A stretch of 48,778 bases of DNA from an uncultured Gammaproteobacteria bacterium. GTDB lineage: Bacteria > Pseudomonadota > Gammaproteobacteria > SZUA-229. Below, in pieces: positions 1 through 48,778 of the stretch. The notes under the pieces were generated by a model that worked only from the letters and a program-made list of their open reading frames with translations, ran no database searches and had not been told where the DNA came from. Where the stretch lies: contig CAJXZZ010000012.1 in the NCBI GenBank assembly GCA_913065105.1, positions 1-48,778 on the forward strand. Reading direction: 5' to 3'. Position numbers and translations under genes: made by a program. Each line of letters begins with the position of its first letter. Within the stretch, counting starts at the first letter, position 1.

Positions 1-54
1 ACAAACACCATACGTTACGAAGTCGTCAATCGTCATAAACTACAGGAAGAATGA

Positions 55-450
55 GGTCGTGTTGTCCAAAAATTACCCCGCGAATTCGCTTACAAAATAT
101 TAAAAAACATTAAACCAATATTTGATGCTGGTGGAATTGAACTTGATATAATTGAGACAAAATATGCAGGTCACGCTAAAGATATCGCCCGGGCGATGGA
201 TATTTCCAAATTCGAGTCGCTATGTTTAGTAGGTGGAGATGGAACAATGCATGAAGCTATTAATGGAATGTATACAAGGGAAGATGAAGAACGCATAACA
301 TTAGGATTAATACCTGCTGGTACCGGGAATCCTTTAATGCATGATGTTAATTGTCTTGATCCAAATGTAGCTGCTAATTGGATCATCACTGGCTATTAAA
401 AAAAAATTGATCTCGCTGAGATTAAAATGGAGCATAAAGTCGTTTATGCA
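55..450 (+). pseudogene. Diacylglycerol/sphingosine-kinase-like catalytic domain, fragment
   Basis: The plus frame starting at 55 encodes part of a lipid kinase catalytic domain (DAGK_cat family), which phosphorylates diacylglycerol or sphingoid bases. The nucleotide-binding GGDGT motif lies at 232-246 and is followed by the family's PAGTGN loop at 313-330. The frame is closed by TGA at 52-54 and by TAA at 397-399. The same frame continues to look family-like beyond the TAA (about 400-460, KIDLAEIK then YAFNIV), so the TAA interrupts a domain rather than ending a gene. The N-terminal strand and the whole C-terminal domain are missing. It may be a pseudogene, carry sequencing errors, or come from an organism with a variant code. 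No Met start is supported. Confidence 0.5.
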
Positions 451-1394
451 TTCAACATTGTTGTTTTACCGCTTGCCGTCTCACCACTAAAGAAGATACT
501 CATACCATTTTCAAGTAACATCCACATATACGCTGCCATATCACAATTTACAGCACCCCAGTTGATAAGCTGAATAATACTCACAGGCACTTCACTGAAC
601 TTACGCATCGTGAAACTGCTTCCACGCCGACTGATATCCGGACTGTAAATAATATTAATACGAGACCCGTCAGGCAATGCACCATCAGCGATAGGCTTGG
701 CATCACTCACAGGACGACCGATCCGCTCACTCATACTGCGAAGCCATTGATCAAGTCCCGCCTCATCACCAAAAGAAAGGTCTGTTTCCGTCATGCCCAA
801 TATCTTGTGAACAATGAACACGCCATTGACACCTATACTATGGATATCCTCAAGATACGGATCCCTGATAATAGGTTCAATAGGACCCGAGCCAATGATA
901 TTTCGCTCAATATAATACAGTATTTTGTTATACTCCGCCTGATCAAGCGGTACTTTTTTTTGCGTTGGGATCAACTTCTGCAAAAGTCCTGGTTTTTCAT
1001 CTTCATCAGGAAGGTCACCCCCGGCACCTATATCAACCGATTCGTCAATAAGTTTTGAGATCAAAGCCTTGAGATCTGCTTCTGATTCCGGCACTGGTTC
1101 ATTGGATGATTTCTCAAGGATCATATTCATGATCACATCATATTTTCTTTTTTCATTTAGAGTTAGTTTGGGTTCAATGGTATAATAAAAAGCTTCACCC
1201 AACTCTGCTGTACCGTATAAATGAATAAATACTGGATCACCCACAGGAAGAATTAAATTGACATTCTCTTCGTCAAGGTCTTTTGAAAGACTTACAACAA
1301 ACTCAGGGACAGATCCTGTCTTCTGCCTGAACTCGTTTATGTATACTCCAAGGTGTGGATTTCTTTGAAGTGCCTTTTGGAATTCCGGATCCAT
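444..1394 (-). CDS. flaI: Archaellum ATPase FlaI (ArlI), C-terminally truncated
   Basis: FlaI is the hexameric type II/IV secretion-family ATPase that powers assembly and rotation of the archaeal flagellum at the cytoplasmic membrane. The 316 visible residues hold the N-terminal domain, the conserved stretch ending in DGSRINIIY, and the Walker A loop GETASGKTT near residues 303-311. The frame then stops after four more residues (MLNA), where family members continue for roughly 200 more with Walker B, Asp box and His box. The protein is therefore cut at the catalytic core and cannot work as it stands. It lies 25 bp downstream of flaH on the same strand, the usual archaellum operon order. The truncation coincides with the join to the lipid-kinase fragment. 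Confidence 0.88.
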   Translation of the reverse strand: MDPEFQKALQRNPHLGVYINEFRQKTGSVPEFVVSLSKDLDEENVNLILPVGDPVFIHLYGTAELGEAFYYTIEPKLTLNEKRKYDVIMNMILEKSSNEPVPESEADLKALISKLIDESVDIGAGGDLPDEDEKPGLLQKLIPTQKKVPLDQAEYNKILYYIERNIIGSGPIEPIIRDPYLEDIHSIGVNGVFIVHKILGMTETDLSFGDEAGLDQWLRSMSERIGRPVSDAKPIADGALPDGSRINIIYSPDISRRGSSFTMRKFSEVPVSIIQLINWGAVNCDMAAYMWMLLENGMSIFFSGETASGKTTMLNA

Positions 1395-1419
1395 ATTATA
1401 CTACCTTCCAATTTTATGT

Positions 1420-2115
1420 TTAACCAACCGCTGCGATCTCTACGACAAGACCGACCCTAGGTTCGATCCTAAATCCTATCATCTGCCCCACAGGACCTTT
1501 TGCCCCTGTGAACTTATTCACAATAACTGTACGTTTGACCTCGTTAGCCATGGGTTTTACTTTCAAACTTATGTAAATATCACATGAAGAGCGGAACATA
1601 GAAGTTACATCTTCACTTAGCTGACTAGGCTCGACAGTCAAAATTATGATCTTTCCCATTCCATTCAGTTTTTTGAAAAATGAGATCAGATCAAGACTTT
1701 TTTCATTGTCCACACTGTATTTGATTAGTGAAGAAATTGTATCAATGACAATAATATCATTCTCAAACAATTCCTGTGCACCCATCAAACGCTCAAGAAA
1801 ATCGATCCTTGATTTTGCAGCCTGAACCAGTGGAATAACAGGAATAAATAGCAAATTCCCATTCAGTAAATATGGAGCAATTGGGTAGTCAAGTGAATAC
1901 ATCTGGTTTATGAATCCTTTTGTAGTCTGCTGTGTTGACACGAACGTCACACTATTTTCATTCTCCAACATTCCAAATATCGTACGCTGACAGATCGTAC
2001 TTTTTCCACTGCCACTGCCACCTTCGATAACCACTAAAGAGCCCGGAGGAAAACCTCCCCCCAGTTTTCTGTTAAACTCATCTCTTGGTATCTCAAATGA
2101 ACAAACGTTGACCAC
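1420..2115 (-). CDS. flaH: Archaellum motor-associated ATP-binding protein FlaH (ArlH)
   Basis: FlaH is a KaiC/RecA-like ATP-binding protein that forms a ring at the archaellum motor and binds FlaI. All 231 residues appear present. A Walker A motif GGSGSGKST lies at residues 32-40, and a hydrophobic Walker B strand ending IDTISS lies near residue 125. The length fits the family. It starts 27 bp after the FlaG fragment and is followed by flaI, as in euryarchaeal archaellum operons, particularly those of methanogens. It is the only intact gene in the archaeal block. Its place beside a gammaproteobacterial exopolysaccharide locus is anomalous and probably reflects a chimeric contig. Confidence 0.9.
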   Translation of the reverse strand: MVNVCSFEIPRDEFNRKLGGGFPPGSLVVIEGGSGSGKSTICQRTIFGMLENENSVTFVSTQQTTKGFINQMYSLDYPIAPYLLNGNLLFIPVIPLVQAAKSRIDFLERLMGAQELFENDIIVIDTISSLIKYSVDNEKSLDLISFFKKLNGMGKIIILTVEPSQLSEDVTSMFRSSCDIYISLKVKPMANEVKRTVIVNKFTGAKGPVGQMIGFRIEPRVGLVVEIAAVG

Positions 2116-2142
2116 TGTAATTACCTCTATTAATAAATATTT

Positions 2143-2349
2143 TTAAGGAATTATAAAGTTCATGGAATCAGATTTTCCATTTTCCGAGACTACATTAACA
2201 CTGTGATCACCGGAACTCAGTTGATCTGTGGTCACGTCTATGGCCAGAACATCACCCGGTCTCCACACCACACCCCCATCCAATACAGTTTCAGCCTGAT
2301 TACTCGATTGGATTATTCCACCATCTAAAATAACATTCACATAATCATC
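2143..2349 (-). CDS. Archaellum protein FlaG/FlaF-like, C-terminal fragment
   Basis: This is the C-terminal part of a small archaellum stator-type protein (FlaG/FlaF), whose beta-sandwich faces the archaeal S-layer. The visible 65-68 residues carry the typical WRPGD turn, the SSGDHSVNVVSENG strand pair and a short hydrophobic end. The frame runs upstream past the GTG at 2338-2340 through Tyr-Asp-Asp codons before meeting TAG at 2350-2352, so the GTG is not a real start. The N-terminal membrane anchor is missing because the segment joins unrelated sequence near 2350. The assignment is supported mainly by position directly upstream of flaH. Confidence 0.65.
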   Translation of the reverse strand, partial: DDYVNVILDGGIIQSSNQAETVLDGGVVWRPGDVLAIDVTTDQLSSGDHSVNVVSENGKSDSMNFIIP

Positions 2350-2485
2350 CTAATCGTTGTAATATAACTACAGAATTTCATTTAACCTATTTAATATTCT
2401 ATTCATAAATTATTCACTTTTCTTCTCTATACTCAATTAACATAAATGTAGTACCCATAAAATTAAAAATCAGGCAGGACTAAAA

Positions 2486-3916
2486 ATGATAACTCCGGTG
2501 ATATTATCTGGCGGATCAGGTACCCGATTGTGGCCACTTTCCAGAAAATTACATCCAAAACAACTGTTGCCTTTACTGAATAAGACTTCTTTATTACAGG
2601 ACACCATCAATAGACTCGATGGGCTTAGGGATGTTGATCATGCTGTTGTAATCTGTAATGAAGAATATCGGTTCATGGTTGCAGAACAGGCGCATGCAAC
2701 AAGTATCGATACTAGTGCCATAATCTTAGAGCCAGTAGGACGAAATACCGCACCTGCAATTGCGCTAGCGGCATTTAATGCACTAAGGAGCAATGAAAAG
2801 AATAGTGAAGAGGCGATATTGCTTGTTTTGCCAGCAGATCATGATATTAGAAATGTCAGTGAGTTTCACAAAGCCATCGAAATCGGTTTAAAGCAGGCGA
2901 AGGAAGGGCATTTTGTAACCTTTGGCATAGTACCGAATGCACCTGAAACTGGCTTTGGTTATATTAAAGCTGCCAGTTCAGTAGCAGCTAACGAAGTGGC
3001 TAACATCGAAAAATTTGTTGAAAAACCCGACGTCGATACCGCAACACAATACCTGAAAGAAGGCGGTTACTACTGGAACAGTGGTATGTTCATGTTTAAG
3101 GCCTCAGAATATTTAAATGTTTTAAACGAATTTTCACCTGAAATTTATACTGCAGCTGAAAACGCAATGAATGCAGCGAATAGAGATATGGATTTTATTC
3201 GTGTCGGCGTAGAGGAATTTAAAAAGTGTCCGGCAGATTCCATCGATTATGCTGTAATGGAAAAAGTAAGTAATGCGGTTGTTATCCCAGTTGATATCGG
3301 CTGGAGTGATGTTGGTTCCTGGTCGGCATTACACGAGATTGGTGAACAGGATGAAAACAAAAATATTATTATTGGTGATACCAAATGTGTATCGACAACA
3401 AACAGTTATGTACGAGCCGAAACCAAACTGGTAACAACGCTCGGTTTAGAAAATATTATTATTGTTGATACTGAAGATGCTTTACTGGTAGCAGATAAAA
3501 ATCATGTGCAGGATATAAAGCAAATTGTGTCTGCATTAACAGACGAAGGTAGAGATGAAGTTACATTACATAAACGTGTCTGCCGTCCCTGGGGCTGTTA
3601 TCAGGGAATCGATAAGGCTGATCGATTTCAGGTGAAACGAATAACAGTAAATCCTGGCGCCCGTCTTTCCTTGCAGTTACATCACCATCGTGCAGAGCAC
3701 TGGATAGTGGTTAATGGTACTGCTAAAGTAACAAAAGGTGATGAAGACTTTATCCTCTCAGAAAATGAATCAACATATATTCCACTCGGCACAAAACATC
3801 GGCTTGAAAATATAGGTCAAATACCCCTGGAATTGATAGAGGTACAGACCGGCAGTTATCTTGGCGAAGACGATATCGTACGATTTGAAGATGTATATGG
3901 TAGAGAAGGAACGTAA
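2486..3916 (+). CDS. manC: Mannose-1-phosphate guanylyltransferase / mannose-6-phosphate isomerase
   Basis: ManC makes GDP-mannose from mannose-1-phosphate and GTP in the cytoplasm. Most two-domain members also convert fructose-6-phosphate to mannose-6-phosphate. The 476 residues match the full-length bifunctional family. The nucleotidyl-transferase signature GGSGTRLWPLSR sits at residues 9-20, a sugar-binding FVEKPD follows near residue 178, and a type II phosphomannose isomerase cupin with a metal-binding HHHRAEHW cluster fills the last ~110 residues. A purine-rich ribosome site (AGGCAGGA) precedes the ATG. It is the first intact gene after the chimeric left segment and starts a run of sugar-nucleotide genes, with 14 bp to the next one. 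GDP-mannose would feed the exopolysaccharide made by this locus. Confidence 0.93.
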   Translation: MITPVILSGGSGTRLWPLSRKLHPKQLLPLLNKTSLLQDTINRLDGLRDVDHAVVICNEEYRFMVAEQAHATSIDTSAIILEPVGRNTAPAIALAAFNALRSNEKNSEEAILLVLPADHDIRNVSEFHKAIEIGLKQAKEGHFVTFGIVPNAPETGFGYIKAASSVAANEVANIEKFVEKPDVDTATQYLKEGGYYWNSGMFMFKASEYLNVLNEFSPEIYTAAENAMNAANRDMDFIRVGVEEFKKCPADSIDYAVMEKVSNAVVIPVDIGWSDVGSWSALHEIGEQDENKNIIIGDTKCVSTTNSYVRAETKLVTTLGLENIIIVDTEDALLVADKNHVQDIKQIVSALTDEGRDEVTLHKRVCRPWGCYQGIDKADRFQVKRITVNPGARLSLQLHHHRAEHWIVVNGTAKVTKGDEDFILSENESTYIPLGTKHRLENIGQIPLELIEVQTGSYLGEDDIVRFEDVYGREGT

Positions 3917-3930
3917 ACGGGAGATTATGA

Positions 3931-4863
3931 GTGAAAGCATTAGCCAAGAAGGTATTAGTCACAGGTGGAGCTGGTTTTATCGGCTCGCATATCGTAGATC
4001 GATTATTAGATGATGGGCATGAGGTCATCGTACTAGATGACTTTTCTACCGGACATCGTAGCAATTTATCTGAACATAAAGCTTTGACAATCGTTGAGGG
4101 CGATATTAGTAACTTTGATACCGTTAAACAGTGTATGCAGGGTATCGACTGGGTTTTTCATAAAGCAGCTGTCGCTTCAGTACCAAGAACGGTTAATGAC
4201 CCGATAGGCAGTACTGCGATCAATTACCAGGGCACATTGCACTTGCTGGAGGCAGCGAGACATAATGGCGTAAAACGCATGGTGTTTGCATCTAGTGCCG
4301 CCCTGTACGGCGATGAACCAACCCTGCCAAAAATCGAAAACATGTGTCAGGTAACATTATCGCCATATGCTGTAGATAAACTGGCATCAGAGTTTGCCTG
4401 CGGTATGTACACGAAGTTGTACGGTGTAGAAACCGTCTGTCTGCGCTACTTCAATGTCTATGGCCCGAGACAGGATCCATCATCACCGTATTCCGGCGTT
4501 ATCTCGATCTTTACCGACAAGCTTAAAAAAGGTGAAGTGCCAACGATATTCGGTGACGGTGAACAGACCCGCGACTTTGTTTTCGTCGGCGATGTGGTCG
4601 AAGCAAACATGAAAGCTATCAACACAGACACAGGTGTAGGTGAATACTACAATGTCGCCACTGGGAAGAAGATTACCCTGAACGCACAATTAAAAGTGCT
4701 AAGCGATATCTACAGCACCTATTTCAAAGTGAACTACGGCGATGTAAGGCAGGGTGATAAAAAAGAATCCTACGCGAAGATAGATAAAGCGATAGAAAAA
4801 TTAGGCTGGAGCCCGGAAGTAGAGTTAACCCATGGGTTAAAGCTGCTTTGTGATAGTTTGTAG
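3931..4863 (+). CDS. NAD-dependent UDP-sugar 4-epimerase (extended SDR)
   Basis: This extended short-chain dehydrogenase probably inverts C4 of a UDP-HexNAc or its uronate. The NAD-binding loop GGAGFIGSH is at residues 12-20, the active-site Ser region SSA at 121-123, and the catalytic Tyr146-x3-Lys150 pair is intact. The 310 residues fit the family. Translation most likely starts at GTG 3931 behind a GGGAGA site; the ATG at 3927 is out of frame. A TviB/WbpO-type dehydrogenase follows, as in the Vi-antigen pair TviB/TviC and in WbpO/WbpP, so the two genes together could make UDP-GalNAc uronate. The exact substrate cannot be read from sequence. Confidence 0.85.
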   Translation: MKALAKKVLVTGGAGFIGSHIVDRLLDDGHEVIVLDDFSTGHRSNLSEHKALTIVEGDISNFDTVKQCMQGIDWVFHKAAVASVPRTVNDPIGSTAINYQGTLHLLEAARHNGVKRMVFASSAALYGDEPTLPKIENMCQVTLSPYAVDKLASEFACGMYTKLYGVETVCLRYFNVYGPRQDPSSPYSGVISIFTDKLKKGEVPTIFGDGEQTRDFVFVGDVVEANMKAINTDTGVGEYYNVATGKKITLNAQLKVLSDIYSTYFKVNYGDVRQGDKKESYAKIDKAIEKLGWSPEVELTHGLKLLCDSL

Positions 4864-4899
4864 GGCATTTTCTGCATCTAAAAGATACACGTATTTCAT

Positions 4900-5060
4900 C
4901 ACAAGGACACAGAGTAAGGCGGTTTTTATTTTAAATAAAGATATTGTGTTTCCTCTGTGTGTTCTGTGTGCTTTATGCCTCTGTGTGAATAAAGGCATGT
5001 GACTTTTGCTGTCATCCTGAGCGAAGCGATAACGTAGTCGATCCCTACATGGATGTAGGT
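4900..5060. repeat. Composite intergenic repeats between the epimerase and dehydrogenase genes
   Basis: The 304-bp gap holds several repeat-like pieces and no gene. ACACAGAG at 4907-4914 is mirrored by CTCTGTGT at 4953-4960 and again at 4979-4986. A GTCATCCTGAGCGAAGCG module lies at 5011-5028; similar strings recur between genes of many environmental bacteria. A 16-bp palindrome, CCTACAT-GG-ATGTAGG, lies at 5044-5059. The pieces look like stacked mobile intergenic repeats inserted within the sugar-nucleotide operon. They may affect transcript stability or continuity. Confidence 0.6.
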
Positions 5061-5167
5061 TATTAGGGCAACGCATGGAGCAGTAACCGATGAATTTTAG
5101 TGTTACTTACACATTACAACAAAAGCAATAAATTTGAAGAATTAAAAAATACTGGAGAATAACGAAA

Positions 5168-6445
5168 GTGTTAAAACTGGAAGAAACAAAAATAGCCGTT
5201 ATTGGCATGGGATACGTCGGCTTACCACTAGCGGTAGAATTCGCAAAAAACCTTCCTGTACTCGGTTTTGACATTAACACCGTTCGCATCGAAGAACTAA
5301 AGTCCGGTAAAGACAGCACTTTAGAGATCAATGAAGAAGAGTTATCTGAAGCTCAGTATTTAACATACAGCTCAGATGTCAACGATCTCAAATCATCAAA
5401 TGTCTATATCGTCACCGTTCCAACGCCGATCGATAAACACAAAAAGCCTGATCTCACACCTTTAGAAAAGGCCAGTGAGATGCTGGCAGGCGTTATATCA
5501 AAAGGCGATGTAGTTATCTACGAATCCACGGTTTTCCCCGGGGCTACTGAAGATGTCTGTATTCCTTTAATCGAGCAGGGTTCAGGTCTGGTCTTTAACA
5601 ATGACTTCTATGCAGGCTATAGCCCTGAACGTATTAACCCAGGTGACAAAGAGCATCGTGTTTCAAATATATTAAAAATCACATCAGGCTCTACACCAGA
5701 AGTTGCTGATTATGTCGATGACTTGTATAAATCAATTATTACTGCCGGTACCCACAAAGCCAGCAGCCTGAAAGTGGCCGAAGCCGCAAAAGTAATAGAA
5801 AACGTACAGCGTGATGTCAACATTGCGCTAATTAACGAACTCGCTTTAATTTTTGCACGCCTGGATATAGACACGTTGGATGTGCTCGAGGCTGCGGGAA
5901 CAAAATGGAACTTCCTGCCTTTCCGCCCTGGTCTAGTTGGTGGGCACTGTATCGGTGTAGATCCATACTATCTGGTACATAAAGCTCAGGAAACAGGTTT
6001 CGAACCTTTAATAATTCCCGCTAGTAGATACACTAATGAATATATGGCGACACACATAGTGCAAGAAGTAATAAAACTCATGTCACAAAAACGTATAAGT
6101 ATTGTTGATGCTAATATATTAATTATGGGTTTGTCGTTTAAAGAAAACTGTCCGGATTTACGTAATACAAAAGTTGTCGATTTACTGTCTGAGCTAGCTC
6201 CCTATAATGCGAATGTAGATGTTTATGATCCCTGGGTTAGTCATGAAGATGCAAAATGTGAATACGGACTTAATCTGGTGAATGAGCCAGAGAAGGGTAC
6301 TTATGATGCAATTATTATTGCAGTGTCACATCAGCAGTTTAAAGAAATGGGAGCTGTAGGATTACATGCTTTAGGTAAAAAAAATCATGTGCTATACGAT
6401 ATCAAATACATTCTTAACGCAGATGATGTTGATGGTAGGCTTTAA
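5168..6445 (+). CDS. tviB: UDP-N-acetyl-hexosamine 6-dehydrogenase, TviB/WbpO family
   Basis: This NAD-dependent enzyme oxidises C6 of UDP-GlcNAc or UDP-GalNAc twice to give the uronate used in capsules and O-antigens. The Rossmann loop GMGYVGLP is at residues 13-20, the active-site Lys208 lies in AEAAKVIEN, and the catalytic Cys261 lies in GGHCIGVDPYY. The 425 residues match complete TviB/WbpO proteins. The start is GTG 5168, with GGAG about ten bases upstream. The repeat-rich 304-bp gap separates it from the epimerase. Its neighbours suggest an acidic, uronate-containing exopolysaccharide. Confidence 0.92.
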   Translation: MLKLEETKIAVIGMGYVGLPLAVEFAKNLPVLGFDINTVRIEELKSGKDSTLEINEEELSEAQYLTYSSDVNDLKSSNVYIVTVPTPIDKHKKPDLTPLEKASEMLAGVISKGDVVIYESTVFPGATEDVCIPLIEQGSGLVFNNDFYAGYSPERINPGDKEHRVSNILKITSGSTPEVADYVDDLYKSIITAGTHKASSLKVAEAAKVIENVQRDVNIALINELALIFARLDIDTLDVLEAAGTKWNFLPFRPGLVGGHCIGVDPYYLVHKAQETGFEPLIIPASRYTNEYMATHIVQEVIKLMSQKRISIVDANILIMGLSFKENCPDLRNTKVVDLLSELAPYNANVDVYDPWVSHEDAKCEYGLNLVNEPEKGTYDAIIIAVSHQQFKEMGAVGLHALGKKNHVLYDIKYILNADDVDGRL

Positions 6446-6512
6446 ATAAAATTAATGAAGTATCAGTAACTTGCTTTACTGGAACTATATTGAATATATC
6501 CAGGTATTAAAT

Positions 6513-8231
6513 ATGAATCACTTGATTACCCCATACAACGGCGAGTTAGTAAATTTGCTTCTTGTTGAGGCTAACGCTGAACAAATAAAGATAGAATCTG
6601 AATCTTATCCTGCAATTACATTAACGCAACGTCAACAATGTGACCTGGAATTACTTGTTACAGGCGCGTTATCTCCATTAACTGGCTTCATGAATCAAAG
6701 CGATTATGAATCTGTTATAGAAAATACTACATTACAGGATGGTACTGTCTGGCCAATTCCCTACTACATAGATTTAACCGAAGAACAGGCAGAAAAAATT
6801 AACATAGGCGATAAAATTGCTTTGCGTGATGCCGAAGGTTTTATGCCTGCCGTAATTACTGTAGAAAGTAAATGGGTGCCAGATAAAAACAAGGAAGCGG
6901 AGAATGTCTACGGAACAGTAGATACTGAACATCCGGGTGTTGATTATTTAATGAATAATGTCGGTGATGTGTACATAGGTGGAAAAGTTGATGCTCTCCA
7001 GCTTCCATTTCATTATGATTTTGAAACATTAAGGTTTACTCCCAGTGAATTACGACAGCATTTTGACAAGATTGGCTGGCGCTCGATCGTTGCGTTTCAT
7101 ACCAGCAAACCCATGCATGCGGTACATTTTGAGATGACGATGCGCGCGTCTAAACAGTCCGACGCACATATATTGATTCATCCAGTCGTTGGTATGGCGA
7201 AACCGGGTGATCTGCATTATTACTCTCGCGTACATTGTTATGAGGCGATTTTAAAACAATATCCTAAAAGTTTTGTTTCGCTGGCATTAATACCAATGGC
7301 GATGAGAATGGCCGGACCACGTGAGGCATTGATGAATGCAATCATTCGTCAGAACTATGGTTGCACGCATTATATTGTAGGGCCTGAACATGCAGCGCCG
7401 CCAAACATCCGTGACTCTGGTAGACGTTTTTATACTGCAGGCGAATCACAACGCTACGTTAATCAATACAAAGATAATATCGATATTGAAATAGTTAATA
7501 TTGATGAGCTTTGTTATGACGAAGACAAAGAAAAATTCATTACCAGAACCGACAATAAACAACCATTATGCAGCAGTGAGTCATTTTCAAATACTCGCAT
7601 ATTAAATTCGTTACTAAAACAGGAAGAGATTCCAGACTGGGTAACATTCCCGGAAGTCCTCAAAGTTCTACGGCAATCATATCCATCACGATCTAAGCAG
7701 GGGCTTACCTTATTTTTTACTGGTTTCTCAGGATCCGGCAAGTCAACACTGGCAAGAATTATTTATGCGAAGTTTATCGAAGAAGGAAAGCGGCCCGTCA
7801 CACTGCTTGATGGAGACGTGGTGAGATTAAATCTATCAAGTGAGTTAGGGTTCTCGAAAAAAGACAGAAATACAAACGTACGAAGAATAGGCTATGTTGC
7901 CAGCGAAATCACAAAAAATCGTGGTGTTGCCATCTGTGCACCTATAGCGCCTTACGCTGAAATCCGCCGAGAAGTCCGTAATAAAATTGAAGAATATGGT
8001 TCGTTTATTGAAATACACGTATCAACGTCCATCGAAGAATGTGAGGCTCGAGATAGAAAAGGGTTGTATGCAAAGGCACGAATGGGAGTAATTCCTGAGT
8101 TTACGGGTATTAGCGATCCATACGATGTTCCAGAAAATCCTGAAATAAGAATTGATACAAAAGATGTGAGTCCCGTGCAGGCGGCACAAGATATATATTT
8201 GTATTTAATACGTGAAGGATATATAGGGTGA
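6513..8231 (+). CDS. Fused ATP-sulfurylase-like / adenylylsulfate kinase protein
   Basis: The fusion resembles enzymes that turn sulfate and ATP into APS and then PAPS, the donor for sulfotransferases. From ATG 6513 it has 572 residues; an upstream TTG at 6471 is possible but less likely. Residues 1-390 are a Sat-type sulfurylase fold with LIHPVVG (221-227) and MAGPREAL (266-273). Residues ~396-572 are an APS kinase with P-loop GFSGSGKST (404-412), DGD (433-435) and a typical GLYAKAR segment. The usual Sat nucleotide/sulfate motif QTRNPxHxxH is here HTSKPMHAVH (196-205), and GRDHAGPG is here GPEHAAPP (290-297). Sulfurylase activity is therefore uncertain, while the kinase looks intact. Its place in a polysaccharide locus suggests sulfation of the product. 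Confidence 0.85.
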   Translation: MNHLITPYNGELVNLLLVEANAEQIKIESESYPAITLTQRQQCDLELLVTGALSPLTGFMNQSDYESVIENTTLQDGTVWPIPYYIDLTEEQAEKINIGDKIALRDAEGFMPAVITVESKWVPDKNKEAENVYGTVDTEHPGVDYLMNNVGDVYIGGKVDALQLPFHYDFETLRFTPSELRQHFDKIGWRSIVAFHTSKPMHAVHFEMTMRASKQSDAHILIHPVVGMAKPGDLHYYSRVHCYEAILKQYPKSFVSLALIPMAMRMAGPREALMNAIIRQNYGCTHYIVGPEHAAPPNIRDSGRRFYTAGESQRYVNQYKDNIDIEIVNIDELCYDEDKEKFITRTDNKQPLCSSESFSNTRILNSLLKQEEIPDWVTFPEVLKVLRQSYPSRSKQGLTLFFTGFSGSGKSTLARIIYAKFIEEGKRPVTLLDGDVVRLNLSSELGFSKKDRNTNVRRIGYVASEITKNRGVAICAPIAPYAEIRREVRNKIEEYGSFIEIHVSTSIEECEARDRKGLYAKARMGVIPEFTGISDPYDVPENPEIRIDTKDVSPVQAAQDIYLYLIREGYIG

Positions 8232-8438
8232 TGACATTATTGATGCATGCATACTAATATAACTGCCATCTCACGTGGTAGTTGAGGGGCTTTGAGTTCC
8301 TATAGCTAAAAAGCATTAACTAACTAATGATATATTTAAAGAGAATTTTTTTATTAAAAATACCTTTGAAAGAATATTTGATAATACCTAATGTAAGTAG
8401 AACATGCTGACCTTAGTATTGTTGAACGGATTAGTTTT

Positions 8439-10499
8439 ATGACTATTGGTGTAATTAGCTATTCAATAAGCGCATTTACATTTCTAATATTTTTAGCAGT
8501 TCTGCTAACGGATAGACATAAGGGTGCAACAAAACAGGCATTGATTGTAGCAGCTACTATTAGTTGTGCCTGGTCTTTTGTGCTCGCCTATGAATCACTG
8601 TTACTAGCTGGTGAGATAAAAATTTCAATCATTGAATATTTTAAGAATGTTTCATGGTTGATTTTACTTATGCAGCTGTTAAGTGTTGTTTATAACGATC
8701 GTCTTAAAAATAAAACGATTAAAAAAATTCAGTACGCCATCTTAACCGCTATCGCTGTATTAATATTACCGATATTATCTGACTATGCTTTTGGTGTTTT
8801 CACTATTGCTCAAGTCGTATCTTATCTAACAGTATTAAATTTGTTGATGGTAATAATCGGCATTATCTTTGTAGAACAGCTTTATCGAAATACACAGGCA
8901 GAAAAAAAATGGGCAATTAAATATTTGTGTTTAGGCCTGTTGGGTATGTTCGTATATGATTTTTACCTATATGCAGATGGACTTTTATACCAGCACATTG
9001 ATCCAATTGCATGGCAAGCTAGAGGATTTATTTATGCGCTAACAGTGCCGCTTCTCGGGATTTCAGTATTGCGAGATCCTTTATGGTCACCAGAAATATT
9101 TATATCGCGGCGTGTTGTTTTTCATACCACGGCACTATTTGTGAGTGTTATCTATTTAATGATCATGGGGATTGCTGGTTATTATGTACGGAATTTTGGT
9201 GGTGACTGGGGGCTTGTAGCGCAATCGATAATTTTATTCATTACGATATTGATGCTTGCTGTTTTTATATCGTCAAGACGTATACGAGCGCGCATCAATG
9301 TTCTTGTCAATAAACATTTCTATCCATATAAATACGATTATCGTGAAGAATGGTTGCGGTTTATTCGTACACTGTCAACTTCCAGTGAAGAGAGTGAGCT
9401 TCATCACAATACAATTAAATCGATAGCTCAAATTATTGAAAGCCCGGGAGGGATGTTGTGGTTACGAGAAGATAGTGGTTTCTTTGTTTGTGTAGATACA
9501 TGGGAAATGCAACATGTAAGTGATCGTGAACCAACGGGAACCTCATTACCAAAATTTTTAGAAGAACATGAGTTTGTCATCAGTGTTGATGAGTACCTGG
9601 AACATCCAGAAGTATATGATCGTCTAGGTCATCTTGAATTTCCCGAGTGGATAAAAGTCATACAGCCATGGTTGATTGTCCCACTTATATATAATGACTT
9701 ATTAATTGGTTTTGTTGTACTTGACCACGCCACAGCGCGCACTGAATCATTTAACTGGGAAGACAGTGATCTATTAAAAACAGCTGCCCGTCAGGTTGCG
9801 GCATTTCTAGAACAGATGAAAGCGTCTAAAGCACTTGCTGAAGCTAAACAGTTTGAAGATTTTAATAAAGTATCTACCTATGTGATACATGATATAAAAA
9901 ATTTAATCGCTCAACTTTCATTGATATCCAGTAATGCCGAAAAACATAAAGATAACCCTCTTTTTATGGAAGATGTATTTAAGACCATCAATAATTCAGT
10001 TCTAAAAATGAATATAATGATGGAGGTGGTAAACGGTAAAATAACGTCAGCTAAATCAAGTAGTGTAAATATTATTTCTGTTCTTGAAGAACTGGTACAT
10101 CATCGACAAATTGCTGGAGGAAAACCCGTTCCAATCCTGGGGTGTGAATCATCATCTTTTTATGTAAAAGCTGACAGAAACCAGCTGCTCGCCATTCTTG
10201 GACATCTTGTTCAGAATGCACAGGATGCATCGGACGACCACGACAAAATAACCATCTCACAGAAACGTTCTCCCGATGGAGTAGTGATTGAAATTGAAGA
10301 TACAGGTAGCGGTATGAACGAGGATTTTATTAAAAACAATCTGTTTAAACCCTTCAAAACCACGAAAGGAAGTAAAGGTATGGGGATTGGTGTCTATGAA
10401 GCAAGAGAGATTATATTGGCGATTGGCGGTCAGATTGAAGTAAGTAGTGAAGTAGATGTTGGCACTTGTTTTAAACTCACTATTCCAGGTACGGCTTAA
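8439..10499 (+). CDS. prsK: PrsK-type sensor histidine kinase (PEP-CTERM/exosortase associated)
   Basis: This is the membrane sensor of the PrsK/PrsR pair, found in bacteria with exosortase/PEP-CTERM exopolysaccharide systems. The 686 residues begin with about nine membrane segments (roughly 1-290). A GAF-like domain follows (about 310-450), then a phospho-acceptor helix with His484 in VIHDIKNL, and a HATPase domain with an N box (QNAQDA near 592), DTGSGM near 624 and GIGVYEA near 651. The architecture and length match the PrsK family. It is followed 123 bp later by prsR. The signal sensed is unknown. The 207-bp gap before it contains a short imperfect hairpin and nothing else I can support. 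Confidence 0.9.
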   Translation: MTIGVISYSISAFTFLIFLAVLLTDRHKGATKQALIVAATISCAWSFVLAYESLLLAGEIKISIIEYFKNVSWLILLMQLLSVVYNDRLKNKTIKKIQYAILTAIAVLILPILSDYAFGVFTIAQVVSYLTVLNLLMVIIGIIFVEQLYRNTQAEKKWAIKYLCLGLLGMFVYDFYLYADGLLYQHIDPIAWQARGFIYALTVPLLGISVLRDPLWSPEIFISRRVVFHTTALFVSVIYLMIMGIAGYYVRNFGGDWGLVAQSIILFITILMLAVFISSRRIRARINVLVNKHFYPYKYDYREEWLRFIRTLSTSSEESELHHNTIKSIAQIIESPGGMLWLREDSGFFVCVDTWEMQHVSDREPTGTSLPKFLEEHEFVISVDEYLEHPEVYDRLGHLEFPEWIKVIQPWLIVPLIYNDLLIGFVVLDHATARTESFNWEDSDLLKTAARQVAAFLEQMKASKALAEAKQFEDFNKVSTYVIHDIKNLIAQLSLISSNAEKHKDNPLFMEDVFKTINNSVLKMNIMMEVVNGKITSAKSSSVNIISVLEELVHHRQIAGGKPVPILGCESSSFYVKADRNQLLAILGHLVQNAQDASDDHDKITISQKRSPDGVVIEIEDTGSGMNEDFIKNNLFKPFKTTKGSKGMGIGVYEAREIILAIGGQIEVSSEVDVGTCFKLTIPGTA

Positions 10500-10622
10500 C
10501 AGAGTATTTAATAACAGCAGTTATCTAAATTTTTACACTGATATATCTAGCTTATTGAAAAATATAAATATATTATGTTAAATATTTCGACAAAGCGTTA
10601 AGGTTGTGTTAAAAATGCCAAC

Positions 10623-11975
10623 ATGAATAATAATAAATTACTCGTCGTAGAAGACGACCCTGGTCTGCAGAGTCAGATTCGATGGTGTTTCGAAAATTAT
10701 GAAGTTTTACTGGCACATGACCGCCAATCTGCACTTGAGCAGGTAAAAAAGCATAAACCAGCCGTTGTTACACTTGATTTAGGGTTGCCACCTCATGAGG
10801 ATAATCCCAGTGAAGGGTTTGCCACACTGGAGCAAATATTAGAGCTAGATCCGAATATAAAAATAGTGGTCGTTACGGGGCAGGACGAGCGTGAGAATGC
10901 AATCAAAGCTATAGGGCTGGGCGCTTATGATTTCTATAGTAAGCCTTTTGAACCTGAAATTATTGGCTTAATCGTCAATCGTGCTTTTCGATTGCTTGAA
11001 CTTGAAGACGATAACCAGCGACTTCAGGCAACTACTATCAATCCTGAGCCATTCGCCGGTGTCATTGGTTGTAGCCCGCAGATGCAGACACTTTGCAAAG
11101 CTGTGGAAAAAGTTGCGCCTTCAGATGCGACTGTTCTACTGCTTGGTGAGAGTGGCACAGGTAAAGAACTCTGTGCTAAAGGATTACATACGCTTGGCTC
11201 AAACAGTGCAGGCCACTTTGTCGCAATAAACTGTGCCGCAATCCCTGAAACACTACTCGAAAGTGAATTGTTTGGTTATGAAAAAGGTGCCTTCACCGGT
11301 GCTAATAAGCAGACCATCGGTAAAATTGAATATGCTGATGGTGGCACCTTGTTTCTCGATGAAATGGGTGATTTACCGTTTGCATTACAGGCAAAATTAT
11401 TACGCTTTTTACAGGAGCGCGTCGTCGAGCGAGTCGGTGGGCACGCACCGATACCCGTAAATGTGCGTGTTGTCTGCGCTACCCACCAGAATTTACGCGA
11501 AAGAATTGAAAACGGTGAATTCAGGGAGGACCTTTTTTACCGTATAAGTGAAATTCCACTGGAAATACCACCGCTTCGAAACCGTGAGGGTGATGTTATT
11601 ATTTTGGCACGTTTTTTCTTTGACAAGTTTAACCAGGATCACAATCGTAAACTACGTGGTTTTACTAAAGATGCATTGAGTGCAATGGAGTCTTATTCGT
11701 GGCCGGGAAATGTCCGTGAATTGCAGAACCGTATTAAACGTGCGGTGATTATGACAGACGGTAAACAGATATCAGCAAGTGATCTCGAGTTGGACAGAAC
11801 TGCCTCAGAAACAATGAATTTTGATCTGCGTGATATTCGTGAGAAAGTTGAAAGGCAGGCAATATTGCGTGCTTTGTCACATGCGAATGGTAAAGTTGCA
11901 CCGGCTGCAGAATTATTGGGAGTTAGCAGACCGACGCTCTATGATTTAATCAAAAAATTACATATATCTGTTTAG
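10623..11975 (+). CDS. prsR: PrsR sigma-54-dependent response regulator
   Basis: PrsR is an NtrC-type activator that, when phosphorylated by PrsK, opens sigma-54 promoters of PEP-CTERM protein and exopolysaccharide genes. The 450 residues contain a receiver domain with phospho-acceptor Asp52, Thr85 and Lys107. The AAA+ domain has Walker A GESGTGKE (175-182), the sigma-54 contact loop GAFTGA (222-227) and Walker B FLDE (244-247). A Fis-type helix-turn-helix ends the protein (about 422-450). The receiver has the family's extended loop after LDLGLPP. A sigma-54 promoter with upstream dyads lies immediately downstream, so PrsR probably acts on its neighbour. No exosortase or PEP-CTERM substrate is in the window. 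Confidence 0.94.
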   Translation: MNNNKLLVVEDDPGLQSQIRWCFENYEVLLAHDRQSALEQVKKHKPAVVTLDLGLPPHEDNPSEGFATLEQILELDPNIKIVVVTGQDERENAIKAIGLGAYDFYSKPFEPEIIGLIVNRAFRLLELEDDNQRLQATTINPEPFAGVIGCSPQMQTLCKAVEKVAPSDATVLLLGESGTGKELCAKGLHTLGSNSAGHFVAINCAAIPETLLESELFGYEKGAFTGANKQTIGKIEYADGGTLFLDEMGDLPFALQAKLLRFLQERVVERVGGHAPIPVNVRVVCATHQNLRERIENGEFREDLFYRISEIPLEIPPLRNREGDVIILARFFFDKFNQDHNRKLRGFTKDALSAMESYSWPGNVRELQNRIKRAVIMTDGKQISASDLELDRTASETMNFDLRDIREKVERQAILRALSHANGKVAPAAELLGVSRPTLYDLIKKLHISV

Positions 11976-12020
11976 CTTCGTTATGCTACTGGGTAATGAT
12001 TACGAATAGATAAGCATTTA

Positions 12021-12067
12021 GTGTCAATATATTTTACACATCTGACATAGTAAAGGAACGTTTTACT
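12021..12067. promoter_or_regulatory. Two 19-bp dyads, candidate PrsR enhancer sites
   Basis: Dyad 1 (12021-12039) has arms GTGTCAA and TTTACAC, six of seven positions pairing around a 5-bp centre. Dyad 2 (12049-12067) has perfect arms AGTAAA and TTTACT around 7 bp. Both are 19 bp long, end in a TTTTAC half-site, and are centred 28 bp apart. They lie 47-93 bp upstream of a sigma-54 promoter, where NtrC-type activators bind. Assignment to PrsR is inference from position. Confidence 0.5.
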
Positions 12068-12113
12068 CGTTGGTATTGGTTATACTATTGATATTAATGT
12101 CTTTTAAATTGTT

Positions 12114-12129
12114 TGGCATGGAATATGCT
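12114..12129 (+). promoter_or_regulatory. Sigma-54 (RpoN) -24/-12 promoter
   Basis: TGGCATGGAATATGCT matches the -24 (TGGCA) and -12 (TGCT) elements, with the invariant GG and GC at the required spacing. Transcription would start near 12140, about 50 bp before the small ORF at 12191. Location just behind prsR makes this a likely PrsR target. Confidence 0.75.
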
Positions 12130-12190
12130 GTAATTATTTGTTATTACTTTGATGTGAAATACTTAACTGAACAGAACTGGAATTTTCGCA

Positions 12191-12334
12191 ATGGGCTCTG
12201 ATAATAATAACTATAAAGATCATGAACGCCGAGTCAATGACCGAAGAGAAAGGGATGATAGGCGTGGTACTACGAGGTTTAGCGATATGCTAGGTCGTCG
12301 TTCTGGTGTCGATCGCCGTTTGCCTACCAGATAA
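12191..12334 (+). CDS. Small Arg/Asp-rich protein, 47 residues, unknown function
   Basis: I do not recognise a named family. The ORF runs from ATG 12191 to TAA 12332-12334 and encodes a very basic, hydrophilic protein with no membrane segment or signal peptide. It has two related blocks, ERRVNDRR (residues 12-19) and GRRSGVDRR (35-43), both fitting RR-x(3)-DRR with one residue of slack. A polar N-terminus (GSDNNNNYKDH) precedes them. A weak ribosome site (CTGGA) lies about 12 bp upstream. Its strongest support is context: a sigma-54 promoter about 75 bp upstream, prsR before it, and csiV on the opposite strand after it, so it would be a one-gene transcript. Similar RRxxxDRR strings occur at the ends of some signalling proteins. 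An sRNA role for the transcript is the alternative. Confidence 0.55.
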   Translation: MGSDNNNYKDHERRVNDRRERDDRRGTTRFSDMLGRRSGVDRRLPTR

Positions 12335-12393
12335 TAGTTGACGTGTACTATACCTGTCTCTGATAATTTCTCAAAGATTAGAACTTTTTGAAC

Positions 12394-13122
12394 TTACGGT
12401 TCTTTTATCTGTTCGATTTTTTCAACCGGATTTATCTGTATTAATAGTCCGACTAAAGGATGGTCTATGTAATGCAGTTCTTTACTGCGCATACGGCGAT
12501 GGCTTTGTATGGGGTAGGACTGTTTGATTAGATCATCATCTGTTTCATTAGCTTGTGTAGGACTATCGGTTATTGCATCAGCAGTATCAGTATTTATATT
12601 TTTCTTATCGTCTTGACGTTGGTAGTCTAAATCAGCGTAAAAATGCAGATACCTGGCCAGCACCACTTTGAGGTTACCGCTAATGCTATTTTCTGACTTA
12701 CCTGTGTGTGTATTAACAAGTTCATTGATATCTATTTCAAAGGCATTGGTCTCATCCAGGCCTGTTTGTCGCCATGCACTATAAAACAGTACGTTGTACT
12801 CTGATGAGCTGTTTATTCTTTTGTACTCATTACTGAGAATTTTAGGCTCCAGGGTTTCGTAGGCAGTTGCATTAATTTCATTTAGACTGAGCTCGTCTAA
12901 ATTTTCAGTGGGTTTATCGCTGACGATGACGTCAGTTGAGAGCTCAACTTCATCCGGAACATCTTTGTTCCATGTTTCACTGTTGATATAACGTGCATGA
13001 GTATCCTCAAAGATAATGATTTCAATCTCATATTCTTTCATATTGTCGGTTGTATTTTTTTCTTCAGCCAGTGGGGAATTGATTGATAAAAAAAGTAAAA
13101 AAAGCGTATTGAATATTTTCAT
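12394..13122 (-). CDS. csiV: CsiV-family periplasmic protein
   Basis: CsiV proteins are periplasmic, usually encoded next to mfd, and have been linked to peptidoglycan binding. From ATG 13122 the 242-residue protein begins with a signal peptide (about residues 1-18, cut after SPLA). It carries the family's N-terminal segment YEIEIIIFE followed by an acidic middle part. Its conserved C-terminal half includes VLFYSAWRQ, VVLARYLHFYADLDY, and RMRSKELHYIDHPLVGLLIQI near the end. A longer frame back to 13194 overlaps mfd, but starting at 13122 puts a signal peptide first and has a GAGAAT site upstream. The unstructured insert rich in Asp, Thr and Asn (about residues 178-210) is variable in the family. 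Confidence 0.85.
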   Translation of the reverse strand: MKIFNTLFLLFLSINSPLAEEKNTTDNMKEYEIEIIIFEDTHARYINSETWNKDVPDEVELSTDVIVSDKPTENLDELSLNEINATAYETLEPKILSNEYKRINSSSEYNVLFYSAWRQTGLDETNAFEIDINELVNTHTGKSENSISGNLKVVLARYLHFYADLDYQRQDDKKNINTDTADAITDSPTQANETDDDLIKQSYPIQSHRRMRSKELHYIDHPLVGLLIQINPVEKIEQIKEP

Positions 13123-13162
13123 TATAATTCTCGTGGTATGCATGTTTATCTTACATGGTTTG

Positions 13163-16100
13163 TTACGCGGCTTCCTGTATAGAGAGTGCGTCAATTACAT
13201 CATAAATTTGTTTCGCGCGTTGATCGATTTCTTCTGCAGATTTAAGTATGCGAAATGTTTGTTTGCCATCAAAGTGATAGAGCTTCGATTGTGTCTGTAT
13301 CAGTTCGATTAATTTCATATGGTTGATATTTGGTTGATCATTAAATTTAATTTTAATGATAGTGTCGGTCGCTTCGATGTTGGTTATACCGATGTTTTGC
13401 GCGACAAGTTTGATTTCGGTAACAGAGAACAGGTTTTTAAGATAATCGGGGAATAATCCAAAGCGATCGATTAGCTCGACGCGGATATCATCGAGTGAAT
13501 CTTTAGCATTGTTATCAGCAACACCGGCATTAGCAATGCGTTTATAAAGCATTAAGCGTTGGTGCACGTCATATACGTAGTCATCTGGAATTAATGCTGG
13601 TATACCAAGGTCGATTTCTATACCTGAATGTAACGGTTTGTCTAGATCAGGTACCTTGCCCTGTTTTAATGCAGTAACGGCACGCTCTAACAATTCACTG
13701 TATAAAGTAAAACCAATTTCGGAAATCTGGCCGCTCTGGTTTTCACCGAGTAATTCACCGGCGCCACGAATTTCTAAATCGTGTGTTGCCAGGGTGAAAC
13801 CGACACCCAGATCTTCCAGTGATTCGATCGCAGCAAGACGTTTTTTTGCATCTTCGGTCATCAAAGATTCCGGCGGCGTTAACAGGTAAGCGTAAGCGCG
13901 ATGATGTGAGCGACCGACACGACCTCGAATCTGATGTAATTGAGCTAAACCTAAACGGTCAGCCTTGTTGATAATAATAGTGTTTGCTGTCGGTACATCG
14001 ATACCGCTTTCGATAATGGTTGTGGCGACCAGAATATTAAAACGCTGATGATAAAAATCCAGCATCACCTGTTCCAGTTGTTTTTCAGGCATCTGGCCGT
14101 GGGCGAATTCAACACGGGCTTCTGGAATAAGCTGCTGTATGTCACGGGTTATTTTTTCTATAGTTTTTACTTCGTTATGCAGGACATAAATTTGTCCGCC
14201 ACGTTTTAATTCACGCTGACAGGCTTCAGTAATCAGGGCGTCATTCCATTGGGTAACAAAGGTGTTGATCGAATGCCTTTGCATCGGTGGCGTGGAAATA
14301 ATAGAGAGATCACGAATCCCTGCAAGTGACATGTTTAATGTTCTTGGAATAGGGGTGGCAGTAAGCGTCAAGATGTCAATCTCGGCGCGTAGTGATTTAA
14401 CGTGTTCTTTATGTCTGACGCCAAAACGGTGTTCTTCATCAACGATGATTAAACCTAGATCATCAAACTTGACGGTTTTCTGTAGTAGTTTATGGGTACC
14501 AATAACAATATCTACTTTTCCGTTGCTTAGATTTTCCAGGACCTCTTTTTGTTTCTTAGGCGTATTAAAACGTGACAGGCAGGCGACTTTTATTGGCCAG
14601 TCTGCAAAACGGTCAGTAAAGTTTTGAAAATGCTGCTGCGCTAATAGAGTGGTTGGTACTAAAACAGCAACCTGCTTGCCAGTGTTGGCAACGGCAAAAG
14701 CGGCGCGCATGGCAACTTCTGTTTTACCAAAACCAACATCACCGCAAACCACCCGGTCCATAGGTTGCTGGCTGCGCAGATCATCGAGCACTGCATTGAT
14801 GGTGGTTTCCTGGTCCGGGGTTTCTTCGAAAGGAAATCCATTGCAGAAACTTGCGTATTCATTTTCATCGATATGATATGCACGGCCCTGTATCGCAGCA
14901 CGGCGCGCATGAATATCAAGTAACTCGGCAGCGACATCGCGCGCCTGTTTGGCAGCTTTATTTTTAGCTTTAGACCATTGATCAGAACCCAGTTTATGAA
15001 GCGGGGCATTTTCTGCAGATGCGCCGGTGTAACGACTGATTAGATGCAGTGATGATACGGGTACATATAATTTATCGTTACTCGCATACTCCAGTAGAAG
15101 GAATTCGGCGTCATAACCGTCCCCGCTAAGTTTTTCCAGGCCTAGATAGCGGCCGACGCCATGATCGATATGAACCACGGGTGCACCGACGGTCAGGTCG
15201 GTAAGATTTTGTACGATGGCATCACTGTCGGCGCCGCGTTTTTTTCTGCGCCGTTTTTGAATGGCGCGTTGACCGTAAATCTGTGATTCAGTAATAACGG
15301 CGATATTAGTATCAAGCAGTACCAGGCCATGTGAGATTTCAGACACGGTAATGCAGATGGTGTCTTCGCAGGAAATAAATTCATGCCATGATTTGCATAC
15401 GCGCGGATGAATATGATGACTGCGTAACAGTTCCGTTAATACTTCACGCCGACCACTGGTTTCAGCGACAAATAAAATACGGCCTTGATATGTACTGATA
15501 TAGGTGTGTAACGCCTGCGCCGGTTCATCAAGTCGCGTCTGTAAAATAAGATCGGGTGGGGTTTTAACTTTTGCGTTGTACAGTTCATCGATATGTTTTT
15601 TATTCGATGTGTAGATTACGCTGGCTTGCTCTAATGTCTGTTCGATTTCACTGGTTGACTGGTATAGATGAGAAGGCGACAGGATAGGGCGTTCGATATC
15701 ATGGCGTCGTTGTTCGTAACGCTCGTTAACTTCGGCTTCAAAACTTTCTAGCTGTTGTTTTAATTCGTGTGGTGCGATGTAGAGTGACGATTTTGGTAAA
15801 TAATCAAATAACGTGTCGAGCGTGTCTTCGTCATAAAAAACCGGCAGGTAATATTCGATGCCTGAAGGCATGATGCCATCGCTGACACTTTTATAGATAA
15901 TACTGTTTAACGGGTCGCCGGATAACATCTCACGGTAACGTGATCGGAATTTTTTAATACCTTCTTCATTGGTTGGGAATTCGCGCGCAGGTAATAGCTC
16001 GACGTTTTCAACTTTGTTATCGGAACGTTGGCTCTGTGGGTCAAAGCAGCGAATGCTTTCTATTTCGTTATCAAATAAATCGATACGATACGGACTGGTT

Positions 16101-16627
16101 GAACCCGCTGGAAACAGATCAACGATAGAGCCGCGTATGGCAAACTCGCCATGCTCCATTACTTCATTAACATTAGAGTATCCGCTTGCTTCCAGGTCAC
16201 GGCGAAAACTTCCGATATCTAATTGTTGATTGATCTTAAGGTTTAAAACATTTCCCTGAATATAGCTGCGTGGTGCTAATCGCTGCGCCAGTGTATTTAG
16301 TGGGATGATTAAAATATCGCCGCCATGTATATGCTGCAGGGCGTGAAGGGTGGTTAGCCTTTCTGCAATAATATCCTGGTGGGGTGAGAAAATATCGTAA
16401 GGCAGCGTTTCCCAGTCGGGCAGGTGATAGATGGTCTGCTTTTTATCTTTGTAAAACTCGATCTCTTTTGTTAAGACGTCAGCATGGGTGACATCTTCGA
16501 CGATAACAACAACTGGGCCGTTAGCATGCGTGTTTGATGCTTCTACAATAGATAAGGCTAGCGAACTGCCATAGAGTCTATTCCAGTACGTCTTGCTCTT
16601 CTTTTCGGGGATTTGTAGGTGTAACAA
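13163..16627 (-). CDS. mfd: Transcription-repair coupling factor Mfd
   Basis: Mfd removes RNA polymerase stalled at DNA lesions and recruits UvrA for repair. The 1154 residues are a full-length protein. It has an N-terminal UvrB-like module (about 1-340), an RNA polymerase interaction domain around residue 480-540 (HIDHGVGRYLGLEKL), and an SF2 translocase with Walker A GDVGFGKTE near 628, DEEHRFG near 728 and the TATPIPRTL motif. A C-terminal TRCF domain ends it. The apparent start is TTG 16627; the frame stays open upstream to a TAA but offers no ATG, so the exact start is uncertain. csiV begins 41 bp after its stop on the same strand. Confidence 0.96.
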   Translation of the reverse strand: MLHLQIPEKKSKTYWNRLYGSSLALSIVEASNTHANGPVVVIVEDVTHADVLTKEIEFYKDKKQTIYHLPDWETLPYDIFSPHQDIIAERLTTLHALQHIHGGDILIIPLNTLAQRLAPRSYIQGNVLNLKINQQLDIGSFRRDLEASGYSNVNEVMEHGEFAIRGSIVDLFPAGSTSPYRIDLFDNEIESIRCFDPQSQRSDNKVENVELLPAREFPTNEEGIKKFRSRYREMLSGDPLNSIIYKSVSDGIMPSGIEYYLPVFYDEDTLDTLFDYLPKSSLYIAPHELKQQLESFEAEVNERYEQRRHDIERPILSPSHLYQSTSEIEQTLEQASVIYTSNKKHIDELYNAKVKTPPDLILQTRLDEPAQALHTYISTYQGRILFVAETSGRREVLTELLRSHHIHPRVCKSWHEFISCEDTICITVSEISHGLVLLDTNIAVITESQIYGQRAIQKRRRKKRGADSDAIVQNLTDLTVGAPVVHIDHGVGRYLGLEKLSGDGYDAEFLLLEYASNDKLYVPVSSLHLISRYTGASAENAPLHKLGSDQWSKAKNKAAKQARDVAAELLDIHARRAAIQGRAYHIDENEYASFCNGFPFEETPDQETTINAVLDDLRSQQPMDRVVCGDVGFGKTEVAMRAAFAVANTGKQVAVLVPTTLLAQQHFQNFTDRFADWPIKVACLSRFNTPKKQKEVLENLSNGKVDIVIGTHKLLQKTVKFDDLGLIIVDEEHRFGVRHKEHVKSLRAEIDILTLTATPIPRTLNMSLAGIRDLSIISTPPMQRHSINTFVTQWNDALITEACQRELKRGGQIYVLHNEVKTIEKITRDIQQLIPEARVEFAHGQMPEKQLEQVMLDFYHQRFNILVATTIIESGIDVPTANTIIINKADRLGLAQLHQIRGRVGRSHHRAYAYLLTPPESLMTEDAKKRLAAIESLEDLGVGFTLATHDLEIRGAGELLGENQSGQISEIGFTLYSELLERAVTALKQGKVPDLDKPLHSGIEIDLGIPALIPDDYVYDVHQRLMLYKRIANAGVADNNAKDSLDDIRVELIDRFGLFPDYLKNLFSVTEIKLVAQNIGITNIEATDTIIKIKFNDQPNINHMKLIELIQTQSKLYHFDGKQTFRILKSAEEIDQRAKQIYDVIDALSIQEAA

Positions 16628-16831
16628 TGGACTGTCGCTTTCTGTATCAGGATTATTTTCTGGAAGGATGAATTATCCTGCTCTGATTGTCTCAATACAA
16701 GGCGTAAACGCGCTAATTCATATATTTCTTTGTTAGCACTGGTCTGGTTTCATGCCAGTGTTTGAGTGCATAGAAAAATACCTGGGTAAAAATATGTCAA
16801 TATAATAGAAATTCACTGGTAGACTTAACTG

Positions 16832-17689
16832 ATGGATATCAATACATTTATTGCAGAATACGAAGTGACCATACGCCTGGCTTTTTTCTTTGGTGTTTTT
16901 TTTATAATGGCGGTATGGGAACTGATTGCCCCTAGAAGGCAACTGATTATTCCTAAATTACTGCGTTGGGGAAATAATCTAGCACTGGTATTTCTAAACA
17001 GTTTCATTCTTCGTCTGTTATTTCCTGCTGCAGCGGTTGGTATGGCGACGTTTGCAAACGCGCAGGGCTGGGGTGTATTTAATTACTTTGAGACACCGCT
17101 GTACCTTGCCTCGATATTATCAGTCGTTATTATGGATGCCATCATCTATCTGCAGCATGTCATGGTGCATGCCGTTCCTGCTTTATGGCGTTTGCATCGT
17201 GTACATCACGCTGATCCTGATTTTGATGTGACTACCGGCTCACGTTTTCATCCACTCGAAATCATTCTTTCTATGTTGATCAAGTTCGCTGTAATTATTG
17301 TATTGGGCCCACCGGTAGTGGCGGTTATTGTTTTCGAAATATTGCTTAACGCCACGGCAATGTTTAACCACAGCAATGTACGTTTAAATCTGGCGGTTGA
17401 TAAATATCTTCGTTTACTGGTCGTTACGCCTGATATGCACCGGGTGCATCATTCGGTTGAAGCGGATGAAACTAACAGTAATTTTGGTTTTAATTTACCG
17501 TGGTGGGATCGCTTATTTGGCACTTACCGCGCACAGCCACGTGCCGGCCATAAAGATATGCAGATTGGTATCCACCAGTTCAACCGACCAGAGCAAGTTA
17601 CCTGGTTACATAAGATGCTGTTATTACCGTTCATAGGAAAAATAACAGAGTACTCCATTAATAGCAGGTATGACAATACAGATGAATAA
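16832..17689 (+). CDS. Sterol desaturase / fatty acid hydroxylase family membrane protein
   Basis: Members are di-iron membrane oxygenases that hydroxylate or desaturate lipids. The 285 residues have four or five membrane segments and the His clusters that bind iron: H109-x3-H113, H122RVHH126, H140 and H203RVHH207, with H180 between. The substrate is not predictable from sequence. The last 20 bp overlap the next gene, so the two are probably co-translated. The 204-bp gap to mfd, which is divergent, must contain both promoters. Confidence 0.85.
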   Translation: MDINTFIAEYEVTIRLAFFFGVFFIMAVWELIAPRRQLIIPKLLRWGNNLALVFLNSFILRLLFPAAAVGMATFANAQGWGVFNYFETPLYLASILSVVIMDAIIYLQHVMVHAVPALWRLHRVHHADPDFDVTTGSRFHPLEIILSMLIKFAVIIVLGPPVVAVIVFEILLNATAMFNHSNVRLNLAVDKYLRLLVVTPDMHRVHHSVEADETNSNFGFNLPWWDRLFGTYRAQPRAGHKDMQIGIHQFNRPEQVTWLHKMLLLPFIGKITEYSINSRYDNTDE

Positions 17690-18650
17690 GCGTTTTTTAC
17701 AGCTTATTATGGCGTTTATACTGTTGTCTGCAGTAACAGCAGGAATCTACTATCGCGATAGTTTTGATGTAAATCTGATTGAACAGTGGCTTGAACAGGC
17801 GGGGTGGTGGGCACCAGCCTTTTTTATACTTATATATGTAGTCGCAACAGTGTTTTTTTTACCGGGCTCTGTATTCACCTTGGCAGGCGGGGTGATTTTT
17901 GGCCCCGTTCTAGGCGTGATTTATAATTTAACCGGCGCGACCATCGGTGCGGCATTATCTTTTTTAATTGCTCGATATCTGGCCTCAGACGTGGTTTCAA
18001 AGCGCTCGGCAGGCAGATTAAAGCAATTAATTAATGGTGTTGAAGCCGAAGGCTGGCGATTTGTTGCCTTTGTGCGTCTGGTGCCGTTATTTCCCTTTAA
18101 TCTGCTTAATTACGCTTTAGGCTTAACAAAAATACGTTTTAGTGAGTATGTCATCGCAACAGCCGTATTTATGATACCTGGCGCCATTGCGTATACCTAT
18201 TTAGGTTATGCGGGTCGAGAGGCTGTCGGTGGTGGTGATGGTCTTATCAAAACCATTTTAATTGCGATGGCATTGTTAGCCGTTGTGGTATTTTTACCAC
18301 GCTTTGTAGCAACAATTAGACGCGGAGCAAGCATTGACGTCACTGAGCTAAAGCGTCGTCTGGAGCAGCAGCAGACATTGTTACTGGATGTGCGTACACA
18401 AAAAGACTTTCAGACAGATGGACATATAGAGCAGGCATTGAATATTCCACTTGAATTGCTGGAACAAGAATTAGCGCCAGATAGTAAATCACAGCTGGAT
18501 AATTACCTCGATAAATCTATTTCGATTATCTGTCGTACCGATAAACGTTCTGCACAAGCGGCAAATCTGTTACTCAAACATGGTTTCCAGGATATTCGTG
18601 TAGTACAGGGTGGTATGACAGACTGGGCTAAAAAAGCCTACATAGTGTAG
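17670..18650 (+). CDS. TVP38/TMEM64 (DedA-like) membrane protein fused to a rhodanese domain
   Basis: The 326 residues join two domains. Residues ~10-210 are a TVP38/TMEM64 (SNARE-associated) membrane domain with the characteristic FLPGSVFTLAGGVIFG loop (63-78) and FVRLVPLFPFNLLNYALG (134-151). Residues ~222-324 form a cytoplasmic rhodanese-like domain with LLLDVRTQKDF and an active-site Cys288 in ICRTDKRSA. DedA/TVP38 proteins act in lipid or flavin-like substrate transport and membrane homeostasis; rhodanese domains carry persulfides or are regulatory. The pairing suggests redox- or sulfur-linked control, which is inference. The start could be ATG 17670 or ATG 17682; both overlap the end of the upstream hydroxylase gene. 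Confidence 0.85.
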   Translation: MTIQMNKRFLQLIMAFILLSAVTAGIYYRDSFDVNLIEQWLEQAGWWAPAFFILIYVVATVFFLPGSVFTLAGGVIFGPVLGVIYNLTGATIGAALSFLIARYLASDVVSKRSAGRLKQLINGVEAEGWRFVAFVRLVPLFPFNLLNYALGLTKIRFSEYVIATAVFMIPGAIAYTYLGYAGREAVGGGDGLIKTILIAMALLAVVVFLPRFVATIRRGASIDVTELKRRLEQQQTLLLDVRTQKDFQTDGHIEQALNIPLELLEQELAPDSKSQLDNYLDKSISIICRTDKRSAQAANLLLKHGFQDIRVVQGGMTDWAKKAYIV

Positions 18651-18657
18651 TTTGTAT

Positions 18658-18667
18658 GGGCGTCCAA
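18658..18667 (+). repeat. REP-like motif GGGCGTCCAA, copy 1
   Basis: GGGCGTCCAA occurs here just after the TVP38-rhodanese stop and again at 19834-19843; a 9/10 inverted copy (TTGGATGCCC) is at 19750-19759. The copies flank a REP-associated transposase remnant and the toxin-antitoxin pair, as cognate REP motifs often flank such genes. Confidence 0.5.
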
Positions 18668-18714
18668 GTCCTATAAACAAAAGTATATAAAATTATTGTT
18701 AATAAAATCAAGAA

Positions 18715-18942
18715 ATGGGTAAGTTGCCTGAAGACAGATGTTTGGCGTATCAAGCATTGTTCAAGTATTCTGTGCCAGATAAGACGATTGAAGAAACACG
18801 CACTGCGACCAATAAAGCATGGGTTCTAGGAAGCGAGTATTTTATTGAGCGGATTAGTGAACAAGTCAACAGACAGGCATCACCAAAAGGACGAGGTGGG
18901 GATAGGAAGTCGAAGGACTTCGCTAAAATCAATCGAGTCTGA
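18715..18942 (+). pseudogene. REP-associated tyrosine transposase (Y1/IS200-like), C-terminal remnant
   Basis: The 75 residues match the tail of RAYT proteins: YQALFKY, then IEETRTATNKAWVLGSEYF, and a basic end with GGDRKS. The N-terminal Y1 domain with the His-x-His pair and the catalytic Tyr is absent upstream, so the fragment cannot be active. The ATG at 18715 is probably just the first available in a decayed frame. Nearby GGGCGTCCAA motifs fit a former RAYT/REP unit. The region from 18943 to 19018 is A-rich and holds no convincing gene. Confidence 0.65.
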
Positions 18943-19018
18943 CGCCATTGATTCGATTGCATTGTGGAAAAAACACAGAAGACGGAAAAGCGGTTTAAAG
19001 CAGACCTTAAAAAAATGT

Positions 19019-19052
19019 TTGCAAGACTACAGAGTGATAGTATAGTATCACT
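19019..19052 (+). promoter_or_regulatory. Toxin-antitoxin promoter with overlapping operator dyad
   Basis: A -35 like TTGCAA (19019-19024) and a -10 like TATAGT (19041-19046) are 16 bp apart. A perfect dyad AGTGATA-6-TATCACT (19033-19052) covers the -10 and would let the antitoxin repress its own promoter. Transcription would begin only a few bases before the ATG at 19055. Confidence 0.6.
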
Positions 19053-19054
19053 TT

Positions 19055-19312
19055 ATGAGAATAGAATTAGTCACAACATTAAAGCGTCAGGCAACTAAGA
19101 TCCTTGCTGAGTTACATGATTCAAAAGAGCCTATACTGATAACAGAGCATGGTCAGCCATCAGCATATCTGGTTGATGTTCAGGACTATGAGATGATGAA
19201 AAATCGTATGCGTATCCTGGAAGGTGTTGCTAGAGGTGAAGCAGCCATTATAGATAATCGCACTTATACTCAATCTGAAGCAAAAGAGAAAATGAGTAAA
19301 TGGCTCAAATAA
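19055..19312 (+). CDS. Phd/YefM-family antitoxin
   Basis: This is the antitoxin and probable autorepressor of a type II toxin-antitoxin pair. The 85 residues have the Phd/YefM N-terminal DNA-binding fold, including ILITEHGQPSAYLVDVQDYE (about 27-46), then a helical C-terminus that would wrap the toxin. It overlaps the toxin gene by 13 bp, typical of coupled TA genes. The upstream dyad ends 2 bp before the ATG and there is no Shine-Dalgarno sequence, so the mRNA may be almost leaderless. Confidence 0.9.
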   Translation: MRIELVTTLKRQATKILAELHDSKEPILITEHGQPSAYLVDVQDYEMMKNRMRILEGVARGEAAIIDNRTYTQSEAKEKMSKWLK

Positions 19313-19620
19313 TATGGACGGAGCCTGCTTTATTAGATCTTAATGAAATTGCAGAATATATAGCACTTGATAAACCAGACGCTGCTAGTCATTTTGTTCA
19401 GACAGTATTTTCAAAAACAGGACGTCTTGAAGAGTTTCCGGATTCAGGGCGTAACCCACCAGAATTAAAGAAGTCGAGATATAAAGAAATTATCGTTAAT
19501 CCTTGCCGTATTTTTTATCGTATTGAGAAAGATAGAGTGTACATACTTTATGTAATGCGAAGTGAAAGAAAGCTGCGAAAATATTTACTGAGCGAAAGAT
19601 CTAAAGAAAGTAGTGATTAA
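19300..19620 (+). CDS. ParE/RelE-superfamily toxin
   Basis: The 106-residue protein is the toxin partner of the Phd-like antitoxin. It has the ParE-like N-terminus (IIWTEPALLDLNEIAEYI), the SGRNPPEL turn, and the RIFYRIEKDRVYILYVMRSER strand-helix end. ParE-type members poison DNA gyrase and RelE-type members cleave ribosome-bound mRNA. Sequence alone favours ParE but does not settle it. A short AT-rich hairpin (ACTTTAAT at 19625-19632, ATTAAAGT at 19641-19648) follows the stop and may end the transcript. Confidence 0.88.
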   Translation: MAQIIWTEPALLDLNEIAEYIALDKPDAASHFVQTVFSKTGRLEEFPDSGRNPPELKKSRYKEIIVNPCRIFYRIEKDRVYILYVMRSERKLRKYLLSERSKESSD

Positions 19621-20226
19621 TTTAACTTTAATAAGAATGCATTAAAGTAAAGCCCGCCAGGCGTGTCCAGATTTGTTTGGTTAACCGATTTAGTACTTTG
19701 CTTGGAAATTTAGCAGTTAGCTTGGTCGGCCAATTATTTACGACAATAGTTGGATGCCCAGCCTTGATAATACTTTCAGCTGGTACTGTTTATCTTTGAT
19801 TACACATTTACTTGCCTGACAAGACCGGCAGGTGGGCGTCCAACTTGTCACGCTACACATGTAACTAATTCCGCATAATGTATATTATGTTAAATAGCGT
19901 TCGTCAGTCGTAAACAAGATGTGGTTACTTATTTAACTATGCGTTGACTTGCGCAACACCTGACATTCTATGTATGTGAAGTATTACATAATATAAGCAC
20001 ATGATTATATAGTGGTTATTTATCATGGATTTTTAAAATAAGTGTGTGAAATGACGCATTTATTCTTTGCCTGCCCTTGTATAACAGTGATATAAAAAGT
20101 AGGATACGCGCGTTTAATTCATGATCTAAATCAATAAACTGAGTCTAAAAAACTTACTTTGTAATTGACAATCATGGTCTTAACAAAGAATTCTAAAAAC
20201 TATTATAAATTTTGTCAGGAGAAAAC
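19621..20226. other. Long intergenic region before the cox operon, REP-like motifs
   Basis: No gene is supported in these 606 bp. An 8-bp AT-rich hairpin lies at 19625-19648. REP-like motifs lie at 19750-19759 (inverted) and 19834-19843. A TGACAAG/CTTGTCA pair, at 19817-19823 and 19844-19850, encloses the second motif. The last ~150 bp must hold the coxB promoter; a TTGACA at 20165-20170 is the best -35 candidate but has no convincing -10 at standard spacing. A CAGGAG ribosome site (20216-20221) precedes the coxB ATG. Confidence 0.5.
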
Positions 20227-21351
20227 ATGAGCGCAGCAATCCGTGTTGCCAGCTTCTTAGGCCTTATGCTATTCAGCATGCAGTCTTGGGCTGAGTATCA
20301 GCTAGACCTACGTCCAGGTGTCACTTCATTTAGCCAAGGTGCGTATGGTATACATACCCTGGTTATGTGGATTTGTGTCGTTATCGGCATTATCGTTTTT
20401 GGTGCAATGATTTATTCAATCATTATGCATCGTAAGTCACGTGGCGCAGAAGCTGCCAAATTTGACGACAACCTAACGGTTGAAATTGTCTGGACCGTTG
20501 TTCCATTTATTATCCTGGGCTTCATGGCCGTACCTGCAACCAAGGTATTGCTGGCTATGGAAGATGTGTCAAATTCTGATATGTCGATCAAAGTAACCGC
20601 TTACCAGTGGAAATGGCACTACGATTATAATGTCGGTGAAAATGCTCAGGACATAAGCTTCTTCAGCAACCTGTCTACTCCAGTCGAAGAGATTCAAAAC
20701 AAAGCAACAAAAAACACCAACTACCTGCTGGAAGTTGATAATAAAGTTGTTATTCCAGTGAACAAGAAAGTTCGTCTGTTATTTACTGCTAATGATGTCA
20801 TCCACGCCTGGTGGGTACCTGCATTTGGTGTGAAAAAAGATGCTATTCCTGGTTATATTAATGAGAGCTGGGTCAAAACAGATAAAGTTGGTATTTACCG
20901 CGGTCAGTGTGCCGAGTTATGTGGTACCAACCACGGTTTCATGCCGATTGTTGTCGAAGTTAAATCGGAAGCTGATTACGCCGCCTGGGTTGACGGGCAA
21001 AAACAACAGGCTGTTGCAGCTGCGGAAAGTTCCAGTAAAACCTGGACCAAAGATGAGTTAATGGATCACGGTAAAGCAGTGTATGCGACTAACTGTGTGG
21101 CTTGTCATCAGGCGGGTGGTGAAGGTATTCCTAATGTCTTCCCTGGGCTTAAAGGCAGCGCTATCGCTATCGGTGATGTTGGTAAACACATCGATGTTGT
21201 TGTCAATGGTGTATCTGGTACTGCGATGCAGGCATTTGGTGCACAATTAAACGATGCTGATCTTGCCGCACTGGTTACCTATGAGCGTAATGCCTGGGGT
21301 AATGATACTGGTGACGTCGTACAACCTGCTGCTATTAAAGCTGCTCGCTAG
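20227..21351 (+). CDS. coxB: Cytochrome c oxidase subunit II with fused cytochrome c
   Basis: Subunit II accepts electrons through its CuA centre and passes them to subunit I. From ATG 20227 (CAGGAG upstream) it has 374 residues; an upstream in-frame TTG is unlikely. A signal peptide (1-22) precedes two membrane helices. The CuA ligands are His193 and C228AELC232GTNH236GFM239. A C-terminal cytochrome c domain binds heme through C290VACH294, with a Met in GTAMQAFG as likely axial ligand. The fused heme domain marks a caa3-like form of the A-type oxidase. It heads the operon. Confidence 0.96.
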   Translation: MSAAIRVASFLGLMLFSMQSWAEYQLDLRPGVTSFSQGAYGIHTLVMWICVVIGIIVFGAMIYSIIMHRKSRGAEAAKFDDNLTVEIVWTVVPFIILGFMAVPATKVLLAMEDVSNSDMSIKVTAYQWKWHYDYNVGENAQDISFFSNLSTPVEEIQNKATKNTNYLLEVDNKVVIPVNKKVRLLFTANDVIHAWWVPAFGVKKDAIPGYINESWVKTDKVGIYRGQCAELCGTNHGFMPIVVEVKSEADYAAWVDGQKQQAVAAAESSSKTWTKDELMDHGKAVYATNCVACHQAGGEGIPNVFPGLKGSAIAIGDVGKHIDVVVNGVSGTAMQAFGAQLNDADLAALVTYERNAWGNDTGDVVQPAAIKAAR

Positions 21352-21426
21352 TCGATAGCAACTTTAATAAATAACATTAATAATTAAATTCAACTTATTG
21401 AATAATAAAAGATAAACGAGGCAACT

Positions 21427-23028
21427 ATGAGCGCTGTTATCGAAGAACATCATGATGATCATCATGATCATAAACCAACCGGCATAGGCCGCTGGTTATT
21501 TAGTACCAACCATAAAGACATAGGTACTATGTACCTGTGGTTCAGTTTCACCATGCTTTTTGTTGGTGGTGCACTGGCACTGGTTATCCGTGCTGAACTA
21601 TTTGAACCGGGTCTGCAATTTGTAGAACCTGAGTTTTTCAATCAATTGACTACCCTGCACGGCCTTATCATGGTCTTCGGGGTGATCATGCCAGCATTCG
21701 TCGGCCTCGCTAACTGGATGGTGCCAATGATGATCGGTGCACCGGATATGGCGCTACCACGTATGAATAACTGGAGTTTCTGGTTACTGCCTGGTGCTTT
21801 TGGTTTATTGATCTCAAGTCTGATCATGAGCTTGATGGGCATGGGATCTGCGCCAAACTTTGGCTGGACATTCTACGCGCCACTTTCGACGACTTATGGT
21901 CCAGACAGTACTGACTTTTTCATCTTCTCAGTACATATGATGGGTATCTCGTCAATAATGGGTGCGATTAACATTATCGCTACTATCATCAATATGCGTG
22001 CACCAGGCATGACCTACATGAAAATGCCTATTTTCGTATGGACATGGTTTATCACTGCCTACTTGCTGATCGCGGTTATGCCAGTATTAGCTGGCGTTGT
22101 AACCATGATGTTGACTGACCGTAACTTCGGCACTAGTTTCTTCAGTGCTGCTGGTGGCGGTGATCCAGTATTGTTCCAGCACGTATTCTGGTTCTTTGGT
22201 CATCCTGAAGTGTATATCATGATTTTGCCTTCATTCGGTATCATCTCTCAGATCGTTCCTACGTTCTCACGTAAGAAGATTTTTGGTTACTCTTCTATGG
22301 TATATGCAACCTCTTCTATCGCGTTCCTGTCATTCATCGTGTGGGCTCACCACATGTTTACTACAGGTATGCCAGTACAGGCTGAGTTGTTCTTCATGTA
22401 TGCAACCATGTTGATCGCTGTGCCAACAGGTGTGAAAGTATTTAACTGGGTAAGCACCATGTGGAAAGGGTCTTTGACTTTTGAAACCCCCATGTTGTTT
22501 GCGATCGCTTTCATCTTCCTGTTCACCATCGGTGGTTTTACTGGATTGATGTTGAGTATTGTTCCTGCTGATTTCCAGTACCATGATACTTACTTCGTAG
22601 TCGCCCATTTCCACTATGTATTAGTAACAGGTGCTCTATATGGTATTTTTGCTGCAGTTTACTTTTGGATACCTAAGTGGACCGGTAACATGTATGACGA
22701 AGGTCTGGGTAAATTGCATTTCTGGGTATCAACGATCTCAGTAAACGTATTATTCTTCCCAATGCACTTTGTGGGATTAGCGGGTATGCCACGTCGTATT
22801 CCTGATTACAACATGCAGTTTGCTGAGTTCAATGCAATAGCTTCTGTTGGTGCTTTTGTATTCGGCTTTGCACAGTTGATCTTATTGTATAACGTTATTA
22901 AAACGATTCGCGGTAAGAATACAGTAAAAGCTACTGACCAGGTTTGGGAAGGCGCTGAAGGTCTTGAATGGACATTACCATCACCTGCTCCATTCCATAG
23001 CTTTACTACTCCACCAACTGTGAAGTAA
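21427..23028 (+). CDS. coxA: Cytochrome c oxidase subunit I (A1 type)
   Basis: This is the catalytic subunit that reduces oxygen to water and pumps protons. The 533 residues have 12 membrane helices. Metal ligands are visible: His78 (TTLHG, low-spin heme), His259 with Tyr263 in GHPEVY (CuB and the His-Tyr crosslink), His308/His309 (CuB), and His394/His396 (high-spin and low-spin heme). Glu261 in GHPEVY indicates the A1 proton pathway, and Lys337 fits the K channel. The cytoplasmic N-terminus is unusually His/Asp-rich (HHDDHHDH, residues 8-15). It lies 75 bp after coxB and 14 bp before ctaG. Confidence 0.97.
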   Translation: MSAVIEEHHDDHHDHKPTGIGRWLFSTNHKDIGTMYLWFSFTMLFVGGALALVIRAELFEPGLQFVEPEFFNQLTTLHGLIMVFGVIMPAFVGLANWMVPMMIGAPDMALPRMNNWSFWLLPGAFGLLISSLIMSLMGMGSAPNFGWTFYAPLSTTYGPDSTDFFIFSVHMMGISSIMGAINIIATIINMRAPGMTYMKMPIFVWTWFITAYLLIAVMPVLAGVVTMMLTDRNFGTSFFSAAGGGDPVLFQHVFWFFGHPEVYIMILPSFGIISQIVPTFSRKKIFGYSSMVYATSSIAFLSFIVWAHHMFTTGMPVQAELFFMYATMLIAVPTGVKVFNWVSTMWKGSLTFETPMLFAIAFIFLFTIGGFTGLMLSIVPADFQYHDTYFVVAHFHYVLVTGALYGIFAAVYFWIPKWTGNMYDEGLGKLHFWVSTISVNVLFFPMHFVGLAGMPRRIPDYNMQFAEFNAIASVGAFVFGFAQLILLYNVIKTIRGKNTVKATDQVWEGAEGLEWTLPSPAPFHSFTTPPTVK

Positions 23029-23042
23029 TTAAGGTCTAGAGA

Positions 23043-23672
23043 ATGACTGCAAACCCGAATACACAGCAAGATGCTGTGAACAGCAGAAACGTAGGCAATA
23101 AAAAAGTTACACGTAATTTATTGTTTGCAGTTGTTGGCATGTTTGGCTTCGGGTTTGCTCTAGTTCCTCTGTACGATGTATTCTGTGACATCACAGGATT
23201 AAATGGTAAAACCGGTGAGCAATATGTATCAGATGTACCGGTACAGATCGACACCAGTAGAGAAATAAAAGTTGAATTTTTGGCAAATGTAAATGATGGC
23301 ATGCCATGGGAATTTAAACCTCTAACTTATTCAGTTAAGGTGCACCCAGGGGAAGCATCACGTATTGAATACGTAGCCAGAAATAAAACAGATAGAGATA
23401 TAGTCGGTCAGGCTATTCCCAGCGTTTCGCCGGGACAGGCTGCTTCTTACTTTCAGAAAACAGAATGTTTCTGTTTTACTGAACAGGTACTGAAAGCCGG
23501 CGAAGAGAAGATAATGCCAGTGGTATTTATGATTGACCCTTCGATTGATGAAGATGTTCATGAAGTAACACTGTCATATACATTTTTTATAAAACCAGGA
23601 TCAGAGGACGCGGTTGTTAATACAGACAAGAAAACATCTGTTGCACTAAGCACACCTTTGACACAACATTAA
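23043..23672 (+). CDS. ctaG: Cytochrome c oxidase assembly protein CtaG/Cox11
   Basis: Cox11 delivers copper to the CuB site of subunit I. The 209 residues have one N-terminal membrane anchor (about 27-45) and a periplasmic immunoglobulin-like domain. The copper-binding motif is present as ECFCFTEQ in the second half. The N-terminal tail is polar and cytoplasmic. It sits between coxA and coxC with short gaps, as in many proteobacterial cox operons. Confidence 0.94.
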   Translation: MTANPNTQQDAVNSRNVGNKKVTRNLLFAVVGMFGFGFALVPLYDVFCDITGLNGKTGEQYVSDVPVQIDTSREIKVEFLANVNDGMPWEFKPLTYSVKVHPGEASRIEYVARNKTDRDIVGQAIPSVSPGQAASYFQKTECFCFTEQVLKAGEEKIMPVVFMIDPSIDEDVHEVTLSYTFFIKPGSEDAVVNTDKKTSVALSTPLTQH

Positions 23673-23693
23673 AAAAACCAGGAAATAAAAACT

Positions 23694-24572
23694 ATGTCAT
23701 CAACTACAAACCATGATGTATATTTCATACCAGAGCCAAGCAAATGGCCTGTTGTTGGTACTATTGCGCTAACAACGTCGGTTATCGGTGCGGTTACCTC
23801 TATTCATGCTGGATCAATTAATTTGATTTTGCCTGTCGGTCTTTTGATGATCGCTTATCTGTTTTTTGGATGGTTCGGCGCTGTTATTAAAGAATCAATG
23901 GCTGACAATTACAATGCACAGGTGGATAAATCTTTCCGCATAGGCATGTTATGGTTCATCTTCTCAGAAGTGATGTTCTTTGCCGCCTTCTTCGGTGCCC
24001 TCTTCTACGCACGTACCATTGCGGTTCAATGGTTAGGTGGTTCAAGTAATAACGCAATGACACATGAGCTGTTATGGCCTGCATTCGAGGCCGTTTGGCC
24101 AGTAATGACCAATCCTGACAATGCAAAGTTTGTCGGACCTACAGAGATAATACCAGCCACTGGCTTGCCAGCATGGAATACAGCAATACTGCTGGCTTCT
24201 TCGGTAACGGTAACAATAGCGCATCACGCTTTACGTGCAAATCATAGAAAACCATTGATTTTGTGGTTGGCCGCGACGGTACTATTAGGCTGTATTTTCC
24301 TTGTTTTACAGGCTGAAGAGTATATTCATGCTTATACAGAATTAGGACTAACCATGGGGTCGGGTATTTACGGCAGTACCTTCTTCATGTTAACGGGGTT
24401 CCACGGATTCCACGTAACCATGGGTACGACCATGTTGTTCATCATGTTGATTCGTGCGATTAAAGGTCACTTTACAGCTGAGAAGCATTTTGCATTCGAG
24501 GCGGTTGCCTGGTACTGGCATTTTGTAGATGTGGTCTGGTTAGGTCTGTTTATATTCGTTTACTGGCTGTAG
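23694..24572 (+). CDS. coxC: Cytochrome c oxidase subunit III
   Basis: Subunit III stabilises the catalytic core and supports proton uptake. The 292 residues have seven membrane helices, the FIFSEVMFFAAFFGALFYA segment (about 89-107) with its lipid-side acidic residue, and the C-terminal WYWHFVDVVWLGLFIFVYW signature. A large loop around residues 120-160 is typical of gammaproteobacterial forms. It is followed by strong inverted repeats and a convergent small gene. Confidence 0.95.
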   Translation: MSSTTNHDVYFIPEPSKWPVVGTIALTTSVIGAVTSIHAGSINLILPVGLLMIAYLFFGWFGAVIKESMADNYNAQVDKSFRIGMLWFIFSEVMFFAAFFGALFYARTIAVQWLGGSSNNAMTHELLWPAFEAVWPVMTNPDNAKFVGPTEIIPATGLPAWNTAILLASSVTVTIAHHALRANHRKPLILWLAATVLLGCIFLVLQAEEYIHAYTELGLTMGSGIYGSTFFMLTGFHGFHVTMGTTMLFIMLIRAIKGHFTAEKHFAFEAVAWYWHFVDVVWLGLFIFVYWL

Positions 24573-24580
24573 AAAGCAGC

Positions 24581-24691
24581 TAATAACTAACAGTAAATAA
24601 TGTAAATGCGATTTTATTATTAACTGTTAGTTATTAACAATAAGCTCGGCTTATGACAGGCCATGGGGAGTAATGATCCCCATGGCCTGTC
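24581..24691. terminator. Three nested hairpins at the coxC/DUF2909 convergence
   Basis: A 14-bp perfect inverted repeat (24581-24594 with 24623-24636) is followed by ATAAGC-TCG-GCTTAT (24640-24654). A perfect 15-bp stem with a 7-nt loop follows (24655-24669 with 24677-24691), lying inside the last codons of the DUF2909 gene. They could end both converging transcripts. No long T-tract follows, so processing or stabilisation of the coxABC mRNA is also possible. Confidence 0.55.
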
Positions 24692-24854
24692 CTATTAAGA
24701 GCAGGATAAAAATAGCAACAGATAAACCGATGCGCCAGGTTAAAGACTTCAGCATTTTGTCTGATTTATCGCCTTTAGTCATTGCAACTAGTGCTGAGCC
24801 AAGGCTGATGAGAACCACAAGCAATAAGCTGAGGATGACGATTTTAAATATCAT
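24651..24854 (-). CDS. Twin-transmembrane protein, DUF2909 family
   Basis: This small membrane protein is found in cox operons of Gammaproteobacteria, usually on the opposite strand as here. The 67 residues form two hydrophobic helices (about 3-22 and 42-61) joined by a short basic loop (KGDKSDKMLKSL). Its function is unknown; position suggests a role in oxidase assembly or stability. The last codons (GQAMGIITPHGLS) lie within a perfect 15-bp hairpin. Confidence 0.8.
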   Translation of the reverse strand: MIFKIVILSLLLVVLISLGSALVAMTKGDKSDKMLKSLTWRIGLSVAIFILLLIGQAMGIITPHGLS

Positions 24855-24897
24855 GAGTTTTCCTGTGTAATTCTGTCTCTGTAAAGTATATTTCTAT

Positions 24898-25665
24898 ATG
24901 AGTATTATTAAATCAATAAGACACTACCGTTTAGTCTCGCTACGTCTGGCGTCTTATCACTTTAATCCCGGTGTGGTCAGTACCCTGGTCACAGTGGCAT
25001 TGTTATATACCATGATGTTACTCGGATTCTGGCAAGCCGATCGTGCTGAATTCAAAGATACTTTACAGCAAAAGATTGTAGAACGTAAAAAATTATCACC
25101 GGTAAATCTTGATGGATTACCGATCGCGAGTGAAGAGCGTCGCTATCATCCAGTAAAGTTTATTGGTGAATTTGATTCTCAGCATAGTTTTTTACTTGAT
25201 AACATAACGTTCGACAGGCGTGTTGGCTACCATGTATTCACCCCTGTTAAAATCAGCGACTCTAAAACCATTCTGGTTAATAGGGGCTTTGTTTCGCAGG
25301 GTAAAAGCCGCGCGCAGTTGCCCATAATCGAGACGCCGCATGGTAAAATCGAAGTTCAGGGCTTATTGGATCTGACGCCATCGCGAACATTGCTATTAGC
25401 TGAGAATGTACAGGAAACGTCGCGTTGGCCTGTCGTCTTGCAGTATATTGATCTGCCGGAGATTAACCAGTTATTAGGTTATGAACTGTATGATATGGTG
25501 TTATGGCTTAACCCTGATGAAGCTGGGAGTTTTGAATACGATCTTCCGGTATTAAATCTAAATGCGGCTAAAAATAGCGGTTATGCATTTCAATGGTTTG
25601 CGATGTCGGCTGCATTACTCATAATTTACCTGGTGGTAAATACAAAACGTACGGTTCAAAAATGA
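24898..25665 (+). CDS. SURF1-family cytochrome oxidase assembly protein
   Basis: SURF1 proteins help insert heme A into subunit I. The 255 residues show the family plan: a membrane helix near the N-terminus ending LGFWQADRAEFK (about 42-53), a periplasmic domain with LLDNITFDRRVGYHVFTPV and VLVNRGFV, and a second helix near the C-terminus (about 227-247). The N-terminus is somewhat extended before the first helix. Its stop overlaps the next start by four bases (ATGA), indicating translational coupling. Confidence 0.9.
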   Translation: MSIIKSIRHYRLVSLRLASYHFNPGVVSTLVTVALLYTMMLLGFWQADRAEFKDTLQQKIVERKKLSPVNLDGLPIASEERRYHPVKFIGEFDSQHSFLLDNITFDRRVGYHVFTPVKISDSKTILVNRGFVSQGKSRAQLPIIETPHGKIEVQGLLDLTPSRTLLLAENVQETSRWPVVLQYIDLPEINQLLGYELYDMVLWLNPDEAGSFEYDLPVLNLNAAKNSGYAFQWFAMSAALLIIYLVVNTKRTVQK

Positions 25666-26291
25666 AACAAGTGGATACACCTAAAGTAAATAATCCCGTC
25701 GCGACAAGCAAAAGAAATCCATACACTGTCTGGTTTGTGGTTATAGCTTTTATAGCGCCGGTAGCATTAGCCTATATCATGTTCTTTTTTGTTGACGTTA
25801 AATCATTTGTTAATCATGGTGAAATCTTAAATCCCATCGTTCATATTAGTGATTTTAAATTAAAAGATGAAGCCGATGAGGTCATCCCAGCGGAAAAATT
25901 GACCTTTAAATGGCGAATAATTTCATTCGTTACAAAAAATTGTGACCAGCAATGTGCAACGCGTCTTTTGGATACACGACAGATTCATACTTCACTTGGA
26001 AAAGACCAGCATCGACTGATTCGCATGTTCATACATCTTGAACCTGCCGGTGATGCCCTATCAAAATTAATCGCTGAAACACACCCGAATGTTATCCATG
26101 TTCATGGTGATAAAAAAACTATTATTACTGTGTTGGGTGATAATGTTCGTGATGATGCAGGCATCACTAATAACGAAACTTATATTATGGATCCGATGGG
26201 TAATGTGATGATGCGTTTTACTCAGGATCAACCAAACAAAGATTTTTTATACGATTTAAAAAAATTACTAAAGGCATCTCAAATTGGATAA
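25662..26291 (+). CDS. Cox-operon membrane protein with SCO-like CxxxC motif
   Basis: The 209-residue protein has one N-terminal membrane anchor (about 22-43) and a periplasmic thioredoxin-like domain. Cys94 and Cys98 (NCDQQC) sit where SCO proteins bind copper. A short metallochaperone-like C-terminus ends in MDPMGNVMMRF. Such proteins are regularly found between surf1 and the heme genes in gammaproteobacterial cox operons and are annotated as hypothetical. A copper or thiol role is inferred from the motif. A longer frame from 25593 overlaps surf1 and is less likely. It overlaps ctaB by 8 bp. Confidence 0.8.
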   Translation: MKQVDTPKVNNPVATSKRNPYTVWFVVIAFIAPVALAYIMFFFVDVKSFVNHGEILNPIVHISDFKLKDEADEVIPAEKLTFKWRIISFVTKNCDQQCATRLLDTRQIHTSLGKDQHRLIRMFIHLEPAGDALSKLIAETHPNVIHVHGDKKTIITVLGDNVRDDAGITNNETYIMDPMGNVMMRFTQDQPNKDFLYDLKKLLKASQIG

Positions 26292-27240
26292 TTCATCTGC
26301 CCCAAATTTAAAAAATGAGATAAAACAACGCGCGAGCTGGCGTGATTACTATGCTTTATGTAAGCCAAGGGTTGTGGCTTTATTATTACTGACTTCGGTT
26401 GTTGGTGTTGTTTTAGCCAGTCCGCCTGGTGACATATCAATATTTATTTTAGTCATGTCTACGTTAGGCATTGGGCTGGGTTCTGCTGCCGGTGCTGCAA
26501 TCAATCAGATCGTAGAAAGAGAAAGTGATGCCGGGATGGCGCGTACTGAAAACCGACCGTTACCCAAAGGCCGCGTCAGTCAGCAGAATGCTTTTATTTT
26601 TGCCATGTTAATGGCGACGGCGTCTGTTTTCGTTTTAACGGTATGGATTAATGTATTAACCGCAGTGTTAACCTTTGCCAGTATGATCGGTTATGCGGTG
26701 GTCTATACCATGTACCTGAAAAAAGCCACGCCACAGAATATCGTTATCGGTGGTCTTGCAGGCGCTACTCCACCTTTACTAGGCTGGACTTCGGTGACAG
26801 GGTCAGTTGATCCACATGGTTTATTATTGGTTTTAATTATCTATACCTGGACACCTCCCCATTTCTGGGCGCTGGCAATCCATCGCCGAGATGATTACGC
26901 AAAAGTTAATTTACCAATGCTGCCGGTAACGCATGGTATTGAATTCACCAAGTATTCGATCTTAGGTTATACCATCTTGATGTTTATGGTTACCCTGCTA
27001 CCCTACCTCGCTTATATGCGTGGTGAGTTGTATCTGGTTTCTGCTGTATTGCTTGGTTTGTATTTCTTTTATAAAGTTTTCATGTTGATGTTTAGTGATA
27101 AAAAGAATGCCGCTATCTCCACCTTCGTGTATTCAATTAATTACTTGATGTTGTTGTTTATCGCGATGGTTGCTGATCACTATTTTGCAGGTTCTATAAG
27201 TCAATATCTGTGTGACAGTTTCCAGTTTAAATGTTATTGA
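26284..27240 (+). CDS. ctaB: Protoheme IX farnesyltransferase (heme O synthase)
   Basis: CtaB attaches a farnesyl group to heme B to give heme O, the precursor of heme A. The 318 residues form a UbiA-type polyprenyl transferase with about nine helices. The first conserved loop is NQIVERESDAGMARTENRPL, which normally has an Asp-rich prenyl-diphosphate site. The TPPHFWALAIHRRDDY segment is typical of CtaB. The start appears to be TTG 26284, inside the end of the upstream gene; no nearby in-frame ATG exists. The heme A synthase gene (ctaA) that usually precedes ctaB is absent here. Confidence 0.93.
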   Translation: MDNSSAPNLKNEIKQRASWRDYYALCKPRVVALLLLTSVVGVVLASPPGDISIFILVMSTLGIGLGSAAGAAINQIVERESDAGMARTENRPLPKGRVSQQNAFIFAMLMATASVFVLTVWINVLTAVLTFASMIGYAVVYTMYLKKATPQNIVIGGLAGATPPLLGWTSVTGSVDPHGLLLVLIIYTWTPPHFWALAIHRRDDYAKVNLPMLPVTHGIEFTKYSILGYTILMFMVTLLPYLAYMRGELYLVSAVLLGLYFFYKVFMLMFSDKKNAAISTFVYSINYLMLLFIAMVADHYFAGSISQYLCDSFQFKCY

Positions 27241-27247
27241 TTTAATC

Positions 27248-27943
27248 ATGATTACAAAATCAAGGTTAAGTATCGCGATCGCAGCAGTGTTTGCCATGTC
27301 AGCAGGTATCTGGTTGTCATCAGTGCAGAAGGCTAATAATGAAAAAGCTTCTGCAGATCTAAAGGATAAAGAATTGTCGGCTGCCAGAAAAAACTTCTCG
27401 CCGATACAGGGAAACATCTTATCTCCAGCACGTAAGATAGCGATTCCGGCGTTGACTAGAGACAATGGAAAAACATTTTCAATTGATGATTTAACCGGCC
27501 AATGGCATTTTCTTTTTTTTGGTTATACCAACTGTCCGGATGTCTGTCCTGTAACCATGGGTGTGCTGGCCCAGGCAAAGAAGATGGCTAGCGCTAACAA
27601 TCACCTGTTTCCTCAGGTAGTTTTTGTTTCTGTTGACCCAGAAAGAGATAAAGTGGAAATGTTAGCTGACTATGTCCAGTATTTCGATAAAGATTTTATC
27701 GGTGTTACTGGTGACAAAGATTTAATAAAAGCGCTTACACTGCAGATGAGTGTGGTGTATATGAAGATGCCTGCTGAGCCTAAGCCAGAGACCGGTACGA
27801 GTGACAGCGCTTACCTTGTTGATCATAGCTCGGCTGTTTTGCTGCTTAATCCAGAGGGTAAACTAACCGCTTTCTTTAATGCACCGCATGACCCGAAGAC
27901 CATTCTTAAAGACTTTCAAACCGTGGTTAACTTAAGAAAATAG
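27248..27943 (+). CDS. SCO1/SenC copper chaperone
   Basis: SCO proteins load copper into the CuA site of subunit II. From ATG 27248 the 231-residue protein has an N-terminal membrane anchor or signal (about 5-26) and a thioredoxin-like domain. Its copper ligands are C96PDVC100 and His193 (VDHSSAVLLL). A longer frame from 27212 overlaps ctaB. It is the last gene of the cox operon, ending in an inverted-repeat region shared with the convergent sec genes. Confidence 0.93.
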   Translation: MITKSRLSIAIAAVFAMSAGIWLSSVQKANNEKASADLKDKELSAARKNFSPIQGNILSPARKIAIPALTRDNGKTFSIDDLTGQWHFLFFGYTNCPDVCPVTMGVLAQAKKMASANNHLFPQVVFVSVDPERDKVEMLADYVQYFDKDFIGVTGDKDLIKALTLQMSVVYMKMPAEPKPETGTSDSAYLVDHSSAVLLLNPEGKLTAFFNAPHDPKTILKDFQTVVNLRK

Positions 27944-28052
27944 TTGGCTGTTGGCAGTAATATTAAAAAATTACTGATGTTTTTAAAACAGTTTTTTAGC
28001 TTTTAACTGCCTACTGCCAACTGATTACTTCTTTTTAGCCAACTGCCAACTA
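27941..28052. terminator. Inverted-repeat region between sco and secF, likely two-way terminator
   Basis: TAGTTGGC (27941-27948) pairs with GCCAACTA (28045-28052), and TTGGCAGTA (27951-27959) pairs with TACTGCCAA (28012-28020). GCCAACT occurs three times on the right side (28016, 28038 and 28045). The region spans the sco stop and ends 7 bp before the secF stop, and contains T-runs on both strands. Confidence 0.5.
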
Positions 28053-28058
28053 TTTATT

Positions 28059-29000
28059 CTAAGGCGCGTCGTCTACCAGCACTTCCTTGGCTTCAATCAG
28101 AAAATCCTGTTTATGAATTTTTAATATCATTAAAGTGCTGCAGGCAATGTATATCGATGAGTAGGTACCGATAACTACACCGATGATCAGTGCTGTTGCA
28201 AATCCATGAATGATCTCACCGCCATAGAAGAATAAAGCAAGTAATACCAGCAAGGTTGTAAATGATGTGACCAGGGTACGCGCCAGTGTCTGATTGATCG
28301 AGATATTTAATATGTCTTCAGCCGTGGTTTTGCGAATGTTTCTAAAGGCTTCACGGATACGGTCGAGTACAACAACGGTATCATTAAGCGAATAACCGAT
28401 AACGGCCAGGATAGACGCCAGAACAGTCAGGTCGAATTCAAGCTGTAATATTGAGAAAACACCAACGGTAATAATGACGTCATGCATCAAGGCTATAATC
28501 GCACTGACTGCTGATTTAAATTGGAAGCGGATACTGATGTAGATCAGGATGCCGCCGAGCGCGACTAATAAAGCTATACCGCCATCATCACGCAGTTCAT
28601 CACCTACCTGTGGGCCAACAAATTCGACACGGCGCATGACCACTTCTTTTTCTGAAGTGGTTTTTAGCACGTCTAAAATATTGTCACCGATCTCGGCTTT
28701 ATTGATGTCTTCGCGTGGTGCAATGCGAACGATGATATCTTTCGATGAGCCATAATTCTGCACTTGTGCATCTTTGAATTTTGCATTGGCTAAGGCAGTT
28801 CTGACTTCATCAAGTTTTACATCGGTCTGATAGCCTGCTTCGATCAAATAACCGCCGGTAAAATCGATACCAAGATTTAATCCTTTTGTGGCTAAACTTC
28901 CGATGGAAACGATTACTAACAGTAATGAGAAAACCATTGCCAGTTTTCTTTTACTCATAAAGTTAATCATAGTTTTTGTGTCTATGTGTGTATGTGACAT
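28059..29000 (-). CDS. secF: Protein translocase subunit SecF
   Basis: SecF works with SecD to pull proteins through SecYEG using the proton gradient. Starting at ATG 29000, with an AGGTAAG site just upstream, the protein has 313 residues. It shows an N-terminal helix, the GIDFTGG motif after it, a periplasmic domain, and five more helices with the SLNDTVVVLDRIRE signature of the family. A longer frame to 29084 overlaps secD and is not favoured. It is the last gene of the queA-tgt-yajC-secD-secF operon. Confidence 0.95.
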   Translation of the reverse strand: MSHTHIDTKTMINFMSKRKLAMVFSLLLVIVSIGSLATKGLNLGIDFTGGYLIEAGYQTDVKLDEVRTALANAKFKDAQVQNYGSSKDIIVRIAPREDINKAEIGDNILDVLKTTSEKEVVMRRVEFVGPQVGDELRDDGGIALLVALGGILIYISIRFQFKSAVSAIIALMHDVIITVGVFSILQLEFDLTVLASILAVIGYSLNDTVVVLDRIREAFRNIRKTTAEDILNISINQTLARTLVTSFTTLLVLLALFFYGGEIIHGFATALIIGVVIGTYSSIYIACSTLMILKIHKQDFLIEAKEVLVDDAP

Positions 29001-29028
29001 GTTACTTACCTGATGCCTGATGTTTTTA

Positions 29029-30879
29029 TTATATTGAAAGTTTTTTGATGTCGCGATTGCCATACAAGACATTAACCACTGCACGCGTTCCCACGATGGC
29101 GGTAAACATCGAAGTTAAAATACCGATGCTTAATGTGATGGCAAAACCTTTTACCGGGCCCGTGCCCAGTGTGAATAGCACGATAGCAGCGAGCAACGTC
29201 GTCACGTTAGCATCGGTAATGGTACTGAACGCTTTTTCATAACCGGCATGAATACTTGCCTGCGGTGAATTACCATTTTTTATTTCTTCCCTGATACGTT
29301 CGAAGATAAGTACGTTGGCGTCAACCGCCATACCCACCGTTAATACGATACCGGCAATACCCGGTAAGGTTAATGTTGCCTGTAACAAGGAAAGTACGGC
29401 GATGATGATAATAAGATTTGCTGTTAATGCGATATTGGCGATGATGCCAAAACCTTTGTAGTAAACCGTCATAAAGATCAGCACCAGGCAGAAACCGATG
29501 ATAACAGAGATGAAACCTTTCTCGATGTTATCTTTACCCAGGCTTGGCCCGACAGTCCGTTCTTCGATGATTTCAACCGGAGCACGTAAAGAGCCGGCGC
29601 GAAGCAACAATGCCAGGTCATGGGCTTCCTGAGACTCCAGACCGGTAATCTGGAAACGAGAACTGAACTGCCCCTGGATGGTCGCTACATTGATAACTTC
29701 TTTTGTCGTGGTGCGATGTTTTGTCATGGTATCGCCAACACGTTTGGTTTCAATTTTATTTTCGATAAAAACCACGCCCATCGGATTACCAATGTTTTCA
29801 CGCGTGGTATCACCCATGGTGTTTGCGCCTTTAGAGTTCAATCGAACAGACACCGCAGGTGTACCCTTCTGGCCATCAAAGGTAGATGCGGCATCGACGA
29901 TCTGGTCACCGGTAACGATGACACGGCGGTTCAATAATACCGGGCTGCCATCACGCTCATAGTAGAGCACTGAATTTAACGGTGTGCGGCCAGTTTCTTT
30001 TGCTTCCAGCCAATCTGCACGTGTACCTTCAGCCATTCTGAATTCTAGTGTGGCGGTAGCACCAAGAATCTTTTTCGCACCAGCAGTATCCTGAATACCG
30101 GGTAGCTGTACCACGATTCGTGAACTGCCCTGCTGTTGGATTACTGGTTCGGCAACACCTAATTCATTAACGCGGTTGCGCAGTGTAATAATATTTTGTT
30201 GCAGCGCTGATTTCTTTTCGTTTCTAATCGCGACTTCAGAAAGCCTTGCGTTTATGGTTAAGGTATCTTCGTTTTCGCTGAATTCGAGGTCACGAAATTG
30301 ACGCGGTAGTATTTCTGCCGCTTTCTGCATATTGGCTAATTCGCGGAAGTTTATGTGTAAGCCCTTATCGTCTCGGCGTACACCACGGTAACGCACTTTT
30401 TCGTCACGTAGATAACTGCGGATATCCGATAATAAACTTTCTTCGAGACGTTTGACCGCAGCAACCATGTCCACTTCCATAAGAAAGTGTACGCCGCCAC
30501 GTAAATCGAGGCCTAAATACATGGGTGCGGCGTTTATCGCACGTAACCAGTCAGGTGTGGCTGGCGCCAGGTTAAGTGCGATCAGATATTGTTTACCTAA
30601 TGTTTCTTTTAAAGCTTCAGCAGCAATCAGCTGTGTTTCGGTATCATTGAAGCGAACCAGTAAACGCCCTTGTGTTAACTCGGCAGATTTGAATATGATG
30701 TCTTTTGACTGAATGGCCTGCTCAACTGCCATTTTGTCTTCATCAATCAAAGATTTAGTGCGATGGCTGATCTGAACTGCCGGGTCTTCACCGTAGAGAT
30801 TAGGTAATGCATAGATACTGGCAAGAATCAGTACGACAACAAGTAAGATATATTTCCACAGCGGATATTGATTCAGCAT
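29029..30879 (-). CDS. secD: Protein translocase subunit SecD
   Basis: SecD drives late steps of protein export from the periplasmic side. The 616 residues equal the Escherichia coli length. They include a first membrane helix (8-27), the LGLDLRGGVHF motif (122-132), the P1 periplasmic domain with VNELGVAEPVIQQQG, and five C-terminal helices with the essential Asp in MAVDANVLIFERIREE (near 519). The 28-bp gap to secF holds that gene's ribosome site. Confidence 0.96.
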   Translation of the reverse strand: MLNQYPLWKYILLVVVLILASIYALPNLYGEDPAVQISHRTKSLIDEDKMAVEQAIQSKDIIFKSAELTQGRLLVRFNDTETQLIAAEALKETLGKQYLIALNLAPATPDWLRAINAAPMYLGLDLRGGVHFLMEVDMVAAVKRLEESLLSDIRSYLRDEKVRYRGVRRDDKGLHINFRELANMQKAAEILPRQFRDLEFSENEDTLTINARLSEVAIRNEKKSALQQNIITLRNRVNELGVAEPVIQQQGSSRIVVQLPGIQDTAGAKKILGATATLEFRMAEGTRADWLEAKETGRTPLNSVLYYERDGSPVLLNRRVIVTGDQIVDAASTFDGQKGTPAVSVRLNSKGANTMGDTTRENIGNPMGVVFIENKIETKRVGDTMTKHRTTTKEVINVATIQGQFSSRFQITGLESQEAHDLALLLRAGSLRAPVEIIEERTVGPSLGKDNIEKGFISVIIGFCLVLIFMTVYYKGFGIIANIALTANLIIIIAVLSLLQATLTLPGIAGIVLTVGMAVDANVLIFERIREEIKNGNSPQASIHAGYEKAFSTITDANVTTLLAAIVLFTLGTGPVKGFAITLSIGILTSMFTAIVGTRAVVNVLYGNRDIKKLSI

Positions 30880-30976
30880 GGCTGAGTTTTCCCTATTTAA
30901 ATTTTATACAAGATTATTTATTATTATAATGTTTGCTAAAAGCAAGACATGATATAGCAGCGTTTAAGCAACAGTG

Positions 30977-31327
30977 CTATTTGTTTTGCTCTTTGATCGT
31001 GCCTTTTGGCATGATGGTTTGAATTGCACTTTTCTGCACATTCAACGAAACATCGTTGGCAATTTCTAAGGTAACGAAGTCATCATTAACATTGGTTACT
31101 TTACCCAGGATGCCGCCAGATGTTATTACTTCTTCACCTTTTTGTAGGTCACTAACCATTTTACGATGCTCTTTCTGGCGTTTACTCTGTGGGCGAATAA
31201 GGAAGAAATAGAATAAAACAACCAGGCCGATGGGTAAAATTAACGATGCTAGTGGATCAGCGCCTGCTGTGGTATTTGCCGCTGCTGCGCCGGATTCTGC
31301 AATAGCATCAGAAATGAAAAAACTCAT
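30977..31327 (-). CDS. yajC: Preprotein translocase accessory subunit YajC
   Basis: YajC is a small membrane partner of SecDF. The 116 residues have one membrane helix (about 27-44) followed by the typical RPQSKRQKEHRKM basic stretch and the L-x-K-GEEVITSGGILGKV motif in the cytoplasmic part. It lies between tgt and secD, 97 bp from secD. The 212-bp gap upstream of it contains AT-rich sequence and a small GCC/GGC hairpin. It may carry an internal promoter. Confidence 0.94.
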   Translation of the reverse strand: MSFFISDAIAESGAAAANTTAGADPLASLILPIGLVVLFYFFLIRPQSKRQKEHRKMVSDLQKGEEVITSGGILGKVTNVNDDFVTLEIANDVSLNVQKSAIQTIMPKGTIKEQNK

Positions 31328-31539
31328 AGTAAACCTCTTAAAATAAAATATTTGGGTGTTTTTTTAAAGACTTTTAACGCCCTGTAATGGCGCGATATTA
31401 TGCCATAAATGTGCTCATTACATTGCTTTATCTCGATTTTTTTCAAGCTTTATAGATTAATGCTGTGTATTTAATAATTTACAAGAAAGCTTGTTATCGA
31501 AGGCTAAAATAAAAAGCTGAAATTTAAACATATGTATAC

Positions 31540-32664
<1,125 letters not shown>

Positions 32665-32695
32665 TTAAGTAATTAAAATATATTGTAAGTTCTTG

Positions 32696-33730
32696 TTAAT
32701 CTATAAACATGGCATCGCCATAACTAAAAAAGCGATACTCTTCTGCCACCGCCTCTGTGTAACAACGTTTTATTTCATCTTTACCGGCAAGCGCACTGAT
32801 CAGCATCAGCAGTGTCGACTCCGGTAAGTGAAAATTGGTAATTAACGCATCGATGCATTTAAAAGTGTAACCGGGATAGATAAATATGTCCGTTTCACCT
32901 GCGTAGGGCTCAAGACGTCCACTTCGACAGGCTGTTTCTAATGAGCGCACCGTGGTCGTTCCGACAGCAATAACGCGGCCACCATTTTGGTGTGTCTGCA
33001 AACATTTATCGACAGTCTCCTGCGGCACAACGAGGTATTCAAAATGCATCTGGTGATCTTCAATGCACTCACAACGAACCGGTTGAAATGTACCCGCACC
33101 GACGTGTAGTGTGACAAAGGCTGAATCGATACCTTTATGCTTCAGTTTCGCCAGTATATCTTCATCAAAATGCAGGCCCGCAGTGGGCGCCGCGACCGCT
33201 CCAGGCGAATCAGCATAAACCGTCTGATAACGAGAAAAGTCTTCGATGGTATCTTCGCGGTTGATGTATGGTGGTAATGGCATGTGGCCGATACTTTCCA
33301 TGATATTAGCCATCGAATATTTTGCATCGCAGGTCAATACGAACAGATCACCTTCTCGTCCATCCATCGACACCGTAAAAGACTGTTTTTTATCAATGTC
33401 GGATAAAATGATTTTACTTCCAGGTTTCGGGGTTTTGCTTGCCTTGACGTGCGCCAGACATTGGGTTTCACTCGTTAGGCGCTCGACCAATATTTCTACC
33501 TTGCCGCCGGTTTCCTTAAAACCATAAATCCGTGCTGGAATGACACGGGTATTATTAAAAACCAGTAGATCACCAGGATTAATCAGATCGAGCAGATTAT
33601 TAAACTGGAGATGAGTGATGCTTTTGTCAGCACGAGAATAATGCAACAAACGACTCAGTGAGCGAACATCACAGGGTTTTTGAGCGATCAGATGCTCAGG
33701 TAGAAGGTAATGGAATTCGCGCGTTTTCAT
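32696..33730 (-). CDS. queA: S-adenosylmethionine:tRNA ribosyltransferase-isomerase
   Basis: QueA transfers the ribosyl group of SAM to preQ1 in tRNA, giving epoxyqueuosine. The 344 residues cover the whole family, beginning FHYLLPEHLIAQKP. They include GDLLVFNNTRVIPAR, APTAGLHF (about 180-187), the HVGAGTFQPVR motif, and the LITNFHLPESTLLMLISALAG end. It is the first gene of the operon that continues through tgt and the sec genes. Confidence 0.97.
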   Translation of the reverse strand: MKTREFHYLLPEHLIAQKPCDVRSLSRLLHYSRADKSITHLQFNNLLDLINPGDLLVFNNTRVIPARIYGFKETGGKVEILVERLTSETQCLAHVKASKTPKPGSKIILSDIDKKQSFTVSMDGREGDLFVLTCDAKYSMANIMESIGHMPLPPYINREDTIEDFSRYQTVYADSPGAVAAPTAGLHFDEDILAKLKHKGIDSAFVTLHVGAGTFQPVRCECIEDHQMHFEYLVVPQETVDKCLQTHQNGGRVIAVGTTTVRSLETACRSGRLEPYAGETDIFIYPGYTFKCIDALITNFHLPESTLLMLISALAGKDEIKRCYTEAVAEEYRFFSYGDAMFID

Positions 33731-33805
33731 TGGCGGCGAATGATAACTCTTTCGGGCTTAAGAATATATTATTTTGCTGAGAAGAACGCAAAATAGCATG
33801 TGGAA

Positions 33806-34081
33806 TCAGGTGCGCATTTTTCCAACAGCGCAACTGACAAATGACTTTGCTTTTGCTTTAGCGGCTCTTAGACCTTCGGTAGTGCCGCTTTCCGGGTAGC
33901 CTAATTGCAACAATAGCTGGGCGACTTCTGATTTGTAGGCAACGTCACCAGTAACATTAATAACACCGCTTTCGATGTTAACCTCGCAGCTATCAATAAA
34001 ATTCATTTTATTTAATTTGCTGGTGATGGTGTTGGCACAACCGCCGCATTTAATATTTTCTACAGAAATTTCATAAGTCAT
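33806..34081 (-). CDS. Heavy-metal-associated (HMA) domain protein
   Basis: The first ~67 of 91 residues form a ferredoxin-like HMA domain. Its metal-binding loop is K11CGGC15, so the two cysteines are Cys12 and Cys15; this is the shortened CxxC form without the usual Met. The tail is a basic helix ending with one further Cys (SCAVGKMRT). Such proteins bind copper or other soft metals. It stands alone, in the same direction as a rhodanese gene 45 bp upstream of it, so the two may be co-transcribed. Confidence 0.8.
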   Translation of the reverse strand: MTYEISVENIKCGGCANTITSKLNKMNFIDSCEVNIESGVINVTGDVAYKSEVAQLLLQLGYPESGTTEGLRAAKAKAKSFVSCAVGKMRT

Positions 34082-34126
34082 TATTATTAAACCGGTAAAC
34101 TATCTGAGCGCCCGAATAATTTGCTG

Positions 34127-34414
34127 TTAACAAGCTGCAAATTGCTGCAACCCACCGATATTGTGGACCTGATCATAGCCTAATTGTACAAGATAATTTT
34201 TAACCATTTCCGAGCGGGCACCGGTTCTACAGTACAATAGAATTGGTTTAGTATTATCGATGTCATCTTTCAGGGTCTGGAAGTTTTCGACGGGCATATT
34301 TACTGCACCATCAAGAGCGCCCATGTTGAACTCAACGGGTGAACGCACGTCGATCAACTGCCCACCGTCATTTATTTTCTCTAGTACAAAGTCACAATTG
34401 TATTTAATCATCAT
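34127..34414 (-). CDS. Single-domain rhodanese
   Basis: The 95-residue cytoplasmic protein is one rhodanese domain with the active-site loop Y61CRTGARS68, where Cys62 carries persulfide sulfur. The expected IDVRSPVEF strand-helix start and the NIGGLQQF end are present. It resembles stand-alone GlpE/PspE-like sulfurtransferases. It lies immediately upstream of the HMA gene; shared sulfur/metal handling is possible but not shown. Confidence 0.88.
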   Translation of the reverse strand: MMIKYNCDFVLEKINDGGQLIDVRSPVEFNMGALDGAVNMPVENFQTLKDDIDNTKPILLYCRTGARSEMVKNYLVQLGYDQVHNIGGLQQFAAC

Positions 34415-34569
34415 AAATTTTTTCAGCGTATAAACATTAGCATTCTATTATATTCGTATAAATATTGCAATATCAACATGTTATGAATTTTAAGTTATTG
34501 TCGTGATTAATCTTGTTTATTCGTAACAAATAGTTCAGCATTTGCGATTATTTTTAACGAGAAAAAACG

Positions 34570-34851
34570 ATGTTTAAAACTAATGAATATTTTGAAGGAA
34601 AAGTTAAGTCAATCGCTTTTCAAGGATTGAATAAACCCGCTACCGTGGGTGTTATGGCTGCTGGTGAATATGTTTTTAATACTGCAGATAAAGAAAAAAT
34701 GACCGTTGTCACGGGTGAAATGGTGATTAAGTTTGCTGCTGATGATGAAGCAACAACGTATTACGCCGGGCAGTCATTCGATGTCGCTGAAAATAGCGCA
34801 TTTAATGTTAGTATCGAGACTGATTGCGCGTATCTATGTGAATACGGTTAA
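34570..34851 (+). CDS. ppnP: Pyrimidine/purine nucleoside phosphorylase PpnP
   Basis: PpnP (formerly YaiE, DUF1255) is a small cupin that splits several nucleosides with phosphate. The 93 residues match the family over their whole length: NEYFEGKVKSIAF at the start, TVGVMAAGEY in the middle, YYAGQSFDV, and the conserved SAYLCEY-type end (here CAYLCEYG). GAGAAAAAACG before the ATG serves as ribosome site. Confidence 0.93.
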   Translation: MFKTNEYFEGKVKSIAFQGLNKPATVGVMAAGEYVFNTADKEKMTVVTGEMVIKFAADDEATTYYAGQSFDVAENSAFNVSIETDCAYLCEYG

Positions 34852-34917
34852 CCGCTATTGATAATACCCCTGCTGTTCGCCCGTTGAAAATTGTCAACTT
34901 GTTGCCAAAATGATGAG

Positions 34918-36399
34918 ATGAGTTCATTAGACAAGCTAAATTTCAGCAATACCTTTGCGACATTACCAGAAATATTTTTTTCCGCGCATCAACCGCAGGC
35001 GTTATCTGACGATTTCCTGATTCACTTTAATGGGCAGGTTGCCGATCTGCTTGGCATCGACAGAGATGCTGTGGAGCAAAATGATTTTCTGGATATCTTC
35101 ACCACTAAAAAACCATTTGATGGATTTAAACCCATCGCCATGTGTTACGCGGGCCATCAGTTTGGTCATTATGTTCCTCGTTTAGGTGATGGCCGTGCCA
35201 TATTATTAGCACAACTACGAGATAAAGATAATCGTCCCTGGGACCTGCAGTTAAAAGGTGCTGGCCCTACTCTGTATTCTCGCGGAAGTGATGGCCGTGC
35301 CGTTTTACGCTCATCGATTCGAGAGTATTTATGCAGCGCTGCAATGCATGGTTTGAATATACCGACGACACATGCACTATTCCTGTCTGGTAGTCGTGAA
35401 GAAATTTATCGCGAACAAATTGAACCCGGCGCGATGGTTTTACGCGTAGCGCCCAGTCATATTCGTTTTGGTAGTTTTGAATATTATTTTTATTCGCAGC
35501 GCCATGATGATTTAAAACGTCTGGGTGCCTATGTGCTTGAGCAGTATTATCCTCATCTATTAGCTGAAGCTAACCCCTATCTTTCATTTTTAAATGAAGT
35601 CATTGAAGTGACGGCGAAATTGATCGCAAAGTGGCAGGCGGTTGGTTTCGCCCATGGTGTGATGAATACCGATAATATGTCAATCCATGGAATCACACTG
35701 GACTATGGCCCCTTCGGTTTTATCGAACAGTTTGACCCGCAGTATATCTGTAATCATTCGGATCATCAGGGGCGTTATGCCTTTAGTAAACAACCTGAAA
35801 TTGGCTTATTCAATTTAAGCTGCCTGGCGCAGGCACTATTGCCTCTTCTGCATGACGATGCGGATGAGGCGGTGAAGCTGGCAAAAGCTGCTCTTGCTAA
35901 CTACCAGGCTATATTTGTAGGACATTATGCTGAACTGATGGCTGAAAAGTTAGGCTTCACTTGTGTGATAGAGAATGAACGGAAAATTGTTACAGCGCTA
36001 TTGGATGTACTAGAAGCTAATCATGTTGATTACACCCTCTTCTTCAGAACCTTGAGTCAGCAGTTAAGTGCTGAAGATAAAAATAAATGCCGTGATCTGT
36101 TCATCGACAGGGCTTCCTTTGATCAATGGTATGAGATCTATCAGAATCGTTTACTTCAAGAAAATGTTCTGCCTGAAACTCGCAGTGAACAGATGAAAAA
36201 AGTTAATCCGAAATATATTTTACGTAATTACATGGCTGAAATTGCAATTCGAAAAGCGCAAGACGAAAACGATTATTCTGAAATTGAAGATCTGATGAAA
36301 ATTCTCAGTGATCCTTTTAAAGAGCATTCAAGTTACGAACATTATGCGGGTCATCCACCTGAGTGGTCAAAAAATATTGAAGTCAGTTGCTCCTCCTGA
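34918..36399 (+). CDS. selO: Protein adenylyltransferase SelO (YdiU)
   Basis: SelO is a pseudokinase that transfers AMP to Ser, Thr or Tyr of target proteins and is linked to redox stress. From ATG 34918 it has 493 residues; a longer frame from TTG 34891 is less likely. Conserved parts include GDGRAILLAQ, LKGAGPTLYSRGSDGRAVLR, and the catalytic HGVMNTDNMSI followed by DYGPFGF. The family's redox-active C-terminal tail ends EVSCSS. There is no UGA selenocysteine codon; the tail uses Cys. Confidence 0.95.
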   Translation: MSSLDKLNFSNTFATLPEIFFSAHQPQALSDDFLIHFNGQVADLLGIDRDAVEQNDFLDIFTTKKPFDGFKPIAMCYAGHQFGHYVPRLGDGRAILLAQLRDKDNRPWDLQLKGAGPTLYSRGSDGRAVLRSSIREYLCSAAMHGLNIPTTHALFLSGSREEIYREQIEPGAMVLRVAPSHIRFGSFEYYFYSQRHDDLKRLGAYVLEQYYPHLLAEANPYLSFLNEVIEVTAKLIAKWQAVGFAHGVMNTDNMSIHGITLDYGPFGFIEQFDPQYICNHSDHQGRYAFSKQPEIGLFNLSCLAQALLPLLHDDADEAVKLAKAALANYQAIFVGHYAELMAEKLGFTCVIENERKIVTALLDVLEANHVDYTLFFRTLSQQLSAEDKNKCRDLFIDRASFDQWYEIYQNRLLQENVLPETRSEQMKKVNPKYILRNYMAEIAIRKAQDENDYSEIEDLMKILSDPFKEHSSYEHYAGHPPEWSKNIEVSCSS

Positions 36400-36416
36400 C
36401 AGTTATGTATATTTAA

Positions 36417-37055
36417 ATGAAAGATTTGTTACCGACGCTTTACTATGTACATGACCCAATGTGCAGTTGGTGCTGGGGTTTTCGGCCTGTGTGGGATCAG
36501 CTACAAGATGTGTTAACAGGTAAAGTTAATGTTCAATACGTTTTAGGTGGCCTGGCTCCAGACACGGATCAACTGATGCCCGATGACATGCGAGTCAACA
36601 TTCGTAGTAACTGGCAAAGAATTCAACAAGAGATACCAGGGACAGAATTTAATTATGATTTTTGGACCGATTGCCAACCACGACGTTCGACCTACCCTGC
36701 CTGTCGTGCGATTATTGCCTGTAGAATGCAGCAGCCACTATTGGAAACCAGGATGCTGCTGGCAATACAACAGGCTTATTATCTGAATGCGAAAAATCCA
36801 TCAGATAATAATATTTTAGTAAAGATAGCTGATGGAATTGGACTTGATATCGATGTATTTTCAGAAGATTTAACTGGTGATAAATGCAATAAAATATTTG
36901 AAAAAGAATTACTCTTAACTAAAAAATTAGCTGTGAATAGTTTTCCTGGCCTGGTGTTATTAAATAAAAGTGTGTTGGTCAACATCCATATTGACTACAC
37001 AAGCCAGAGTTACATCTTAAAACAGATATACAAAAATATTGGATCGTCTTTTTAA
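36417..37055 (+). CDS. DsbA-family thioredoxin-fold protein (CSWC)
   Basis: The 212-residue protein has a thioredoxin fold with an inserted helical domain, as in DsbA/FrnE-like oxidoreductases. The active-site motif is P14MCSWCWGF, with Cys16 and Cys19. It lacks a signal peptide and is probably cytoplasmic. A cis-Pro-like SFPGLVLL follows late in the chain. It starts 18 bp after selO, so both are probably one transcript. The shared redox theme is suggestive only. Confidence 0.85.
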   Translation: MKDLLPTLYYVHDPMCSWCWGFRPVWDQLQDVLTGKVNVQYVLGGLAPDTDQLMPDDMRVNIRSNWQRIQQEIPGTEFNYDFWTDCQPRRSTYPACRAIIACRMQQPLLETRMLLAIQQAYYLNAKNPSDNNILVKIADGIGLDIDVFSEDLTGDKCNKIFEKELLLTKKLAVNSFPGLVLLNKSVLVNIHIDYTSQSYILKQIYKNIGSSF

Positions 37056-37063
37056 TGCATGTG

Positions 37064-39268
37064 TTACGCAGCAAGACAGTTCATAACTTGTCCTAAAGCA
37101 TGATCAAATGTAGAGTGATCTGCTAATATGCGAGAACGATTATCTTCAAGTTCTTTGGCAAATTCTTCGGCATCTTTTTCAATAACTTTAATACCTTTTC
37201 TATCTACAAATATCAGCTGCGCAGCGTCAGTCAGAATAACTGAAAGTTTTAGTCGTCTTATCGCTTTATCTTCGCCATTATATATTTCATACCAGACACC
37301 TGGTTTTGTGCTGTTGCTTAACTGAGATATTTTCTGTTTTGCAACTTCTATTTGTTGCTGTATCTGTAGTAATTCTTCCTCAGTGTCTGTGCCTGAATCA
37401 TCGGTTAACTGTTCGTCAGACAATTCGTTATTATCTTCATCAACAACTTTTAGCCCGTACTCATCAATCATTGCTGAAAAATATTTTTTTAGTTCAGATA
37501 TTTGGCTGGATATGTCATTTTTATCTTGCTGCGTTTCGTAAAGCTCATCATTTACTGCTTCGATTAATGCCATATGATTATTTTGAACCAGATTGAATTG
37601 AGTCTGAAAACGAATAGGTTGCATGCATTTAAGCAGGAGCTTAAGTAGTAGGACAGACTGTAACCATTGTTCGCTATCACGACCATGTCTTAGATAGCGA
37701 TTTAGCATCAATGTAGACCAATGTTTTAAAACAAGAGGCCTTACATTGCTTGGTATTTTTTTATCACATGAAATCATTTTTAACTGAGTGATAACGATGT
37801 GACGTGCGTGTTCCTGTAGTACTTGTTTTTGTTGTTGTTTTTCAGTCTCTGCTGTCAGTGTCTCTTCTTTTTGAATTATAATTTCTAATTCATCAACCGC
37901 TTTTTCAAAAGCTGCTATATCTACATCAAAGTCATCGAGGATGGCGTCAACAATGGTTTCTAATTGACTATAAAGACGGTCTTCTTCACTATTGATGCCT
38001 CTGCCTGCGGCAGTAAGTAGATCCACTGTTGCTCTGGCGGGATGTTCATCTTCTTGAAATATGGTGTTGTCGTTCATTGCGACTTTCATTACGGGAACTT
38101 GCAGCTGGTAAATCAGATTAGTCATTATGTCTGATACTGTAGCGTCATCTGCTATAGCACCAAACATCATGCCAACAAAATCAATACTTCTTTCATCAAG
38201 TAGGTTTACCTGTTTATCTAATACGCCACCATTTTCATTACTTATACTATTAAGCAATTCCTGTTTGATTTCTTCTGGCGTTATAGTTCCAGCTTTACCA
38301 TGTAAAGAGGCTAATTTGTATTGTAATTTCGATAGTGCTTTAACAACTTCTTTTCTTTCGTAACAGTTCTTTCCGTCAAGGTCATGCTGTGTTGGTGCTC
38401 GTAAGAACGACTCGGGTAGATCGATCTCATCGCCAGTAATAGTCATTTCACCGGTCATGAACTCGTTTACAACTCGGCTGATATCTTCCTTGGTTCTGGG
38501 GATGAAGTTAGTGGCTACTTTTTCATTTGGATCATAATATGTGGCCACTCGTGATGAAACTTCTTCTTCCATATGCTCGACTTCTTCACTTTTTGTCGTC
38601 TGCATAATAATTTCGGGCATGATGCCATTATCAATAAATATTTGATTAATGGTTTTATACATTACGCCAAGTTTTGAACAGACTTCCTGATCAAATAACT
38701 TGTAAAATATTAATTTAACTTCTATTGAGATCTCGATATTTTTAATGGTCTTTTGGAATATCTCACAGATGTGCTTTGGATCCAATGCCTCTTTATCAAA
38801 GATATTTTCATACATGATCTCAAGGTATTCGAGTCGCGTTTCAAGGTGATTAACTTCTACACCGTAAAGACTCATGGCTTTTGAGTGCATTGTGGTTATA
38901 GCCACCATCTCTTCCATTTCATCCTGATCGACCAGTCTTAAGTTCTCATCGTTATCAGTTTCTGTAGTTGTTTGTGATACGATTAAAGAATTATTTAAAT
39001 TCACAAAGAAGCAGTGGCTGATGTTGTTTCTTTCAGTACGGAATATTTTGGTGCTGTCCATGTATTTCATACGTTCTTCATCACTTTTCGCACTGTCTGC
39101 ATGATCGAATAATTTATCATTAGCAGTGGTCAGCATTTGATTCATTAAAACCAGCACGTGGTCGTTGACGCAGTTAATTACCTTGTCAATGATGTTTTTA
39201 TAACTGTCAGTAGATTTGTTTGCTGAACTGGTGGAATCTTGTGAAGTATTATTTTGTTGTAAATCCAT
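37064..39268 (-). CDS. DUF1631 family protein
   Basis: This is a large cytoplasmic protein of unknown function common in Gammaproteobacteria. The 734 residues are mostly helical and acidic, with no membrane segment. The N-terminal third contains the family pattern around TANDKLFDHADSAKSDEERM. A coiled-coil-like stretch rich in Glu and Gln lies near residues 600-650. The C-terminal end resembles a small beta-barrel (GVWYEIYNGEDKAIRRLKLS then LIFVDRKGIKVIE). Some relatives are linked to PilZ-like or surface-behaviour functions, but I cannot assign one here. Confidence 0.8.
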   Translation of the reverse strand: MDLQQNNTSQDSTSSANKSTDSYKNIIDKVINCVNDHVLVLMNQMLTTANDKLFDHADSAKSDEERMKYMDSTKIFRTERNNISHCFFVNLNNSLIVSQTTTETDNDENLRLVDQDEMEEMVAITTMHSKAMSLYGVEVNHLETRLEYLEIMYENIFDKEALDPKHICEIFQKTIKNIEISIEVKLIFYKLFDQEVCSKLGVMYKTINQIFIDNGIMPEIIMQTTKSEEVEHMEEEVSSRVATYYDPNEKVATNFIPRTKEDISRVVNEFMTGEMTITGDEIDLPESFLRAPTQHDLDGKNCYERKEVVKALSKLQYKLASLHGKAGTITPEEIKQELLNSISNENGGVLDKQVNLLDERSIDFVGMMFGAIADDATVSDIMTNLIYQLQVPVMKVAMNDNTIFQEDEHPARATVDLLTAAGRGINSEEDRLYSQLETIVDAILDDFDVDIAAFEKAVDELEIIIQKEETLTAETEKQQQKQVLQEHARHIVITQLKMISCDKKIPSNVRPLVLKHWSTLMLNRYLRHGRDSEQWLQSVLLLKLLLKCMQPIRFQTQFNLVQNNHMALIEAVNDELYETQQDKNDISSQISELKKYFSAMIDEYGLKVVDEDNNELSDEQLTDDSGTDTEEELLQIQQQIEVAKQKISQLSNSTKPGVWYEIYNGEDKAIRRLKLSVILTDAAQLIFVDRKGIKVIEKDAEEFAKELEDNRSRILADHSTFDHALGQVMNCLAA

Positions 39269-39625
39269 TATTGTGTCCCAAATAAATACATCTGTGATCC
39301 ATTCCGAATCACAAATTAACGTAATTAATGTTTTTTTTCGTACAGGTAAAATGTACTATTTATTTATTTAGGGGCATTTATCGTTGTAAACTGATACGGA
39401 TATATCGATTTTTACAACGTTGAATAACTGATAACTATTTGAAGTTTTTATATTTAATAGTCATTCTTTTTGATGATTGACTATGTGTCTAAATATAGGC
39501 ATTAGGTGACATTTTTTCAACACTTTATGAGGAAAAGTCGACACTGGTGGCCTGATTTTCAGACAAACGGTAGATTTGTTTAAAAATCATCGACTTTGTG
39601 GCGAAATTTCTAATGATTTTGAGTC
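39269..39625. promoter_or_regulatory. 357-bp upstream region of the DUF1631 gene with a 9-bp inverted repeat
   Basis: No gene is seen. CGTTGTAAA (39382-39390) and TTTACAACG (39411-39419) form a perfect inverted repeat with a 20-nt spacer, about 115 bp upstream of the DUF1631 start. It could be an operator or a hairpin. The rest is AT-rich with short T-runs. Confidence 0.4.
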
Positions 39626-40009
39626 TTATCTAGGAGGTTTTTTTTGATTTTTCTGTAGCAGGTAATCATGGATGATTTGTAACTTTCCATCATCAACGAT
39701 AAGAAAATGAGGGGTTCCTTCTAATTCCTTATTATGTGCTCGCATCCAGTGATACATGGCAACGCTATCACCTTCAAAGGAATCAAACAGCAGGTTATAA
39801 GTTGTTACCAGCAGACTGGCTTGTCGCCAGGCTTCAGTGTTTTTTGTAATGCAGGTCTGTCCAGATGTTAACTCACCTATATCACCGCACTGTTGCCCCA
39901 GTATTCTTGCTAATTCAGCGTGGTACATGCCGAGTAGTTCAATGACCTGAACAACGGACTGAGACAGTTTGCGCTCATTCTCAGTGGCATTGATAATCTT
40001 AAAAACCAT
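39626..40009 (-). CDS. MbcA/ParS/Xre-antitoxin-like (DUF2384) protein
   Basis: The 127 residues have an all-helical N-terminus with a possible DNA-binding helix pair (about 15-45). The C-terminus resembles the DUF2384 antitoxin domain: ASLLVTTYNLLFDSF, MYHWMRAHNKELEGTPHFLI, and a final helix IIHDYLL. In that domain the W-M/L-x-x-x-N-x-x-L-x-G-x-P string is typical. No RES-type toxin gene is next to it, so it is either a solitary antitoxin or a regulator with this fold. Confidence 0.7.
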   Translation of the reverse strand: MVFKIINATENERKLSQSVVQVIELLGMYHAELARILGQQCGDIGELTSGQTCITKNTEAWRQASLLVTTYNLLFDSFEGDSVAMYHWMRAHNKELEGTPHFLIVDDGKLQIIHDYLLQKNQKKPPR

Positions 40010-40047
40010 AGAAAAAATCTATTATGAGGAAATCTACTGTTGGACGA

Positions 40048-40695
40048 TTAGATATAGACAGCAGTATCCCCTGCTTTCCATAATTCATGTTTTTGAAAAA
40101 CATCCTGAAACAGATCGGAGCTGATTAAGTCGCTTAACCATAGACGTACTCTGGGATACGGTGCCTGATCAAACCATTCTTTATCGACCAGTGAAAACTG
40201 TCTAATAAACGGAAAAACACCGATATCTGCCAGTGATAACTGATCTGCTAACAGGTAAGTGTTTTCAGTCAGCATGTCTTCAAGTTCTTCGATGAACTCT
40301 TCACATTTTTCCCGGTAGTATTCTTCGCTGTGTTCAGGATAGCGGTCTGCATACTTATAGTGATCAAGATCGGCTTTAAATGAATAATCATTGGTCTCGA
40401 TCAATATTTCGGCATCGAGTAAAAACGCATTATTCTCACCTAGCCAGTGATCGGGGTCGTTTTGAGCAAGCGCCCATTTGACGATATCCCAGCTTTCATC
40501 GATAGCGCTACCATCTGTTAACGCCAAAACAGGAACGGTCGCATGCTCGGACAGAGCTAAAGCCTGTTCTGGCATAGCGCTTAGTTCAACTTCGCGCAGC
40601 TCGACTTTTACCCCGGAGTTTTTTAACGCCATGTGCGCGCGCATACAATAGGGGCAGCGTCGAAAGCTGTATAAAACGGCTGTGTCCATGGTCAT
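40048..40695 (-). CDS. Glutathione S-transferase family protein
   Basis: The 215 residues comprise a glutaredoxin-like N-terminal domain with C14PYC17 and the VPVL/ESWDI glutathione-binding turns, and an all-helical C-terminal domain. The CPYC pair resembles GrxB-type and omega-like GSTs, suggesting thiol transfer rather than classical conjugation. It overlaps the SemiSWEET gene upstream by four bases, so translation is probably coupled. Confidence 0.86.
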   Translation of the reverse strand: MTMDTAVLYSFRRCPYCMRAHMALKNSGVKVELREVELSAMPEQALALSEHATVPVLALTDGSAIDESWDIVKWALAQNDPDHWLGENNAFLLDAEILIETNDYSFKADLDHYKYADRYPEHSEEYYREKCEEFIEELEDMLTENTYLLADQLSLADIGVFPFIRQFSLVDKEWFDQAPYPRVRLWLSDLISSDLFQDVFQKHELWKAGDTAVYI

Positions 40696-40952
40696 TTCTT
40701 ATCAAACAGGTATTTAAAAATGATGAGGATAATGCTCATCACACTGATAAGCCCGGCGCCAACGATCAATGGAATGTTTTGCGTCATCGATGCGTGCGCA
40801 ACCCAAAAGGCATTGCCTGCAACCGATATTATAAGCATGTACATTGAGACGTCATCAGTGTGACGTGTCTTAAATGCTTTAACTATCTGGGGAACGAGAA
40901 TCAGCGTGCATAGCAGTGAAGCGATCCAGCCTAATAAAACTTCTATAGTCAC
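40692..40952 (-). CDS. SemiSWEET-type PQ-loop transporter
   Basis: The 86-residue protein has three membrane helices and the PQ motif (LVPQIVKAFKT, about 20-30), matching bacterial SemiSWEETs that dimerise to move small sugars or related solutes. It sits between trhO and the GST gene, 11 bp and -4 bp away, in one minus-strand operon. The substrate is not predictable. Confidence 0.88.
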   Translation of the reverse strand: MTIEVLLGWIASLLCTLILVPQIVKAFKTRHTDDVSMYMLIISVAGNAFWVAHASMTQNIPLIVGAGLISVMSIILIIFKYLFDKK

Positions 40953-40963
40953 AAAATTATCCT

Positions 40964-41971
40964 TTATCGATGTTTTAAACTGGAGCGTCTGTTTTTTTCA
41001 CGTTGCACGTCTTTTTCATGTTTTCGTTGCAAACTAATGGCCTGCACATCGCCGCCGAGGTGTTCTTCACCGCGTGCCTTGGCGAGCTGTACCTGTCTTT
41101 CGCGTTCAGCAAATCGTTGTCGCTGCTGTTCAGATTTTTTATCATAACAACTCGGGCAACTGACCCCTTGCACGTATTTATCACTATTTTTATCTTCTTC
41201 GGTAATAGGCAGTCTACAGGCATGGCATTGATCATATGCGCCTTTTTCTAACTGGTGATTCACGCTGACACGATTATCAAACACAAAACATTCACCTTGC
41301 CAGAGTGATTCTTCTTCGGGTACGGTTTCCAGGTATTTTAAAATGCCACCCTGCAGGTGATAGACCTCTTCGAACCCCTGCTCTTTTAGATAAGCGGTGG
41401 ACTTTTCACAGCGGATGCCGCCGGTACAGAACATCGCTACTTTCTTCTGTTTTTTCGGATCCATGCTGGATTTTACGTAATCCGGGAACTGGCGAAACGT
41501 TTCTGTCTTAGGATCTTTCGCATTTTTGAAGGTACCGATGGCCACTTCATAATCATTGCGGGTGTCGATGAGGGTGACTTCTGGATCAGAGATTAAAGCA
41601 TTCCAGTCTTCGGGTTTCACATAAGTGCCCACTACCTGCTTTGGGTCTATGCCTTCGACACCCATGGTGACGATTTCTTTTTTTAGTTTTACGCAGCTAC
41701 GATAGAACGGCATGTCGGCATCAAAAGACTCTTTTGTTCGCAAATCTCTTAAACGTTCATCAGCACGTAACCAGGCATGCAGTTTTTCGATCGATTGTTT
41801 AGAGCCAGCAACGGTACCGTTGATACCTTCCTGCGCCAGCAACAAGGTGCCTCTGATATCGTTATCTATCATGAAGTCATGCAAAGGCTGACGTAATGCC
41901 TGGTAATTTTCAAGCGTGACAAAATGATATAGCGCAGATACAACGACCTGCTGATGCGGTGCTGGTGACAT
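40964..41971 (-). CDS. trhO: tRNA uridine-34 5-hydroxylase TrhO (YceA)
   Basis: TrhO hydroxylates U34 of some tRNAs to ho5U, using oxygen and a rhodanese-like domain. The 335 residues have the family N-terminus ([16 protein letters not shown], 41-56), a rhodanese domain with Cys182 in [11 protein letters not shown], and a zinc-ribbon-like Cys cluster (CHAC...CPSC). A basic C-terminal tail ends the chain. It is the first gene of a three-gene minus-strand operon with the SemiSWEET and GST genes. Confidence 0.94.
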
Positions 41972-42124
41972 GATTATTTCTCTAATTAACCGGCTGGAGC
42001 GCTAATTAGGTATAAGCATGTCCAGAGCCAATCGGTGATTTTACCTTATTTTTAAGAAATGAAAAAACACACAATAAACTGTATCATTTGAAAACCAGAA
42101 TATTCTCAAAATAATAAAAATACT

Positions 42125-43465
42125 ATGCAAACCTTAAATGATCTGATTTCTTCCCTAAATGGCATCGTATGGGGGCCGTTGATGTTGATCCTTATATTAG
42201 GTACAGGTCTGTATCTGATGTATGGCCTGTCCTTTCTGCCCTTAAGACGTATTGGCTACGGCTTTAAATTACTCTGGCAAGGCCGGAAGCAAACAGGCGA
42301 AGGCGATATAGCGCCATTTAATGCGCTAATGACGTCACTATCCGCTACCATCGGCACCGGAAATATTGCCGGCGTGGCGACAGCTATATTCTTAGGGGGG
42401 CCCGGGGCTTTATTCTGGATGTGGTGCACTGCGCTGGTCGGTATGGCTACCAAATATGCCGAAGCGGTACTGGCGGTTAAATATCGAGAAGTCGATAAAA
42501 ACGGTTTACACATCGGTGGCCCGATGTTTTACATCAAAAATGGATTAAAACCGCATTGGGGGTGGTTAGGCACCTGTTTCGCAGTGTTCGGTGCACTGGC
42601 CGGTTTTGGTATCGGTAATACCATACAGGCTAACTCGGTTGCCGATGTCATCAATAACACGTTTAATGTACCCCATTGGCTTACCGGAGTAATCATCGCT
42701 GTACTCGCCGCACTGGTATTAGTGGGCGGTATCAAACGTATCGGTAGTGTCGCTGGCAAGCTGGTGCCGTTGATGGCTTTATCATATGTCATCGCTGGCC
42801 TGGTAATTCTCATCGGTAATTATGAAGCGCTGCCACACGCTATCTCACTTGTCTTTACTCATGCGTTTACCCCAACGGCAGCGACCGGTGGTTTTGCCGG
42901 TGCGGCGGTGTGGGCGGCCATCCGATTTGGTGTGGCGCGCGGTATCTTTTCCAATGAAGCCGGTTTAGGCAGTGCGCCTATCGCGCATGCGGCTGCGAGT
43001 ACCAACAGTCCGGTGCAACAGGGAACCATCGCCATGTTGGGCACCTTTATCGATACCATTATCCTGTGTTCGATTACCGGTCTGGTTATTATCACCACGG
43101 GTGTCTGGACAAGTGGCGAAACCGGTGCGAGTTTATCGTCAGCCGCCTTCGAAACTGCCCTGCCCGGCGTCGGCAGTTATATCGTCACCATCGGTTTAAG
43201 TATTTTTGCTTTTACTACCATCCTTGGCTGGAGTTTTTATAGCGAAAAGTGTGTTGAATATCTATTTGGTGAAAGCGCGATAAAATCATTTAGAATTTTA
43301 TGGATACTTGCCGTGCCTGTAGGCGCAACAGCCAGTCTGGATTTTATCTGGCTGGTGGCGGATACCTTAAACGCATTGATGGCGATACCCAACCTGGTCG
43401 CCTTGATACTATTGAGCCCGGTGGTTTTTAAATTAACCAAAGATCATTTCAACAATCTTTCATAG
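42125..43465 (+). CDS. Sodium:alanine symporter, AGCS family
   Basis: AGCS proteins import alanine or glycine with sodium or protons. The 446 residues have about eleven membrane helices. Family motifs include GDIAPFNALMTSLSATIGTGN, the IAGVATAIFLGGPGALFWMW helix, GGPMFYIKNG, and GIFSNEAGLGSAPIAHAAA. The length is standard. A TSUP permease gene follows after 29 bp in the same direction. Confidence 0.94.
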   Translation: MQTLNDLISSLNGIVWGPLMLILILGTGLYLMYGLSFLPLRRIGYGFKLLWQGRKQTGEGDIAPFNALMTSLSATIGTGNIAGVATAIFLGGPGALFWMWCTALVGMATKYAEAVLAVKYREVDKNGLHIGGPMFYIKNGLKPHWGWLGTCFAVFGALAGFGIGNTIQANSVADVINNTFNVPHWLTGVIIAVLAALVLVGGIKRIGSVAGKLVPLMALSYVIAGLVILIGNYEALPHAISLVFTHAFTPTAATGGFAGAAVWAAIRFGVARGIFSNEAGLGSAPIAHAAASTNSPVQQGTIAMLGTFIDTIILCSITGLVIITTGVWTSGETGASLSSAAFETALPGVGSYIVTIGLSIFAFTTILGWSFYSEKCVEYLFGESAIKSFRILWILAVPVGATASLDFIWLVADTLNALMAIPNLVALILLSPVVFKLTKDHFNNLS

Positions 43466-43494
43466 CTAGCAATAACCGATAGTTGTAAATTTTT

Positions 43495-44232
43495 ATGTTT
43501 GCTGAATTTTCAGTACTAGAAATAGTATTAACCGGCCTGTTGTTTATGTGGGCAGGTTTCGTTCGCAGTGGTCTGGGTTTTGGCGGCGCAGCTTTAGGTC
43601 TGCCCTTCATGTTGTTCATTTACGATCAGCCGCTTTACTGGTTACCCATCATCGGTGCTCACCTGTTATTTTTTACCTCATTAACATTACGCACCCGACT
43701 GAATAATGTTAACTGGCAATATTTAAAGTCATCACTTTTTTATATCATTCCACCGGCGTTGATCGGTGTGTTTGGTTTAGTGAATTTGCCTAATCTGTGG
43801 ATAGTAACTTTTATCTACAGCATCACCCTGCTCTACGCGGTGATGTGGTTATTTAATAAGAGTATTCATAGTGACAATAAATGGATTGATAAAGCATTAC
43901 TTATTTTTGGTGGGTATGTCGCCGGCACTTCGTTAACGGGTGCACCATTAATGGTGGCAGTCTATGTGCGTAATGTTAATCAATCACAATTACGTAATAC
44001 GCTATTTGTACTCTGGTTTATTTTAGTCGGCATAAAAATGACCACCTTTGCTGCGCTGGGTGTTGATCTAAATGTACTCACTGCGATTGTTCTTTTACCG
44101 GTAGCGGCGGTTGGGCATTTTATCGGTTTGAAAACACACGATAAAATTTTGCGGAATGATGTTTTGTTTAAGCGGGTTATTGGGGCGATGTTGGTGGTGG
44201 TTAGTGGGCTGGCACTTTGGAATTTGTACTAG
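43495..44232 (+). CDS. TSUP/TauE-SafE family permease
   Basis: The 245 residues have about eight membrane helices in two repeats, each opening with a Gly-rich segment (FVRSGLGFGGAALGLPF near 21-37; GGYVAGTSLTGAPLM near 139-153), as in the TSUP family. Members export sulfite, sulfoacetate, taurine-derived or other organic acids; the substrate here is unknown. The start is ATG 43495. It is the last plus-strand gene before a repeat-rich spacer. Confidence 0.88.
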   Translation: MFAEFSVLEIVLTGLLFMWAGFVRSGLGFGGAALGLPFMLFIYDQPLYWLPIIGAHLLFFTSLTLRTRLNNVNWQYLKSSLFYIIPPALIGVFGLVNLPNLWIVTFIYSITLLYAVMWLFNKSIHSDNKWIDKALLIFGGYVAGTSLTGAPLMVAVYVRNVNQSQLRNTLFVLWFILVGIKMTTFAALGVDLNVLTAIVLLPVAAVGHFIGLKTHDKILRNDVLFKRVIGAMLVVVSGLALWNLY

Positions 44233-44691
44233 TTATTGTATTTGGTTTTTTGGCACTTACGACTATTTTAAATTTAACTTGTGTTTTTTGCCTTTGACGG
44301 GCAAGTCGCTTTTCTTTCAATAGCAAAAGAAAAGTAACCAAAAGAATGCCATCCCGATTCGATTGCCCCGAGAAAAACACTCGGGGTGCCTGAATCCTCA
44401 GCTATTGCCTACGAGCCGCCTTGACGCGCTATCCGTGCGCGCAAGGCTAAATTCGCCTTCCCTGGCGAATTTACTCTACCAATAACTAAGCATTCAGCAA
44501 TCGAAAGGGGAATCTAAAAACAAATAAAGAAACAAATAAAGAAACAAAACGGTGGAGTCAAAATAAAAAAATAACAGCGGACATGGTTTGTGGTGAATGA
44601 TTACCGTTTGCCACCGACCACTTTAATTCCGTTTTATTGCGGCGTCACTATCGAACGACTTGTCACGGGACTGTACATTAAGCTGAGTTGT
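44233..44691. repeat. 458-bp spacer with four successive hairpins and a 12-bp tandem repeat
   Basis: No gene is seen. Hairpins are: CTTTTCTTT/AAAGAAAAG (44309-44317, 44326-44334); CCCCGAG/CTCGGGG with 7-nt loop (44366-44372, 44380-44386); GCCTTG/CAAGGC with an inner CGCGC/GCGCG stem (44418-44447); and TAAATTCGCC/GGCGAATTTA with a 6-nt loop (44448-44473). AAACAAATAAAG is then repeated twice with a third partial copy (44518-44548). The first part resembles an intergenic repeat widespread in Gammaproteobacteria and may also end the convergent transcripts. Confidence 0.65.
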
Positions 44692-45825
44692 TTACTGATA
44701 GCATTCCATACCTATACAGAGTACTGGAGGTGCCTTTGCTCTTTCTTCTTGTCCTCGTTTTTGTTCTAAAAGAGTCTTCTTTCGTTCCTTTTCAATGTTT
44801 TCAGGAAGATTCGGATTATTAAAGTCATTATCAGGATGACAGCTCGGTCCTGTAGTCATGCCGGTAATTATGAAATCGCTATATGGAATTCCCGTTGGTA
44901 TGATATACCCATCATCAAATGAAGGGCTCAACTCATATTTTCTGGAGACAGGGGCATCTTTAGAAATGATTTGAAATTCGTCTAGCGTTTCACCTGGCTT
45001 AACACCAGGCGCCCAGCCTACTTTATAACTATACAGGTTTGATGAACCAGAAATATGTCTGTACTCACCTATTCCACATTGGTAATGCTGTTTGTTGCTG
45101 TTAGATTTACTTTTAGGTCGATAGCCGTGACGTTCATCTGACAACCATTTACAGCTAACATCTATTTCAAATTTGGCTATCTCACCTTTATTAGAAATAC
45201 CAGACTTGATGCTGTAATCATAAACATATAGACCGTCCGTATTAACTGACCATTCACTGGTTATGACTGTATCAGACAAATCAGAATAAGGCACTTCGCC
45301 ATTAAAGACGGCTCTCTGCTCTTTGGTCAATTTATCAGTATTGAGTATTGGTGTTTCAATGCATGAAGGCGCTTTAATCTTACCTTCCCGAATAATTTCT
45401 CCATTCGTGTTTGTAACAGAATAAACACGCTCAATTGGTGTGTTTGGAGAATAAAACCAAACCGCTTGTTTTTGTTTATCCGGATGAAGTGACCACGATA
45501 AATTTTTTTTCGTTTTGTTATGGTCTTTAGATATATCCCAAAAACTAACATCTGTTGATGGTGTAGCCTTTGAGCAATCGATATCTAATTTAAACGAATC
45601 TAATTCCAGCTCGGTAAATACATAAACATATATAAAAACATCTCCCTCTCTAAGAGATTCATATTTATCTATATGAACGCTTACCGGTTCACTAAACAAA
45701 GAAAAGAAATGATCATCACTTTCTTTATCACCCCAGAAAGGATGCAAAGCCTGAATATAATGCGGGTCCGCGTTGCTTATTGATGAAAACAGAAAGAAAT
45801 ATAAAAGTAAGAATAATTGTTTCAT
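44692..45825 (-). CDS. Secreted protein of unknown function with two related Cys domains
   Basis: I do not recognise the family. The 377 residues start with a signal peptide (1-19, cut after SNA), so the protein is periplasmic or exported. Two stretches look homologous: one around 60-155, with FKLDIDC (Cys84) and APSC (Cys155), and one around 198-329, with FEIDVSC (Cys225) and GPSC (Cys329). Each pairs an early with a late Cys, suggesting one disulfide per beta-rich domain. An acidic/basic helical stretch (about 340-365) and a C-terminal CIGMEC motif end the chain. The start lies 27 bp from the IS110 left end, so its original promoter may have been displaced. Confidence 0.6.
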   Translation of the reverse strand: MKQLFLLLYFFLFSSISNADPHYIQALHPFWGDKESDDHFFSLFSEPVSVHIDKYESLREGDVFIYVYVFTELELDSFKLDIDCSKATPSTDVSFWDISKDHNKTKKNLSWSLHPDKQKQAVWFYSPNTPIERVYSVTNTNGEIIREGKIKAPSCIETPILNTDKLTKEQRAVFNGEVPYSDLSDTVITSEWSVNTDGLYVYDYSIKSGISNKGEIAKFEIDVSCKWLSDERHGYRPKSKSNSNKQHYQCGIGEYRHISGSSNLYSYKVGWAPGVKPGETLDEFQIISKDAPVSRKYELSPSFDDGYIIPTGIPYSDFIITGMTTGPSCHPDNDFNNPNLPENIEKERKKTLLEQKRGQEERAKAPPVLCIGMECYQ

Positions 45826-45866
45826 TTATAACCACATAGACATAATAACTTTCCGCTATTAGGAGC

Positions 45867-45957
45867 CGACCTCCGTCCTAAGCGTGGATTAACGCATGCG
45901 TCAGAGCCATAATAATTAAGGGCATAAGCCTATTAACAAACGGGATCGGAGGTCGAC
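45867..45957 (+). promoter_or_regulatory. Transposase leader with dyad covering the ribosome site
   Basis: CGACCTCCG (45867-45875) can pair perfectly with CGGAGGTCG (45947-45955), which contains the transposase Shine-Dalgarno sequence GGAGG (45948-45952), five bases before ATG 45958. A 10-bp palindrome ACGCATGCGT (45892-45901) lies in the loop. Transcripts entering from outside would have their ribosome site masked. Confidence 0.5.
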
Positions 45958-47070
45958 ATGACAAGTTCAAACATACTATTTATTGGCATGGATGTACATA
46001 AAGAAAGCATAGAAATTGCAATTGCTGACGGTACTAATCATGAAGTGCGTCGCTACGGTAAGATTGGCGGTACGCATGATGCCATGCGTAAAACATTACG
46101 TAAGCTGGTTTCACAGGGGGCGACACTGCACTTTTGTTATGAGGCTGGTCCCTGTGGTTACGAGCTGTATCGTTACCTGGTATCATAAGGCCACGATTGC
46201 TGGGTGGTGGCACCATCGATGATTCCGAAGAGACCTGGCGACAAAGTTAAAACCGATAAACGGGACGCGGTGCAACTGGCGCGTTTGTTACGCGCGGGTG
46301 AACTCACCCCGGTATACGTACCTGATCGTGAGGATGAAGCTATCCGTGATTTATCGCGGGCACGAGAAGATACTATGCTGGTGCAGAAAAGTGCGCGTCA
46401 ACGGCTGAAATCATTTTTGTTACGCCATGACATTCGCTATCAGGGAAAAACTTCCTGGACCGAAGCGCATTTACGTTGGTTAGCGGATGAAGTGCGTTGC
46501 CCATCCCCTGCGCAACAGATCGTATTCCAGGAATACGTCAATGCCGTGACTGAGTCTCAACAACGACTTCAGCGGCTTGATCAACAGATTCTGTATTTTG
46601 TTGAACAGTGGCGACTGTATCCGGCCGTGCAAGCCTTGATGAGTCTGCGCGGCGTGCAAATGATTGTTGCAGTGACCGTTGTCTCCGAGCTCGGCGACTT
46701 AAGCCGTTTCAGCAACCCCAAACAACTGATGAGTTTTTTAGGGCTCAATCCGTCAGAGTACTCAAGTGGTCAACGTCAAACACGTGGACGTATAACCAAA
46801 ACAGGCAATGGCCATGTACGTCGAATCTTAATTGAAGCCGCCTGGTGTTATCGCTATCCGGCTAAAGTAAGTCCTGAAATACAAAAACGACAAGAGAATC
46901 TACCGCTACCGATACGCAACATAGCATGGAAAGCACAATTACGATTAACACAGCGTTATCAACACATGCAAAAAAAAGGCAAACCGCATAATGTCACCGT
47001 TGTTGCGCTTGCTCGTGAACTAGCCGGTTTCATGTGGGCGATAGCAAATGAAGTGAAGTATCCACGGTAA
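45958..47070 (+). pseudogene. IS110-family transposase interrupted by an in-frame TAA
   Basis: IS110 transposases combine a RuvC-like DEDD domain with a serine-containing Transposase_20 domain. The frame runs 45958-47070 without shift but has TAA at 46186-46188, between GYELYRYLVS and [10 protein letters not shown], where a sense codon such as TTA is expected. Acidic residues D12 and E62 precede the stop; D100 and D103 (KTDKRDA) follow it. The C-terminal part has [11 protein letters not shown] and [13 protein letters not shown]. The stop separates the catalytic residues, so the copy is probably inactive unless read through. Translation could restart at GTG 46204, without D12 and E62. Confidence 0.88.
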
Positions 47071-47193
47071 GAAAGTAAGAATAAAAAAACAAAAATGGAC
47101 CATACAAGAATAATAGCGGATCAAGAATAACAATAAAATATGGAAATTTTACCGCAAGATGTGTAAAATAAAATACTTCAAGAGCAAGATCAA

Positions 47194-48027
47194 TTGTTGC
47201 AAAAAATACATGAAAAGCTAAAAACATATTTAAAAAGAGAAATACTGATACGCCCGTCCTGGAGGAAGAAAGTTACGCAAGTTGGCTCAGTGAGTCACAG
47301 GATGGGGATTTCCTTTATCATATTTTCTCGAAGATTAGTGCGTTTTATGAACCACCATGTCACTGATTCGGAATCAGATTGGTTTGTTTATGAGCAAAAA
47401 ACGCTTGATAAGAAGATTAAAGCGGTACTAAAAGACCAGGTTGAAAAATACGGTAGTTATTCCTATTTCTATGGCCATCCGTATCAGTCACTGGGGATTT
47501 TGGGTGTTTACGGTGAACGTTCTACAGAGGAGCGATTCGAGTGCTATGAACTTCGAGATATTATAAAGCATGATGATAGGCTACTCGATATAGGTTGCAA
47601 TTGTGGGTTTATGGCCGTCTACACTGCATTCAGAACAGGTTGTCGCGCAAATGGTATCGATATTAATCCTTATATGACGCGTATTGGAGAACTGTGTGCA
47701 GATTACCTTAGATTATCTGACAGGGTAAACCTGGAAGCGATTAAAATTCATGATTTTAAACCAGATGAGATATATACCGTTGTATTTTCATTCGCTACAC
47801 ATTGGACTGACGACGAAAACTACCGTGTCCCACTCCGTGAGCATTTTGAGCGACTGGCGGGATACCTTGATAACGGTGGGTTGCTAGTATTTGAAAGTCA
47901 TGCAAATGATGTGGGTGATGAAGAATTTTACGCTACCATAGATTCGATTGGTGATATTTTTAGTTTGCAAAGTAAAAAAGACACGGATCAGGCTACTCGT
48001 CACCTTTATCTTTTCAGGAAAGTTTGA
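47194..48027 (+). CDS. SAM-dependent methyltransferase, class I
   Basis: The 277 residues contain a class I SAM-binding domain from about 125 on: motif I LLDIGCNCGFMAVYTA, then the acidic GIDINPY strand-2 end, and a later VVFSFATHW segment. The first ~80 residues are basic with a hydrophobic patch and may bind a membrane or polymer. The only upstream start is TTG 47194 (CAAGAG nearby); ATG 47302 would remove about 36 residues. It lies about 70 bp after the IS110 right repeat and just before a polysaccharide-export ATPase, so it may cap or decorate a glycan. The substrate is unknown. Confidence 0.75.
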   Translation: MLQKIHEKLKTYLKREILIRPSWRKKVTQVGSVSHRMGISFIIFSRRLVRFMNHHVTDSESDWFVYEQKTLDKKIKAVLKDQVEKYGSYSYFYGHPYQSLGILGVYGERSTEERFECYELRDIIKHDDRLLDIGCNCGFMAVYTAFRTGCRANGIDINPYMTRIGELCADYLRLSDRVNLEAIKIHDFKPDEIYTVVFSFATHWTDDENYRVPLREHFERLAGYLDNGGLLVFESHANDVGDEEFYATIDSIGDIFSLQSKKDTDQATRHLYLFRKV

Positions 48028-48053
48028 GAGTTATCTACCTGAGATTTTTTTGA

Positions 48054-48778
48054 ATGAATACTTCGTCAAATGATAGTCTTGAACATGATTATGCACTTCG
48101 GCTTGAAGGCGTTTGTAAATTCTACCCTATTTTATCTCATCCGCTTGATGGGCTTAAATATATTACGAGCATTACATTTGGTAAGCATGAAAAGATTTTT
48201 GACACAGTTAAGTCTGTCAAGGCACTGGATAATATTTCTTTTAGTATTCGGCGTGGTGAACGCATAGGTGTGATAGGTAGGAATGGTGCTGGTAAAAGCA
48301 CCTTGCTGGAGTTGTTGGCTGGAGGGCTAGATTTAACTAAAGGAAGGATTCAAATAAATGGAAGTATATACAGTCTACTTTCTAATAGTGTTGGTTTTAA
48401 TGAAGAGTTATCTGCATATGAAAATGCAAGGAATTTTCTGGGCTACTACGAAATTTCAGGTGAAGATCTTGAGAGACGCCTGAAAGAGATTGAGGACTTT
48501 GTCGAACTTGGAGAATTTTTTTACCAGCCAATAAAGCAATATTCTCTGGGGATGCGAGTAAGAGTTGAATTTGCAACGTCAACAGCAGTTAAGGCAGAAA
48601 TAATAACAATTGATGAAGTACTCGGCGCAGGGGATATGTACTGGGCAGAAAGATGTGCACGACGTATGGAAACTCTTTGCCATAGAGGAAACACGTTAAT
48701 TATAGTATCTCACTCCCTGGATCAGATTATGCGTTATTGTGATCGTGTAATATGGATTGAAAAAGGGAAGATTGTTAT
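48054..48778 (+). CDS. Polysaccharide-export ABC transporter ATPase (Wzt-like), partial
   Basis: The frame opens at ATG 48054 and runs off the right edge after ~241 residues. It is the ATPase of an ABC exporter for O-antigen, capsule or teichoic-acid-like polymers (Wzt/TagH/KpsT group). Visible motifs are Walker A GRNGAGKST (about 76-84), the Q-loop region near SNSVGFNEELS, the signature YSLGMRVRVEFA, Walker B IITIDEVLGAGD, and the switch His in SHSLDQI. The ~45-residue N-terminal extension before the first strand is common in Wzt proteins. Wzt proteins often carry a C-terminal glycan-binding domain, which would lie outside. It probably forms an operon with the methyltransferase 26 bp upstream. 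Confidence 0.9.
   Translation, partial: MNTSSNDSLEHDYALRLEGVCKFYPILSHPLDGLKYITSITFGKHEKIFDTVKSVKALDNISFSIRRGERIGVIGRNGAGKSTLLELLAGGLDLTKGRIQINGSIYSLLSNSVGFNEELSAYENARNFLGYYEISGEDLERRLKEIEDFVELGEFFYQPIKQYSLGMRVRVEFATSTAVKAEIITIDEVLGAGDMYWAERCARRMETLCHRGNTLIIVSHSLDQIMRYCDRVIWIEKGKIV

Follow-up and report, generated by a model that had tools for sequence, protein, structure and literature searches.

A small arginine-rich protein gene under a predicted PrsR box in a gammaproteobacterial genome without detectable exosortase

The prsK-prsR locus and its neighbourhood

The stretch of DNA analysed here (the window) comprises 48,778 nucleotides from an uncultured gammaproteobacterium, whose genome (G000) is a draft assembly of 3.06 Mb in 147 contigs, 99.7% complete. 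The named relatives used for comparison are metagenome-assembled, marine-type Gammaproteobacteria, one of them called Thiotrichaceae. The genes for a sensor kinase and an enhancer-binding response regulator, prsK and prsR, are followed by a small open reading frame (ORF) and its control region, and then by two genes on the opposite strand:

8439-10499, + strand: prsK, sensor kinase (TIGR02916, 718.9 bits, cut-off 300)
10623-11975, + strand: prsR, enhancer-binding response regulator (TIGR02915, 700.5 bits, cut-off 502.6)
12022-12038, + strand: TGTCAATATATTTTACA, motif 1 of the PrsR box and probably the enhancer site for PrsR (strict pattern, literature match, footprint)
12082-12097, + strand: ATACTATTGATATTAA, a conserved element lying between motif 1 and motif 2 (A/T/TGA/T columns that do not vary in the footprint)
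12113-12129, + strand: motif 2, sigma-54 -24(GG)/-12(GC) promoter, TTGGCATGGAATATGCT (GG and GC invariant in aligned orthologues)
12191-12334, + strand: small ORF of 47 codons, 47-residue protein MGSDNNNYKDHERRVNDRRERDDRRGTTRFSDMLGRRSGVDRRLPTR
12394-13194, - strand: csiV homologue, convergent with the small ORF (PF10972, 120.1 bits; adjacency in relatives)
13163-16627, - strand: transcription-repair coupling factor gene beyond csiV, which we take to be mfd (syntenic homologues in relatives)

Elsewhere the window carries a ParE-type toxin gene (19300-19620, + strand; PF05016) and a TwoAYGGAY RNA of Rfam (44375-44512, - strand), the latter with a score of 43.5 against a gathering threshold of 43.

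The small ORF as a coding gene

An earlier note on this DNA had described a 47-residue Arg/Asp-rich ORF with two RRxxxDRR-like blocks. Both blocks, RRERDDRR and RRSGVDRR, are present in the protein, which contains 13 Arg, 7 Asp and 2 Glu residues. The conservation in related genomes that the note had proposed to look for was found, with orthologues in 18 of the 54 genomes of the family (E < 1e-12). Across the 19 copies of the comparison set, 11 Arg residues are invariant, encoded by up to six different codons per position. Pairwise differences at codon positions 1, 2 and 3 are 0.378, 0.261 and 0.645, respectively, so the third-position comparison, also suggested in the note, fits coding constraint. 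In the closest pair, dN is 0.14 and dS is saturated. Taken together, the invariance of Arg under varying codons, the codon-position differences and the relation of dN to dS argue that the small ORF is translated into a protein under purifying selection. That it is a real coding gene we regard as close to certain.

The same note also raised the alternative that the transcript may function as an RNA; we considered it in the form of a regulatory RNA whose ORF is only incidental. In its favour, a sigma-54 promoter would be expected to give a short stand-alone transcript, but the codon-level constraint is strong, the fold z-score is +0.62, no better than shuffles, and the transcript region has no match in Rfam. 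An RNA gene at this position was rejected on these three grounds, and we give the idea hardly any weight.

Neither the small ORF nor the wider homologues tested (see below) match a family in Pfam or NCBIfam, no Pfam family appearing up to E 10, which bears out the view of the ORF as undescribed. Searches of phages and IMG/VR gave no match, and a phage or viral origin was rejected on that basis. A plasmid search with one member of the wider family also found none. One genome, G067, has a decayed second copy with three stops adjoining csiV (contig C22, L126), the intact copy lying about 3.5 kb off.

The PrsR box upstream of the small ORF

Haft et al. (2006; PMC1569441) described proteobacterial PEP-CTERM genes as preceded by a 17-nt motif 1 ending in TTTACA and, after a spacer of 32-92 nt (mean 63), by a sigma-54 motif 2 whose end lies on average 71 nt (range 23-221) upstream of the start codon. 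In Aquincola, a promoter of this kind, that of pepA, has been shown to depend on RpoN (PMC9850573). The window matches the strict PrsR-box pattern at 12022-12128. Motif 1, at 12022-12038, fits the published 17-nt motif with its TTTACA end, the spacer to motif 2 is 74 nt, and the -24/-12 site TTTGGCATGGAATATGCTG, with GG at 12115-12116 and GC at 12127-12128, lies 61 nt from the ATG of the small ORF, all within the published ranges. The near-consensus -24/-12 promoter of the earlier note is thus one half of a complete PrsR box, whose motif 1 the note did not mention.

The same arrangement of motif 1, spacer and sigma-54 site precedes PEP-CTERM genes of relatives in the family. A weight matrix built from 27 of their PEP-CTERM promoters, with the small-ORF promoters left out, gives a score of 41.0 at the window site, compared with 12.6 at the next best site of the window and a maximum of 26.8 in 20 shuffles. 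With this PEP-CTERM-trained matrix, 14 of the 19 orthologous upstream regions score 27.9-42.0. The G006 region falls below that range; there the box is intact and some 180 nt of additional DNA separate it from the start. In G062 and G071, also outside the range, the site is recognisable by eye; the G023 region has a degenerate site at best, and no PrsR-box site was found upstream of the small ORF in G022. The strict pattern has 52 matches in the 54 genomes and none with a reversed-pattern control. At least 27 of these boxes precede PEP-CTERM proteins, as read from the downstream ORFs, and six precede the small ORF (G000, G005, G006, G011, G058 and G067).

A phylogenetic footprint of ten orthologous upstream regions retains motif 1, motif 2 and a third element between them. 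The GTC and TTTAC columns of motif 1 are invariant or nearly so. The third element, at 12082-12097, is possibly an IHF or accessory site. We consider it very probable that the small ORF is under PrsR-box control, and its activation by PrsR is a well-supported prediction; the earlier note's choice of this ORF as a likely PrsR target is in keeping with the complete box.

The spacers between motifs 1 and 2 in the family, in PEP-CTERM and small-ORF promoters alike, cluster around 52, 63, 74 and 95 nt. The values differ by one or two turns of the helix, which is what a need for the activator to sit on one face of the DNA would be expected to produce.

Gene order and PrsR lineages

csiV is the near neighbour of the small ORF in 16 of 18 genomes, with mfd usually next where the contig reaches, and prsR lies directly upstream in G000, G015 and G058 only. 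In G012 and G033, prsR is found on the same strand at a distance of about 12-13 kb. Given these counts, the small ORF is tied to the csiV-mfd locus, prsR being near in a subset. The position beside prsR, which the earlier note took as the setting of the ORF, therefore holds in three genomes but is not the conserved context.

PrsR falls into two main lineages in the family, and G000 has two prsR copies, on contigs C12 and C77. The small ORF is present in 9 of the 13 genomes with the PrsR lineage of the window versus 9 of the 41 without it (Fisher p = 0.003, shared ancestry ignored). Sixteen PrsR-positive genomes have no detected small ORF. Conversely, five ORF-positive genomes, some of them incomplete, have no PrsR above the model cut-off (G030, G022, G062, G060 and G070); their assemblies may be incomplete or another activator may use the box. 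Strict boxes also occur where no PrsR exceeds the cut-off (G059, G061, G063, G029, G027, G022, G031, G068 and G073), reflecting either assembly gaps or another activator.

The association with one PrsR lineage and the adjacency to prsR in three genomes are in line with the idea that the small protein modulates the sensor kinase PrsK in a feedback loop. There is precedent in the DUF1127 proteins, Arg-rich proteins of about 50 residues that bind the PhoR kinase, one of them binding RNA (PMC12501420). However, roughly one in ten of the sampled gammaproteobacterial genera has a relative of the small protein, most orthologues lie away from prsR, and five genomes have the ORF and no PrsR above the cut-off, so that we hold such feedback on PrsK to be improbable. 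The likeness to DUF1127 proteins (YjiS, SDP1-3, CcaF1; PMC12501420) extends to size, Arg content, the stand-alone form and, probably, cytoplasmic location. Unlike them, the window protein has no DUF1127 or other Pfam match and follows another sequence pattern, and DUF1127 proteins are not known to be controlled by sigma-54.

Properties of the small protein

The sequence of the window protein has no signal peptide and no hydrophobic stretch, and the protein is probably cytoplasmic. The AlphaFold model has a mean pLDDT of 55.6, a low confidence, with no confident fold, and no solved structure was found for the family in searches with its profile and members. The protein is basic (pI 11.3), with a net charge of about +4.6, and Asp or Glu precedes most of its Arg pairs. 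The repeated acid-Arg-Arg units suggest folding induced on an anionic partner.

That partner might be RNA or DNA, in which case the protein could act post-transcriptionally on exopolysaccharide (EPS) genes. The high pI, the many Arg residues and the lack of a fold by itself are in line with such a role, and CcaF1 is a small Arg-rich protein that binds RNA (cited in PMC12501420). However, the acidic residues before most Arg pairs and the small net charge are less so, and we think a nucleic acid binder rather unlikely.

A wider family and the c-di-GMP question

When 369 genomes of the class were searched with a profile, 32 genomes in 28 of 272 genera proved to have a relative of the small ORF. 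Most of these wider homologues are small and carry the core RRxxxDRRxxxRF...RRxGxDRR, which the window protein shares; they differ in having longer N and C termini and often a Trp-containing tail. The window protein belongs to this broader group, an unnamed family of small RR/DRR proteins of Gammaproteobacteria. Outside the family of the window's genome, a scan for the sigma-54 site alone in the 250 nt upstream of the wider homologues found none of the TGGCAY type; one homologue (L092) has a TGGCGC-type site at -84. No protein family recurs among 76 neighbours of the wider homologues, so no single partner is indicated.

Some members suggest another ligand. The arginine-rich regions (ARR) of the Cle proteins of Caulobacter bind c-di-GMP through a tandem [YF]xGP[DE][RK]R motif (PMC5677366), and the small protein could be a free-standing peptide of this kind that senses or buffers c-di-GMP during the EPS programme. 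The exact motif (YNGPERR, YTGPERR and others) is present in 6 of 19 orthologues, the G033 and G012 proteins included, and in 17 of 34 wider homologues, versus about none in composition shuffles, relatedness being uncorrected. Imperfect second copies of the RSGVDRR type follow 11-30 residues further along. These second copies have no aromatic residue and no Pro, so the family has no Cle tandem, and the window protein itself reads YKDHERR at the site of the exact motif. The solved ARR of CleD (PDB 6sft), which includes AYVGPDRRRFNSADYKGPRKRKAD, was found with a made-up probe of the published motif and shows what a CleD ARR looks like, not homology; it has no sequence match to the family profile or members. 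Moreover, the 76 neighbours include only one EAL and one GGDEF domain. The small proteins thus have in part a motif in common with the Cle ARR peptides (PMC5677366; 6sft) but, unlike them, neither a fusion to a receiver domain nor the tandem. Because the tandem is lacking and the motif is lost from the window copy, the c-di-GMP reading may serve as a lead rather than an assignment, and we doubt that it is correct. A broader form appears equally doubtful to us: that the peptide is an intracellular branch of PrsK-PrsR that binds c-di-GMP or another nucleotide, couples the EPS/PEP-CTERM programme to a second messenger, outlived the exosortase in some genomes and belongs to a widespread, unnamed ligand-binding family.

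A possible intracellular output of the PrsK-PrsR regulon

In the literature that we found, PrsR is discussed as an activator of exported PEP-CTERM proteins. The locus resembles the PrsK/PrsR/sigma-54 regulon of the PEP-CTERM/exosortase system (PMC1569441) in having motif 1, spacer and -24/-12 site, adjacent prsK and prsR, and EPS-related genes upstream. The known targets are mainly exported PEP-CTERM proteins, whereas the target in the window is a 47-residue protein, probably cytoplasmic, with no match to the C-terminal PEP-CTERM domain and no signal peptide. A further difference is that this target is retained in the absence of any detected exosortase or PEP-CTERM protein: a search of G000 for exosortase (PF09721) and PEP-CTERM proteins (PF07589, TIGR02595) found none. 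The sole other strict box of G000, on contig C55, is followed by a short reading frame that looks secreted and ends at an early stop. In view of these two results the small ORF is, of the PrsR outputs predicted for G000, the clearest intact one. The small ORF is likewise present with no detectable exosortase in G058, G060 and G062, where completeness is 92%, 69% and 84% and absence is less certain.

In G017 (contig C393, L223), an exosortase sits between prsT and prsR. At the second prsR copy of G000 (contig C77, L219), the prsT-like and prsR matches are only 334 bp apart, and comparison with G017 suggests that the exosortase was lost from this locus.

The small ORF is part of an undescribed family of small proteins and, as we read it, a cytoplasmic, non-PEP-CTERM output of the predicted PrsR regulon. 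We propose that phosphorylated PrsR would bind motif 1 and activate sigma-54 RNA polymerase at the -24/-12 site, giving a short mRNA for the 47-residue basic protein, made together with PEP-CTERM proteins in genomes that have their genes. The protein would then fold as an arginine clamp on an anionic partner and, from inside the cell, adjust the exopolysaccharide response. Candidates for this partner are RNA, c-di-GMP and an acidic segment in a sensor or EPS enzyme. We infer both the clamp mode of binding and the level of translation of the small ORF. An intracellular arginine-clamp regulator with an anionic ligand is the likeliest of the descriptions considered for the protein, plausible though somewhat short of probable; the explanation as a whole, a small-protein gene of the PrsK-PrsR regulon whose product adjusts the EPS response in this way, is the best that we can offer and one we lean towards.

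That an almost perfect PrsR box stands before the gene of a conserved protein which is probably cytoplasmic suggests an intracellular arm of the regulon. Feedback on exopolysaccharide production is a role for which this compact protein is a candidate. In a genome with no detectable exosortase or PEP-CTERM proteins, it suggests a role that PrsK-PrsR may still have. The family is also of interest for its spread: it occurs in about one in ten sampled gammaproteobacterial genera, yet is absent from Pfam and NCBIfam.

Other PrsR boxes precede small or membrane proteins. In genus g13, a second small protein lies under a PrsR box (L171, L173, L174, L175 and L207, from G059, G062, G063, G029 and G058, respectively); it has about 55 residues, one N-terminal hydrophobic segment and a basic RYGExIKRxV tail, with no Pfam match. 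At L208 (G058, contig C302), a PrsR box stands before the gene of a DUF5658 membrane protein; the N-terminal tail of that protein carries the same type of motif, ERRxxxDRR, as the small protein.
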